IMG/VR virus record: IMGVR_UViG_3300032092_000082
Span: 1 to 39,902 of that record
DNA from: a virus
Length of the DNA stretch: 39,902 nt
Strand: one strand, 5' to 3'
Shown here: positions 1 through 39,902 of the stretch, one piece after another
How the letters are laid out: every line of letters begins with the position of its first letter
How positions within the stretch are numbered: position 1 is the first letter of the stretch
Made by a program: the position numbers and the translations under genes
Notes under the pieces: model-generated
Databases searched by the model: none
Told to the model about the DNA's origin: nothing
Seen by the model: the letters and a program-made list of their open reading frames with translations, nothing else

Positions 1-1
1 C

Positions 2-1228
2 GACGAGCCGCTTCCTCCCACTGGGCCGACGGGTGGACACCCCGGCGAGGGTGAGGACGGCGAGAACGGGGAGGGTGACCAGGAGCAGGAGCAGGAAGGT
101 CTGCCCCCCACGGGCCCCGGACAGCCCCGCGACCCCGGGGACGGCGAAGGCGAGGATGAAGGCGACCAGGAAGACGGTGAGGGTGAGGGTGGCGGCCCGG
201 AGGAGTTCGATCCGAACTCTGAGGGTGCGGCTGACCAGGAGGAGGCCGACTGGCAATCCCAGTACGACGACCTCCTGGACGACCTCGACCTGGACCGCAT
301 GATCAACCGGGCGCTCGAAGATGCTGCCGACGAGGCGGAGGAGTTGGACCGCACTCGCAAGGGCATCGGTCTGGACGACGGCACCTGGGCGCAGATGTCG
401 CCGGAGGAGCGGCTGGAAATGGCACGTCGCCTATCCACTCCCGAGATGAAGACGCTGTCGGACATCGTCGGTCGCATGAAGCGCTTCGCTCTCGGCGTCA
501 AGGCAACGCGGGTGAACGACGTTCCCCACGAGGCCTACGACGTCGAGTCTGGCAACGACATTCGCCGACTCCTCCGCAGCGAGTTCGCCCTGCTGGGTCG
601 CAAGGAGACGGAGTACGAGTTCTACCGTCGCTACGCCGAGAAGGAGCTCTTGCAGTTCAAGATGCGCGGCAAGGAGGACGCCGGCAAGGGTCCGATCGTC
701 ATCGCCATTGACAAGTCGGGCTCCATGCACGGCGCGCCGTTCAACTGGGCGATGGGGGTCGCAGAGGCCCTCCGTCGCTTCGCCGCCGACGAGGATCGTG
801 ACTACTACGCGATGTTCTTCGGGTCGAACAACGACCGCAACCGCTTCGAGTTCCCCAAGGGCAAGGGTCCGTTCGAGAAGGTCCTCACGTTCCTGGGGGT
901 TCAGGCGAACGGCGGAACTCAGTTCGACGGAGTGCTCACCGAGGCGTTGGAGCGGGCGAGCACCTGCTTTGACGGCGAGGGTAAGGGCAAGGCCGACATC
1001 GTCTTCGTGACGGACGGCTACGCCAACCTGCACGACAGTTGGATTGAGCAGTTTAACGCCGAGCGCGAGCGCGTCGGTGTTCGTGTCTACTCCGTCTACA
1101 TCGGCGGCGCTTACGACATGAACCGCAACTCGGGGCCGGTCGGCCTGCTCAACAGGATCAGCGACATCGTTATCCCGGTTTCCGACCTCCGTCCGGAATC
1201 GGCACAGGCAATCTTCCAGAAGGTCTAA
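2..1228 (+). CDS. ViaA/CobT-like VWA-domain protein, 5' end outside window
   Basis: The reading frame is open from base 2 and runs through the ATG at 299, so the gene starts left of the window. The first ~95 visible residues are a low-complexity acidic Gly/Glu/Asp/Pro stretch. A helical segment follows, then a C-terminal von Willebrand A domain. The metal-ion-dependent adhesion site is visible as DKSGS (nt 710-724), GGT and VTDG. The pattern GP-IVIAIDKSGSM, A-ALRRFA, YAMFF and GGTQF is closest, from memory, to ViaA; an acidic linker before a VWA domain also recalls CobT. Both families work with a MoxR/CobS-type AAA+ ATPase to remodel proteins or insert metals. No such ATPase is visible nearby, so it may lie upstream of the window. 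The role in the phage is unknown. Confidence 0.8.
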   Translation, partial: DEPLPPTGPTGGHPGEGEDGENGEGDQEQEQEGLPPTGPGQPRDPGDGEGEDEGDQEDGEGEGGGPEEFDPNSEGAADQEEADWQSQYDDLLDDLDLDRMINRALEDAADEAEELDRTRKGIGLDDGTWAQMSPEERLEMARRLSTPEMKTLSDIVGRMKRFALGVKATRVNDVPHEAYDVESGNDIRRLLRSEFALLGRKETEYEFYRRYAEKELLQFKMRGKEDAGKGPIVIAIDKSGSMHGAPFNWAMGVAEALRRFAADEDRDYYAMFFGSNNDRNRFEFPKGKGPFEKVLTFLGVQANGGTQFDGVLTEALERASTCFDGEGKGKADIVFVTDGYANLHDSWIEQFNAERERVGVRVYSVYIGGAYDMNRNSGPVGLLNRISDIVIPVSDLRPESAQAIFQKV

Positions 1229-1238
1229 GGAGGCCGTC

Positions 1239-1739
1239 ATTACCGACACCTACACCACCGCCAACGACGAGTACAACCCGACCAGTTCCGATGGCGCTTC
1301 GGGCATCTACCCCGCCCCGGAGGTCACCTACAACGCCGTGAACACGACCCACAAGGCAGGGCCGGAGTCCGGAAGCAAGGCGAAGGTGCTGGCGATCGTC
1401 GCCGCCGTGGTTGCCTTGCTCCTGCTGGCCACCACCGTGACGCTCGGAGTCCTCTACTCGGGGGCGCAGGGAGAGATCGAGACCCTGTCGGCCGAGAAGT
1501 CTGAGCTGGAAACCGGCCTGTCTGCGGCCACGAGCCGTGTCCAGGAGGCAGAGAGCGAGGCCCGCGCATGGGAGGGGGTTGCTGACAACTGGCGACTCTG
1601 TGGGATCGCACTACTGGAGACCGTCGACAGTCTGGTGAACGACGACATCTACGGCGGACTCGCCAACATCGGAGCGGCTCGGGGCAAGTGCGAGTCAGCG
1701 CGCAACTCAGAGGACGCCGTCGGCGGTACCGGCGTCTAA
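1239..1739 (+). CDS. Single-pass membrane protein with coiled coil; probable ATT start
   Basis: About 166 residues if translation starts at the ATT at 1239. A perfect AAGGAGG at 1227-1233 sits 5 nt before that ATT. The only conventional start is GTG at 1338, whose nearest purine-rich stretch is about 14 nt away. The protein has a polar N-terminus, a strong hydrophobic segment (AIVAAVVALLLLATTVTLGV, around residues 49-68), then a heptad-like coiled coil and a C-terminal region with two Cys. The expected topology is a membrane anchor with an external coiled coil. It directly follows the VWA gene, and the Shine-Dalgarno overlaps that gene's stop. No family was recognised; the start remains uncertain. 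Confidence 0.7.
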   Translation: MTDTYTTANDEYNPTSSDGASGIYPAPEVTYNAVNTTHKAGPESGSKAKVLAIVAAVVALLLLATTVTLGVLYSGAQGEIETLSAEKSELETGLSAATSRVQEAESEARAWEGVADNWRLCGIALLETVDSLVNDDIYGGLANIGAARGKCESARNSEDAVGGTGV

Positions 1740-1756
1740 GCGGGAACACGACAGCA

Positions 1757-1785
1757 GGGGGGCGGTAGACGGTCTGCCGCCCCCC
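1757..1785 (+). terminator. GC-rich intergenic hairpin
   Basis: A perfect 9-bp stem, GGGGGGCGG (1757-1765) with CCGCCCCCC (1777-1785), closes an 11-nt loop that can pair further. No T-run follows, so it may be a terminator or an RNA-processing or stability element. It separates the membrane-protein gene from the next block, which begins with a leader hairpin at 1790. Confidence 0.55.
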
Positions 1786-1789
1786 ACTA

Positions 1790-1803
1790 GGCCCGAGGAG
1801 GCC
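1790..1803 (+). promoter_or_regulatory. Start-associated GGCC-N6-GGCC leader, copy 1
   Basis: GGCC, six bases CGAGGA, GGCC. Because GGCC is self-complementary the two arms can form a 4-bp stem, with the Shine-Dalgarno GAGGAGG in the loop and 3' arm. It lies 6 nt before the ATG at 1810 and just after the hairpin at 1757-1785. The same arrangement recurs at 4117, 6967, 15167, 16490 and 21079. Confidence 0.6.
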
Positions 1804-1809
1804 AAGCAC

Positions 1810-2106
1810 ATGGACATTCGTGACGTATTCGGCGACGTTCCTGGCCGCCCTGACCACCCCGACTTCTGGCTCCTCTCGCAGCAGGTTCTTGGCCTGGACG
1901 CGACGATCGAGAACGAGCCTGACATCGAGAACATCATCAAGAAGTACGTGGACGCCGACTCGCTGGCCTACACCGCAAAGCAGCGAGCCAGTCGAGTCAT
2001 CGACGCTGGGCTGGCTCCCGGGGCTGCCCTGCCGCTGCTGGCCGCGATCTACACCGAGGGATTCATCCTGGGCGCCCTGGTCGAGCAGTCTCGACAGAAG
2101 GTCTGA
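1810..2106 (+). CDS. Hypothetical protein, 98 aa
   Basis: Starts at ATG 1810 behind the leader hairpin's GAGGAGG. The protein is mostly helical and acidic at the N-terminus (DIRDVFGDVPG), with an Ala/Leu-rich C-terminal half. No signal peptide, membrane segment or known motif was seen. It is the first gene of a tight block that continues through the ligase. Function not recognised. Confidence 0.75.
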   Translation: MDIRDVFGDVPGRPDHPDFWLLSQQVLGLDATIENEPDIENIIKKYVDADSLAYTAKQRASRVIDAGLAPGAALPLLAAIYTEGFILGALVEQSRQKV

Positions 2107-2107
2107 C

Positions 2108-2467
2108 ATGGCCGACGAGACGTACGAGACGGTATTCCGCCTGTGTTTGGAGGTGGAACTCGACCAGCTCTACGCAATCGCTCCCGCAGCGGGATGTCGA
2201 TTCGTCGATCACGTCGCAATCCGCCTGGCCCTCGAAGGCCTGACCGACGAGGCGGCACAACTGATCCGGTGTCACGCCGAGACGAAAGATGAGCGAGGCC
2301 CCGAGAGGCCCGATCACATCGAACTCAGCAACATCCTCTCCGACTGGCACTTCGACGAGACGGACGAGGAGTACGAGGTCCGAGCCATCAAAGCAGACGA
2401 GTGGAGCCACGAGTACGTCAATGGCCTCATCAAGGAACTGGAAGGAGGCGGCGATGAGCAAGACTGA
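2108..2467 (+). CDS. Hypothetical acidic protein, 119 aa
   Basis: ATG 2108 directly follows the previous stop. The frame is open far upstream, but only this ATG avoids a long overlap with the 98-aa gene. The protein is acidic and helical, contains a single CH pair (IRCHAE), and ends in a Gly/Glu-rich tail. It overlaps the next gene by 14 nt, so the two are probably translationally coupled. No family recognised. Confidence 0.72.
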   Translation: MADETYETVFRLCLEVELDQLYAIAPAAGCRFVDHVAIRLALEGLTDEAAQLIRCHAETKDERGPERPDHIELSNILSDWHFDETDEEYEVRAIKADEWSHEYVNGLIKELEGGGDEQD

Positions 2468-3026
2468 CTTTGAGCGGACGCTAGAAATCCTCGAAGTTGA
2501 CCTGGATGCGCTTGGCTGGGATCAGCCCGCACGCTTCTACAGCCTGAAAGGCACTCCCAGCGATCCGGAACTGGAACTCCTCGGCGTCCTGCCGGGACAT
2601 CCGTTCGAGACCTTGGAGCAGATCCGACGTGCCGGCTACCGCGCCCCCAGCGAGGTGGTCGGCTTGGCTATCGCCAACGAGGCATGGATTCCGATCACAC
2701 TTGACCTGGCGGTGGAGCGGAATCTGGTTCAGAAGCCCCCGGAGGATGTCGAGATCACGGTGGACCACCGCATGGCGTGGACGAAGGCCCTGATGAACTC
2801 GTCGCCGGACGGATCCATCGCGGGTCTCCCGGATCAGTATCGCCGCGAGGTACGCATTGTCACCGCGATCACCCGCGACGGTGTGGTTCACATGTACACC
2901 AAGCACCGGGACGACAACACCACCGTCACCTACTCCGACTCTCAGGCCACGGGTCGCATGATCCACGTCATGCAGGATCTGCTCGGCCTTCCACGCAGTC
3001 CAGACATCAACCTGGCGGACGCGTGA
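2454..3026 (+). CDS. Hypothetical protein, 190 aa
   Basis: ATG 2454 is preceded by GAAGGAGG (2441-2448) inside the end of the previous gene. The product is a mixed alpha/beta protein without membrane segments. It has a central repeat-free domain and a C-terminal stretch rich in Thr and Asp (YTKHRDDNTTVTYSDSQATG). Its stop overlaps the ligase start as GTGA. No family was recognised; proximity to the ligase is the only hint of a nucleic-acid role. Confidence 0.75.
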   Translation: MSKTDFERTLEILEVDLDALGWDQPARFYSLKGTPSDPELELLGVLPGHPFETLEQIRRAGYRAPSEVVGLAIANEAWIPITLDLAVERNLVQKPPEDVEITVDHRMAWTKALMNSSPDGSIAGLPDQYRREVRIVTAITRDGVVHMYTKHRDDNTTVTYSDSQATGRMIHVMQDLLGLPRSPDINLADA

Positions 3027-3811
3027 TCCCCGCCGTAAGCCTGGCCACGCCCTCCGAGATCTCGGGGATCGGAGGCTTTGTCGGTTCCGACGATTGGGTG
3101 GTCGAGCAGAAGGTAGACGGCCACCGCATCCGCATGTGGACCGGGAGTTCACCCCGGTTCGAGACGCGCAATGGGACCGAATACACCAAGTCGATTCCAG
3201 CGAGCATCAGAAACGCCAACATCCCCGAGGGCTGGGTGCTTGATGGTGAGCTCGCGGGCGGCGTGCTCTGGGTGTTCGACATCCTCTCCACGCAGGTCCC
3301 CATGTCCGGCCTGCCGCTCCGCGATCGCCGGGTCATCCTTGACCAGGTTCTCGATGCGTTCGGCAACGAGTCGATCAAGGCGCTCCCTCAGGCCACGACG
3401 ACCGAAGACAAGAAGGCGCTCGTGTTCCGAGTGGCGAACGAGGGCCTGGAAGGGGTCGTCGCTAAGGCGGCAGACTCGACCTACCACCCTGGACGCAACC
3501 GCTTCTGGTACAAGGTCAAGTACACCGCTACGGCTGACGTGATCGTCATGTCCGTTGGCGACGACGGCAAGGAGTCGGCGACCCTCGGCATCAAGACCGC
3601 CAACGGGGTCGTCGAGGTCGGCCGCTGTTCGCTGATCGGAAAGCCCCGAGTCGGCGTTGGCGATGTCGTCGAGGTCAAGTACCTCTACCTCACCGAAGAT
3701 GGCCGGCTGTATCAGCCAACTCTGATGCGCGTTCGATTCGACAAGAACCCGGACGACTGCGACGGAAGTGACTTCCGGGTCGTCTCCAAGCGCGTACTCG
3801 AAAGCCTGTAA
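3023..3811 (+). CDS. ATP-dependent DNA ligase
   Basis: Seals nicks in duplex DNA through a covalent lysyl-AMP intermediate. At 262 aa it is a minimal ligase: a nucleotidyltransferase domain plus an OB-fold. Motif I is EQKVDGHR (residues 28-35), with Lys30 as predicted nucleophile. Motif III/IIIa elements DGELAG and FDILS follow, then motif IV EGVVAKA and motif V WYKVK. The C-terminal half has OB-fold-like strands (VIVMSVGDDG, VGDVVEVKYLYL). The GTG start at 3023 overlaps the previous stop; upstream extension in this frame would overlap the preceding gene heavily. It probably serves phage replication or repair. Family assignment is firm; substrate preference is inferred. Confidence 0.93.
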   Translation: MIPAVSLATPSEISGIGGFVGSDDWVVEQKVDGHRIRMWTGSSPRFETRNGTEYTKSIPASIRNANIPEGWVLDGELAGGVLWVFDILSTQVPMSGLPLRDRRVILDQVLDAFGNESIKALPQATTTEDKKALVFRVANEGLEGVVAKAADSTYHPGRNRFWYKVKYTATADVIVMSVGDDGKESATLGIKTANGVVEVGRCSLIGKPRVGVGDVVEVKYLYLTEDGRLYQPTLMRVRFDKNPDDCDGSDFRVVSKRVLESL

Positions 3812-3821
3812 GGAGGGCGAT

Positions 3822-4103
3822 GTGAGCGACGAGACAACGGTCACTCAGGAACCGAACAAGACCGATCACAAAGACATGCCGATCCTGCTGACGCGTCACG
3901 AAAGTAGCCCCCTGCTGGCCACCGACCGTTGCGATCGGTGTGGCGCTCAGGCCTATGCCTCGGCAACGATCAAGGAGACGGTGCTGCTGTTCTGCGGCCA
4001 CCACTTCCGCAAATACCTGGACGCCCTGTGCATCCAGGCTGACTCGGTGGATGACTACACCGCCGAACTCGACAACACGGGAATGACCAGCGCCATCGTC
4101 TAG
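3822..4103 (+). CDS. DUF7455-like small zinc-binding protein
   Basis: 93 aa. GTG 3822 sits behind AAGGAGGG (3810-3817). The core contains CDRCGAQAY and, ~22 residues later, FCGHHFRKY, giving a CxxC plus CxHH metal-binding site. From memory this matches DUF7455, a small family common in actinobacteria and their phages, of unknown function. The N-terminus is polar and probably disordered. It ends the ligase block; the following leader at 4117 starts another. Confidence 0.85.
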   Translation: MSDETTVTQEPNKTDHKDMPILLTRHESSPLLATDRCDRCGAQAYASATIKETVLLFCGHHFRKYLDALCIQADSVDDYTAELDNTGMTSAIV

Positions 4104-4116
4104 GACGGCGCACGGA

Positions 4117-4130
4117 GGCCCTAGGAGGCC
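4117..4130 (+). promoter_or_regulatory. Start-associated GGCC-N6-GGCC leader, copy 2
   Basis: GGCC, CTAGGA, GGCC, located 2 nt before the GTG at 4133. AGGAGG forms the Shine-Dalgarno. It is preceded by GCACGGA, similar to the GCACGA preceding copies at 15167 and 16490. No convincing -10/-35 pair is visible upstream. Confidence 0.55.
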
Positions 4131-4132
4131 CA

Positions 4133-4858
4133 GTGAGCGACGAACTGCTGACCATCGAAGAGGCCCTGGACTTCCAGGACCGACTGCCTGACACCTGGAA
4201 GCGATACCGCGTCGGCATCGCAGAGCGACGCGAACAGAACGGCTGGACGATCGAGCCCTTCTCCATCGACCGCGACTGCGCGGCGCGCAAGCGCTACATC
4301 CTCGAAGGCGGCCTTGACCGTGATTGCGGATGGGGCGATGGCTTCACGATGCTCAAGAAGAACGGCGTCATCTGGATGTCTGACACCAGGGCCGAGATCA
4401 TGGAGCACTCGCCCTTCCTCAACAAGCTCTGGTGGCTCGAAGACGCAAAGCCGCGAGTCCTCATCAACGGCCTTGGGCTTGGTATGGCAGTTCGAGCCGC
4501 CCTGGTACACGGCGCGGAGCATGTGGATGTCGTGGAGATCGACCAGGACGTGATCGACCTGATCGGGCCGACGTTCGCCAATGACCCAGTCACCATTCAC
4601 CATGCAGACGCCTTTGAGGTCGAGTGGCCAGAGGGCACGACGTGGACCCTGGCTTGGCACGACATATGGCCGGCCATCGACGACGACAACCTTCCCGGCA
4701 TGGCCCAACTGAGGGCCAAGTACGAGAGCAGCGTTGAGTGGCAGGACTGCTGGCAGGAGGCGGGCTGCCGAGCGATGGAGGCATGGCGGGCCGAGTTCCA
4801 AGAGGCCCTCGCATCGGGCGACCTGGCCCGAATCAAGCAACTAGACCCCCACTTCTGA
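4133..4858 (+). CDS. Class I SAM-dependent methyltransferase-like protein
   Basis: 241 aa. A Rossmann-fold signature is visible: VLINGLGLGMAVRAAL (motif I glycine loop), then VDVVEIDQDVIDLI with an acidic residue at the end of strand 2, and IHHADAF (motif II-like). The layout resembles spermidine-synthase-type folds. The sequence TLAWHDIWP occupies the motif IV position, so the acceptor could be a small molecule, protein or nucleic acid. The GTG start at 4133 is set by the AGGAGG of the leader. The C-terminal ~60 residues are helical and Trp-rich. No DNA methylase DPPY/NPPY motif is present, so a DNA target is not supported. Confidence 0.78.
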   Translation: MSDELLTIEEALDFQDRLPDTWKRYRVGIAERREQNGWTIEPFSIDRDCAARKRYILEGGLDRDCGWGDGFTMLKKNGVIWMSDTRAEIMEHSPFLNKLWWLEDAKPRVLINGLGLGMAVRAALVHGAEHVDVVEIDQDVIDLIGPTFANDPVTIHHADAFEVEWPEGTTWTLAWHDIWPAIDDDNLPGMAQLRAKYESSVEWQDCWQEAGCRAMEAWRAEFQEALASGDLARIKQLDPHF

Positions 4859-4868
4859 GGAGTGACAC

Positions 4869-5501
4869 ATGCACGTCGTACACCTTCTAGCAGTTACGGC
4901 CGAGTCGGCCGAAGATGCGATCAAGATCGTCGACAGCAACCTTGGCGCCACCGAAGAGGGAAGCACGTGGTGGGACTGGTACGAGATCGGCGGGCGTTGG
5001 GACGGATTCCTGGGTGAGTTCAGTGAGGGCGCTACCAACGTCCTGTGCTGCACCGACAAGGAGGGTGCCCGCAAGGCCCTCGAGTGGGTCGCGCGATCAC
5101 AGAACTATGCGTGGCGCGAGGTTCGCGACCTCATGACCGGCCGCCAGGTCAGCCCCGACGAGGCGCCGGAGTACATCTTCGGCATCCCTACCGGCTCCTC
5201 ACCGGAGCAGAGGCAGCACTGGGCTGACCGAACGAGCGAGCAGAACGCCGAGTCTAAGGAGCTCCTCGACCAGATGCTCGCCTCGGACGAGGTTCCGAAC
5301 CCTGGGTGGGGTGGGGGTGTCGGGTGGCTAGTTCCGTGGCGCATCAAGCAGGGCATGAAGCTGGCGCAGGGCGAGTGGTACAGCGACAGCCATTTCTGGG
5401 ACGTCGAGGCCTACACCGCCCGACCCGATGAGGTGCTCGACGGGCTCGACGACGGAACCGCCGACTCGACCTACCTGGTCGTCGTCGACTTCCACTACTG
5501 A
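4869..5501 (+). CDS. Hypothetical protein with DWYEIGGRW motif, 210 aa
   Basis: ATG 4869 lies behind GAGGAG at 4857-4862. The N-terminal ~50 residues start with a strand-helix pattern (VVHLLAVTAESAEDAIKIV) followed by WWDWYEIGGRWDGFL. That Trp/Gly motif recurs, from memory, in uncharacterised phage and plasmid proteins. The C-terminal third is Trp- and Asp-rich and ends in a strand (TYLVVVDFHY). No Cys cluster or membrane segment. Function unknown; it is followed within 10 nt by the next gene. Confidence 0.8.
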   Translation: MHVVHLLAVTAESAEDAIKIVDSNLGATEEGSTWWDWYEIGGRWDGFLGEFSEGATNVLCCTDKEGARKALEWVARSQNYAWREVRDLMTGRQVSPDEAPEYIFGIPTGSSPEQRQHWADRTSEQNAESKELLDQMLASDEVPNPGWGGGVGWLVPWRIKQGMKLAQGEWYSDSHFWDVEAYTARPDEVLDGLDDGTADSTYLVVVDFHY

Positions 5502-5510
5502 GGAGGACCG

Positions 5511-5774
5511 ATGGGACGCATCGCAGCCGAAGGAATGATTGAGGCGGGCGTTGATTTCGAGACGGCGCTCCATTGGCACCTGACCTCGAACCACTACCCG
5601 CCAGCCGGCTACATGTTCGAGCCGTGCAAGACGGCCATCGCCTTGGCCAACGAGGGTAAATGGGACAACCCAATCCCCGGCCTCACTCACGGCGGGACTA
5701 ACCCGGCCCTGCCTGTCACCGCACAGGAGGTCGTGGAGGCGTTCCACCTGGACTTCTGGATCGAGGAGAACTGA
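5511..5774 (+). CDS. Hypothetical protein, 87 aa
   Basis: ATG 5511 follows GAGGAGG immediately after the preceding stop. A small soluble protein with an N-terminal helix and a conserved-looking core (HWHLTSNHYPPAGYM). The stop overlaps the next start as TGATG, so expression is coupled to the 206-aa gene. No known domain. Confidence 0.75.
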   Translation: MGRIAAEGMIEAGVDFETALHWHLTSNHYPPAGYMFEPCKTAIALANEGKWDNPIPGLTHGGTNPALPVTAQEVVEAFHLDFWIEEN

Positions 5775-6394
5775 TGGGCCAGTACTACCTGCCGGTGCTC
5801 GGTGAACCTGGCGCTGACGTTGGGGACTTCACCGTCAAGACGTTCGCGATTTCACATGACTTCGGGAGCGGGCTGAAGTTGATGGAGCACTCCTACATCG
5901 GCAACGAGCTCCTCAACCGAATCGAGAAGGAACTGCTGTCCAAACCCCGCCCTGTCGTATGGGCCGGAGACTACGCCGACGAAGAGCCCAACGGCGCCAC
6001 CCTCTACAGCCAGTGCGAGGAGGGTGTCGGGATTGTCGATGGCGACGTCAAGGTGCTGGGTCTCCAGCTGATGCCACCCAATCCAGACCCCGGCTGGGGA
6101 AACAGTTGCGGTGAGGTCAGGGCTGAAGGTCTGGATGACGGCTATGTGGTGAATCACACCAAGGACGAGTACTGCCGGCTTCACCCCGAACTCGACGACG
6201 CAGGAGATTGGGCCGGCTGGGTCCACCCGCTGTCGCTGCTTACCGCCGACGGCAATGGCCGTGGCGGAGGTGACTACCGGGGTGCGAGTTCAGTTGTGGG
6301 CCGCTGGGCCCGAGACGTGATCTCCGTCGAGCGCGCGGACTACGACATCACCGGACTCGACGAGATCTATGCCGACTTTCAGGACGACGCCTAG
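5774..6394 (+). CDS. Conserved hypothetical protein, 206 aa
   Basis: ATG 5774 overlaps the previous stop, with GAGGAG 5 nt upstream. It has beta-rich opening strands (YYLPVLGEP, FTVKTFAIS) and the segment LKLMEHSYIGNELLNRIE followed by VVWAGDYADEE, an arrangement recalled from uncharacterised phage proteins. The C-terminal half contains a Gly-rich loop and an acidic end. No catalytic motif was recognised. It belongs to the 4869-6931 block of co-oriented hypothetical genes. Confidence 0.78.
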   Translation: MGQYYLPVLGEPGADVGDFTVKTFAISHDFGSGLKLMEHSYIGNELLNRIEKELLSKPRPVVWAGDYADEEPNGATLYSQCEEGVGIVDGDVKVLGLQLMPPNPDPGWGNSCGEVRAEGLDDGYVVNHTKDEYCRLHPELDDAGDWAGWVHPLSLLTADGNGRGGGDYRGASSVVGRWARDVISVERADYDITGLDEIYADFQDDA

Positions 6395-6403
6395 GAGGCA
6401 GCA

Positions 6404-6931
6404 ATGGGCTACACAACCGATTTCTACGGCAGCGTAAGCGTGTCGCCGCCACTGAATGAGCACGAGATTTCCTACCTGCGAGACTTCGCCGAGACGCGCA
6501 GGATGCACCGGACGAACGGCCCGTTCTTCGTCAAGGGCGAAGGCGACTTCGGCCAGGGCGACGGCCCCGACGAGATCCTCAACTACAACGACCCGCCCCC
6601 GGGGCAGCCCGGCCTGTGGTGTCAGTGGACTCCTGGTCCAGACGGGTCCTACATCGAGTGGGATCAGGGCGAGAAGTTCTACAACTCGGCCGAGTGGATG
6701 GACTACATCATCAAGGAGTTCCTCTCCCCCAGTGGAAAGGCCTCCTACAAGCGCAAGTTCGAGGCTGATGAGCGGTTCCAGCACTTCACCTTCGACCACG
6801 TCGTAAACGGCGAGATCGAGGCTCGCGGCGAGGACCCCTCGGACCACTGGATGCTGGTCGTTGAGAACAACCGAGTGAGCGTCGCCAGCGCGGTCGTCAC
6901 CTTTGATCGGTCGAAGGCACACACGTTCTAG
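6404..6931 (+). CDS. Conserved phage hypothetical protein, 175 aa
   Basis: ATG 6404 behind TAGGAGG. The N-terminal signature GYTTDFYGSVSVSPPLNEHE and YLRDFAETRRM is recalled from a widespread uncharacterised family in phages of many bacteria. The middle is Trp- and Pro-rich (PGLWCQWTP) and the C-terminal half has strands consistent with a small alpha/beta fold. No function is assigned to this family as far as known here. Last gene before the leader and possible promoter at 6952-6992. Confidence 0.83.
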   Translation: MGYTTDFYGSVSVSPPLNEHEISYLRDFAETRRMHRTNGPFFVKGEGDFGQGDGPDEILNYNDPPPGQPGLWCQWTPGPDGSYIEWDQGEKFYNSAEWMDYIIKEFLSPSGKASYKRKFEADERFQHFTFDHVVNGEIEARGEDPSDHWMLVVENNRVSVASAVVTFDRSKAHTF

Positions 6932-6951
6932 CACAGACGCGAACAAAGATG

Positions 6952-6992
6952 TACACTCCACATTGAGGCCCGTAGAGGCCAGCAAGGAGGCC
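6952..6992 (+). promoter_or_regulatory. Possible -10 box and triple GGCC leader, copy 3
   Basis: TACACT at 6952-6957 is a possible -10 with no good -35. It is followed by GGCC (6967-6970), six bases, GGCC (6977-6980), eight bases, GGCC (6989-6992). The Shine-Dalgarno AAGGAGG spans 6984-6990, before the GTG at 6997. This copy has three GGCC arms, so two alternative hairpins are possible, one hiding and one exposing the ribosome-binding site. Confidence 0.5.
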
Positions 6993-6996
6993 CACC

Positions 6997-7719
6997 GTGG
7001 GCGCAAGTGCATACGTCCAGTCCATTCACGGCGACGATCTGGAAGCCGCCTACCGCGCAGCGTGCGACGAGGCCGGCTATGAGCACGGCAACTCCTACTC
7101 GGGTGCCATCAACATGTCCAACGGCATCTTCCTGGCCCAGCGGGAGCCCTTGCTTCCCTGGGACGCCAACCACGCGGCCAACGAGCTGATCAGGACGAAC
7201 CGCGTGCAGAAGTGGGAGTCGGTCGGCGCCATCCGAGTGGCCAAGCCCCTGACTAAGCGCACCATCAAGATCACCGTGGACACCACGGACTGCAACGAGA
7301 ACTGGCCCAACGACGAGGTCACCGCGAAGGTGGTCGCGGCAGTCCAGTTCAAGATGAAGGATGGCGAGGGGATCATCTCCCTCAACGCCACGACCTCCGA
7401 GAAGGTCCGCCCGGACGTCACAACGCCCAAGGGTGCGGCCAAGGTTGCCTACTTCCTTACCCCCGCCTACGCAGCCGGGTCGACGCTCTACGACAGCCAG
7501 GCAGAGGCTCGGGCGGCCGCCGTGAAGGCGATGAAGGACTCCCCGTCGCACGTGGGCAGCATCGCAGTCCGCGCTACGAAGGTCGCATCCAACGGATCGC
7601 AGGACCTGGTCACCGTCAGCCGAGTTGTCACCAAGCGCACTACGACCGTAGAAGCGACGGTCGGCATTGTCGGCGAGCCGGTGAACTCCTGGGAAGTTGC
7701 TGGGGTTTACGCGTCATGA
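6997..7719 (+). CDS. Hypothetical protein, 240 aa
   Basis: GTG 6997 behind AAGGAGG. It opens with GASAYVQSIHGDDLEAAYRAACDEA and contains AQREPLLP, followed by a Thr/Val-rich segment that looks beta-rich (RTIKITVDTTDCNENWP, RVVTKRTTTVEATVGIVG). No catalytic motif or membrane segment. The stop overlaps the next start (ATGA). The opening segment is recalled from other uncharacterised phage proteins, but no function is known. Confidence 0.75.
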   Translation: MGASAYVQSIHGDDLEAAYRAACDEAGYEHGNSYSGAINMSNGIFLAQREPLLPWDANHAANELIRTNRVQKWESVGAIRVAKPLTKRTIKITVDTTDCNENWPNDEVTAKVVAAVQFKMKDGEGIISLNATTSEKVRPDVTTPKGAAKVAYFLTPAYAAGSTLYDSQAEARAAAVKAMKDSPSHVGSIAVRATKVASNGSQDLVTVSRVVTKRTTTVEATVGIVGEPVNSWEVAGVYAS

Positions 7720-7934
7720 GCCACATTGACGCCCTGCTCGACGCCGAGTTGCGATTTGAGGAGACCGGCTACGGCACCTGGGATCTCACCGCCGACGGAT
7801 CAACCCTGCTGCGTATTGAGCAGGACGACGAGGGAAAGAGGGCTTACCTCTGGGTGTACGGGGTACCGGACAGGCCCATTGCTGGACCGTTCGACATCGA
7901 CCTGAAGAAACTCAAGAAGCGGCTCAGGTCATGA
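7716..7934 (+). CDS. Hypothetical protein, 72 aa
   Basis: ATG 7716 overlaps the previous stop; no strong Shine-Dalgarno, so probably translated by coupling. Small acidic protein with a basic C-terminus (LKKLKKRLRS). Its stop overlaps the methyltransferase start, so the two may be co-translated. No known domain. Confidence 0.7.
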   Translation: MSHIDALLDAELRFEETGYGTWDLTADGSTLLRIEQDDEGKRAYLWVYGVPDRPIAGPFDIDLKKLKKRLRS

Positions 7935-8914
7935 AGTACGCATCCACGTTCGCTGGGATCGGCGGCTTCGACCTCGGCTTTGATCGAGCGGGGATGCAGC
8001 CGACCGTCCAAATCGAGATCGACGACAACTGCCAGAAGGTGCTGAGCCGCCACTGGCCCACAACACCGAAGGCAGGTGACATCTGTGACGTCAGCGGAAC
8101 CGATCTGGGAGAGCCCGACCTCATCTGCGGAGGCTTCCCCTGTCAAGACCTCTCCATCGCTGCGCCTCATCGGAAGGGACTCGCCGGAAGCCGGTCTGGC
8201 CTCTACTACGAGTTCACCCGTCTTGTCGACGAACACCTCAGGCTCGTCGACGCCAGCAAGCCCCGATGGACAGTCCTCGAAAACACCGAAGGGCTTCTCA
8301 AGAGTAACGGGGGACGGGACATGGCCGCCGTCGTCCGTGGTCTGGAAGAGCTCGGGTATGGGTGGGCCTACCGAGTGGTGGACGGGCGACACCTCGGCAC
8401 GACCCAGCGACGCCGTCGAGTGCTCGTGGTCGGACATCGTGGAGGAGACCCCCGACCCGCATGGGAAGTTCTGGGTGACGAAGGAGCAGGCAGCCAAGCT
8501 ACTGGAGCGCATCAAGTCGGCCGGTCCTCGAATGGACCCCGGCCTGTACCGAGCCCTGTCCAAACTGCTGGAACCGTAGTCTGGCGAAAGAGCGCCCGAG
8601 CCCGCGCCTCACTGGCTAAGGGCGGCTATGAGACGTGGAAGCCGGATGGCGACGCCAACACCCTCACCGGGTTCGACGGCGGTGGGCCCCTCCGGCAGAC
8701 GCACTTGATCGCTCAGGGCGGCGGACTCCGCACCCTGACGCTCACGGAATGGGAGCGCCTCCAGGGCTTCCCAGATGGATGGACCAAAGACGCGCCGGAT
8801 AGCGCCAGGTACACGCAACTCGGGAACGCCGTTGCTGTGCCGATGGGCGAGTGGCTGGGCCGACGACTGATGGCAGTCGAGGCAACCGTGCCAATGATCC
8901 GAACGACCGTCTGA
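7931..8914 (+). CDS. dcm: DNA (cytosine-5) methyltransferase
   Basis: Transfers methyl from S-adenosylmethionine to C5 of cytosine, probably protecting phage DNA from restriction. 327 aa, with the family motifs in order: I FAGIGGFDLGF (7-17), IV GGFPCQDLS (67-75) with nucleophile Cys71, VI ENTEG (117-121; usually ENV), VIII QRRRRV (159-164), and IX/X LTEWERLQGFPDGWT and QLGNAVAVP near the C-terminus. The target-recognition region between VIII and IX is short and overlaps another ORF in the +1 frame. No partner restriction enzyme is adjacent, so it looks like an orphan methylase. Starts at ATG 7931, overlapping the previous stop. Confidence 0.93.
   Translation: MKYASTFAGIGGFDLGFDRAGMQPTVQIEIDDNCQKVLSRHWPTTPKAGDICDVSGTDLGEPDLICGGFPCQDLSIAAPHRKGLAGSRSGLYYEFTRLVDEHLRLVDASKPRWTVLENTEGLLKSNGGRDMAAVVRGLEELGYGWAYRVVDGRHLGTTQRRRRVLVVGHRGGDPRPAWEVLGDEGAGSQATGAHQVGRSSNGPRPVPSPVQTAGTVVWRKSARARASLAKGGYETWKPDGDANTLTGFDGGGPLRQTHLIAQGGGLRTLTLTEWERLQGFPDGWTKDAPDSARYTQLGNAVAVPMGEWLGRRLMAVEATVPMIRTTV
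8076..8579 (+). CDS. Overlapping +1-frame ORF nested in the methyltransferase
   Basis: An open frame of 167 codons lies wholly inside the methyltransferase gene, shifted by +1. The first half is Ser/Pro/Thr-rich and looks like an out-of-frame product. The last ~70 residues look like a real domain: SSGMGGPTEWW, then SDAVECSWSDIVEETPDP, then a basic helical segment FWVTKEQAAKLLERIKSAG and a clean stop. From memory, phage ORFs with the pattern CSLSDxLE followed by LSxxAxxGILRRAxxRG occur next to or within phage cytosine methylase genes. The true start is uncertain: GTG 8076 is the first in frame, and no clear Shine-Dalgarno is visible. Function unknown. It could be a non-expressed shadow. Confidence 0.45.
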   Translation: MTSVTSAEPIWESPTSSAEASPVKTSPSLRLIGRDSPEAGLASTTSSPVLSTNTSGSSTPASPDGQSSKTPKGFSRVTGDGTWPPSSVVWKSSGMGGPTEWWTGDTSARPSDAVECSWSDIVEETPDPHGKFWVTKEQAAKLLERIKSAGPRMDPGLYRALSKLLEP

Positions 8915-8924
8915 AGGGATCGCC

Positions 8925-9122
8925 ATGCCCAAGTTCGAGATCGACGTGAAGACGAACTTCCATCGCAGGTACGTGGTGGAAGCGGACACCAGCGAAGCCG
9001 CTATCACAGCGGCGCGCCAGCTGTTCGATGAGCGAAACGACGACGCCAGTCTCCCCGAGGGCCTTCTGTCCTGGGAGTACGCCGAGGACCCGGAGTTCAC
9101 CGACTTCGGGCTTGTTCCCTAA
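8925..9122 (+). CDS. Hypothetical protein, 65 aa
   Basis: ATG 8925 with AAGGGAT upstream. Begins FEIDVKTNFHRRYVVEADTSEAAITAARQ, a strand-strand-helix pattern often seen in tiny phage proteins that carry a RRYxVEAxxxEEA element. Acidic C-terminus. No function recognised. Confidence 0.72.
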   Translation: MPKFEIDVKTNFHRRYVVEADTSEAAITAARQLFDERNDDASLPEGLLSWEYAEDPEFTDFGLVP

Positions 9123-9131
9123 GGAGTGCCA

Positions 9132-9764
9132 GTGGCAACCGCTAAGAAGACCGCAAAGAAGGCTCCGGCGAAGAAGGTCGCAGCGAAGACGCCCGATCGC
9201 CCCGCCCGACGCCCCGAGGTCAAGAACAGCTACGGGGAGTACGACGCCTACTACCTCAACCAGTCTAACAAGAGGAAGATGCCCAAGCGCTCGCGTGTGT
9301 CCGTCAGTCAGACGCTTCGCAAGCACAGCACCCTGGCCGGCATCACTGAGTCGGTGCAGGCATTCGCCAAGAAGCATGGTGTTGCCGCCTCCCAGGTTCG
9401 CCTTTCGGTGAACCGCTGGGACCAGGGCATTACCGCCAGTGCAGCTCGCGATGAGACGGATGAGGAGTTCGGCCGTCGCGTCAAGGAGGTCGAGCGGTTC
9501 AACAAGGCCCTTGACGCCTACCGGGCCGACAGGAGCGCCCAGCACGCTTGGGATGCCCAGCGCGAGCGCGAGCTCAACGAGGAGCGCAAGCAGCGAGAGG
9601 CCGACCTGAAGGCCCGCGCAGAGGCGGCGGCGTACAAGGATCTTGCGAAGCAGGTCCGAGACAAGATCAGCCAGGACGCCGCACTCATGGCGAGACTCGC
9701 GAACGAGGCGCTTTCGGACGAGAAGTTCGTCGCCACCCTTCGCTCCAGGTTCACGATCCAGTGA
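9132..9764 (+). CDS. Protein with histone-H1-like basic tail and coiled coil
   Basis: 210 aa. GTG 9132 is chosen over GTG 9126 because the AAGGAG at 9121-9126 overlaps the earlier codon. The N-terminus is AKKTAKKAPAKKVAAK, a Lys/Ala/Pro repeat like the C-terminal tails of actinobacterial histone-like proteins and likely to bind nucleic acid. A small middle segment (LRKHSTLAGITESVQAFAKKHG) may be a compact helical domain. The remainder is a long charged coiled coil rich in Arg, Glu and Ala. A DNA-bridging or scaffold role is plausible, but only inferred. Confidence 0.75.
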   Translation: MATAKKTAKKAPAKKVAAKTPDRPARRPEVKNSYGEYDAYYLNQSNKRKMPKRSRVSVSQTLRKHSTLAGITESVQAFAKKHGVAASQVRLSVNRWDQGITASAARDETDEEFGRRVKEVERFNKALDAYRADRSAQHAWDAQRERELNEERKQREADLKARAEAAAYKDLAKQVRDKISQDAALMARLANEALSDEKFVATLRSRFTIQ

Positions 9765-9997
9765 GCGTCATGACTCGGAGCATGCGGGGCTCGGGCATCT
9801 ACACCGAGGTTCGACACACCCCGTCAGTGACGTGCGATGAGTGCGGCTGGTCCGGCGACATGGATGTCGTGTGGGACGACTACGACATCGGGCACTTCGA
9901 GTGTCCGGAGTGCTCCGAGGAGTCGGTCATTGAGCCCCCCGAGCCAGATCCCGACGAGGCCTACGAGCGGCTACGAGAGCAGAGGATGTGGGGATAG
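9761..9997 (+). CDS. Zinc-ribbon protein, 78 aa
   Basis: GTG 9761 overlaps the previous stop (GTGA); ATG 9770 in the same frame is an alternative start. Two knuckles, CDECGW and CPECSE, 22 residues apart form a classic four-Cys zinc ribbon, followed by an acidic tail. Such miniproteins bind nucleic acids or proteins. No specific family was recognised. Confidence 0.75.
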   Translation: MSVMTRSMRGSGIYTEVRHTPSVTCDECGWSGDMDVVWDDYDIGHFECPECSEESVIEPPEPDPDEAYERLREQRMWG

Positions 9998-9999
9998 CG

Positions 10000-10758
10000 A
10001 TGGACAAGATCACGATTCGCGTAAAGGAAGGCCCGGTCGGTAGCGAGACCCCCTGGGCCGAGATCGAGGGCGGCGTCGCGACACTCAAGAACGACTGCTG
10101 GTTCGTCCGCCTTGGGCACGGCGACAAGGTTCGAGTGGAGAAGGACGGCGACGACTGCTACCAAGTCGTCGAACTGCTTGAGCGGAACCCTGAGTCGTAC
10201 TCCTGGCAGGTTCTACTGATTACCGAGGAGGAGGTCGAGTCTGGCTCCTTCCCGGATGAGATGGAGAGTCGCGGCCGGTGGGTCACCTTCGAGCACGACC
10301 TCGAGCAGGCGCTTGCTCCGATCCAGTTCAGCGCTGAGGGCGGCCACTCGATCGGACCCGGCCTCTTCACGCTGTCCATCGAAGGCGCTTTCACCGCAGA
10401 CGAGGTCATGGAGATCGACGAGCACATCCACAACCTGGCAACCGAGCACCGCATCACCGCCTATGCGTGGACGTCTCCGGACGATGACCTCGGAGCCGAG
10501 GAGATCCTGGAGGACATCGAGTTCTCACTGTTCGAGGGCCTGCCCAGGACGAACACGACCTACCGGGCAGCGGACGACAACTTCTGGCCCCCGGACCCCA
10601 AGTTCCGCCAGTGGGTTCAGGAGCTCGCCGACACGGATCCGCGAGTCGCCAAGGACCTGGAGGCCATTCGGTACGACCGCGTGGTGACTCTGATCCAGCG
10701 AATGATGACGCCGCCCGAGGACCTGGTTCCCCTCGACGGCCCGATCTGGGAGGACTGA
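10000..10758 (+). CDS. Hypothetical protein with DUF4265-like opening, 252 aa
   Basis: ATG 10000 is preferred to GTG 9988, which would extend into the previous gene. The first ~60 residues (KITIRVKEGPVGSETPWAEI, VRLGHGDKVRVEKDGD) vaguely recall DUF4265-like proteins, but the match is weak. The middle, FTLSIEGAFTADEVMEIDEH, and the acidic C-terminal part have no clear motif. No membrane segment. Coupled to the next gene by a TGATG overlap. Confidence 0.72.
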   Translation: MDKITIRVKEGPVGSETPWAEIEGGVATLKNDCWFVRLGHGDKVRVEKDGDDCYQVVELLERNPESYSWQVLLITEEEVESGSFPDEMESRGRWVTFEHDLEQALAPIQFSAEGGHSIGPGLFTLSIEGAFTADEVMEIDEHIHNLATEHRITAYAWTSPDDDLGAEEILEDIEFSLFEGLPRTNTTYRAADDNFWPPDPKFRQWVQELADTDPRVAKDLEAIRYDRVVTLIQRMMTPPEDLVPLDGPIWED

Positions 10759-11024
10759 TGGCACGCACATTCACGGTCCAGACCTGGGAGCCGGAGTGGG
10801 TTCCCTACACCTGGGTTGTCGAGGTCGACGACGACTCTCTGAGTGACGAGGAGGCGAAGGAAGTCGCCAGGTCGCTGGAGAAGGTTGTGGTCGTCACCCG
10901 CACGCCCTTCGTTGGAAACACCGACATCGAGGGCTCTCTCGAGCGCGAGATCGTGAGCGTCGAGGAGGGCAACACGCTCTCCGAGCAGTTGGAGGAGGAG
11001 GGCCTTGTCCTCAACATCGACTGA
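10758..11024 (+). CDS. Hypothetical acidic protein, 88 aa
   Basis: ATG 10758 overlaps the previous stop. Two strands (TFTVQTWEPEWVPYTWVVEV) followed by acidic helices. The Shine-Dalgarno for the next gene lies within its 3' end. No known family. Confidence 0.68.
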   Translation: MARTFTVQTWEPEWVPYTWVVEVDDDSLSDEEAKEVARSLEKVVVVTRTPFVGNTDIEGSLEREIVSVEEGNTLSEQLEEEGLVLNID

Positions 11025-11199
11025 CGAAGAGCTGTACGGCTGCGACAACTGCGACGGGGAGTTCCCCGAGGAGGACATGGCAACGCTCGGCGGGGACCGA
11101 TACATCGAGGGCTTCGCGCCCACCGCCGTACCCGCCGTCTGCAACAAGTGCCAGGACGAATACGTGGCCCAGTTCGCATACCTAAGGAGGGCTCGATGA
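11005..11199 (+). CDS. Zinc-ribbon protein, 64 aa, TTG start
   Basis: The TTG at 11005 is supported by GGAGGAGG at 10991-10998. Two knuckles, CDNCDGEFPEEDM and CNKCQDEYV, form a four-Cys metal site spaced ~31 residues apart, a treble-clef or zinc-ribbon arrangement. It overlaps the previous gene by 20 nt and the next by 4 nt. Function unknown. Confidence 0.7.
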   Translation: MSSTSTDEELYGCDNCDGEFPEEDMATLGGDRYIEGFAPTAVPAVCNKCQDEYVAQFAYLRRAR

Positions 11200-11687
11200 C
11201 CGAGCTTCTAACTGATCGCCCGAAGGAGGGCGACGACGACTTCATCAACCCGACGCAGGAGTCTGACGGGCGTCCGAAGATCCACGCCAAGCACCTGAGC
11301 CTGATGGTCACGGCAGGGACCGAGGATCGCGATCGCACGATCGAGGAGTTCTACGCCGAGGTCAAGGCGGCGATCAGCACGATCGCCAGGGCGAAGCGAG
11401 TCACCCTCGCATCGCACTACTACATCCTCGACGGGAAGGTCTGCTTGCCGGCCGACTACGACCCGGAGACGCAGGACCGCAAGCCGGGAACTCACCCCCC
11501 GTCGTGGGCCGGTGGCCCCGCCCCCGAGCGAGCCGTGCGAGAGAGCTCCCTTGCGGGAATCGGCACTCCACCCTCGTCAGTCCGTGACAGCAAGCGGAAG
11601 AAGAAGGACGACACCGCCACCAAGGTCGACGCAGGCCTGAAGGCAGTCGAAGAAGCCATCACCCAAGCCAAGGAGGCTGCACAGTGA
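11196..11687 (+). CDS. Hypothetical protein, 163 aa
   Basis: ATG 11196 behind AAGGAGGG. The N-terminus is polar; the middle contains IEEFYAEVKAAISTIARAKRVTLASHYYILDGKVCLP; the C-terminal third is Lys-rich and probably disordered before a final helix. No recognised motif. Its 3' end overlaps the GTG of the next gene. Confidence 0.73.
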   Translation: MTELLTDRPKEGDDDFINPTQESDGRPKIHAKHLSLMVTAGTEDRDRTIEEFYAEVKAAISTIARAKRVTLASHYYILDGKVCLPADYDPETQDRKPGTHPPSWAGGPAPERAVRESSLAGIGTPPSSVRDSKRKKKDDTATKVDAGLKAVEEAITQAKEAAQ

Positions 11688-12001
11688 GTGACCTTGAGGA
11701 CCTCGAGCCGATCCCCGTTGACGAGTTGCCGACCATCGGTCCCTGGCAGGTTCGCCTGACCATCAACTGCGAGTACGCCGAGTCTCCGGCGGATGCGGTT
11801 CGAGAGTTCATTGACTCAACCAACGAACTCGGCATCGCCACGTTCATGTTCCGCGTCGTTCACGAGGAGACCGGCCAGACGTACTTCGTCGAAGAGGGGC
11901 GCACCTACTCCATGGAGCAGCTCCAGTCTTTCATCGAGGACGCCAACCTCGACGGGGACGACGACGATGACGACGACGAGGACGAGGGCGACGATGCCTA
12001 A
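11684..12001 (+). CDS. Hypothetical protein with poly-Asp tail, 105 aa
   Basis: GTG 11684 overlaps the previous stop. The folded part has a beta-alpha pattern (WQVRLTINCEYAESPADAVREFID and ATFMFRVVHEETGQTYFVEE). The last ~17 residues are almost entirely Asp/Glu. Such acidic tails can mimic DNA or bind basic proteins, but no anti-host function is demonstrated here. The tail codons overlap the next ATG. Confidence 0.72.
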   Translation: MSDLEDLEPIPVDELPTIGPWQVRLTINCEYAESPADAVREFIDSTNELGIATFMFRVVHEETGQTYFVEEGRTYSMEQLQSFIEDANLDGDDDDDDDEDEGDDA

Positions 12002-12527
12002 CTGGTGCTGGAATCGACTGGCAATCACCGGCCCGGAGGAGACCGTCGCCGAGGCGCTGGAAAGCGTGGCTGCCGAAGCAACTCCTGACACCCGTCTGGA
12101 TCCGGAGTTCGGTACCACGGTCTCCCCGTCGGCACTCTCGCTCGAGAAGATCAAGCCGACACCGGAGGACCTCGTAGGCAGCAAGACCGATCCCATGGCG
12201 CCCTTCGAGCTGCTTTACAACGAGCCTGGGCCAGGTCAGGCCGACGACTGGTACACGTGGCGGGTTCGCAACTGGGGCACCAAGTGGGACGTCGACGCCG
12301 AGATCGAGAAGCGGGAGCCGGGCGAGGCGCATCTGGCGTTCGATAGCGCCTGGTCTCCTCCAGTGCCGGCCGTAGTCGCCCTCTCGGAGCGGTTCCCCGA
12401 CCTGGAGTTCCTGCTGACTTTCGACGAACCCGGGAACGACTTCGCCGGGCATCGGCTCATTCAGCGTGGAGCCATCATCGAAGCGGTGGACACCAACTCT
12501 CCGCAGAACCATGAAGAGGAGCCGTGA
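11994..12527 (+). CDS. Api92/YubB-like ferredoxin-fold protein
   Basis: 177 aa. Starts MPNWCWNRLAITG, the characteristic opening of the Api92/YubB family (DUF1281-type, ferredoxin-like fold), and continues with the family's NWGTKWDVDAEI and FDSAWSPPVPAV blocks. The family is common on phages and conjugative plasmids; its biochemical role is not established. ATG 11994 is internal to a longer open frame and overlaps the end of the previous gene by 8 nt. Assignment is confident at family level. Confidence 0.87.
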   Translation: MPNWCWNRLAITGPEETVAEALESVAAEATPDTRLDPEFGTTVSPSALSLEKIKPTPEDLVGSKTDPMAPFELLYNEPGPGQADDWYTWRVRNWGTKWDVDAEIEKREPGEAHLAFDSAWSPPVPAVVALSERFPDLEFLLTFDEPGNDFAGHRLIQRGAIIEAVDTNSPQNHEEEP

Positions 12528-12853
12528 TCGAGATTACCGTCTGTTGGACTCACGTCCGACAGATCGACGAGGGTATTCCGATGCTGGCTGGCATCGCCGG
12601 GGAATGGAAGCCGGAGTGGAAGAGCTCGAAGGCAACCTTCCTTTACCCGTGGGAGCGGGACGAGACCTCGCTGCTTGAGGCCTTGTTCGTCGCCACCAAC
12701 ACCTACGGGGCCTACGAGAGTGGACTCTGGTCGGCGATCGAGCCACTCCTCCCCACAGATCGTGACCACACCTCACTGTCCGTCGGGGACTCAGTGATTC
12801 TGGACGGGCGCACGTTTGTCTGTGCGCCGCTTGGTTGGAAGGAGGCCGAGTGA
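12524..12853 (+). CDS. Hypothetical protein with YodL-like C-terminus
   Basis: 109 aa. GTG 12524 follows GAGGAG at 12514-12519. The C-terminal block DHTSLSVGDSVILDGRTF followed by CAPLGW matches, from memory, a motif common in small phage and plasmid proteins, sometimes annotated YodL-like. Function unknown. Trp-rich N-terminal half. Overlaps the next GTG by 4 nt. Confidence 0.75.
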   Translation: MIEITVCWTHVRQIDEGIPMLAGIAGEWKPEWKSSKATFLYPWERDETSLLEALFVATNTYGAYESGLWSAIEPLLPTDRDHTSLSVGDSVILDGRTFVCAPLGWKEAE

Positions 12854-13176
12854 ACATCGACGACATCGTTCGCCACATCACGGCGAACTGCGACGACGAC
12901 GACCTGGACGTGATTGAGGGTGCCATCTCGGCCCGCAAGGACATCCTCGTCACGATGACCCGAGCAACACTCCGCACAGGAACTGCGGTCATCATCGCCG
13001 GAGACCTGCGACCCAAGTACCTCCAGGGCCTCGCCGGCAAGGTGGTGAAGATCAGCAAGACCAGGGCCGACGTTGAGATCACCAACGGCCAGGAGATGCG
13101 AGCCCTACACCCCAGGTACTTCCGTCACGACGGAGTTCTGCCGGGTGTCCCGATCTCCTGCCTGAAGGTCCTCTGA
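12850..13176 (+). CDS. Hypothetical protein, possible KOW/SH3-like fold
   Basis: 108 aa. GTG 12850 with GGAGG at 12841-12845. An N-terminal helical part is followed by TGTAVIIAGDLRPKYLQGLAGKVVKISKTRADVEI, a pattern compatible with a small KOW-like barrel that binds RNA or ribosomes. That reading rests on pattern only. Overlaps the next start by TGATG. Confidence 0.7.
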   Translation: MNIDDIVRHITANCDDDDLDVIEGAISARKDILVTMTRATLRTGTAVIIAGDLRPKYLQGLAGKVVKISKTRADVEITNGQEMRALHPRYFRHDGVLPGVPISCLKVL

Positions 13177-13511
13177 TGACGACCGGGACGGTCGAAGCGA
13201 CCTTACTGTCGGAGCGATTCCACACGCGGCCGAACCTCCGGTTCGCAGAGATTGTGGTCCGGCACGAGGACTACCCGATCCGCGCCATCGTTACAGACCA
13301 TCCCCACCAGGCGGCTCACGTCGCAGTGTGGACACCGTCTGGATGGCAGACCATTCTCACTCGCGAGAGCTTTGAGCTTCAGATTGATGGCAACGGTAGC
13401 TCTAGGGCGTTCCCGCTCTTCTCTGAGTGGAAGGACGTTGCCCTGCGAGACTGTCGGACACTCATCGACGAGGCAACGGCGATCCTTGGCCTCGGGCCGG
13501 TGTGGGAATGA
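13176..13511 (+). CDS. Hypothetical protein, 111 aa
   Basis: ATG 13176 overlaps the previous stop. Alternating strands (FAEIVVRHEDYPIRAIVTD, AAHVAVWTPSGWQTIL) precede a C-terminal helix. No motif or Cys cluster. Overlaps the next gene as ATGA. Confidence 0.7.
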   Translation: MTTGTVEATLLSERFHTRPNLRFAEIVVRHEDYPIRAIVTDHPHQAAHVAVWTPSGWQTILTRESFELQIDGNGSSRAFPLFSEWKDVALRDCRTLIDEATAILGLGPVWE

Positions 13512-13777
13512 GCGACGAGCGACTTCCTGAGGGGTACCGATGGGCAGATGGCGAGTGGGAGGTCGAGGTACTCCGCGACCACCCCGAGTCTCGATGGATC
13601 GCCGATGGATCGCCCGAGGGTGGAATGAGCCTGGCTCTGCCCATTCAGCCTCGTGGCGACCACTCATTCGTTGTCACCGTCAAGGGATGTGAGCGGAGGC
13701 AGGCCGAGCAGGTCATTGCCGAGCGACTGTCCTACGACGAGGACTACGGCTTCCCGTACGAGGTGACCTATGAGTGA
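13508..13777 (+). CDS. Hypothetical protein, 89 aa
   Basis: ATG 13508 overlaps the previous stop. Begins MSDERLPEGYRWADGEWEVEV, followed by strands and a helix (RRQAEQVIAERLSYDEDYG). No recognised family. Overlaps the next gene by 8 nt; the GAGGTGA at its 3' end serves the next ATG. Confidence 0.7.
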   Translation: MSDERLPEGYRWADGEWEVEVLRDHPESRWIADGSPEGGMSLALPIQPRGDHSFVVTVKGCERRQAEQVIAERLSYDEDYGFPYEVTYE

Positions 13778-14129
13778 CTACACGGCAACCGCAGGAAGGG
13801 TGACTGTCACCCTCACCGACATCGGCGAGGGCCTCTCGGGCGACTACGACCCGAAAGACCCCAATGATGTGCCGCTCTACCGGGCGGATGTCTTCCATGA
13901 CATCGGTGCCGATCTCGACCTGGAGGACGGAGACAGCGAGTCCTTCTGCACCTGTATTCGTAGCGACCTGACCGACTTCGACTATCAGGCGCTCGTCCAG
14001 AAGGCGGCCGAGTTTGCCGCCGCATGGGTAGAGGAGCATGGCTCGACCCGAGGTGCCGCAGCGCGACTGTCCTGGTGGACCGAGTCGACGACGACTAGCC
14101 CGTTTGACAAGATCGAGGAGGAAGCGTGA
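13770..14129 (+). CDS. Hypothetical acidic protein, 119 aa
   Basis: ATG 13770 behind GAGGTGA. Strands at the N-terminus (GRVTVTLTDIGEGLSGDYD), a beta hairpin with FCTCI, then a helix YQALVQKAAEFAAAWVEEHG. No known motif. The GAGGAGG at its 3' end serves the next GTG. Confidence 0.7.
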   Translation: MSDYTATAGRVTVTLTDIGEGLSGDYDPKDPNDVPLYRADVFHDIGADLDLEDGDSESFCTCIRSDLTDFDYQALVQKAAEFAAAWVEEHGSTRGAAARLSWWTESTTTSPFDKIEEEA

Positions 14130-14467
14130 CGAGCACCATCGTCTACGTCCCCAAGAGCGAAGAGGTGCAGGCAAGGATCGCCCCTGGATCCGGGATCGTC
14201 TGCGCCGAGACGGATAAGCCCTACCGGATGCTCTACTTCGAGGGCAACATCTACAACGCGGTGAACATCCGGACGTTCGCCGACAAGGTCCTCATTGCCG
14301 CTGGGCGAGAGGCCGAGAACTACCCGACGGTCGCCAAGTACCTGGTCGACCCGGCAGAGGTTGAGGAGGTCGGCACTTTCGACGGCCACTCAATCACGGT
14401 GACCAACGAAGATGCGCTGCGTGAGTGGATCGGAGACTTCGACCCCTCCGAGCTGGAGACGTCTTGA
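14126..14467 (+). CDS. Hypothetical protein, 113 aa
   Basis: GTG 14126 behind GAGGAGG. Compact alpha/beta protein (STIVYVPKSEEVQARI, MLYFEGNIYNAVN). No Cys cluster, membrane segment or catalytic motif. Its stop overlaps the TTG start of the helix-turn-helix protein, which suggests coupled translation. Confidence 0.7.
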   Translation: MTSTIVYVPKSEEVQARIAPGSGIVCAETDKPYRMLYFEGNIYNAVNIRTFADKVLIAAGREAENYPTVAKYLVDPAEVEEVGTFDGHSITVTNEDALREWIGDFDPSELETS

Positions 14468-15153
14468 GCCTTTCTCAGCCTTCTCTTAGGGACCAAGAGA
14501 TGGTCCAGCGGCGGCGAGGCGGCGAGACACTGGGCGAGTTGGGGGCCTGTTACGGAATCACCCGCGAGCGGGTTCGGCAGATCGTTGACCGAATCGACCC
14601 CTCCGCCAACAAAGAGGCAAAGCGTGGGCGAAGGGCCGCTCGAGAGGCGAAGTTGAGGGAGAAGGCTCAGAGGATTGCAGAGGCCTCCTACGAGGCGAAT
14701 CCCCGAACCCTCTACAAGCCCGGCTCTCAGTACGCGACCGTCTGGACTAACGAGGCGATGCTGGCCGCGCTTCGCAACCTCGCAAGCGAACTGGGCGAGA
14801 CTCCATCAAGCAAGCGAATCAACGCGCAGCCTTCTGAACGGATCCCTACCGCAGCGATGTTCTACAGGCGGTTCGGGTCACTGAGGAAGGCGCAGGAGCT
14901 TGCCGGCCTAGTACCCAACGAGCGACTCCGGCGAACATACGTGAAGACGTATCCGAAGGAAGATGTTGTTCGGTTCATGGTCGAGTACATCCTCTGGGCT
15001 CAAGCGGCGGGAGTCGCCAGCAGCGCCAGGAACTACGACACCTGGTACGGGATGGACAAGGCATCCCGGCCCTCGATCGGAACCATCAGGAACCGCATGA
15101 ACTGGAACGATGCAAAGCGACTCGCTATTGAGTCCATTCAGGTGAGCAACTAG
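14464..15153 (+). CDS. DNA-binding protein: sigma-region-4-like HTH plus HEAR-type repeats
   Basis: 229 aa, TTG 14464 (GTGA-like overlap with the previous stop); an internal ATG at about residue 13 is an alternative. The N-terminus contains TLGELGACYGITRERVRQIV, the helix-turn-helix signature of sigma-70 region 4. A basic linker follows. Then come two modules resembling homing-endonuclease-associated repeats: ALRNLASELGETPSSKRI to YRRFGSLRKAQELAGL, and VRFMVEYILWAQAAGVASS to IRNRMNWNDAKRLA. No HNH or GIY-YIG nuclease motif is present. It may be a transcription regulator or a nuclease-derived DNA-binding protein. It is followed by its own downstream promoter region at 15128. Confidence 0.75.
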   Translation: MSLSQPSLRDQEMVQRRRGGETLGELGACYGITRERVRQIVDRIDPSANKEAKRGRRAAREAKLREKAQRIAEASYEANPRTLYKPGSQYATVWTNEAMLAALRNLASELGETPSSKRINAQPSERIPTAAMFYRRFGSLRKAQELAGLVPNERLRRTYVKTYPKEDVVRFMVEYILWAQAAGVASSARNYDTWYGMDKASRPSIGTIRNRMNWNDAKRLAIESIQVSN

Positions 15154-15156
15154 AAT
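15128..15156 (+). promoter_or_regulatory. Sigma-70-type promoter before the DUF6744-like gene
   Basis: TTGAGT (15128-15133), 17-nt spacer, TAGAAT (15151-15156). The spacing is ideal and the -10 matches the consensus at 5 of 6 positions. It lies at the 3' end of the helix-turn-helix gene and directly upstream of the leader at 15167. Transcription would start near 15163. Confidence 0.65.
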
Positions 15157-15166
15157 CACCGCACGA

Positions 15167-15181
15167 GGCCCAAAGGAGGCT
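15167..15181 (+). promoter_or_regulatory. Start-associated GGCC-N7-GGCT leader, copy 4
   Basis: GGCC, CAAAGGA, GGCT, preceded by GCACGA. AAAGGAGG is the Shine-Dalgarno, 4 nt before the GTG at 15184. It lies immediately downstream of the promoter at 15128-15156, so it would be the first RNA transcribed. Confidence 0.58.
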
Positions 15182-15183
15182 CA

Positions 15184-16209
15184 GTGACTACTGACACGTC
15201 TGTCATCAGTGGCTACACCCAGGCGATCGAGCAGTTGCCCGAGGAGGCGTTTCTCGGCTCTCTGCTCTGGTTCAGCATCACCAACGCTGATGTGAACCTG
15301 GAGAAGGCTCGCAACGACCTTGCGGCGGCCGGACTGGATCTTGGCACGATGCGAAAGATCCTGCGTCCAGTCGATGCGTTCAAGAAGGCGACCCGAGAGA
15401 TCGGCGTCAAGTTCAAGCCGGTCGACGGTATCCGCTCCGAGATCATGGTTCGCCCAGTTGGTGAGGATGGCGAGCAGTCGCACCGCCACCTGATCCTAGA
15501 GCGCGCCGTGGTTCAGGCCGGCAAGAAGCGTCGGGTCTTCTACGAGAAGGTCGGCGAGCTGGTCTTCAACCGTGGCGTCAAGAAGGACGGCGAGTACTCC
15601 GGCTACAGCGTGGAGTCTCGCCGCACCACGATGAATCTGTCCACCCCGCTCACCGACGAGGAAGACGAGTGGCTGACGAAGAAGCTCGACTCCTTCGACG
15701 ACCGCTTCACTCACCTGCTCACCCACATGGACAGCCACGCTGTTCGGACGTTCGTCCGAGACTACGTCGACTCCCTCCATGGAGTCTGCGTCAAGGAGTC
15801 GGGCGGGCTCTACTTCGTCTCACAGGAGCACTCCGACGAGGCGGCGAAGTTGGGTCAGTGGGTCCGGGGCATCGGCTCCCAGTTCCACGACCTGCCCCTG
15901 CTGAACCTGGTCGAGCAGCGCGAGATGATCCTCGAGGCCTTCGAGGAGGAGACCCTGGCCGAGATCAGCCGCCTGTCCGTGGAGATCACCAACATCCTCA
16001 AGGACCCGAAGCGGACGATCGAGACCAAGACGTTCGACTCCTACGGCGAGCGTGCTGCTGAGCTGAACGCGAAGATCCAGAAGTACAACCAGGTCCTCGG
16101 AGCCAGGGCGGATCGGGCGCACGTCGAGGCGACACTGTTCGCTCAGCAGGTCATGGCCCTCGCGCCGCGCATCCGTCAGCCCAAGGTTGTCGCTGTGGGG
16201 GCCCCCTAA
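15184..16209 (+). CDS. DUF6744-like phage protein
   Basis: 341 aa, GTG 15184. The opening ELPEEAFLGSLLWFSI-type segment with NADVNLEKARNDLAAAGLDL and ILRPVDAFKKATREI resembles, from memory, DUF6744, a family frequent in actinobacteriophages and of unknown function. A beta-rich middle (RHLILERAVVQAGKKRRVFYEKVGELVF) is followed by long C-terminal helices that could form a coiled coil. It has one of the best promoters of the window, which suggests substantial early expression. No catalytic motif is evident. Confidence 0.8.
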   Translation: MTTDTSVISGYTQAIEQLPEEAFLGSLLWFSITNADVNLEKARNDLAAAGLDLGTMRKILRPVDAFKKATREIGVKFKPVDGIRSEIMVRPVGEDGEQSHRHLILERAVVQAGKKRRVFYEKVGELVFNRGVKKDGEYSGYSVESRRTTMNLSTPLTDEEDEWLTKKLDSFDDRFTHLLTHMDSHAVRTFVRDYVDSLHGVCVKESGGLYFVSQEHSDEAAKLGQWVRGIGSQFHDLPLLNLVEQREMILEAFEEETLAEISRLSVEITNILKDPKRTIETKTFDSYGERAAELNAKIQKYNQVLGARADRAHVEATLFAQQVMALAPRIRQPKVVAVGAP

Positions 16210-16475
16210 TGGGGGCAACCGATACTCTTGGCCGAAAGTCCCACCGAGATCGGAGTGGCTCCGTGAAGATGTCCCCCCACTTCTTCCTGCGGGAAGGAGA
16301 TGGCTCAGTCCGGCTTCGCATCCGGTTCGGGCCTGAGGAGGCGACTCGCATGGAGGTCGCCGCTGGATCAACGCCAGTGATGACGTGGATCCACGAGACG
16401 CTGGCCGAGAAGGCAGACGAGGTAATCGCCCAGAAGGCGGCAGAGCGCAACCAGCGCTACTCACCGCCCGAGTAG
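16209..16475 (+). CDS. Hypothetical protein, possible small DNA-binding protein
   Basis: 88 aa. ATG 16209 overlaps the previous TAA. A basic N-terminus precedes VRLRIRFGPEEATRMEVAA and a long helix (MTWIHETLAEKADEVIAQKAAERN). A strand followed by two helices is compatible with a ribbon-helix-helix protein, but no diagnostic residue supports this firmly. Confidence 0.65.
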   Translation: MGATDTLGRKSHRDRSGSVKMSPHFFLREGDGSVRLRIRFGPEEATRMEVAAGSTPVMTWIHETLAEKADEVIAQKAAERNQRYSPPE

Positions 16476-16489
16476 TAGCGACCGCACGA

Positions 16490-16503
16490 GGCCCCAGGAG
16501 GCC
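16490..16503 (+). promoter_or_regulatory. Start-associated GGCC-N6-GGCC leader, copy 5
   Basis: GGCC, CCAGGA, GGCC, 3 nt before the ATG at 16507. Preceded by ACCGCACGA, matching the upstream flank of copy 4 (CACCGCACGA). No clear promoter upstream; TAGTAG at 16473-16478 is a poor -10. Confidence 0.58.
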
Positions 16504-16506
16504 AGC

Positions 16507-16755
16507 ATGACAACACGAGTAGAACCAACCTCCACAGCGGTGGCACGGAGCCGCATCGAGGAGTCGCTGTCCAAGTGTTTCGGAATGGACAGCATCCGAC
16601 AGTGCGACGCATGCGGCTGCATCTTCCTCATTACGGACGAGGGTCCATATGTGTGGGTCGACCGCTACGCATATGTCGACCATGAGGGTTACGCGCACTC
16701 AGAGGAGTGTGACTGCCACACCATCCGGAACGGTCAGGACCCGGAAGCCGGATGA
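16507..16755 (+). CDS. Cys-rich probable zinc-binding protein, 82 aa
   Basis: ATG 16507 behind AGGAGG of the leader. CDACGC and, ~32 residues later, CDCH supply a likely four-ligand metal site. The N-terminal 25 residues are polar. Overlaps the next ATG as ATGA. No family recognised. Confidence 0.72.
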   Translation: MTTRVEPTSTAVARSRIEESLSKCFGMDSIRQCDACGCIFLITDEGPYVWVDRYAYVDHEGYAHSEECDCHTIRNGQDPEAG

Positions 16756-16916
16756 GCGGCCGCCCCTACGAGCACACGGTCGAAGACGCCCTATTCCTCT
16801 GGGAGAACGGCGTCCGCGATATGAAGACGATCGAGGAACGGCTTGGCATCGGTCGAGATGCGATCAACAAGGCGTTCAGGCACCTGAAGCTGACTGCTCC
16901 GTGGCGCACGAAGTGA
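16752..16916 (+). CDS. Small helix-turn-helix protein, 54 aa
   Basis: ATG 16752 overlaps the previous stop. The 54 residues contain VEDALFLWENGVRDMKTI followed by EERLGIGRDAINKAFRHL, a clear helix-turn-helix pattern like those of resolvase-type or MarR-like minimal domains. The length fits a single DNA-binding domain, perhaps a phage regulator. It overlaps the next small gene as GTGA. Confidence 0.68.
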   Translation: MSGRPYEHTVEDALFLWENGVRDMKTIEERLGIGRDAINKAFRHLKLTAPWRTK

Positions 16917-17032
16917 CTTTGACCGGAGCGGTGCTACTGGCCGTCTTCGCCGGCTTTGCGCTGTACGTAGCAATCGACACGGCCCGACTCTTGTGGGACG
17001 AGATCAAGGAGTGGCGAAGTGAGGATGCTTAG
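16913..17032 (+). CDS. Single-pass membrane miniprotein, 39 aa
   Basis: GTG 16913 overlaps the previous stop; GTG 16901 in the same frame would add four residues. One hydrophobic segment (LTGAVLLAVFAGFALYVAI) and a charged C-terminal tail (WDEIKEWRSEDA). No Shine-Dalgarno is evident, so coupling is assumed. Function unknown. Confidence 0.58.
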   Translation: MTLTGAVLLAVFAGFALYVAIDTARLLWDEIKEWRSEDA

Positions 17033-17498
17033 CGAAGAGGTCTACACCCCTACAGACGAGAGCGGTCGTCCGATCATGGATGAGGCTCCAGTGAACTGGC
17101 ACTCCTATGGAGATGGCCTTGAGCGAGCCGTTGTGTTCGAGCCTGGATTCAACACCGGCAATCGGAACTACGGCCGCTCCTCCATGAAGATCCGATTCCT
17201 TCTCCGTGGAGACAAGGGGGCCGCGCAGTTCCTGCTGGGAACGGACTGGACCCCTGGTTTCGATACGACAAAGCTGGGCCTGGGCGCCAGTGGGTGGGAT
17301 GTCGGCTACCACGCTGTTCGGCCGCAGTACGAGGGGCAGTCGGAGATGGATTGCGAGTACCTGCCGGGTGGCAAGTGCTTCTACGACGGATCGGGCCTGG
17401 CCGCCGCCGAGCTCATGGAGCGCTTCTTCGCCGAAGGTGAGAACGCGGTCTGGCGCGAGCTCGAGGCGAGGTACAGCTGGATTGAGGTGGACGCGTGA
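17019..17498 (+). CDS. Conserved hypothetical protein, 159 aa
   Basis: GTG 17019, with AAGGAG at 17006-17011; it overlaps the membrane miniprotein by 14 nt. A beta-rich core (MKIRFLLRGDKGAAQFLLGTDW) is followed by a Gly/Tyr segment with C-EYLPGGKCFYDGSGLAA, a block recalled from uncharacterised phage and bacterial proteins. No known function. Confidence 0.76.
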   Translation: MRMLSEEVYTPTDESGRPIMDEAPVNWHSYGDGLERAVVFEPGFNTGNRNYGRSSMKIRFLLRGDKGAAQFLLGTDWTPGFDTTKLGLGASGWDVGYHAVRPQYEGQSEMDCEYLPGGKCFYDGSGLAAAELMERFFAEGENAVWRELEARYSWIEVDA

Positions 17499-17758
17499 CT
17501 ATCAAGCAAGAGGCTCCCTGGAGCCAGCTGCCGTACATGAAGGACTGGCAGTACGAGGTCGCCAACGGAGACACCCTCCTGGGCTACCGGGACTGGCTGG
17601 TGGAGGTTGCCGAGAAGGGTGAGTGTGACACCTGCGGCGATCTCTATGATCTGGCCAGCCGAGATGGGCGATGCGGAGACTGCGGAGAGTGCCCTGAGCA
17701 CTGCTCCCACGAGGTCCATGACGTTCCGCTGTGGGATGACACCGAGGAGGACATGTGA
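17495..17758 (+). CDS. Cys-rich zinc-binding protein, 87 aa
   Basis: GTG 17495 overlaps the previous stop. CDTCGD and CGDCGECPEHC give up to seven Cys/His ligands for one or two zinc ions. The N-terminal third is Trp-rich, the end acidic. GAGGAGG in its 3' end serves the next GTG. Confidence 0.73.
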   Translation: MTIKQEAPWSQLPYMKDWQYEVANGDTLLGYRDWLVEVAEKGECDTCGDLYDLASRDGRCGDCGECPEHCSHEVHDVPLWDDTEEDM

Positions 17759-18306
17759 GCGACGAATTTGCTGGCATCTTTGACCACCTAACCCCCGCCG
17801 ACTTCGAGCGCAAGACGTCGGCAGTCGCTGAGGACAAGCCGGCCAGCGACACGTTCGACCGCTTCGTCGAGGATCAGATCCGGTCCCTTCGGTATGCCTT
17901 CGCGGGTTCAGACGGCAATCTGTTTCCTCTGACCACGATCGCAAGCGCAACGGTAGAGCGGGTCTATGCCGCAGACGACGATGAGACGCTCGGCCAGTAC
18001 GTCGACCGCGTCGCACGCGAAGCCCGACTCATCTCCGCGACGCGGGTCTTCACCTTCAAGAAGACGGTCGTCGGCACCTTCCAGAGCGACGAGGAGCAGC
18101 GCTCCGACTCCCAGGAGGCAATGCAGGAGGCTCTCGACGCTGGCACCACTCAGGAGGCTGTGTACTGGTACGCCGAGGAGCGAGACGGCAACCAGTTCGA
18201 GGTTCGTCATGGCTTCGTCGTGATCGAGGGCCTGGCCACCCTGGGTGCGAACTTCGAGGGTGCGCCGCAGCGCAACGAACTGTTCTCCAGGGTGCTCGGA
18301 GGCTGA
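17755..18306 (+). CDS. Hypothetical protein, 183 aa
   Basis: GTG 17755 behind GAGGAGG, overlapping the previous stop. Acidic, mixed alpha/beta, with a beta-rich middle (TRVFTFKKTVVGTFQ) and end (NQFEVRHGFVVIEGLATLG). No motif recognised. It ends 1 nt before the RuvB-like gene and carries that gene's GGAGG. Confidence 0.73.
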   Translation: MSDEFAGIFDHLTPADFERKTSAVAEDKPASDTFDRFVEDQIRSLRYAFAGSDGNLFPLTTIASATVERVYAADDDETLGQYVDRVAREARLISATRVFTFKKTVVGTFQSDEEQRSDSQEAMQEALDAGTTQEAVYWYAEERDGNQFEVRHGFVVIEGLATLGANFEGAPQRNELFSRVLGG

Positions 18307-18307
18307 C

Positions 18308-19534
18308 ATGCCCTACTTCGACGACGATCCGGACCCGGGTTACGAAGGTGGCGGGCCAGAGGGGGCTGGGGGTGGTGATTTCCCCTGGATGGCCATGGGC
18401 GCTGGCTACGCGCTCTACCGGCACGGACAGGATCAACAGACCGCGCAGCTGCTGAATGCCCAGCGCCAACCTGTCCAGGTCACCGTCAACGTCAATACCG
18501 ATGAAGACGAGCGAGTCCCGCACGTCAACATGCTGGACTTCACGACGGCCGACATCCCTGAGTGGGATGACTACATCGGCCAGGAGAACCTCAAGCGCCA
18601 GGTGATGATCCGCCTCAAGGCGGCCCAGTCTCGTGGGGAGCGATTCCCTCACACCCTGCTCGCATCGGGGTTCCCCGGCGTCGGCAAGACGACGATGGCT
18701 CGACTCATCGCGAAGATGATGGGCGTGCCCATGACGGAGACGATGGCACCGATCTCCGCCTACACGCTGGCCGAGGCTGCCATGGCACTCCCCGACCACG
18801 GCGTGCTCTTCATTGACGAGATACATGGTCTAGCCAACAATGGCAAGCGAGGCGCTGAGGTACTCCTGAAGGCCTTGGAAGACGGGATCATCTACCTCTC
18901 GGATGGCACGGTCTGCGAGTTGCCCAACATCACGATCATCGGCGCAACAACGGACAAGGACATGCTGCCCGAGCCGGTGATTGACCGCTTCCGCTTCCGT
19001 CCGGAGTTCAGCCCCTACACCGACCCCGACCTTTGCGAGATCGCCTCCACCTTCGTCTCACGACACAAGGCATGGGACGCGATCATCGACCCGTCGAAGC
19101 CTTCGCCGGAGAACATGGCGATCCTGTGGGACCTGGCGCTGGCTTGTCGGAACACTCCACGAATCGTTGAGGAGTACATCCTTGCGGCTCGCGACCTGGC
19201 AGTGGCTCTCAATCGACCGCCCACCGCACAGGAAGTTCTGGAGTTGGTCGAGGTTGAGCCGGACGGCATGACCAAGCAGCACATCAACTACATCACGGCG
19301 ATGCGGACGTACTTCCCTCGCGAGCTCAAGGAGGGCGGTTACGAGTATGTCGTTGGTGAGCCAGCCATCATGCAAATGCTTCGCGAGACCAAGCAGGGTA
19401 TCGCCCGGATCGAGCGATTCCTCATCGAGCGAGGTCTCCTCGACCGAACGCCTCGCGGCCGCCGCTTGACCGACCGTGGCGTCACCCGGGCCGAAGCGTT
19501 CATAGCGGAAGGTAAGGGCATTCGGGATGTCTGA
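18308..19534 (+). CDS. RuvB-like AAA+ ATPase
   Basis: 408 aa. The AAA+ core has Walker A GFPGVGKTT (121-129), Walker B LFIDEIH (167-173), sensor 1 GATTD (212-216) and a candidate arginine finger in DRFRF (226-230). A C-terminal winged helix with GLLDRTPRGRRLTDRG matches the RuvB pattern around GxLxRTPRGR. RuvB is the hexameric motor for Holliday-junction branch migration. The N-terminal ~80 residues (acidic, Gly-rich, then VQVTVNVNTDEDERV) are an addition to standard RuvB. No RuvA or RuvC is nearby, so host partners or a different substrate are possible. ATG 18308 was chosen because upstream codons overlap the previous gene. Confidence 0.9.
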   Translation: MPYFDDDPDPGYEGGGPEGAGGGDFPWMAMGAGYALYRHGQDQQTAQLLNAQRQPVQVTVNVNTDEDERVPHVNMLDFTTADIPEWDDYIGQENLKRQVMIRLKAAQSRGERFPHTLLASGFPGVGKTTMARLIAKMMGVPMTETMAPISAYTLAEAAMALPDHGVLFIDEIHGLANNGKRGAEVLLKALEDGIIYLSDGTVCELPNITIIGATTDKDMLPEPVIDRFRFRPEFSPYTDPDLCEIASTFVSRHKAWDAIIDPSKPSPENMAILWDLALACRNTPRIVEEYILAARDLAVALNRPPTAQEVLELVEVEPDGMTKQHINYITAMRTYFPRELKEGGYEYVVGEPAIMQMLRETKQGIARIERFLIERGLLDRTPRGRRLTDRGVTRAEAFIAEGKGIRDV

Positions 19535-19847
19535 GTGGACCGACAAGGCGACGTGGAATCACGAGCGTGCGTGTTGGACAGTGAAGGAAACGGACACCCA
19601 TTGGATTGAGGTGGTCCCGTTCATCTTCACGGCCGGCATCGTCACGACCCCGAAGAACGACGCGCTGGGCTACGACGATCGCTTCTGCTACCACGACACC
19701 GACACGGCGATCGAAGCCACGCTCGCATGGGATTGCGACAAGACGTATCAGCCCGACGGATGGCATCGGCGGATCCTGGGACAGGAGACGCGGGCAAAGG
19801 CCTCCATCTACGAGGGCGAGAACTGCTTCGAGAACGATCGAAGGTAA
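19527..19847 (+). CDS. Hypothetical protein, 106 aa
   Basis: ATG 19527 overlaps the RuvB-like gene by 8 nt. Trp-rich and acidic, with THWIEVVPFIFTAGIVTT in the middle and a polar C-terminus. No known domain. Probably co-transcribed with the ATPase. Confidence 0.68.
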   Translation: MSEWTDKATWNHERACWTVKETDTHWIEVVPFIFTAGIVTTPKNDALGYDDRFCYHDTDTAIEATLAWDCDKTYQPDGWHRRILGQETRAKASIYEGENCFENDRR

Positions 19848-19856
19848 GGAGGGCGC

Positions 19857-20018
19857 ATGCCCCTCAGTAATCCACCCGACTTCTACCGACACATGAAGTT
19901 GATCGCACAGACGCAGGTCGAGCAGGCGAAGGCGCTGATACGGATGGCCAGCGCCCTTGAGGAGTTGATTCGGATCCTCAAGGAGGAGCGAGAGGAGGCC
20001 CAAGGTGAGGCTCGTTAA
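19857..20018 (+). CDS. Small coiled-coil protein, 53 aa
   Basis: ATG 19857 lies behind AAGGAGGG (19845-19852), one of the stronger ribosome-binding sites here. Almost the whole protein is one amphipathic helix (VEQAKALIRMASALEELIRI) ending in a charged Glu/Arg tail. Overlaps the next GTG by 14 nt. Function unknown. Confidence 0.68.
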   Translation: MPLSNPPDFYRHMKLIAQTQVEQAKALIRMASALEELIRILKEEREEAQGEAR

Positions 20019-20304
20019 GGATGCTCAGACGTTCGTGTGGGACGGGGAGGCCCCGGTTGACCCGCACTGGCTGGGCACGAAGGTCGGAGAGCAAATCGTC
20101 GTCCGGTATGTCATGGACCTGGACGACATCATCAACGCGGACGGACTCCAGGGAATGAACGAGTATCTGGACAACGTCGTGCAGTGGCCGTTCGTGATGA
20201 CCGACATCGGCTACGCAGTTGGACAGCCGGACCCCGAAGATCAGCTCGGCAACGACTTCGTGCTGATCGAGGCGACGGGAATCCTGGAGGATTGCAGTGA
20301 GTGA
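20005..20304 (+). CDS. Hypothetical protein, 99 aa
   Basis: GTG 20005 behind GAGGAGGCCCAAG. Acidic protein with strands (GEQIVVRYVMDLDDII, NDFVLIEATGILED). No motif recognised. Overlaps the next GTG by 8 nt. Confidence 0.7.
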   Translation: MRLVKDAQTFVWDGEAPVDPHWLGTKVGEQIVVRYVMDLDDIINADGLQGMNEYLDNVVQWPFVMTDIGYAVGQPDPEDQLGNDFVLIEATGILEDCSE

Positions 20305-20539
20305 CCTGTTGGTCAACCAGTCAGTGCCACTCCAGGACTACTTCGACCTTGCTCAGTCGGTGATCAACCGCGAGGAGGACCAGGAGAGCCTGGCGGCAAC
20401 CCTGGCCCACAGTCTTGTGGAGTTGGCCTGGGAGGTCCAGAGGTTGGCGGCCGAAGTTGAGAAGTGGGGTACTGCCGCCAACGTGTACGAATCGCAGCGC
20501 GACGCGGCTTACGCTGAGGCTGAGGGGCTGAGCGAATGA
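20297..20539 (+). CDS. Small helical protein, 80 aa
   Basis: GTG 20297 behind GGAGGA. Predicted all-helical with a C-terminal coiled coil (ELAWEVQRLAAEVEKWGTAA). No Cys or membrane segment. Overlaps the next ATG. Confidence 0.68.
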   Translation: MSDLLVNQSVPLQDYFDLAQSVINREEDQESLAATLAHSLVELAWEVQRLAAEVEKWGTAANVYESQRDAAYAEAEGLSE

Positions 20540-20724
20540 TGGACAAGTGGGCCGACAACTCGATTCAGTTCCCTCGGCTCATCGCCGAACTGGAAGCCGC
20601 TGGTGCCTTCACGCCTGAAGTCCTCACTGAGCTGCGTGAACTGATGGACCTAGACACACACGACATCATGGAACTGGTTGACCGGGCCCAAGCGCAGTGG
20701 GATCACATCAAGGCTGGGTTGTGA
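20536..20724 (+). CDS. Small helical protein, 62 aa
   Basis: ATG 20536, overlapping the previous stop; a second ATG follows at once. Acidic helices (RLIAELEAAGAFTPEVLTEL). Last clear gene of the long + strand array. Function unknown. Confidence 0.65.
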   Translation: MMDKWADNSIQFPRLIAELEAAGAFTPEVLTELRELMDLDTHDIMELVDRAQAQWDHIKAGL

Positions 20725-20777
20725 GCGAGAGGGACCAACTGAAGCGCTGGGCATGGTGCCTCGGGAGAGCCGAGTGA
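20721..20777 (+). CDS. Possible 18-aa microORF ending the + strand array
   Basis: GTG 20721 overlaps the previous stop (GTGA), and the 18 codons end at TGA 20775-20777, just before the terminator. The product (MSERDQLKRWAWCLGRAE) is basic and Trp-rich. It may be a real coupled microprotein or chance; nothing beyond the coupling supports it. Confidence 0.3.
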   Translation: MSERDQLKRWAWCLGRAE

Positions 20778-20810
20778 CGGGGTAGTTCCCTTCATGAAAC
20801 ACCCAGCAAC

Positions 20811-20851
20811 GGAAGCCCCCGACCTTCACCCACCGAAGGTCGGGGGCTTCC
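20811..20851 (+). terminator. Strong 17-bp hairpin terminator
   Basis: A perfect 17-bp inverted repeat, GGAAGCCCCCGACCTTC with GAAGGTCGGGGGCTTCC, closes a 7-nt loop and is followed by CTTTCC. It ends the long + strand array and isolates it from the integrase region. The stem is symmetrical, so it could also work on the other strand. The 20778-20868 interval holds nothing else that could be identified. Confidence 0.8.
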
Positions 20852-20868
20852 CTTTCCAAGGGAGGAAG

Positions 20869-21060
20869 ATGGGTAATCGTCGCAACTGGCAGCACAGACG
20901 AATGGTCGAGGCCACTAGGGCTGCCGACAGGGCTAACGTCGCAACACTTGATCGCCCTGAGGCATCCGGCTGGTGGAGCGCGCACGACAAGTGCTGGTGT
21001 GGGCTCGAATCGGGCCACACTTGGCCGGGTAAGAGCCTTGGTGTAGCCCACCCTCGATGA
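20869..21060 (+). CDS. Hypothetical basic protein, 63 aa
   Basis: ATG 20869 with GGGAGGA just upstream. The frame is open further back, but that part would be encoded by the terminator hairpin, so the internal ATG is preferred. The N-terminus is basic (GNRRNWQHRRMVEATRAADR). The C-terminus holds CWCGLESGHTWPG, a possible metal or tight-turn motif. Its 3' end contains the integrase promoter. No family recognised. Confidence 0.6.
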   Translation: MGNRRNWQHRRMVEATRAADRANVATLDRPEASGWWSAHDKCWCGLESGHTWPGKSLGVAHPR

Positions 21061-21066
21061 TAGTGT
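21038..21066 (+). promoter_or_regulatory. Integrase promoter with extended -10
   Basis: TTGGTG (21038-21043), 17-nt spacer, TAGTGT (21061-21066). The TG at 21058-21059 gives an extended -10 (TGATAGTGT). It is positioned just before the leader at 21079 and the integrase ATG. Likely recognised by the host housekeeping sigma factor. Confidence 0.68.
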
Positions 21067-21078
21067 TCATTCGCTCTA

Positions 21079-21092
21079 GGCCCGAGGAGGCT
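21079..21092 (+). promoter_or_regulatory. Start-associated GGCC-N6-GGCT leader, copy 6
   Basis: GGCC, CGAGGA, GGCT, 2 nt before ATG 21095. The TAGGCCCGAGGAGGC core is identical to copy 1 at 1790. Here it directly follows a convincing promoter, so it lies at the 5' end of the integrase mRNA. Confidence 0.6.
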
Positions 21093-21094
21093 AA

Positions 21095-22099
21095 ATGAGT
21101 GAGCAGAAGGAGTACTTCGGCGGAAAGGCCCCGAAGCCGCTTCCGTGGAACCCGCTCCCGTACATGCAGGAGTACCTGGACGACCTAGCAGTGAACGGTC
21201 GTACGACTGGTGAGCCGGTCACTGAGGGCTACTCCCGGATGGTTCGAGTCGGCCTCAGTCGGTTCGCAGCCTTCGCGGCCGGCGAGGGGGTCAAGCATCC
21301 CGGAGAGATCACCAGGGCGCACATTCTCAGATATCAGGCTCACCTGATGGCAGAGACGACCAGCAAGGGCGAGCCACTCAAGGTGGCCTACCGCCAACAG
21401 CTGCTGACGTACGTGCGTGGCTGGATCTACTGGATGGTTGACGTCCAGCACATCGACAAGAACCCCTGGATTGGGATCAAGGTCGGGCGGACGCCGAAGA
21501 AGGCTAAGCCGCTGGAAGACGACGAGATCGCGCAACTGTTCGCCACTCATAAGCAGCAGGCGTTCACTATCAGCCCATTCCTGTTCCATAGGCGTGAGGT
21601 TGTTCTCGCCCTGCTGTATGGCTGGGGACTTCGCATCCACGAACTTCAGTCGCTCAACGTCAGCCAGATGGACATGCGTCTGGATTGGGTCGAGGTGCGT
21701 AACAAGGGCGGTGGCTCCAAATCCCTGCCCTACGCGGACACCCTGAAGCAGTCCGTTCAGCGTTACCTGGTACACCGCGCCGCCCATGCCGAGGTTGGCG
21801 AGGATGCGCTGCTGATTCAGCAGTCCGGGGCGAGGCTTTCGATCTCGTCTATTCGCAAGATCGTGACAGAGCTCGGTGACCGAGCCGGCGTTCCGATCAA
21901 CCCGCACAGGCTGAGGGACACCTTCGGAACCACGATGCTCGACAACGACGTTCAGGTCGAACGAATCATGAAGATGATGGGCCACACCAACAGGGCCCAG
22001 ACGATGGCTTACGCCCGAGTGAATGACCACAAGGTCAAGGAAAGCCATGACGCGGTGATGAACCCCGCGCTCAACCGTCTGCTTGGAGGCAGTGCATGA
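21095..22099 (+). CDS. int: Tyrosine recombinase (phage integrase)
   Basis: 334 aa, ATG 21095. Catalyses site-specific recombination between phage and host attachment sites. The N-terminal ~130 residues form the SAM-like core-binding domain (TEGYSRMVRVGLSRFAAF). The catalytic domain shows Arg180 (LLYGWGLRIHELQSL), a Lys around 204-209, His271-x-x-Arg274 (HRLRDTF), His297 (MGHTN) and nucleophile Tyr306 (MAYARV), the full R-K-HxxR-H-Y set. Good promoter and leader upstream. Without a typical excisionase nearby and given phage context, a XerC/D-like resolution role is the alternative. The next gene overlaps its stop. Confidence 0.93.
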   Translation: MSEQKEYFGGKAPKPLPWNPLPYMQEYLDDLAVNGRTTGEPVTEGYSRMVRVGLSRFAAFAAGEGVKHPGEITRAHILRYQAHLMAETTSKGEPLKVAYRQQLLTYVRGWIYWMVDVQHIDKNPWIGIKVGRTPKKAKPLEDDEIAQLFATHKQQAFTISPFLFHRREVVLALLYGWGLRIHELQSLNVSQMDMRLDWVEVRNKGGGSKSLPYADTLKQSVQRYLVHRAAHAEVGEDALLIQQSGARLSISSIRKIVTELGDRAGVPINPHRLRDTFGTTMLDNDVQVERIMKMMGHTNRAQTMAYARVNDHKVKESHDAVMNPALNRLLGGSA

Positions 22100-22728
22100 A
22101 GAAGATTCAGGAAGTCATCGAGTACGCAATCCTGGTCGATGGCGAGCAGGTCGGGACCCACTTCGCGACTGAGTCGGACCCGCTGGAGATCGCCGACGGA
22201 CAGGAGGCCCGAGAGATCCACCGATGGGTCGAGAAGCAGGACGGGTCCTGGCTGGTCTCCGGTTCAACGATCGCTCCAGCCGAGTACGTCCGAGAGCGTG
22301 ACATCCCGCACGAGATTCGCCCATGGCGACCCTTCATGGAGACGACGCCGTACGACAAGTCCGGTCAGGACATGAGCGAGGAGCTGCGGGAGAACGGCGA
22401 GGTGTTCTTGGCCAACAGCCACTACCTCGTGTTCCGGCGCGAACTCCGCAGCATGATCGAGGACCAGCCGCCGCAGGTTCACCTGTCTCTCCGGACGGTC
22501 GAAAACGACACGCGTCACGACTGGCGCGAGATGCAGCGGATCAAGAACGAACTGTGTGGGCCCGACTGGGAGGCTGTCGAGCTCTACCCAAGGGAAGACC
22601 GCATTGTTGACCAGGCGAACCAGTACCACCTTTGGTGCTTCGCGTTCCAGCTCCCCTTCGGCTTCGACGATGGAGTCCACACGGCAACGACCGAAGAGGC
22701 TGCCGAGGTAGGGGCGACCCAGCGATGA
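22096..22728 (+). CDS. DUF7694-like protein
   Basis: 210 aa, ATG 22096 overlapping the integrase stop. The C-terminal ~90 residues contain VHLSLRTVENDTRHDWREMQ, RIKNELCGPDWEAVELYP and ANQYHLWCF, the conserved core recalled for DUF7694, a phage and bacterial family of unknown role. The N-terminal half, with EYAILVDGEQVGTHFATESD, is separate and variable. Coupled to the HNH gene by overlap. Confidence 0.82.
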   Translation: MKKIQEVIEYAILVDGEQVGTHFATESDPLEIADGQEAREIHRWVEKQDGSWLVSGSTIAPAEYVRERDIPHEIRPWRPFMETTPYDKSGQDMSEELRENGEVFLANSHYLVFRRELRSMIEDQPPQVHLSLRTVENDTRHDWREMQRIKNELCGPDWEAVELYPREDRIVDQANQYHLWCFAFQLPFGFDDGVHTATTEEAAEVGATQR

Positions 22729-23237
22729 TTCTCGACTGGATTCGGGTGGCAGAGGAGCGAGAGGGGCCGAGGCTCAGCATCGAACTCGTCCCCCGCACCT
22801 GCTGGTACAGCAACGTGCGGAGCAACGTATCCGCTGCGGACTGGGAGAAGTGCAAGCAGTTCGTCCGCAAGCGCTCCGGCGATCGCTGCGAGGTATGCGG
22901 CGGCAAGGGTCCGAAGTGGCCGGTTGAGTGTCACGAAATCTGGGACTACGACGACGACGAGTCTCGTCAGACCCTCATGGGTCTCATTGCCCTCTGCCCC
23001 GACTGCCACGAGGTCAAGCACATTGGACGGGTGTCCGTAACCGAGGGCCCTCCAGGAATCGTCCGCTGCCTTGAGCACTTGGGCAGGGTCAATGGATGGG
23101 ACCTCGAGACCTGCGAGGCGTACGTCAAAAACGAGTTCCACATCCACGCACTCCGCTCGCTCTCCGAGTGGGAGTTGGACGTCTCGTGGCTCTCGTTCCT
23201 CGGTATCGAGACCGGCGATCTGGACAGGAGTCGGTGA
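22725..23237 (+). CDS. HNH endonuclease
   Basis: 170 aa, ATG 22725. The HNH core shows CEVCGGKGPKWPVECHEIW (first zinc pair and the catalytic His in the ECHE element), then LIALCPDCHEVKH (second zinc pair and the closing His). A conserved preceding block, CWYSNVRSNVSAADWEKC, is typical of this subfamily. A C-terminal helical part of ~60 residues follows. It may be a free-standing nuclease; no terminase is adjacent, so a packaging role is not suggested. ATGA coupling to the next gene. Confidence 0.88.
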   Translation: MILDWIRVAEEREGPRLSIELVPRTCWYSNVRSNVSAADWEKCKQFVRKRSGDRCEVCGGKGPKWPVECHEIWDYDDDESRQTLMGLIALCPDCHEVKHIGRVSVTEGPPGIVRCLEHLGRVNGWDLETCEAYVKNEFHIHALRSLSEWELDVSWLSFLGIETGDLDRSR

Positions 23238-23404
23238 TGGACCTGAGCGACGTCCTCGAAGACCTCAAAGAGCGCCTGCATCGCGCAGACGACGAACTCC
23301 AGGCGATCAGTCTTGAAGTCCCGAAAGATGAGCGGCTGCGACTCCTGGGCAAGGCGGAAGGGGTCCGTCTCGCGCTCTCGTACATCCGGGAGTACGAGTC
23401 TTGA
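23237..23404 (+). CDS. Small helical protein, 55 aa
   Basis: ATG 23237 overlaps the HNH stop. Two amphipathic helices (VLEDLKERLHRADDELQAI and ERLRLLGKAEGVRLALSYI) suggest a small coiled-coil or helical-hairpin protein. It directly precedes the HicA-like gene, so a partner or antitoxin role could be considered, but no DNA-binding motif is seen. Confidence 0.65.
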   Translation: MDLSDVLEDLKERLHRADDELQAISLEVPKDERLRLLGKAEGVRLALSYIREYES

Positions 23405-23607
23405 GGACCACTCCAACGATCAGAGCCTGGAAGAAGCGTCTCAAGGGAACCGGCTGCACCATCACAGTCACCAGGGGGGGTCACCTGTGCATCACGTGTC
23501 CAAATGGGTATCGGTACTTCACCGGAGCAACGCCGTCCGACCGACGAGCAACCATCAACGCCATCAAGGACATCTCGCGGCATGGCGGCGTGGAGTTGCG
23601 CGTGTAG
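23401..23607 (+). CDS. HicA-like small RNA-binding protein
   Basis: 68 aa from TTG 23401, which overlaps the previous stop. The pattern WKKRLKGTGCTITVTRGGHL followed by TCPNGYRYFTGATPSDRRA resembles the HicA fold (dsRBD-like), including the G-H element where HicA toxins keep their catalytic His (GGHL). It is larger in the loop than typical HicA, and no HicB antitoxin follows. Many phages carry such solitary HicA-like proteins. Last gene of the + strand arm. Confidence 0.68.
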   Translation: MRTTPTIRAWKKRLKGTGCTITVTRGGHLCITCPNGYRYFTGATPSDRRATINAIKDISRHGGVELRV

Positions 23608-23664
23608 AACTCCTGCTAGAGAGGGTCCTGACGGCCGAGCCGGCGAGGTGGCTCTAGCCGCCCA
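23608..23664. other. Convergent intergenic region
   Basis: A 57-nt gap between the ends of the two arms. It contains CTAGAG and CTCTAG 30 nt apart and GAGCC/GGCTC, which could form a weak branched hairpin, but there is no T-run and no strong terminator. Transcripts from the two arms may therefore overlap here. Confidence 0.4.
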
Positions 23665-24669
23665 TCACTCCCAGGCTCGACGGTCACCGATCCATTCGCC
23701 ACTGATTGCTGGTAGTGCCGAGAATTCGACGGCCATTCCATCCGCCGAACTCTCTCGGAACACGACGACGGCGCCGCTTTGATAGCCAAGCGCCTTCGCG
23801 TGTCCACACCCGTGGCGCACGCCCTCGAACCAGGGTTCGCTGGAGTCGTTGGCGTTCCCGGTGTCATTGGAGTCGTAGAGCGTCTTAACCTCGAGCGGCG
23901 TCAACTCTCCAACCCCGGCATACAAAGTCTTGGCGGTGAGCTGGATTTGGTTGACGTAGTCATCGCCATAGGCAGTCCCGTCGCCACCAACCTGAATAGG
24001 CGAGCCATCCCAGTCGTACGAAGACGTCGGAACCGTATCGTCGTACCCGCTGTACCGGACCAGGACCATCGGGTTCCCGAGCTTGGACAGTTCCGCAATC
24101 CAGTGCGGGAAGTCTGAGATCAAGAGAGAGCTGTTGCTGCTGTAAGAACCGGAGCCGTCGATTACACAGACGATCGCCCCGCCCGACACGGCATTATCGA
24201 CGGCCGTCTTAAGTGGAGTCAGCTCGGCGGCGTCGGTAGACATCGCCCACATTGACGAGTGGTTGGCCGCGCTCGTGGCATAACTCAACGAGTTTGAGGG
24301 TCGAGTGGTGTTGGTTACCAGCGAGAGCACGGTGCACCACCTGTGATAACCGTTGTGCCCGTTGTAGATGGCGGCAGGAACTGACGACTCCAGCGCCACC
24401 GGATCCAGTGGGGCTGCCTTCACGTTCCACTGACACTCAAAGAAGCGCCAGTTGTACGCGAAGAGTGCCGCCATCCCCTCAAACCACTCGGCGGAATTGG
24501 CGGGCCCAACCGGAGTGGTCGAACTCCACTCCGAGGCGGTTGGGCTTCCGCGCCGAAAGCCGATTCGGGCCGCCCCTCCAGCATACTTCTGTGTACTTTC
24601 GTTGTAGCTCAAGTAGTGCCACGTGTGGTGAACCAACCCGTCGTAACCCAGAACCGGAAGAAACGGCAT
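23665..24669 (-). CDS. Probable virion-associated protein, 334 aa
   Basis: ATG 24669 directly follows the stop of the deaminase-family gene. Rich in Ser, Gly, Trp and Tyr and poor in Lys, as in tail or receptor-binding proteins. A hydrophobic strand followed by VIDGSGSYSS (D-G-S-G-S) resembles the MIDAS of VWA domains, and VLVRYSGYDD could be the next strand, but the other MIDAS residues are not certain. The C-terminal LTPLEVKTLYDSND and EPWFEGVRHGCGHAKALGY are unrecognised. Structural role is inferred from composition and from the next structural-type gene on the same strand. Confidence 0.65.
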   Translation of the reverse strand: MPFLPVLGYDGLVHHTWHYLSYNESTQKYAGGAARIGFRRGSPTASEWSSTTPVGPANSAEWFEGMAALFAYNWRFFECQWNVKAAPLDPVALESSVPAAIYNGHNGYHRWCTVLSLVTNTTRPSNSLSYATSAANHSSMWAMSTDAAELTPLKTAVDNAVSGGAIVCVIDGSGSYSSNSSLLISDFPHWIAELSKLGNPMVLVRYSGYDDTVPTSSYDWDGSPIQVGGDGTAYGDDYVNQIQLTAKTLYAGVGELTPLEVKTLYDSNDTGNANDSSEPWFEGVRHGCGHAKALGYQSGAVVVFRESSADGMAVEFSALPAISGEWIGDRRAWE

Positions 24670-25200
24670 CTACGGAACCTGGATCGTGTAGTCGGACTCC
24701 ATCGGGCCGGTCTGATTCTGATACGAGCCTGAATAGGTCTCAAGGGGCGTGCTGCCACGCTGAATCGAGACCTGGGCGATCCTCATGCCGGCGTGAAGTG
24801 TGATGCTCCAGGGGGCGCCGTTCCTGACGACGAGCGTCAGAACTCCGTTGAATCCCGAGTCAACAACGCCGGTACTCACCTCAAGGCCGATTCGCGCGAG
24901 CCCCGACTTTGGCATCACGAAGATCGCCAGTGGCGGCTGGATCTCGATGTACTCCTGGGTGGCGGCCAGGATTGTCTCGCCTGGGGCGAGGACGATGGTC
25001 TCGTCCTCGTGTAGGGACGTGTGGTTCGGGGTGATGCTCGCCGTGTCGAGCGAAGTGATCGACCCCTCGAACGTCCGGTACTTGGAGTCGAGATGCACGT
25101 CCAAACCAGAGGGGTTCAGGCACTCCTCGTGGAACGGGTCGATGCGGAGCTCCCGACCGCGACGGATCAGCGAGTCGATATCTCGATCTGACAGGAACAT
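24670..25200 (-). CDS. dCTP deaminase/dUTPase-family enzyme, catalytic Glu replaced
   Basis: 176 aa. Family members act on dCTP or dUTP to control dUMP supply and keep uracil out of DNA. Visible motifs: MFLSDRDIDSLIRRG and NPSGLDVHLD (N-terminal dCTP-deaminase signature), PKSGLARIGLEVSTGVVDSG, GMRIAQVSI, and the C-terminal YSGSYQNQTGP. In dCTP deaminases the strand after this block reads LE (E138 in E. coli Dcd); here it reads LTLVVRN, so the catalytic Glu is Val. The Asp of VVDSGFNG, the dUTPase water-activating residue, is kept. It may thus be a dUTPase only, or inactive. ATG 25200 behind AGGAGAG. Confidence 0.88.
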   Translation of the reverse strand: MFLSDRDIDSLIRRGRELRIDPFHEECLNPSGLDVHLDSKYRTFEGSITSLDTASITPNHTSLHEDETIVLAPGETILAATQEYIEIQPPLAIFVMPKSGLARIGLEVSTGVVDSGFNGVLTLVVRNGAPWSITLHAGMRIAQVSIQRGSTPLETYSGSYQNQTGPMESDYTIQVP

Positions 25201-25209
25201 CTCTCTCTC

Positions 25210-26571
25210 CTAGCTTCCAACTGCCGTAAACGTGCGGTCGTCGCCTTCCAGCAGGCCCTCAAGGTTGGGGGCTCCGAAGGAAAGCGGGGTGATGTAGTAG
25301 TAGCCGTCTCGGGGCGTGTCGAAGGGGGCGTCGGGTCCCGTTCCGTAGAGATCGGTGCTCTGCAAGAGGATCCCAACTGCGGCCTTCTGTCCATGAAGGG
25401 TGATCTTGTAGGCGACGGTTGAACCCGGGAAGTCCGGGCCGTTGAACCACGACAAGGGCGGCTGGTGCTCCAATCGGGCAACCGTCTGAAATTCGTACCC
25501 CTGAATGGCTGTAACCAGCGCCGCGCCATCGGTGTCGTTCTTGTAGACCATGCCGACAAGAACTGGCTCGTCGTTCCAGAGCGTGTTGGCCCAGAACTCC
25601 GGCAAGCCGTAGGCGTTTAGCCACAAGCCCCAGCCTGTGGCGTTGTAGTCGAACTTCATTGAGGTTCCTTCGGGGCTGAGAAGGAGCTGCCACCCCCGAA
25701 TCTCCAAGCCGGCCCCAGTCTCAACAATGCGGAGCCATCCTAGCTCGTTGGTCACCTCTGTTTCGTTCGTCATGCAATACATCGAGTTGTCTGAACGAAC
25801 CAAGGGCCCCTGCCACCCGGTCAGAAGGCCATTCAACTCGGATGCGGTGTAGCTGCTGAAGGGGAGCCCGGACATACATGTGACCGTGCAGACTTCGGGC
25901 GCACCAGTGATTCCGTATCCACTTCGCGCAACCCTGATGTACGCATTGTTATGCCTACCGTAATAGAGGTAGTCATCCGTCATGAAGGTGCCGTAGGCAT
26001 CCCTGTGTGTCTGAGCGATGTCGGTGTTCGGTTGGGACTGGACGAGGGTTGCGCCACCAGCACCGACCGAATAGGTGTCGAACGAGGTGATCCCCTGATT
26101 TCCACCCATTCGGTCGTTGGGTGCGGCGTTGACGAAGTAGTTGTCGCCGGTCTTCCAGACCGAGTTTCCACCAGAGGAGGGGAGGGCTTGCAGGATTTCG
26201 ACGTCCATCCCAGTCACACGAAAGACGTAAGCGGCGCATCCTGAGAGGGAGCCGACGTGATCGTCGGCGGCGTCAATCCCGACCACGACGATTCCGTGGG
26301 CTGGAAAGGAGTGACTCACGGTGTTGCGGGCGTAGCCGTTCTCGGTCATGAATGTCTCGAGCGGTCCCACCTGGCCATCCATGGTGGCAACACGGGCGTG
26401 CATCTCGGAGCCGGTGCCGGTGTAGGTGGAAAAGAGAACGAGTATCCGTTCGTCGTCAATGCGCGCCTGGACGCCATACTCAGCATACGTCCTGTAGTTG
26501 GATGGGTTGCTCGGGCTGTCCCACCAGTGGTCTTCGCTATGCACTGCGAAGAACTCGTTGCTCCACTCCAT
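25210..26571 (-). CDS. Tail/adhesin-type structural protein, 453 aa
   Basis: ATG 26571 has a near-perfect AGGAGGTGA upstream, unlike most neighbours and suggesting high expression. The sequence is beta-rich with many Trp, Tyr, Gly and Asn. Repeated short strands such as ILVLFSTYTGTGSE, IVVVGIDAADDH, YFVNAAPND and SMYCMTNETEV look like blades of a beta-propeller or stacked beta-sandwiches. No catalytic motif. Composition resembles the 665-aa protein at 37527. Likely a tail-tip or receptor-binding component, by inference only. Confidence 0.68.
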   Translation of the reverse strand: MEWSNEFFAVHSEDHWWDSPSNPSNYRTYAEYGVQARIDDERILVLFSTYTGTGSEMHARVATMDGQVGPLETFMTENGYARNTVSHSFPAHGIVVVGIDAADDHVGSLSGCAAYVFRVTGMDVEILQALPSSGGNSVWKTGDNYFVNAAPNDRMGGNQGITSFDTYSVGAGGATLVQSQPNTDIAQTHRDAYGTFMTDDYLYYGRHNNAYIRVARSGYGITGAPEVCTVTCMSGLPFSSYTASELNGLLTGWQGPLVRSDNSMYCMTNETEVTNELGWLRIVETGAGLEIRGWQLLLSPEGTSMKFDYNATGWGLWLNAYGLPEFWANTLWNDEPVLVGMVYKNDTDGAALVTAIQGYEFQTVARLEHQPPLSWFNGPDFPGSTVAYKITLHGQKAAVGILLQSTDLYGTGPDAPFDTPRDGYYYITPLSFGAPNLEGLLEGDDRTFTAVGS

Positions 26572-26615
26572 GATTCACCTCCTCCCTGAGGTATCGACGC
26601 CTGGTTGATCTCGAC

Positions 26616-27194
26616 TCAGGTGGCTAGGGCCTTGTGGAGGAACTCCCCCACGGACGCCACGCGCCGGCCGGGGGCCACTTCGCAGTCCTGGTTCCACGGG
26701 CGGTCGATCAGGTAGGCGTCCGTGCCTGCGGCCACCAGGGCCTCGTAGTTGGCGGGCTTGTCCTCACACATGACGTCGGTTCGGACGACCGTCTTGTCTT
26801 TGGCGAACGTCAATGAGTGGAACGGGATGTCCATCTTGAGGAGCCACCTCATGGTGTTCCGCTTGGAGGCGAACGGGGTTGTTCCGAAACCCCGATCGGT
26901 GATGATGTGAATCTCGTGCCCAGCGGCATAGGCGGCCCGAACGTCCTCGTCCGCACGATCCAGACACCCGCCCGAACCGAACAAGACTCCAATGTCCGCC
27001 GCGCGGTTGCAGTGGAGCAGGAACTCCTCGTCGGTCAGCCCCCAGTCCTCGTAGAAGCCCCAGTGCGTTGCATCCTTGTGGAGCTGATCTGGGTGAAGCC
27101 CTTCGTAGGACTCGAGGTAGTGCCGCAAGGAGTCGGCGAAGTCGTACATGCAACCATCAAGGTCGATTCCGATGCGCGTCCGCTTGTCAACCAT
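26616..27194 (-). CDS. HAD-family 5'-nucleotidase-like phosphatase
   Basis: 192 aa. The N-terminus RIGIDLDGCMYDF is HAD motif I with both Asp residues (DLD). HIITDRGF is motif II and the region DVMCEDKPANYE with a later YLIDRPWN supplies the motif III/IV acidic residues. The layout matches the NT5C/deoxyribonucleotidase-like group, which hydrolyses nucleoside monophosphates. Together with the deaminase-family enzyme it suggests nucleotide-pool control. ATG 27194 has no strong ribosome-binding site, since the upstream gene ends 3 nt away. A 6-bp inverted repeat (CCTGAG/CTCAGG, 26585-26620) overlaps its stop. Confidence 0.85.
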   Translation of the reverse strand: MVDKRTRIGIDLDGCMYDFADSLRHYLESYEGLHPDQLHKDATHWGFYEDWGLTDEEFLLHCNRAADIGVLFGSGGCLDRADEDVRAAYAAGHEIHIITDRGFGTTPFASKRNTMRWLLKMDIPFHSLTFAKDKTVVRTDVMCEDKPANYEALVAAGTDAYLIDRPWNQDCEVAPGRRVASVGEFLHKALAT

Positions 27195-27197
27195 TTG

Positions 27198-27485
27198 TCA
27201 ACCAATCCTTCGCCCGTGAAACCAGATGCGATTGCCGGCTACCCCTGTGAAGCCGGTGGCTGTTGGCCTTACCTCAGACAGGCACCAGAGATGGTTCTCT
27301 GTCGGACACGCGGAACACATCGTCTGAAGGGACGTCTTGCCCAGCGACTTGATGATCTTCGCCATCTCGTTCCCAGTGCGGGCGTTCTGCTCCTTGACCA
27401 GTGGCGCAAAGTCCACCTCGTAAGGCTTGCCCTTGCAGGGAACCTCGGTCTCGTCGTTGGGTGGAATGCGCTGCTTCAGGCTCAC
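27198..27485 (-). CDS. Hypothetical Cys-containing protein, 95 aa
   Basis: GTG 27485 overlaps the stop of the small upstream gene. The basic N-terminus contains CKGKPYEVDFAPLVKEQNAR; the C-terminal half has QTMCSACPTENHLWCL, a possible zinc site (C-x2-C-x7-C). Function unknown. Confidence 0.68.
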   Translation of the reverse strand: MSLKQRIPPNDETEVPCKGKPYEVDFAPLVKEQNARTGNEMAKIIKSLGKTSLQTMCSACPTENHLWCLSEVRPTATGFTGVAGNRIWFHGRRIG

Positions 27486-27607
27486 TTAACCCCAGTCCCC
27501 TTCTTCTTTGCTTCTTCCTTGCGACGCTTCTCGGCCTCCTCGTACTTGGCCTCACGCATCGCCCTGAGCTGATCAGACTTCGATGTTCCGCCCGTCTTCT
27601 TGGCCAT
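27482..27607 (-). CDS. Small Lys/Glu-rich protein, 41 aa
   Basis: ATG 27607 to TGA 27482. The product starts MAKKTGGTSKSDQLRAMREA and ends in a Lys/Glu coiled coil. It overlaps both neighbours by 3-4 nt, the coupled arrangement used across this arm, which is the main support for its reality. Confidence 0.6.
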   Translation of the reverse strand: MAKKTGGTSKSDQLRAMREAKYEEAEKRRKEEAKKKGTGVK

Positions 27608-27735
27608 CAGCCGACGTCCTGACTGGCCTCGGCTGCCGCCAGGGCCTTGCGGCAGTTCTCCGAGCAGTAGCCCGATCCCCTGAAGATGGCGATGCGGATC
27701 TGCTGCTTGCAGTTCTGGCAGGTGTCGCTACTCAT
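27607..27735 (-). CDS. Small zinc-finger protein, 42 aa
   Basis: ATG 27735 to TGA 27607. CQNCKQQIRIAIFRG followed by YCSENCRKAL gives a C-x2-C / C-x3-C zinc knuckle, like the minimal FCS/MYND-type fingers. Overlaps the HNH gene's stop as ATGA. Probable nucleic-acid or protein binder. Confidence 0.66.
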   Translation of the reverse strand: MSSDTCQNCKQQIRIAIFRGSGYCSENCRKALAAAEASQDVG

Positions 27736-28127
27736 TTCACATACTCCTCAGTCTTCATGCAGTGGTAGCAAGCGTCCGGGTACTGGCCGTGCTCACAGAG
27801 TCCCGAGCGAGCGAACTCGCTCTTGCGCTGACGCCAAAGCGCCATGCCAGTAACGCCTGGTAGCTCAATGAGATCCCAGAGCAGAACCTGGGCGACCTGC
27901 TTCGGGATGATGACGCCCTTCGCGTTCGGGGCCCCATGGACGAAGTCGTGGCAGCGCCGGCAGAGCGAGATGAGGTTTCCTGGAACGTCGTCAGAGCTGC
28001 CTCGTCGATAGCGGATGTGGTGTGGGTCGACCGGCACGCCAACTCGTCCACACCAGCGACAACGGCCACCGTCTCGCTCGAGGACCTCCTGCTTGAGGAT
28101 CCGGTCCAGCCCGTCATAGCGCCCCAT
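27732..28127 (-). CDS. HNH endonuclease
   Basis: 131 aa from ATG 28127; TTG 28142 in the same frame is an alternative with a poorer ribosome-binding site. Core: CRWCGRVGVPVDPHHIRYRRG and NLISLCRRCHDFVHG, with two CxxC pairs, the catalytic His of the DPHH element, Asn and the final His. A C-terminal CEHGQYPDACYHC adds another possible zinc knuckle. Unrelated in detail to the + strand HNH at 22725. Overlaps the nucleotidyltransferase gene by 14 nt. Confidence 0.88.
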   Translation of the reverse strand: MGRYDGLDRILKQEVLERDGGRCRWCGRVGVPVDPHHIRYRRGSSDDVPGNLISLCRRCHDFVHGAPNAKGVIIPKQVAQVLLWDLIELPGVTGMALWRQRKSEFARSGLCEHGQYPDACYHCMKTEEYVK

Positions 28128-28932
28128 CAAACCAAGCCTCAATGTGGACGCGTGTCAGGAAGTCGTTGACCTTCTGCCAATCCGCATGCTCGGGTACGTC
28201 TGCGGAGTCCAGGGTCTCCCTGAGCTCCTCCTCGAGGTCGATCGCAACCGACATGATCTCCTTGTAGGAGTAGCGGCCGGCTCGCACCGCCCTCAGCATC
28301 TCGCCGTCCGCCCCAGGGATGGGCAAAGTAATTCGACCCTCCGTCAGGAACTCACACCCCTGGATTCCGAGGCGCAGCATGTGCATCGCGAACTTGGTGT
28401 CGTAGCCAAACTGGGCGACCAACTCAGGCCGATTGGATCGAGGTGCCCGAAGGCCAGCCCGCGAATCCTCCATCCGCTTCCGCTGGGCGTCCATGTATCC
28501 CAGGAAGCGACGGCCTGCCGACTTGGTCACGAAGTTGTCGCTGAACTTCAGCAACTCGTCTCCAGAGCGAGTCGAGTACATGCGCTCGGGCGGAGTGAAC
28601 AGCGAGACCAGGATCGAGGGATTTCCAGCGGACGCCAGTTCCACGAACTTGTGAAGCGAGTGGATGCTGAGGTCGATATCCCCAGCCTTAGAACGCTCCC
28701 CATTCTCGGCCGTGCGCCAGACCAGTGACGAGAAGGGCCGCAACCCCAGGACTTCATTCGCTGGCATGAGAGAGATGCCCAGGTAGTCCAGGTCGCCCCC
28801 GTCGGCGCTACTGGTTCCGTAGACCGAAGATCCAGTCTCGGCGAGGAACATGATTCGACTGGCAGCCTTTGGATACGCGTCCCAATCAGAGCAGTACTTG
28901 CCCTCGGGGAGAACCAGGTTGCCAACGATCAC
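28114..28932 (-). CDS. Predicted nucleotidyltransferase (RlaP/YcgL-like)
   Basis: 272 aa, GTG 28932. The pol-beta-type active site is visible as ETGSSVYGTSSADGGDLDYLGI (G-S then D-x-D, positions ~32-53). A helical C-terminal part with YDTKFAMHMLRLGIQG and LPIPGADGEMLRAVRAGRY follows the pattern of the COG3541/PF10127 family (RNA ligase-associated RlaP, YcgL). Members are predicted to transfer nucleotides to an unknown acceptor, possibly RNA ends. The only ligase in the window is the DNA ligase 25 kb away, so partnership is speculative. Confidence 0.82.
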   Translation of the reverse strand: MIVGNLVLPEGKYCSDWDAYPKAASRIMFLAETGSSVYGTSSADGGDLDYLGISLMPANEVLGLRPFSSLVWRTAENGERSKAGDIDLSIHSLHKFVELASAGNPSILVSLFTPPERMYSTRSGDELLKFSDNFVTKSAGRRFLGYMDAQRKRMEDSRAGLRAPRSNRPELVAQFGYDTKFAMHMLRLGIQGCEFLTEGRITLPIPGADGEMLRAVRAGRYSYKEIMSVAIDLEEELRETLDSADVPEHADWQKVNDFLTRVHIEAWFDGAL

Positions 28933-29087
28933 TTCGCCTCGCCCCCCCAGACGTGAAGGCGAAAGGGGCCGCCCGAGGCGTTGAACTGCTGCTCGAAGTT
29001 GAGGGCGTCTTCAGCGGTCGCCAGATCGAGCGTGCCCCGCCCAACGGTCTCGCCAAACGCGATTACGTCCATGACGAAAACAGGCAT
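28929..29087 (-). CDS. Hypothetical protein, 52 aa
   Basis: ATG 29087 to TGA 28929, overlapping both neighbours. Starts MPVFVMDVIAFGETVGRGTL, then helix and a final FRLHVWGGEAK strand; compact alpha/beta. No motif. Its overlap-coupled position is the main support. Confidence 0.62.
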   Translation of the reverse strand: MPVFVMDVIAFGETVGRGTLDLATAEDALNFEQQFNASGGPFRLHVWGGEAK

Positions 29088-29503
29088 CAGAAGCCCACCT
29101 CGTCGTCGCTGGCTGCGACGGGAGTCGCGTCCCAGTGGTCAGCCGTGCGGCCAAACGAAACCCCGAGCTCCTCGGACTCCTCAGCTGTCGGGACTGACTT
29201 AGCACTCGCGGAGCCCCCAACGCCGTCATCAGCCTCTTCGGGAGCGAAGTGCGACACCAGCTGAACTGACTCCAGTCCAAAGATGTGGTGACGCGACAAG
29301 CCCCCCTTGCGATCTTCCTCGTAGCGGACGTTCTTGACCCTCACCTCCAGCATCAAACGGAGGTGAGTGCCACGTGCGTAGCCCTCAGCCATCTCCATCG
29401 TGATGGCCGGCAGTTTCGCCATCATCGAGGTCACGAACTCACCCTCGAACTTGGCTACCGCAATGGGTTCGCCAGGTTCGTACTCACGAGTCTCGTCAGT
29501 CAT
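29087..29503 (-). CDS. Hypothetical protein with SSB-like acidic end, 138 aa
   Basis: ATG 29503. The N-terminal ~90 residues are beta-rich (THLRLMLEVRVKNVRYEED, HHIFGLESVQLVSHF), compatible with a small OB- or jelly-like fold. The C-terminal third is Ser/Asp/Glu-rich and ends DDEVGF, similar to the acidic-aromatic tail of single-strand binding proteins. Sits in the replication block. Function not established. Confidence 0.7.
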   Translation of the reverse strand: MTDETREYEPGEPIAVAKFEGEFVTSMMAKLPAITMEMAEGYARGTHLRLMLEVRVKNVRYEEDRKGGLSRHHIFGLESVQLVSHFAPEEADDGVGGSASAKSVPTAEESEELGVSFGRTADHWDATPVAASDDEVGF

Positions 29504-29685
29504 GCCTTTGCCCTTCCCCCCACGCGAGGGTCGTCGACGCCCGGAACCAGGCGCGAGCGAAGCGAGCGAGGCCCGAAGGGCCGGTCCTGGTGAGGACGTC
29601 GCGCGATCCCTCGCGTCTTGGCAGCCTGTTTCATCCCCTGCTCCTGTTCCTGCACAAAGCGAACATTAGCGAACATCTGCTTCAC
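29500..29685 (-). CDS. Doubtful small basic ORF, 61 aa or 44 aa
   Basis: GTG 29685 or, with a better ribosome-binding site (AGGAGCAGGGG), ATG 29634. The product is Arg/Gln-rich and low in folding motifs. The underlying DNA holds GCGAGCGAAGCGAGCG and the hairpin GGCCC-GAA-GGGCC (29570-29582), so this may be a structured spacer rather than a gene. Its ATGA overlap with the next gene is the only positive argument. Confidence 0.35.
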   Translation of the reverse strand: MKQMFANVRFVQEQEQGMKQAAKTRGIARRPHQDRPFGPRSLRSRLVPGVDDPRVGGRAKA

Positions 29686-30418
29686 CGCCAGGAAGGAGCC
29701 CGTAGCGTGTCTTGACTTCCTGAGTGACCGCCTTTGCCAGGACCTCGTTCGCCTTCCTGAGCGTTGGTGACTGGTCCTGGAAGTCCGCGTTGATGATGCG
29801 CGCGTAGAGATCCCAGAGCTTGTCCTGGTCGAGATCGCCGACCGTCTCTGCCATCGCGTATGCGACCTGGCTCACGATGCGATCCGAAACTTGCTCGCGC
29901 GAAGAAGTAACTTCCTCCTGCTGGTAACCAGAAGCCTGAGAACTTGATGTAACTTCCGGAGTAGCGGGTAGGTAGCCTGTCGGTTCTTGTTGGTTCTTCT
30001 TTTGGTTACTGTCGCACTCTGAGACTTTGGATCGCTCACTCTGAGACTTTGGATCGTCAGAGTGAGACTTTGGATCGCCCTCCTTCAGCCGCACAATCTT
30101 GTGTGCATAGAGCCACTCGTCGTACGAAATGAACTCCAGCTGGTCGTCCAGGTTGACTGAAATCAGGTCCGAGGTACGACCACCACGGCTCTGCGATGAG
30201 CGCTTGATCCTGGCGATCAGGCCGACCTGTTCCAGGTACGCCAGGGCGCGGTTGATCGTGCTGCGACCGAGGCCCGTGTCGTCGGCCAGGAGGGCCTGAG
30301 AGGGCCAGCAGACACCCGACTGGTCGGTGCGTGCTGCCAGCGCCCTCAGGACCGTCCTGGGCGTCTTGTGGAGGCTCTTGAAGCGGTCGCGCACGAACTC
30401 CTCGTCGCGGAAGGTCAT
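29666..30418 (-). CDS. Helix-turn-helix replication initiator-like protein
   Basis: 250 aa, ATG 30418, overlapping the primase-helicase stop. The N-terminal ~85 residues form a winged helix (VLRALAARTDQSGVCWPSQA, then GLGRSTINRALAYLEQVGLI), the HTH_36-type domain used by phage replication initiators and DnaD-like loaders. A polar linker (residues ~113-170) is encoded by the iteron repeats. The C-terminal helical part (AYAMAETVGDLDQDKLWDLY) may contact the helicase. Position next to the primase-helicase supports origin recognition or helicase loading. The role is inferred, the domain call is solid. Confidence 0.8.
   Translation of the reverse strand: MTFRDEEFVRDRFKSLHKTPRTVLRALAARTDQSGVCWPSQALLADDTGLGRSTINRALAYLEQVGLIARIKRSSQSRGGRTSDLISVNLDDQLEFISYDEWLYAHKIVRLKEGDPKSHSDDPKSQSERSKVSECDSNQKKNQQEPTGYLPATPEVTSSSQASGYQQEEVTSSREQVSDRIVSQVAYAMAETVGDLDQDKLWDLYARIINADFQDQSPTLRKANEVLAKAVTQEVKTRYGLLPGGEADVR
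30015..30077. repeat. Three iteron-like direct repeats, candidate replication origin
   Basis: CACTCTGAGACTTTGGATCG at 30015-30034 and identical at 30037-30056; a third copy at 30058-30077 differs at three bases (CAGAGT for CACTCT). Start-to-start spacing is 22 and 21 nt, two turns of the helix. CACTCTGA (30037-30044) and TCAGAGTG (30057-30064) form an inverted repeat. A T-rich stretch lies alongside at about 29981-30010. They are inside the initiator-like gene, as in phage lambda where the origin iterons lie in gene O. Confidence 0.7.
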
Positions 30419-32622
30419 GCGTCACCACCGAACATCGAGACATCCTCGAAGCCGTCGGGCAACGAGCGCTCGGCCAGGCCGTGCTCCTGCTCCCACGAGG
30501 TGGCGTCCTTCTCCTTGTCGTACTTGAACCGGAGAATCGGCGGCCGTCCATTTGTCTTCTCGAAGGAGCCGCGAGAGAGGGCGTCGATGTAGTGGGGGCG
30601 AACAGTGGCCACCGATACGCCATAGCGAGCGGCTGCCATGTTGAGGAAGTCATCCTCGGTCGTCGGGCACGCCTCCAGGAGCATCTGCTCGAGCGATTCG
30701 GCGCTCGGCCGACTCCACTTCTCGTTGGAGCGCTCAGCCTCCTGGTAGTACTCGTCGTGCGAGTACGGGGTGATCGCCGAGTATGCGATCGACGTGCGGT
30801 CGCGGTACAGCGCCAGGGGCTCGGGTGCGGCGTGGTCACGGAAAGCGGTGAACGTCGCAATCGAGTTGAACGGGTTCTCCACCGAACGGTTCAGGAAGTT
30901 CAGCAGGATGGTCGCGTTCGGCCACCCGGTCCAGAGGAACGACCCCGCCACCGAATCCGGATCGGCAATGTCGTTGTTCTCCTTCGCCTTGCCGCCCTGC
31001 GACTTCTTCATGTGATGCGTCATGACGACCGAGACGCCCGTGTTGTGGATGACCTTGTCGAGGACCTCGAACGCCTTCATCAGGCTCTTCGACGACTCCA
31101 TGTCCGCCAGGAACTTGTAGGCGGTGTCCAGGATCACGACCTCGGCACCGTTCTGCTCCACCAGCTGAGCGAGCACGTCGTACGCACCCTCGTGGTCGAG
31201 GCGGAGAAGGTGGTCGTGGTCGATGAGGAGGTTCTCCATCGCGGCGCCGTAGGCCGGTCGCTTCTCGATCAACTCGTGGAGACGCGTGAACAGTGAGTAC
31301 TTGCTCAGCTCGCGGTCCAATAGCAGAGTCCTGACGCCACCGTGACGGACGGCCTCAGGGTCGAAGCCGTCCTGCCCCAGGTTGTTGATGGGGAAGCGGT
31401 CCAGGAAGGAGACACCCGCCGACAGTGAGAGGGCGAGGTTGTCCACGAAGATCGACTTTCCGACCTTTGGACGGCCGGCGATAAGCAGACGGCCACCACG
31501 CGGGAGGATTCCCTCAGCCACGAGGAACGTAGCGGTCTCGGGCGGACTCTCGGAGATCTCCGCCAGGCTCAACACCTTGTAGGGAGTAGCCCGCTTTCCG
31601 GTCGCCAACTCCGCGAAGTCAGCGTTGGAGTGACCGTCTCGCATGAAGAAGTCGTTGATATCCGTCTTGCGGACATCTTCATCCTCAGGCAGCGGGAGGA
31701 CGATGTTCCGGGCACGCCACCCGATATCCTCCAGCCGCTTCATCGCAGCTTCCTGTCCAGGGTTGTGCCCCTGGCAGCGTCCGTGCGACTCGCACATCCG
31801 GCAGACCTTGCCCTCGTCAGGCTTGTCATAGATGTGGTGCTCGGGGTTGTCGTTGTCGAAGCAGATCAGGACCTTGCGAGCCTTGATGAACTTGGCCTGC
31901 CACTCCGGCCGCCACTGAGAAGCGCCGGGTACAGCCACGGCGGCGTACCCCATCTGGACGAGCAGCATGGCCTTCTGCTCACCCTCGCAAAGGAACACCT
32001 GTCCATCTGCGTCGCCGATTGCATCCTGGGCGTTGAAGAGGGTCGTGGTCGAGCCCTCTTCCCAGGTGTACTTCTTCTTGCCGCCGTCCGGGTTGTAGTA
32101 GCGGAAGAGGACGGGCCGGCGTCCCTCGAGATACGGAATCACGTATCGGCCATGCTCGGCGTCGTAGCCGAGGCGGAACCGCTCAATGGTGGTGTCCGTC
32201 AGGCCATGGTCATAGAAGGGCTTGCGGAGCGCCGTGGTCAGGAGGCGCTCGTACTCCTTGAGCTGCGTCTCCTTGCTCTTGAAGGCGGTGACGTAGTCGT
32301 CTTCGACGTCGATGCCGAAGAAACGCTCAAGCGTCTGAAGGTTGCCGCGCTCGCCACATGAGGCCGAGTGGCAGGTGTAGAGACCGCTCTCGGCGTTGAC
32401 GTAGAAGTTGGGGCTCTTGTTCCTGGCAACCGAGCCGGGGCCCTCGTGGAAGGGGCAGGCAAACGAGTACTGCCCGCTCTGCGGCTTCTTGCTCCTTGCG
32501 GGGTGGCCGTTGTCTTCGAGGAGACGGAGGACGGCTTCACCCTCGGTTGCTGAGGCTCGGTGTCCGAGGTTCGTGTTGGGTCGGGCATTTCGGGCGGATT
32601 CCACCAAAGTAAGGCGAGTCAT
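30415..32622 (-). CDS. Primase-helicase (CHC2 zinc, Toprim, RecA-like ATPase)
   Basis: 735 aa, ATG 32622. Synthesises RNA primers and unwinds DNA at the fork. The N-terminal zinc domain shows CPFHEG (56-61) and CHSASCGERG (84-93). Toprim: FLCEGEQKAML with Glu213, and CFDNDNP (255-260). A CxxC-x5-C insertion (VCRMCESHGRC, 273-283) lies just after the acidic Toprim motif. The C-terminal ATPase has Walker A GRPKVGKS (383-390), Walker B VVILDT (495-500) and THHMKK (535-540), of the RepA/AAA_25 type. The upstream 28-codon ORF overlaps its start (ATGA). The last ~60 residues may be a winged-helix tail. Confidence 0.92.
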   Translation of the reverse strand: MTRLTLVESARNARPNTNLGHRASATEGEAVLRLLEDNGHPARSKKPQSGQYSFACPFHEGPGSVARNKSPNFYVNAESGLYTCHSASCGERGNLQTLERFFGIDVEDDYVTAFKSKETQLKEYERLLTTALRKPFYDHGLTDTTIERFRLGYDAEHGRYVIPYLEGRRPVLFRYYNPDGGKKKYTWEEGSTTTLFNAQDAIGDADGQVFLCEGEQKAMLLVQMGYAAVAVPGASQWRPEWQAKFIKARKVLICFDNDNPEHHIYDKPDEGKVCRMCESHGRCQGHNPGQEAAMKRLEDIGWRARNIVLPLPEDEDVRKTDINDFFMRDGHSNADFAELATGKRATPYKVLSLAEISESPPETATFLVAEGILPRGGRLLIAGRPKVGKSIFVDNLALSLSAGVSFLDRFPINNLGQDGFDPEAVRHGGVRTLLLDRELSKYSLFTRLHELIEKRPAYGAAMENLLIDHDHLLRLDHEGAYDVLAQLVEQNGAEVVILDTAYKFLADMESSKSLMKAFEVLDKVIHNTGVSVVMTHHMKKSQGGKAKENNDIADPDSVAGSFLWTGWPNATILLNFLNRSVENPFNSIATFTAFRDHAAPEPLALYRDRTSIAYSAITPYSHDEYYQEAERSNEKWSRPSAESLEQMLLEACPTTEDDFLNMAAARYGVSVATVRPHYIDALSRGSFEKTNGRPPILRFKYDKEKDATSWEQEHGLAERSLPDGFEDVSMFGGDA

Positions 32623-32705
32623 GCCGCACCGCCCAGACGCCCATCAGAATTGCTATGTGCATTGCACTTGCTTTCGACCGCGTGGTCTGCTTTCCTAGTC
32701 GACAA
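32619..32705 (-). CDS. Short leader ORF before the primase-helicase, 28 aa
   Basis: TTG 32705 follows AGGAG (about 8 nt upstream) in the repeated 22-nt leader, and the 28 codons end at TGA 32619-32621, overlapping the primase ATG as ATGA. The peptide is polar (LSTRKADHAVESKCNAHSNS) with no fold expected. The primase itself has no good Shine-Dalgarno, so translation of this ORF could deliver ribosomes to it. A palindrome GTGCA-A-TGCAC lies inside. Real translation is inferred only. Confidence 0.5.
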   Translation of the reverse strand: MSTRKADHAVESKCNAHSNSDGRLGGAA

Positions 32706-32713
32706 GGCGACTA

Positions 32714-32735
32714 CTCCTCTGCTGTTGGTAGCGGC
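32714..32735 (-). promoter_or_regulatory. Repeated 22-nt minus-strand leader, copy 1
   Basis: On the - strand it reads GCCGCTACCAACA then GCAGAGGAG, ending in the Shine-Dalgarno, and is followed by a TTG start. It matches the leader at 35776-35797 at 20 of 22 bases. Both copies lie at the start of transcription units of the - strand arm, so they probably represent shared 5' leaders or operator-type sites. Confidence 0.6.
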
Positions 32736-32754
32736 GAGACTGTTAGGACGCTGT

Positions 32755-32784
32755 GGGGCCGGGGTGTTGGCGCACCCCGGCCCC
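32755..32784 (-). terminator. 12-bp hairpin between SSB-like gene and primase leader
   Basis: GGGGCCGGGGTG (32755-32766) and CACCCCGGCCCC (32773-32784) pair perfectly around a 6-nt loop. It lies 25 nt downstream of the SSB-like stop, with little T-rich sequence after it. Likely a terminator that separates the recombination genes from the primase transcript, which then needs its own promoter. Confidence 0.72.
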
Positions 32785-32808
32785 AGCCATGTTCTGAGGA
32801 GTTACAGA

Positions 32809-33321
32809 TCAGAACGGAGGCTCGTCCAGCGGGTCCACCTTCGGTGCCGGTGCCGCAGCAGCGGCGGTAGCACCGATCGGGAGCAGCGTGTCCACCTGCT
32901 GACCGAGGAACGGCTTGCCGGTCTTCGGGTTGGTGGTCCGCTTCTCGTAGGTCGCGGTGAGAGCGCGAGCCTTCTTACCGATCAGCAGATCCGTGTCCAG
33001 CTCGAAGCCGACACCGATCTCCATCCCGAACAGCGCCTCCACGTACTGCTTCAGCTTGTTCTCGGGAGTGTTCACGAGGCGGAACGGGGCGCTACCCCAG
33101 ATCTTGCCCCCGACGACCTCTGCTGCGAGGTCCTCAGCGGACATGGATCCATCCCCGACCGCCTGAACGCCGTCGACGCGGAACTGGAACTCGAGCTTCT
33201 GCCACGTGCCGTTGCGACCCTCGACGTCCTTCAGGGTGATGTCCTCGCAGGTCACGTTGATGATCGACTCAGCGGGAATGACGGTGAACTCCACCGCCTC
33301 CTGATTGGTGATGCTTGCCAT
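32809..33321 (-). CDS. Single-strand-DNA-binding-like protein
   Basis: 170 aa from ATG 33321 (GAGAGGAACG upstream); the longer frame upstream is not needed. Beta-rich, with strands SIINVTCEDITLKDVEG, WQKLEFQFRVDG and LTATYEKRTTNP. The Ala/Pro linker and acidic-aromatic end KVDPLDEPPF match the C-terminal tail by which SSB proteins recruit partners. No classic SSB OB-fold motif was recognised, so it may be one of the divergent phage SSB types. Placed between Sak4 and primase genes. Terminator hairpin follows. Confidence 0.72.
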   Translation of the reverse strand: MASITNQEAVEFTVIPAESIINVTCEDITLKDVEGRNGTWQKLEFQFRVDGVQAVGDGSMSAEDLAAEVVGGKIWGSAPFRLVNTPENKLKQYVEALFGMEIGVGFELDTDLLIGKKARALTATYEKRTTNPKTGKPFLGQQVDTLLPIGATAAAAAPAPKVDPLDEPPF

Positions 33322-33380
33322 GTTGCGACGTTCCTCTCGTGCGTGGTTGTTTGGATGCGTGTTGCGATCTTGCGTGCGTG

Positions 33381-33809
33381 CTACTTGTTGCTGACTTGTG
33401 CGATGTAGCACTTCGTGCACTGCCACTTCCCGAAGCGGGTGCGGCTGAGCAGACCAATCTCCTGGTCGTCGATGGGCTGCTCGCACGTCTCACAAGTGCC
33501 GTTCTCGATTGCGATGGGAACGGCTCCAAGCTTCTCTTCGAGAAGCTGCTCGGCCTCCTTGTCCGCTGCCACCGCCGCCGAACCCTCGCTCGGAGAATCG
33601 GCAGTGGACTCGGCAGGAGTTACCTCCCCCTCGTCAGGCGTCACGGGCGTGACGGTCGGCTTCGCGCCGGCCTGAATGAGGGAGTTGATCAGCGTGGCCC
33701 GGGGCTTCGACTTGCCCGATTCGAGGTCATAAGCCTCCTGCGCCCGGGTCAAATCGCCGTCGACGTAGGCCAGAACTTCCTCAATCGTCCCCGAGATACT
33801 CGGGGTCAC
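33381..33809 (-). CDS. Zinc-ribbon protein, 142 aa
   Basis: GTG 33809 overlaps the Sak4-like stop (GTGA); GTG 33842 in the same frame gives 11 more residues but a longer overlap. An N-terminal helical region (GTIEEVLAYVDGDLTRAQEA) is followed by a disordered Pro/Ser/Glu linker and a C-terminal ribbon with CETCEQPI and CTKCYIAQ. Recalled from actinophage recombination loci. Function unknown, possibly a Sak4 partner. Confidence 0.7.
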   Translation of the reverse strand: MTPSISGTIEEVLAYVDGDLTRAQEAYDLESGKSKPRATLINSLIQAGAKPTVTPVTPDEGEVTPAESTADSPSEGSAAVAADKEAEQLLEEKLGAVPIAIENGTCETCEQPIDDQEIGLLSRTRFGKWQCTKCYIAQVSNK

Positions 33810-34927
33810 GCTTTTGGGCTGGCGGTCTCCTTCGCGTGCCACTGGACGAACGGCATCATCTCTGCGATCGGGTCGTCACACTTGCCCTCAGCGGCATCGG
33901 CCTGGACGGCACGCCACATCTTCACGAACTGGCGAGCCTCGCCCATCGTGATCTCTCGGATCTGATCCTCCGGGAAGCCGAGGCCCAGCGCGTCGTAGAC
34001 CTTCTTGACGTGCGTGATTGCGACCGAGTTGACCTTCTCGTTGTCATCGGACGGCGGCCCGGACGGTGCAGAAGGAGTCGGAGCCGAAGTCTCTGCCGGG
34101 GTCGGCTCGGACTGGCTCGAAATTTCTGTCACTTTCTCCGTGACCTGAATGTCGACCGGGGCCGGGTGGCTGTCGGCGACCGCCTTGCGACCCTCGACGG
34201 CTGCCGCGTAGAGCGCCTGGAACGTCGGCTCGATCACGTCAGGCAGACGGCCAGCGGCACGGTTGCCGAGGAAGTCGTAGGTCTCGTCACCCTCAGCCCG
34301 GAGCCAGTACTTCGTGTACGGGCTTCCGTCGGGACGGATCTCCTGCTTGCGGAAGGAGAGCAGCGAGTAGCCCACCATTCCAGCGATCTCCTCAGCGATC
34401 GCGCCCTGGAGGGCAGGAAGAACACGCGTCCGAACATCGTCGCCCTTACCGAGTTCCGCGCTCTTCGTGTGAACCAGGAAGAAGACGTGGAGGTCGAGTG
34501 AGGTGAACGAACGGATGATCTGGGTCATCTCGTCCTTCAGCCACGCCCAATCGTCGCGGAGGAACTGCGACTGGCGAGTATCGCGGAGGCGCTCCTGCTT
34601 CATGAGCTGCTGAAGCGTGTCCACCGTGTCGATCGCCACTGCCTCGATCGCCGGCATACCCAGCTTCTCGGCAGCGTCAGCCCGCATCGAGTCCTGGCTC
34701 AGGACGAGATGGAGGCGCTGGAGGTCGGCCAGGGAGTTGACCGTCACATACGGGATGTTCTTGTGAGCGATCGACTGAAGGTTGTTCGCGTGCGGCTCGG
34801 TGTCCGCGATCACGATGTTCGGGACCGTCCCCAGGAACGACGTCTTGCCGCTCTTTGGGGGGCCCGAGATCATGACCTTGAGGCGATCGGGGAAGTCGTC
34901 TCCCCCGGTCCTCTTGAAGAGTGTCAT
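33806..34927 (-). CDS. Sak4-like RecA-fold recombination ATPase
   Basis: 373 aa from ATG 34927 with AGAGAGG upstream; the frame stays open further upstream but that part overlaps the nuclease gene and looks like out-of-frame sequence. Walker A GPPKSGKT (22-29), Walker B-type AVAIDTVDTL, and a FFLVHT strand follow the AAA_24/Sak4 pattern of short phage RecA-like single-strand annealing proteins. The C-terminal ~120 residues (Pro/Ser linker and a small helical domain) are variable. With the Cas4-like nuclease and SSB it forms a recombination set. Confidence 0.85.
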   Translation of the reverse strand: MTLFKRTGGDDFPDRLKVMISGPPKSGKTSFLGTVPNIVIADTEPHANNLQSIAHKNIPYVTVNSLADLQRLHLVLSQDSMRADAAEKLGMPAIEAVAIDTVDTLQQLMKQERLRDTRQSQFLRDDWAWLKDEMTQIIRSFTSLDLHVFFLVHTKSAELGKGDDVRTRVLPALQGAIAEEIAGMVGYSLLSFRKQEIRPDGSPYTKYWLRAEGDETYDFLGNRAAGRLPDVIEPTFQALYAAAVEGRKAVADSHPAPVDIQVTEKVTEISSQSEPTPAETSAPTPSAPSGPPSDDNEKVNSVAITHVKKVYDALGLGFPEDQIREITMGEARQFVKMWRAVQADAAEGKCDDPIAEMMPFVQWHAKETASPKA

Positions 34928-34962
34928 GTCGTGCCTCTCTGCTGGTTGCTGCTTGCTGTTTG

Positions 34963-35769
34963 CTAGTCGTCGATGGGTTCGAGTCCGCACTTCTCGCGGA
35001 ACTCGCAGTACCGACAACTCTCGCCGCTGATGTTGGGAACGAAGATCCGCATTGCGACCGAGTCTGAGAGCGCATTGACCGCGTGAATCAGGCGGTTGTA
35101 CTGCGCTGGTCCCCGCTCTCCGGCGTCCATGCGCTTCGGGCCCTTGAGTGCGACCCATTCGCCATGGCGGGGGAAACTGGACACCCGCTCGAACAGGGCT
35201 TCGCCGTCAGGCATCCCCGTCCAGAACTCGGGTTGAGTGGTGGCGTAGGAGTACGCCGTGAACTGAAGGTTGTCCGCGAGCCAGTCGTAGGTCGGGGCCT
35301 TCGCGTTGGTCTTGTAGTCGGAGACCAGGAGGACGCGCTGGTTGATCTTCGGCACGTACCGGATCAGCAACTTGTCAATGGTTCCGTGGAGGACGTGTCC
35401 GTCGCCGATCGGGACGTCGAACTCGTACTCGCGTCCGAGAACCACGTCGGAGTCCCACTGGATCAGGGGCCACCAGTCGCGCAGGATCTTCTCACCCTGC
35501 TCCTGGTACTTCCGCCAGTTGGTGCCCTTGACGTAGTAGTCGATCGCGTACTCAGCGCCCATGGATTCCGGGTCCAGCCACAGGCGCTTGAACCGCTCGA
35601 CGGCTCCCTCAAGGTCCTTGTTGACCTCGAGCCACAGCACACAGTCGTGGACGATCGACCCGAAGGTCAGCGCTCCGCTCTGCTTGCGCGGCAGGCCGTC
35701 GATGTGCGTGTACCTGTAGGCGAGGGGGCAGCGGCCCCAGAGAGCGAGATCAGATTGGCGTACCTTCAA
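34963..35769 (-). CDS. Cas4/RecB-like PD-(D/E)XK exonuclease with Fe-S cluster
   Basis: 268 aa, TTG 35769 behind GGGGAGGG. The nuclease core shows GTIDKLL (Asp132), SDYKTN (Asp151, Lys153) and the LQFTAY helix (Gln169) of the RecB/Cas4 group. Cys14 and Cys252, Cys255, Cys261 (CRYCEFREKC) are placed like the four ligands of an AddB/Cas4 iron-sulfur cluster. Likely generates 3' single strands for the Sak4-like protein. No CRISPR array or Cas1 is present, so a recombination role is preferred. First gene downstream of the second repeated leader. Confidence 0.88.
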   Translation of the reverse strand: MKVRQSDLALWGRCPLAYRYTHIDGLPRKQSGALTFGSIVHDCVLWLEVNKDLEGAVERFKRLWLDPESMGAEYAIDYYVKGTNWRKYQEQGEKILRDWWPLIQWDSDVVLGREYEFDVPIGDGHVLHGTIDKLLIRYVPKINQRVLLVSDYKTNAKAPTYDWLADNLQFTAYSYATTQPEFWTGMPDGEALFERVSSFPRHGEWVALKGPKRMDAGERGPAQYNRLIHAVNALSDSVAMRIFVPNISGESCRYCEFREKCGLEPIDD

Positions 35770-35775
35770 CCCACC

Positions 35776-35797
35776 CTCCCCTGGTGTTGGTAGCGGC
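35776..35797 (-). promoter_or_regulatory. Repeated 22-nt minus-strand leader, copy 2
   Basis: On the - strand GCCGCTACCAACA then CCAGGGGAG, followed by a TTG start at 35769. It differs from copy 1 (32714-32735) at two of 22 bases. It stands at the head of the nuclease-Sak4-SSB unit. Confidence 0.6.
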
Positions 35798-35944
35798 TAT
35801 GCCGTTGGCGCGGCGGAAGCGATCGCAAGTGATCGCGGGAGAGCAGTTGTACATGCCGAACAGGGTCCGTTGCAAGGACCCGGTTTCCGAACGGTGTGTC
35901 GCGCTGCTCACATAGAGAACGCTAGTGGACCCCTCCGACAGGCC
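35798..35944 (-). other. Upstream region of the recombination operon
   Basis: About 150 nt without a gene, between the membrane-protein cluster and the nuclease gene. On the - strand a possible promoter, TTGCAA, 18-nt spacer, TACAAC, covers about 35846-35875. GGGTCC and GGACCC (35863-35881) form a 6-bp inverted repeat overlapping that -35, a possible operator or terminator. GATCGC is repeated at 35821 and 35831, with a GCGATCGC palindrome. None is proven. Confidence 0.45.
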
Positions 35945-36064
35945 TCACTTCCGCCACTTCCTCCAGATGCACCACGCGGTCGACAGCCAGACCACATCAA
36001 TCAGCACCGCCCCCAGGAGGATGGCGGGCAGGTGCCCCAGGTACCACGCCAGGAAGTCAGTCAT
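35945..36064 (-). CDS. Single-pass membrane miniprotein, 39 aa
   Basis: ATG 36064 overlaps the previous stop (ATGA). One hydrophobic segment (LGHLPAILLGAVLIDVVWLS) and a basic C-terminus (WRKWRK). The size and membership in a run of membrane genes fit a small lysis or accessory protein, but this is inferred. Ends before the gap that precedes the nuclease operon. Confidence 0.62.
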   Translation of the reverse strand: MTDFLAWYLGHLPAILLGAVLIDVVWLSTAWCIWRKWRK

Positions 36065-36405
36065 GCCTCAGGTATGGGCGGCAGCTCTGGAGGGACTCCA
36101 CCAAGAGCGATGATCTCTTCCCGCATCTGGCGGTTCATCCTTCGCACGACCTCAACCTCGGTCTTGAGGAGAGCGATCTGGTCGTGGAGGTCGCTGACGT
36201 CCTGGGTCAACTCCTTGACGGAATCCTTCAGGGTGACGTTCTCCGTGCGGAGCTCGGCCCTCAAGTCGGCTGCAATCTCGCTGTCCTCCTTGGGCCGCGA
36301 CAGCCACTTGTTGACGACAGCGAGAATTACGCCGGAGAACAGGGTTCCGATGAGTGCCCAAAGGCCAGCGTACTCAGTGAATACGCTGGAGCTAACCTCC
36401 GTCAT
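36061..36405 (-). CDS. Membrane protein with coiled coil, 114 aa
   Basis: ATG 36405. A short N-terminus, one transmembrane helix (LWALIGTLFSGVILAVVNKW), then a long coiled coil (LRAELRTENVTLKDSVKELT and VSDLHDQIALLKTEVEVVRR) and a Pro-rich end. This architecture is common for phage holin-like or spanin-like accessory proteins in actinophages. Location after tail genes supports a lysis role; no endolysin is in view. Confidence 0.68.
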   Translation of the reverse strand: MTEVSSSVFTEYAGLWALIGTLFSGVILAVVNKWLSRPKEDSEIAADLRAELRTENVTLKDSVKELTQDVSDLHDQIALLKTEVEVVRRMNRQMREEIIALGGVPPELPPIPEA

Positions 36406-36844
36406 CGCAAGTCCTGGCCCTGAGGTCTGCCTTGTTCCCTAGGTAGACGGCCGCACACAGCAGCCCTGATGCGAGGGGGGCAAGCCAGAAAAACTCGTCA
36501 AGGGGGACGTAGATGACGATGAGGACGCCGACGTAGGTGAAGAGGATGAACGCGGCGTAGTCGAGGATTGCTCGAGCCTTGAGGAAGCGGCATCCCCAGA
36601 ACGGGAGGATTATCATTGCGAGGCCCACGAAGATGGCGACGATTCGGATCCAGAACCCGCTAGTTAGGATGCCTGTCCCATTCAGGAATTCCTGGAGTGG
36701 GGACTGATCATTCGTCGGTGGGATGAATGAGTCTCGCTGGCCGTCGATCAGCGGAGTGACGGAGTTGAGGAGCAGGTAGATCCCGCACCAAATCTCTATG
36801 AGAGACAGCGTGAAGCGGGAGTGCTGGAGGAGTTTGTTAAACAT
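36392..36844 (-). CDS. Four-helix membrane protein, 150 aa
   Basis: ATG 36844. Four hydrophobic segments are visible: TLSLIEIWCGIYLLLNSV, IRIVAIFVGLAMIILPFWG, AFILFTYVGVLIVIYVP and WLAPLASGLLCAAVYLG. No transporter signature. Adjacent to another four-helix protein of equal size, so the pair could form a holin-type complex. Overlaps both neighbours. Confidence 0.72.
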   Translation of the reverse strand: MFNKLLQHSRFTLSLIEIWCGIYLLLNSVTPLIDGQRDSFIPPTNDQSPLQEFLNGTGILTSGFWIRIVAIFVGLAMIILPFWGCRFLKARAILDYAAFILFTYVGVLIVIYVPLDEFFWLAPLASGLLCAAVYLGNKADLRARTCDDGG

Positions 36845-37295
36845 CCTTCCGCCTGATTTCGTATCCAGTTAGCGTGCCGACGATCAGCGTCAGGAAGACT
36901 GGCCAGAAGATCAGCGAGACGTCGTCCAGCACCAGCAACGCGACCAGGACGTAGTAGACGCCGGCCAGGGAGAGGAGCGTCAGGCTGAAGATCACCGACC
37001 AGGGTGTAGGAGAGATCCCGAAGGCCCCGTACTTGACGTAGTCCCGGAATCCGCCCCACAGCGTCTGAGCCAAGATGTACCCAGCGATCCCCACCACAAA
37101 GACGACGGTGAGGGCGGCCCACTGCGGATTGGTGGCGTAGGGCAAGTCTTCCAGCTGGGGGTTGTCTGTCTCGAGGCCGAACATCGGCGATCGGTCGTCG
37201 AACGTCAAGCGGAGGATGCCGTAGGCGAACGACGTTGCGACCGCGATCACGCGGATCAGGAGCAGCGCCGGGCGCGAGGTATCGCGGTCGCTCAA
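36837..37295 (-). CDS. Four-helix membrane protein, 152 aa
   Basis: TTG 37295 is preferred because GGGAG lies 7 nt upstream; a GTG at 37334 gives 13 more residues but lacks a ribosome-binding site. Hydrophobic segments: LLLIRVIAVATSFAYGILRL, ALTVVFVVGIAGYILAQTL, IFSLTLLSLAGVYYVLVALL and FWPVFLTLIVGTLTGYEI. No family recognised. Possibly a partner of the next membrane protein. Confidence 0.7.
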   Translation of the reverse strand: MSDRDTSRPALLLIRVIAVATSFAYGILRLTFDDRSPMFGLETDNPQLEDLPYATNPQWAALTVVFVVGIAGYILAQTLWGGFRDYVKYGAFGISPTPWSVIFSLTLLSLAGVYYVLVALLVLDDVSLIFWPVFLTLIVGTLTGYEIRRKDV

Positions 37296-37358
37296 GGGGC
37301 ACTCCCGATCAAATTGACGGCCGTCGGCTTTCACATCAGTGATCGGAAGGAAAGGGCC
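37296..37358 (-). other. Intergenic region with inverted repeats
   Basis: 63 nt between the zinc-ribbon gene and the first membrane-protein gene. Contains CCGATCA (37305-37311) and TGATCGG (37340-37346) as a 7-bp inverted repeat, and the perfect palindrome GACGGCCGTC (37315-37324) inside. Could be a terminator or an operator; no clear promoter. Confidence 0.4.
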
Positions 37359-37526
37359 TCAGATTGGACGCAAGAGGGGCTCGCCCGGCTCCCAGCCGGG
37401 GCCACAGAGGTCTCCCCCGTCACAGCAGGGCTGGAGGTAGTGGCACACCGGGCACTGATCCTTGCCCCCCTTGCGGACCAGGTCGGCGCGGTCACACTGT
37501 GGGCAGGGCCCAGGGTCCTGGAACAC
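37359..37526 (-). CDS. Cys-rich zinc-ribbon protein, 55 aa
   Basis: GTG 37526 directly follows the stop of the 665-aa gene, with GGAG about 9 nt upstream. CPQCDR and CPVCHYLQPCCDGGDLC supply seven Cys and a His for one or two zinc ions. Located between tail-type and membrane genes. Function unknown. Confidence 0.66.
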   Translation of the reverse strand: MFQDPGPCPQCDRADLVRKGGKDQCPVCHYLQPCCDGGDLCGPGWEPGEPLLRPI

Positions 37527-39524
37527 TCAGTCGACTCCGGATCCCCTGAAGGCCCGAATGGGCTCACTGGGGTCGCCGTCTACGTTTGGCTGCTCCACGG
37601 GAACTAGCGCCGTCACCACGAGCAGATTGGACGCGGTTTCATCGTCCTGAATCAGGGCCATCCGCCCATCCTCTGTACCCTGCGCCCAGCCCTCCACAAA
37701 TTGGCTCTCATTCGCAGGCTTCGACAGGAGCTCAAGGTCATTGGAGGTGAACGCAGCCTCCACCTTGTTGTTGCGCCAGTACTGGCCGAATAGCCCAAGG
37801 GACCCATGCTGCCAATACGACCATGGGTCTACAGCAGCGCTCGAGTCGAGGATCGTTGTCCGAATGCCGCCCAAGTAAGACACCATGATCGGGTAGAGGT
37901 AGGTGCTCGGCGGCTCGAAGTAGTCATCGACAGTGCGAATCGGGCCGCCAAAGTCGATGCCGAAGAGGTCCTGGCCGTAGGCGTTGTCGTTGTTGACTAG
38001 CGGCACATCGAGCACCTGAACCAGGGCGCCGGATTCGTCCAACCTGAATCGCCACAGGCTAGGAGTGGCTTGGTACCTGTTGCCGACGTAGTAGACGTCT
38101 CGGCGACCGTTGTCCGTGTGCAGGTTGCCCGGAATTGAGTCGTCCAGCGACTCGGTCTCGATTAGGTGCATGTACGGCCCGCCCCAGGTGCCATTCAGGT
38201 TCCACGGGAATGGGCTGTCGGTCCACAGCGGTGCATGGTCGATAAATCCAGAGCTGTCGCCCAGCTTGTAGAAGTAGGTGCGCTCGACAAAGTTCCCGGC
38301 GTCCGGGGGGATGTTTTCCCCTACGTCGGTAACAAGGCCGTAGATGGAATTCCCAATAACCGCAAGGTCGCCGAGGGGCTTGAGGGCACCGTCAACCTGC
38401 ACGGGTGGCCGCACTACGGACTGGTCGGTGGGGTCCAGGATGATCGCCTGATCCCCGAGCTGGATGAAGTTGCTTACTGCACCCTGGGAGTAGTACCGAG
38501 TGCAGCGGAGAATGAGGGCCACGTTTCCGTCGTCGAGCACGGTGACCCTGGGGCTATCTGCTCGCAGGTGCCCCGCGTAGCCCGAGCCCGATTCGATCAG
38601 CGTGTAGACCAGGACCGGGCCTCCGACAACCACCATGCCAGTGCCGTTGAACTCGAACGCCTGATGCCAGATTCGGGTGCCCGTCAGCGGTGAGTCGGTG
38701 TAGAAGTTGCCGCCGTATCGGGCCTCGACCGCGTAGACGTTGAGGACGTCCCCGGCCCAGTATCCAACGGCGTCCATGACTCGGAAGCTGATTGAAATGG
38801 GGATCTGGACGGCCTTCCAATCCGTCCAGTTCATGCCGATGCGAGACGCAAGCACGCTGCCACCCTCTTCTTGTGTTGCAGGGGGAGGGCCCAGGCTTGC
38901 AGAGATGTAGGCCGGATCCATGGCGGGATACGGGTAGTCCGGCAATGGATCTGGCGGCTGGTAGGACATGGATACGGTCACCGTGGAGGCGCCCGAAGCC
39001 GTCGGAGCGATCTCGGTAGGTACGATCCAATTGACCGCTGACGTACCAGTGATTGCCGCCTCGATGAAGCCCGGCCTGAGGAAGTAGGCCTCGACGGTCG
39101 AGGATCCAGATATCGGGTCGGGCTCAAGGATCAGAACGGCCGACATGGAGACATCGACCGTGGAGGAGCCGGCAATGGTGTTGCTTTCAACGAGCGTCGG
39201 AACGCCCTGCATCAAGACCGTGACTGTGGCCGCCCCTGCCGCCGTCCTGGTGACGATGCGCGGGTCCGTAAGGCTCTTCCAGACCATCCCGGGAGTCTCT
39301 GTCGGGACGGCGGGAATCCAGGGCTGACGCTCGGGGGAGATGACTCCGGGCTGAGCGACCGACGACCCAGAGATGGACACGCTAAACGGGGTCGGAAGTG
39401 CCGGGGTTGTGATCGTGACAGAAACCGACGCCTGTCCATCGGCGCTTGCATAGATGCTATCGCTTGATGCAAGCGTCACGCCGCCAAGCACCAGCGGAAG
39501 CGGGGAGGCTCCCAGTCCGCTCAC
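37527..39524 (-). CDS. Large tail/adhesin-type protein with N-terminal repeats, 665 aa
   Basis: ATG 39524. The N-terminal ~190 residues carry a short repeat of the form xSGSSTVxVSM: near 28-38, 95-105, 117-127, 138-148, 158-168 and 176-186, with 18-22-residue spacing after residue 95. The remaining ~470 residues are beta-rich and Trp/Tyr/Gly-rich (VLVYTLIESGSGYAGHL, FYKLGDSSGFID, RRDVYYVGNRYQ), like a beta-propeller or stacked sandwich. Resembles the 453-aa protein at 25210 in composition. Likely a minor tail or receptor-binding protein. No enzyme motif. Confidence 0.75.
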   Translation of the reverse strand: MSGLGASPLPLVLGGVTLASSDSIYASADGQASVSVTITTPALPTPFSVSISGSSVAQPGVISPERQPWIPAVPTETPGMVWKSLTDPRIVTRTAAGAATVTVLMQGVPTLVESNTIAGSSTVDVSMSAVLILEPDPISGSSTVEAYFLRPGFIEAAITGTSAVNWIVPTEIAPTASGASTVTVSMSYQPPDPLPDYPYPAMDPAYISASLGPPPATQEEGGSVLASRIGMNWTDWKAVQIPISISFRVMDAVGYWAGDVLNVYAVEARYGGNFYTDSPLTGTRIWHQAFEFNGTGMVVVGGPVLVYTLIESGSGYAGHLRADSPRVTVLDDGNVALILRCTRYYSQGAVSNFIQLGDQAIILDPTDQSVVRPPVQVDGALKPLGDLAVIGNSIYGLVTDVGENIPPDAGNFVERTYFYKLGDSSGFIDHAPLWTDSPFPWNLNGTWGGPYMHLIETESLDDSIPGNLHTDNGRRDVYYVGNRYQATPSLWRFRLDESGALVQVLDVPLVNNDNAYGQDLFGIDFGGPIRTVDDYFEPPSTYLYPIMVSYLGGIRTTILDSSAAVDPWSYWQHGSLGLFGQYWRNNKVEAAFTSNDLELLSKPANESQFVEGWAQGTEDGRMALIQDDETASNLLVVTALVPVEQPNVDGDPSEPIRAFRGSGVD

Positions 39525-39527
39525 GGC

Positions 39528-39902
39528 TTACTCCATCCACGAGGGGATAGACACCTTGACGTTCCGGAACTCTGCTGTCGTCTCTCGGGACCAGAGGCCC
39601 ACGTAGAGGCCGTTGTAGTTGAAGGTGTTCATGTCGGCCGCCACGAAGCGCAGCGTTCCGTCCAGCCAGCAGGCCATGGAGTCGCCGCTCTTGATGACCT
39701 TCACGGACTTCCAGACATCATCCCCACCCCAACTCAGGGCTTCGCTGACGCGACCCGAGGCCGAATCAGCTTCGGCCTGAACGAAGTCGGGGGTGGTGCC
39801 CGTCGAGTGCAACCTGAACAGCGGGCCGCCAGTACTACCAGACCCCTCGTAGGCGACAAGCACGCCGACACAGCGGTCGCTGGTGGTCGCCGACGCGACC
39901 AT
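39528..39902 (-). CDS. C-terminal part of a LamG/concanavalin-like tail protein, truncated by the window
   Basis: The frame is open to the window edge, so the N-terminus lies beyond it and the Met at 39902 may be internal. The 124 visible residues show the end of a concanavalin-like beta sandwich: VWKSVKVIKSGDSMACWLDG, then NYNGLYVGLWSRETTAEFRN and VKVSIPSW. Such domains bind carbohydrate in phage tail adhesins. It directly precedes the 665-aa gene on the same strand. Confidence 0.7.
   Translation of the reverse strand: MVASATTSDRCVGVLVAYEGSGSTGGPLFRLHSTGTTPDFVQAEADSASGRVSEALSWGGDDVWKSVKVIKSGDSMACWLDGTLRFVAADMNTFNYNGLYVGLWSRETTAEFRNVKVSIPSWME

Follow-up and report, generated by a model that had tools for sequence, protein, structure and literature searches.

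A +1-frame coding sequence nested in phage C5-cytosine methyltransferase genes and its very likely role as the small subunit of a two-chain enzyme

M.EcoHK31I (YGGCCR) is a C5-cytosine methyltransferase composed of two polypeptides, with motif IX residing in the small chain and the rest, including motif X, in the large one (PMC3404938). The small chain is reportedly encoded within the large one in another reading frame, and both chains are reported to be needed in vitro (Lee, Kam & Shaw 1995). In M.AquI (CYCGRG), the alpha chain carries motifs I-VIII and the beta chain the distal variable region with motifs IX-X (PMC3404938). A nested pair is furthermore annotated as 'C5 methyltransferase alpha/beta subunit' in phage MM1 (DQ113772, orf13/orf14), where the subunit names stem from the record, with no comparative or functional evidence for them having been seen. 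Long same-strand overlaps with demonstrable selection on both frames have rarely been documented in phages or bacteria, and searches of the open-access PMC literature, the sole literature covered, returned no description of a phage-wide nested methylase subunit.

The window, i.e., the complete 39,902-nucleotide stretch of IMG/VR virus record IMGVR_UViG_3300032092_000082, is a phage record with integrase, primase/helicase, Sak4-like and clamp-loader genes. It encodes a C5-cytosine methyltransferase, here termed alpha, and within the same bases a second open reading frame, here termed beta. The relevant features are:

7931-8914, plus strand: alpha, C5-cytosine DNA methyltransferase, 327 aa (PF00145, E 6e-53, residues 1-313)
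8138-8146, plus strand: alpha motif IV, PCQ, with catalytic Cys71 (invariant columns)
8279-8284, plus strand: alpha motif VI, Glu117-Asn118 (invariant columns)
8405-8419, plus strand: alpha motif VIII, QRRRR; in the +1 frame the same bases form the beginning of the beta tail
8483-8716, plus strand: alpha residues 185-262, predicted to be disordered in alpha alone (pLDDT mostly < 50)
8729-8785, plus strand: alpha motif IX (RTLTLTEWERLQGFPDGWT), in the alpha frame
8807-8845, plus strand: alpha motif X (RYTQLGNAVAVPM)
8074-8079, plus strand: candidate Shine-Dalgarno sequence AGGTGA, 5 nt before GTG 8085
8085-8579, plus strand: beta, nested +1-frame ORF, 164 aa, start GTG 8085, stop TAG 8577-8579
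8099-8578, plus strand: region of suppressed synonymous change in alpha, about 1.25-2.9x, ending at the beta stop
8406-8576, plus strand: beta C-terminal module, homologue of SLSDILE...YYLS...GILRRA...LP..L..AL, three helices predicted

Alpha meets the criteria for a C5 methyltransferase, as motifs I, IV (PCQ), VI (EN), VIII (QxRxR), IX and X are present in order, and its AlphaFold2 (AF2) model superimposes on M.HhaI with a Z score of 29.7 over 253 residues. Sequence and model thus establish alpha as an intact and complete C5-cytosine methyltransferase, while its activity is inferred.

The original prediction had stated that a +1-frame ORF with its own stop is nested in this methylase, and the ORF was confirmed. 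It lies wholly within alpha and ends in ...SDAVECSWSDIVEETPDPHGKFWVTKEQAAKLLERIKSAGPRMDPGLYRALSKLLEP followed by the stop codon; the alternative start GTG 8076 would yield 167 aa (8076-8579), and GTG 8085 is equally possible. The interval 8400-8579, on which the prediction had centered, corresponds to the C-terminal third of the ORF. Its placement within the target-recognition region held only in part, as the tail shares its bases with motif VIII and the first part of the variable region, not with a complete target-recognition region. The pattern CSLSDxLE / LSxxAxxGILRRA, which the prediction had given, proved to be the true consensus of the family. In this GC-rich gene (64% GC) neither the length of the beta ORF (P = 0.18) nor the chance of its frame staying open (P = 0.12) is significant, so the listing of the ORF is by itself no proof. 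A family profile matches the window at 8103-8579 with E 3.4e-43. Scored with a profile built without the window sequence, the +1 translation reached 98.7 bits vs. a mean of 42.6 and a maximum of 75.4 bits in 10,000 synonymous shuffles; for the tail alone the values were 26.7 bits vs. a mean of -4.8 and a maximum of 14.0. None of the 10,000 shuffles attained the real score, for the whole product and the tail alike. The +1 product of the window is a member of a nested beta family (SLSDILE-YYLS-GILRRA) with a score above synonymous expectation. Searches of Pfam and NCBIfam with the +1 product did not return any family match, a sequence search of solved structures with beta was likewise negative, and Foldseek with the beta model gave no meaningful fold match, an absence that is not evidence of a new fold.

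A tblastn search with the +1 product of the window retrieved 16 phage records, and in all ten loci examined in full the product was located in the +1 frame of a C5 methylase. When a more typical family member served as query, 130 phage records were obtained, with the consensus ...DGTLxPSSxxWxNSGMGSxTECLTLNTSExPxDAxxCSLSDVLETxxVPxRYxLSxKACxGILRRAEKRGKxLPxxLxxAL. A stop-free +1 frame from motif IV to past motif VIII was present in 68 of 74 relatives of the window methylase, vs. 3 of 74 for the +2 frame. Absence of homologues and frequent stop codons among close relatives had been named as outcomes that would refute the original prediction; on both counts the result was the opposite.

In 98 of 98 loci the frame relation was exactly +1 and the host gene a C5 methylase. 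These loci had mostly been selected by their +1 product, a bias on account of which further loci were chosen by alpha alone. With four alpha queries the +1 product, counted as present at a profile score > 15 bits, was found in 79/79, 75/75, 10/10 and 67/74 viral loci and in 38 of 76 loci from cellular contigs, the latter sampled only near the subfamily of the window. The seven viral loci lacking it all came from the query with the window alpha and each is accounted for: in L353 the domain is fused to alpha, in L404 and L410 an insertion at motif VIII precedes the tail, and L397, L422, L423 and L425 have a +1 ORF of another kind. The arrangement occurs in phages of Actinobacteria, Proteobacteria, Firmicutes, cyanobacteria and others as well as on bacterial and archaeal contigs, and the nested beta chain is almost never annotated in the records. 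In dmt of phage P1 (AF234172, about 66,710-67,201; L011, 1594-2085) an unannotated +1 ORF of 163 aa belongs to the beta family; its tail scored 92.8 bits vs. a shuffle maximum of 37.6, and the probability of the frame staying open is 0.0085. Two protein clusters, PHROG 16143 and PHROG 1008, match 82 and 11 of 87 beta chains, respectively, which means that gene calling has picked up the product in some phages. Their label, 'DNA methyltransferase', names the host gene and is silent on an overlapping subunit; it is misleading in that the matches are nested beta chains and not the catalytic chain.

Selection on the second frame was assessed by permuting synonymous codons within each gene, keeping the alpha protein and codon usage. 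For 75 viral methylases selected by alpha alone and having a recognisable motif VIII, the real +1 product scored above every one of 60 shuffles in all 75 cases (median z 9.6); the median +1 ORF comprised 166 aa vs. 62 aa in shuffles, and the +2 frame 30 aa. Not one of 2,000 shuffles each for P1, MM1, Lucky2013 and a Vibrio phage reached the real +1 score. In a second approach, synonymous-codon identity was divided by its expectation for 150 non-redundant alphas. The ratio amounted to 1.04 for 7931-8075, 1.36 for 8076-8250, 1.67 for 8251-8405 and 2.26 for 8406-8579, was 1.04 downstream, and had fallen back to 0.97 in the bin that begins at 8579, where the +1 frame stops. The test of synonymous-site conservation suggested in the original prediction for 8400-8579 is thus positive (2.26x vs. 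1.04 outside). Among 34 methylases without the ORF the ratio was flat, 1.03 overall. Such a profile is characteristic of an overlapping coding sequence whose limits coincide with those of the ORF. Sequence shows, in the absence of expression data, that the +1 ORF is a genuine second coding sequence under selection throughout the family, and the conditional claim of a true overlapping gene is supported to the same extent.

Start signals are enriched in the family. An open ATG or GTG start with a Shine-Dalgarno sequence of at least 4 nt was found at 236 of 348 loci vs. 57 expected from synonymous shuffling, and one of at least 5 nt at 167 loci vs. 20.5 expected. In some phages alpha's own KEW codons carry the Shine-Dalgarno sequence (AAGGAGTGG). 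The start in the window is a GTG with a modest Shine-Dalgarno sequence, and start signals of single loci are weak.

Concerning the function of the second protein, the original prediction had proposed a partner or a regulator of the methylase. A partner is favoured, without interaction having been shown, because two genomes have the domain fused to the methylase and eight loci carry motif IX in the +1 frame. The fusions were found in L353 (virus) and L180 (Lyngbya contig), where stops interrupt the +1 frame and the beta domain follows in frame after alpha motif X (tail-profile E 6e-14 and 2e-12, respectively). With the fused piece as tblastn query 90 phage records were retrieved, and those examined in full, e.g., NihilNomen, Lucky2013 and Rctr41k, match in the methylase +1 frame. 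Among the eight loci with motif IX in the +1 frame, motif X was identified in alpha by pattern in L116, L191, L395, L401 and L421 and by eye in L178; in L173 the +1 frame holds both motif IX and motif X, and in L383 motif X was not located. A tree requires four changes for the four motif IX-in-+1 loci it includes; it is built on a short domain, leaves many forks open, and its count of changes does not distinguish gain from loss. Segments of one enzyme have moved between two chains, as is evident from the relocation of motif IX.

Many ordinary one-chain C5 methylases feature an LxDILE..KYYLS hinge element soon after motif VIII, and this element is present in frame in none of 215 beta-bearing alphas. 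The beta-tail profile matches the in-frame hinge element of two ordinary methylases (E 8e-4 and 5e-3), and a profile-profile comparison places the tail at the right position with weak support (hhalign probability 28%). That the beta tail and the classical hinge element are homologous is inferred from a short, weak match. In the AF2 models, which are of single chains only and were computed from an input alignment without phage-collection sequences, alpha is folded at residues 1-182 and 265-327 and disordered at 185-262, and order in beta is confined to the last ~45 residues (pLDDT about 88-95 from residue ~131). The predicted chains would thus be complementary, each being loose where the other is constrained. 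Taken together, the sequence evidence strongly supports both selection on a second protein and a partnership of this protein with alpha.

The locus in the window resembles M.EcoHK31I in that an ORF for a small chain is nested in a large one in another frame. Eight other loci share with it the presence of motif IX in beta, at least six of them with motif X in alpha. In contrast, the window and most of its relatives have motif IX in alpha (8729-8785 in the window) with beta ending before it, and on this ground the window enzyme is not classed as EcoHK31I-type. That beta works like the beta chain of M.EcoHK31I is an analogy only; homology of the two beta chains is not established and a need for both chains is inferred. 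The MM1 pair matches in that its nested +1 ORF occupies the homologous position, has the same CSLSDILE..RYFLS core and scores above all 2000 shuffles, whereas its tail is shorter and lacks GILRRA. M.AquI is likewise a two-chain C5 methylase, and its split architecture is resembled only by L173. What appears to be new is a phage-wide nested two-chain variant with motif IX kept in alpha, inferred from sequence to be widespread.

Our best explanation, which we consider very likely, is that beta is the small subunit of a two-chain C5 methylase and is encoded by an overlapping gene, with the complex, the expression in the phage of the window and the catalytic need for beta being inferred. A single mRNA would be read from two starts. 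Ribosomes initiating at 7931 would produce alpha, consisting of the catalytic/AdoMet domain (motifs I-VIII) and motifs IX-X without the LxDILE..KYYLS hinge element, and ribosomes initiating at GTG 8085 (or 8076) in the next frame would produce beta, whose N-terminal part is mostly disordered and whose helical C-terminal module is putatively related to the hinge element missing from alpha. Beta would bind alpha, its C-terminal module would complete the small DNA-recognising domain of alpha in trans, and the likely role of the resulting active enzyme would be the modification of phage DNA against host restriction, which is also inferred. The fact that alpha retains all catalytic motifs and may therefore work alone counts against this explanation, as do the insignificant ORF length in the window, its GTG start with a modest Shine-Dalgarno sequence, the weakness of the hinge-element match, the lack of a fold match for beta and the absence of expression or biochemical data.

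Among the alternatives, the one that survives best, though unlikely, is that the +1 protein is real but constitutes a regulator or an unrelated protein, e.g., one acting in anti-restriction or DNA binding, with no more than the locus in common with the methylase. In its favour, the N-terminal two thirds are predicted to be disordered, the tail is a basic helical module and direct interaction data do not exist. On the other hand, the in-frame fusion to alpha and the repeated relocation of motif IX point to one enzyme, and all nested copies, most of them chosen by the +1 ORF, reside in C5 methylases.

Programmed frameshifting inside alpha would result in a chimaera in which the beta tail follows the alpha N-terminal domain, with motifs I-VII connected directly to a hinge-like tail, an argument resting on reasoning only. 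Such frameshifting is very unlikely, since synonymous constraint and the open frame reach ~300 nt upstream of the tail to the start codon, starts with a Shine-Dalgarno sequence are enriched about 4-8 fold, and a frameshift near the tail would lose motif VIII, which is frame 0 of the same bases.

The +1 similarity could also be a by-product that mirrors the conservation of motif VIII and its neighbours in alpha without any second protein. Part of the likeness is indeed forced, because the +1 peptide VECSLSDI overlaps the strongly conserved QRRRRVFVVGH, and shuffles retain mean scores of 22-43 bits. However, real +1 scores exceed those of all synonymous shuffles, synonymous constraint reaches the exact +1 stop and does not extend beyond it, the +2 frame is devoid of signal, and the domain also occurs where the +1 frame is closed, fused to the alpha C-terminus (L353, L180), so that this explanation is all but excluded and, for the family, refuted. 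RNA or DNA elements likewise suppress synonymous change, but such an element instead of a protein can be all but ruled out, as the constraint is +1-frame specific and fits an ORF with start, Shine-Dalgarno sequence and stop, and the peptide recurs outside the overlap (L353, L180).

Returning to the two-chain enzyme, a bolder reading, which we regard as likely, holds that the C5 methylases of phages are a large and ancient two-chain class, mostly unannotated and written twice in the same DNA, in which the beta tail is a transplanted small-domain module, motif IX has repeatedly been traded, the chains have occasionally been re-fused, and Dmt of P1 has an unrecognised subunit of this kind, at about 66,713-67,198 of AF234172. 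If true, many annotated phage 'DNA methylases' would be half an enzyme, so that cloning alpha alone or synonymous recoding could destroy activity, which would offer a possible explanation for methylases that appeared inactive. The family would also offer a naturally occurring platform of split methylases whose architectures are graded (nested, motif-swapped and fused), and the curiosity of 1995, EcoHK31I, would become testable in phage P1.

Several other nested or split arrangements were observed. A second, different type of nested +1 ORF in C5 methylases is present in L397, L425, L422, L256, L212, L222 and L254, where motif VIII of the host gene resembles GAPHxRER, alpha keeps motif X, and the +1 frame features WPTP-like repeats and a motif IX-like NPTWVEWLMGFPxGWT. 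It exceeds the length in synonymous shuffles (L397: 505 vs. 121 aa), tblastn retrieved 133 phage records (Paenibacillus, Mycobacterium), and it is possible that this WPTP type represents the true EcoHK31I type. In L016 (760-1680), L404 (3420-4360) and L410 (3420-4360) an HNH endonuclease-like gene is located in the alpha +2 frame directly after motif VIII; the alpha frame is open through the insert of ~230 codons, beyond which the beta tail continues in +1 (Thibault gp103/gp104), such that open, partly conserved sequence exists in three frames. In L178 a Vsr mismatch endonuclease is encoded on the minus strand (3691-4314) near the Treponema methylase with motif IX in the nested frame. Finally, the mycobacteriophage records L001 and L002 (Omegavirus) contain a methylase split into two CDS, with alpha stopping after the variable region and motifs IX-X continuing in another frame.

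Follow-up and report, generated by a model that had tools for sequence, protein, structure and literature searches.

A probable lambda-type replication origin within the gene for an HTH_36 O-like phage initiator

The window analyzed here, a 39,902-base virus record with a G+C content of 62%, encodes an O-like replication initiator whose gene carries three 20-bp iterons, followed in the sense of the gene by an A-rich stretch with three AACC boxes. We infer from the sequence that the initiator binds these iterons and that the site functions as an origin, and it is quite likely to be a lambda-type replication origin lying within the gene that encodes its initiator. By its features it is filed as an HTH_36 O-like initiator with an in-gene iteron origin, set apart from the known lambda type because of the AACC boxes, which are absent at that place in lambda.

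Table 1. Positions in the window of the initiator gene, the parts of the proposed origin and the adjoining helicase gene
Feature	Position	Strand	Details
HTH_36 O-like replication initiator gene carrying the proposed origin	29666..30418	-	250 aa; ORF and translation
HTH_36 codons (residues 21-68)	30215..30358	-	Pfam; block means of pLDDT 89-96 over residues 11-70
Linker codons (residues 108-171)	29906..30097	-	predicted; pLDDT mostly under 50; holds the iterons and AACC boxes
C-terminal helix codons (residues 171-239)	29702..29908	-	predicted structure; putative partner-recruiting role
Iteron, first in gene order	30058..30077	-	frame 0, peptide DPKSHSD
Iteron, second in gene order	30037..30056	-	frame 0, peptide DPKSQSE
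Iteron, third in gene order	30015..30034	-	shifted frame, peptide RSKVSEC
Three AACC boxes (30004-30007, 29992-29995, 29982-29985)	29982..30007	-	steps of 12 and 10; proposed opening element
Primase-helicase gene	30415..32622	-	735 aa; phrog_239 (E 3e-36); AAA_25, DUF3854, weak Toprim_3

The initiator and its genome context

The initiator protein matched HTH_36 (PF13730) with an E value of 9e-11 and 41.8 bits, against a curated cut-off of 25. Of the 14 PHROG families that it also matched, 10 carried a replication initiation or O-like label, and four of these matches had E below 1e-10; the best match was phrog_391, 'replication initiation O-like' (E 4e-14). There was no RepA_N match in Pfam at E up to 1e-3. 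The structure predicted by AlphaFold2 from a 16-row alignment of proteins from the window and the fetched loci (mean pLDDT 70.6, pTM 0.45) comprised a winged helix in residues 1-90, a disordered linker in residues 108-171 and three helices in residues 171-239, which places the array between the N-terminal DNA-binding part and the C-terminal part. The initiator sequence alone matched nothing in the PDB at E up to 0.1, a profile of the initiator matched regulators there (best E 6e-7), and a Foldseek search with the model returned nothing at E up to 1e-3.

The primase-helicase gene lies directly upstream of the initiator gene, the stop and start codons of the two sharing 4 nt, and its product is likely to be the partner of the initiator. 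Genes for a Sak4-like annealing protein and an exonuclease were found further upstream, beyond the primase-helicase, and an integrase and a clamp-loader-like protein were encoded farther from the initiator gene. The gene next downstream of the initiator (29087-29503) had no match in PHROGs or Pfam at E up to 1e-3. Also downstream, on the minus strand, the gene at 28114-28932 matched RlaP, an RNA repair pathway family of DNA polymerase beta type (PF10127, E 1e-23), and that at 26616-27194 matched phrog_420 and, weakly, a polynucleotide kinase family. Two methyltransferase-like genes were present on the plus strand (4133-4858 and 7931-8914); the 327-aa product of the latter matched positions 208-492 of the 779 in phrog_116, a larger DNA methyltransferase family. 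Rfam gave no match at the gathering score, no tRNA was found in the window, and GC skew showed no clear turn near 30 kb, which lends no support to an origin there.

The helicase was matched by 406 phage records, the majority of them from actinophages, which is only a hint as to the host. Helicases 64-67% identical to that of the window were encoded at two loci, L007 and L008. L008 ends inside the helicase, so that the place of the initiator gene is not covered, and L007 (64% identical) is the nearest relative that spans this place. Beside the L007 helicase there was no HTH gene and there were no such repeats, and a search of the 144-kb record that contains it gave no match to the initiator protein at E up to 10. 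This absence weighs against the proposed origin and indicates that the initiator module is exchangeable. Small ORFs occupy the region of L007 (7250-9060) between the helicase and an apparent homologue of the window gene at 29087-29503, a likeness judged by eye. No structural gene was found among the 20 window proteins that were compared with PHROGs, and because of this, and because the helicase relative L007 lies in a 144-kb contig, the window may represent only part of a larger phage genome.

Three iterons, one of them out of frame

The three 20-bp repeats that the original prediction had placed inside a helix-turn-helix initiator-like gene were recovered at the same positions. The second and third copies in gene order are identical and the first matches them at 85%, with start-to-start distances of 21 nt from the first to the second and 22 nt from the second to the third. 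Tandem Repeats Finder (TRF), run on the whole window, reported a repeat at 30015-30078 with a period of 22. With up to 3 mismatches, a 19-base version of the iteron matched only the three iteron sites in the window, all of them on the minus strand, against an expectation of 0.04. The repeat score was never reached in 2000 codon shuffles of the initiator gene. The iterons cover codons 114-135, within the predicted disordered linker. They contain no obvious dyads by eye; in some relatives dyads seem clear by eye.

Translation agreed with the reading of the two copies spaced by 21 nt as in-frame, matching heptapeptides. The copy reached by the 22-nt step, which is the last in gene order, is out of frame as predicted and nevertheless keeps 20 of 20 bases. 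The two out-of-frame copy pairs had a mean DNA identity of 92% over 18 nt, against a peptide identity of 17% over 6 aa. The T-rich stretch noted beside the repeats was also real: in gene sense its composition was 0.44 A and 0.06 T over 50 nt.

Conservation of the array in distant relatives

Close relatives of the initiator gene were sought by blastn in phages, through the 665-aa gene in viral_contigs, and by exact DNA matching of the iteron pair in viral_contigs and genome_contigs, and none was found. Because of this, distant relatives were examined; one search gave five loci with about 35% identity. The set comprised 87 genes: 17 from the first searches, including the window and lambda, 55 relatives of the gene of Labrenzia phage vB_LagS-V1 (L026-L080), and 15 from named phages, which were chosen for variety from 60 listed of 108 records. 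By source, the 87 genes came from 7 of 21, 3 of 27 and 15 of 108 matching records, from all loci of two further searches and from lambda; L025 was fetched and left unscored. An array was called when at least 3 copies were present and at most 1 of 30 codon shuffles matched them. Because copies had to share an 11-mer, one mismatch being allowed, only 3 of the 4 lambda iterons were detected. Since the set contained many near copies (one cluster had 49 members), protein clusters rather than genes were counted, each represented by its first member having an array.

Relatives were to be aligned, according to the original prediction, to learn whether they keep the repeats. The distant relatives mostly did: 79 of the 87 genes, the window included, had an array of 3 or more copies following the HTH part. 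Clustering at 45% identity gave 22 clusters, of which 19 had an array, or 18 of 21 once the window was set aside. The expectation did not hold for the other eight genes (L017, L018, L019, L020, L022, L023, L070 and L085). L017 has two copies, which are significant by another test, and the L070 gene is cut at the contig end. L019, L020 and L023 are short HTH-only relatives of 85-106 aa with no arrays, and may be regulators or truncated initiators. Among the plasmid-borne relatives, L022 and L023 had no array and L024 had one.

The arrays started at codons 80-155 in the 19 clusters, in proteins of 224-416 aa. Iteron sequences differed between clusters; position was the same and pitch was similar. 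Among the 52 steps of the 19 representatives, 10 were of 22 nt, 15 of 23 nt and 8 of 24 nt. A distinct pattern of 17, 17 and 22 nt was common to the initiator genes of L079, L083 and L092, even though the iterons of L079 differ in sequence from those of the other two, and may be a sub-architecture of its own. Modulo three, the 52 steps left remainders of 0, 1 and 2 in 17, 15 and 20 cases, and at least one out-of-frame step was present in 16 of the 19 clusters. Repeats maintained for the protein would leave a remainder of zero only, so the nearly even spread over the three frames argues that the DNA rather than the peptide is conserved. Out-of-frame pairs had DNA identities of 65-92% and peptide identities of 0-27% (18 clusters at 70% identity, excluding lambda and L021). 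The earlier argument that identity kept across a frame shift reflects selection on DNA is thus supported by the distant relatives, whose steps fall in all three frames, and such selection is the simplest reading of the step frames.

In the L026-L080 loci, a repeat test at p up to 0.02 was passed by 47 of 55 initiators versus 11 of 150 other ORFs. The test on a single gene is weak evidence, and it is the agreement across clusters that counts; the family statistics are themselves optimistic because the clusters are not fully independent. Similarity of the recognition helix was correlated with iteron similarity over 38 genes, excluding lambda (partial Mantel r 0.18, p 0.002), but among 472 distant pairs there was no covariation (Spearman -0.02), and the correlation was not used as evidence.

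The A-rich stretch and the AACC boxes

Past the array, in gene sense, the window is A-rich and T-poor, with an A-T asymmetry of 0.38 that ranks in the top 2% of the 50-nt windows of the gene. Its AT content over 50 nt is a moderate 0.50, compared with 0.41 for the gene and 0.72 in lambda. The corresponding stretch was A-rich and T-poor in 8 of 13 clusters (50% identity), where it ranked in the top 7% of its own gene, and not in the remaining 5. The combined p of 4e-7 for the 13 clusters is optimistic because several of them are related.

The three AACC boxes of the window sit in frames 0, 0 and 1. Three AACC within 26 nt arose in 0.3% of codon shuffles of the initiator gene, and the window has only one such triple on the minus strand and one more on the plus strand near 24631; given these two figures, the boxes in the window alone are modest evidence, and the case for them rests on the pattern in the family. 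Within 80 nt past the array, 17 of 19 clusters contained at least two AACC (16 of 18 if the window is left out). In control windows from the same genes, the best 4-mer reached a mean of 5.7 clusters and a maximum of 10 in 500 draws, and in codon shuffles of the stretch itself a mean of 7.6 and a maximum of 11. Among 5-mers, AACCA occurred in 13 clusters, against maxima of 4 in the control windows and 7 in the codon shuffles. The two clusters without AACC boxes there were represented by lambda and by a Klebsiella type (L021) with 15-nt in-frame repeats.

AACC was first noticed by reading the stretches, and the 15 named-phage loci were then fetched as a hold-out. At least two AACC were found in 13 of its 14 array genes (0.8 expected), and a pair 10-14 nt apart in 9 (0.0 expected); a few of the 14 genes belong to clusters already seen. 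Over all array genes, 71 of 79 had an AACC pair 10-14 nt apart. Of 36 steps between neighboring boxes, nine were of 12 nt, nine of 13, four of 11 and two of 10, so that 24 of the 36 were of 10-13 nt. The 54 AACC copies fell in frames 0, 1 and 2 in 14, 25 and 15 cases, and the consensus of the box, from 49 copies, was roughly AAAGAACCANNAA. In Salmonella phage SI8 (L085, 1144-1776), an HTH gene adjoining a primase/helicase has AACC at 315, 332 and 344 and no detectable iterons.

A reverse search for GAACCAGTAA occurring twice yielded at least 147 matches in at least 120 loci. Among the matches listed, 38 (in 29 loci) were in winged-helix ORFs, and all 38 had upstream repeats at p up to 0.05. 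The other 109 of the 147 matches listed were outside winged-helix ORFs, and the strict pair was rejected as a specific marker for this reason; 31 of these 109 also had repeats, mostly with steps of 18 or 24 nt, and the same count on a smaller set of at least 80 loci gave 25 of 93 matches. Because the AACC box is short and the reverse search is not specific, it is meaningful only beside an array. Five of the loci (L100, L114, L121, L134 and L159) contained two GAACCAGTAA pairs exactly 761 bases apart, outside winged-helix ORFs, one pair of each two adjoining a TGAACCACT repeat with 18-nt spacing. No description of the AACC boxes was found among the open-licence papers listed, and an earlier one may exist.

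Comparison with known origins

The origin inside gene O of lambda is textbook knowledge, and the iteron array of the window lies mid-gene in its initiator as that of lambda does. The predicted likeness to lambda held at the level of spacing: the annotated lambda iterons start at 39034, 39054, 39078 and 39101, with steps of 20, 24 and 23, two of the three being out of frame, so the frame slip in the window is ordinary for such origins. Both have an A-rich, strand-asymmetric stretch on the same side of the array. The lambda flank is more AT-rich than that of the window and contains no AACC (seven occur elsewhere in gene O), whereas the window flank has three. Lambda P brings the host DnaB; the neighbor in the window is a primase-helicase rather than a P-type DnaB loader, and assignment to the lambda O/P replication module was rejected. 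Lambda has four iterons and the window three; three are enough for lambda according to earlier work cited in PMC7466680. The lambda O protein is described as binding the iterons in gene O and opening the adjacent A+T-rich region (PMC7466680, PMC5043065).

The staphylococcal RepA_N plasmid pSK41 offers a second comparison. Its N-domain is described as binding four boxes located centrally in the rep gene, and the origin encodes a linker in the protein, a segment that is dispensable for action in trans (PMC5703833). In pPR9, according to the same source, a segment spanning N-domain and origin has been replaced, the new N-domain has a pfam13730 (HTH_36) HTH, and the rep region replicates autonomously (PMC5703833). 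By analogy, pPR9 can be taken as the closest experimental support for an HTH_36 domain that travels with an in-gene origin, the iterons in its gene being only presumed. The window initiator differs from pSK41 in Pfam domain, and in belonging to a phage and not a plasmid. The RepA_N domain 4pql superposed on the initiator with a Z of 10.0 (2.8 A over 85 residues), a score tied with those of unrelated winged helices, and RepA_N membership was rejected by sequence, leaving a similarity of fold only.

A similar arrangement is found in Labrenzia phage vB_LagS-V1 (L015) and its relatives (L026-L080), in which an HTH protein is likewise followed by an array, there with 23-nt steps, and then by three AACC boxes. 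The HTH protein of this phage is 29.9% identical to that of the window over residues 14-195, and the iteron sequences of the two are unlike (CCGTGTCTCAAA against GATCCAAAGTCTCA); GTCTCA is common to the iterons of both types. For Paracoccus plasmids with HTH_36 Reps, two iteron-like repeats are reported in oriVs that are named apart from rep, a single partial copy extending over the start codon of rep, and the related pKL1 origin is upstream of rep (PMC3832669). Given these oriVs, and the absence of arrays from L022 and L023, possession of an HTH_36 domain is not by itself a sign of an in-gene origin, and phages may account for most cases of the in-gene layout.

In oriC and RK2 oriV, too, initiator sites adjoin short direct repeats; these 13-mers differ in sequence from the AACC boxes and resemble them by anatomy only. 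RK2 TrfA is reported to bind one strand of the four 13-mers beside the iterons, all four being needed, and repeated motifs in the AT-rich regions of other origins, including lambda, are noted in the same source (PMC4081077), so that repeats of the AACC type are a known kind of feature. By this analogy, the place and pitch of the AACC boxes would be right for a role like that of the 13-mers bound by TrfA.

Alternative explanations

Iterons and operators are similar in look, and many iteron initiators autoregulate. The repeats could accordingly be operators for the HTH protein or for another regulator, acting in transcription, with replication starting elsewhere, and the resemblance of HTH_36 domains to MarR/GntR-type regulators favors this. 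We consider it unlikely, since the array sits in the middle of a coding sequence with no other copy within the window, the PHROG matches are mostly to initiation proteins, a primase-helicase adjoins with the Sak4-like protein and exonuclease further upstream, and an A-rich stretch follows the array as it does in lambda.

Less probable still is a functionless array that arose by chance or by recent tandem duplication in a floppy linker. Two of the copies are identical, the linker is predicted to be disordered, and ordinary ORFs also show repeats (among the 150 control ORFs of the L026-L080 loci, 11 pass at p up to 0.02 and 24 at p up to 0.06). Such a history is hard to reconcile with the codon shuffles, none of which in 2000 reached the repeat score, with the frameshift of the C-terminal half that a lone 22-nt duplication would cause, with the recurrence of arrays at the same position and similar pitch but with differing repeat sequences in 19 of 22 clusters, and with the AACC boxes that adjoin the repeats. 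We give the lowest probability, a very small one, to repetition selected in the protein as a repeated linker peptide, with DNA similarity as a by-product. In its favor, the first two copies share a frame and encode similar peptides, and arrays are wholly in frame in 3 of 19 representatives (L021, L081 and L082) and in L086, L091 and L094 as well; against this, the third copy of the window keeps 20 of 20 bases out of frame, steps in the other genes are spread over all three frames, and out-of-frame pairs retain DNA identities of 65-92% at peptide identities of 0-27%. A replication origin inside the initiator gene is the reading that we prefer.

Proposed mechanism and significance

For such an origin, the winged-helix N-terminal domain would bind the three 20-bp iterons, which are about two helical turns apart. 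Binding would strain the DNA directly downstream in gene sense, where the A-rich, T-poor stretch with its three AACC boxes would open. The boxes are about one turn apart, and the exposed strand may be held there by the initiator, a step modelled on the RK2 initiator and its 13-mers. The C-terminal helices probably contact and would recruit the primase-helicase from the adjacent gene, a proposal drawn from gene order only.

Beyond the window, it is possible, and put forward tentatively, that HTH_36 phage initiators share a hitherto undescribed in-gene element made up of iterons and about three AACC(A) boxes, with AACC as a common sequence-specific site of strand capture. If so, specificity would come from the domain and its iterons, and the AACC boxes would provide a shared step of opening, a division suggested by the variation of iteron sequences between families while the AACC box is constant, and the boxes would be the phage counterpart of the 13-mers of oriC and RK2. 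The title of PMC5043065 presents strand opening as an open question, and the AACC boxes point to a definite and mutable element by which HTH_36 phage origins could open.

The sample examined suggests that in-gene origins are common in HTH_36-type phage initiators, which are labelled in their records as 'helix-turn-helix protein', 'primosomal protein I', 'replication protein O' or 'hypothetical protein', and an origin could therefore be proposed from sequence in many phages. That similar sets of repeats are kept at the same place in distant relatives, whatever peptide is encoded there, suggests that in these initiator genes it is the DNA itself that is preserved.
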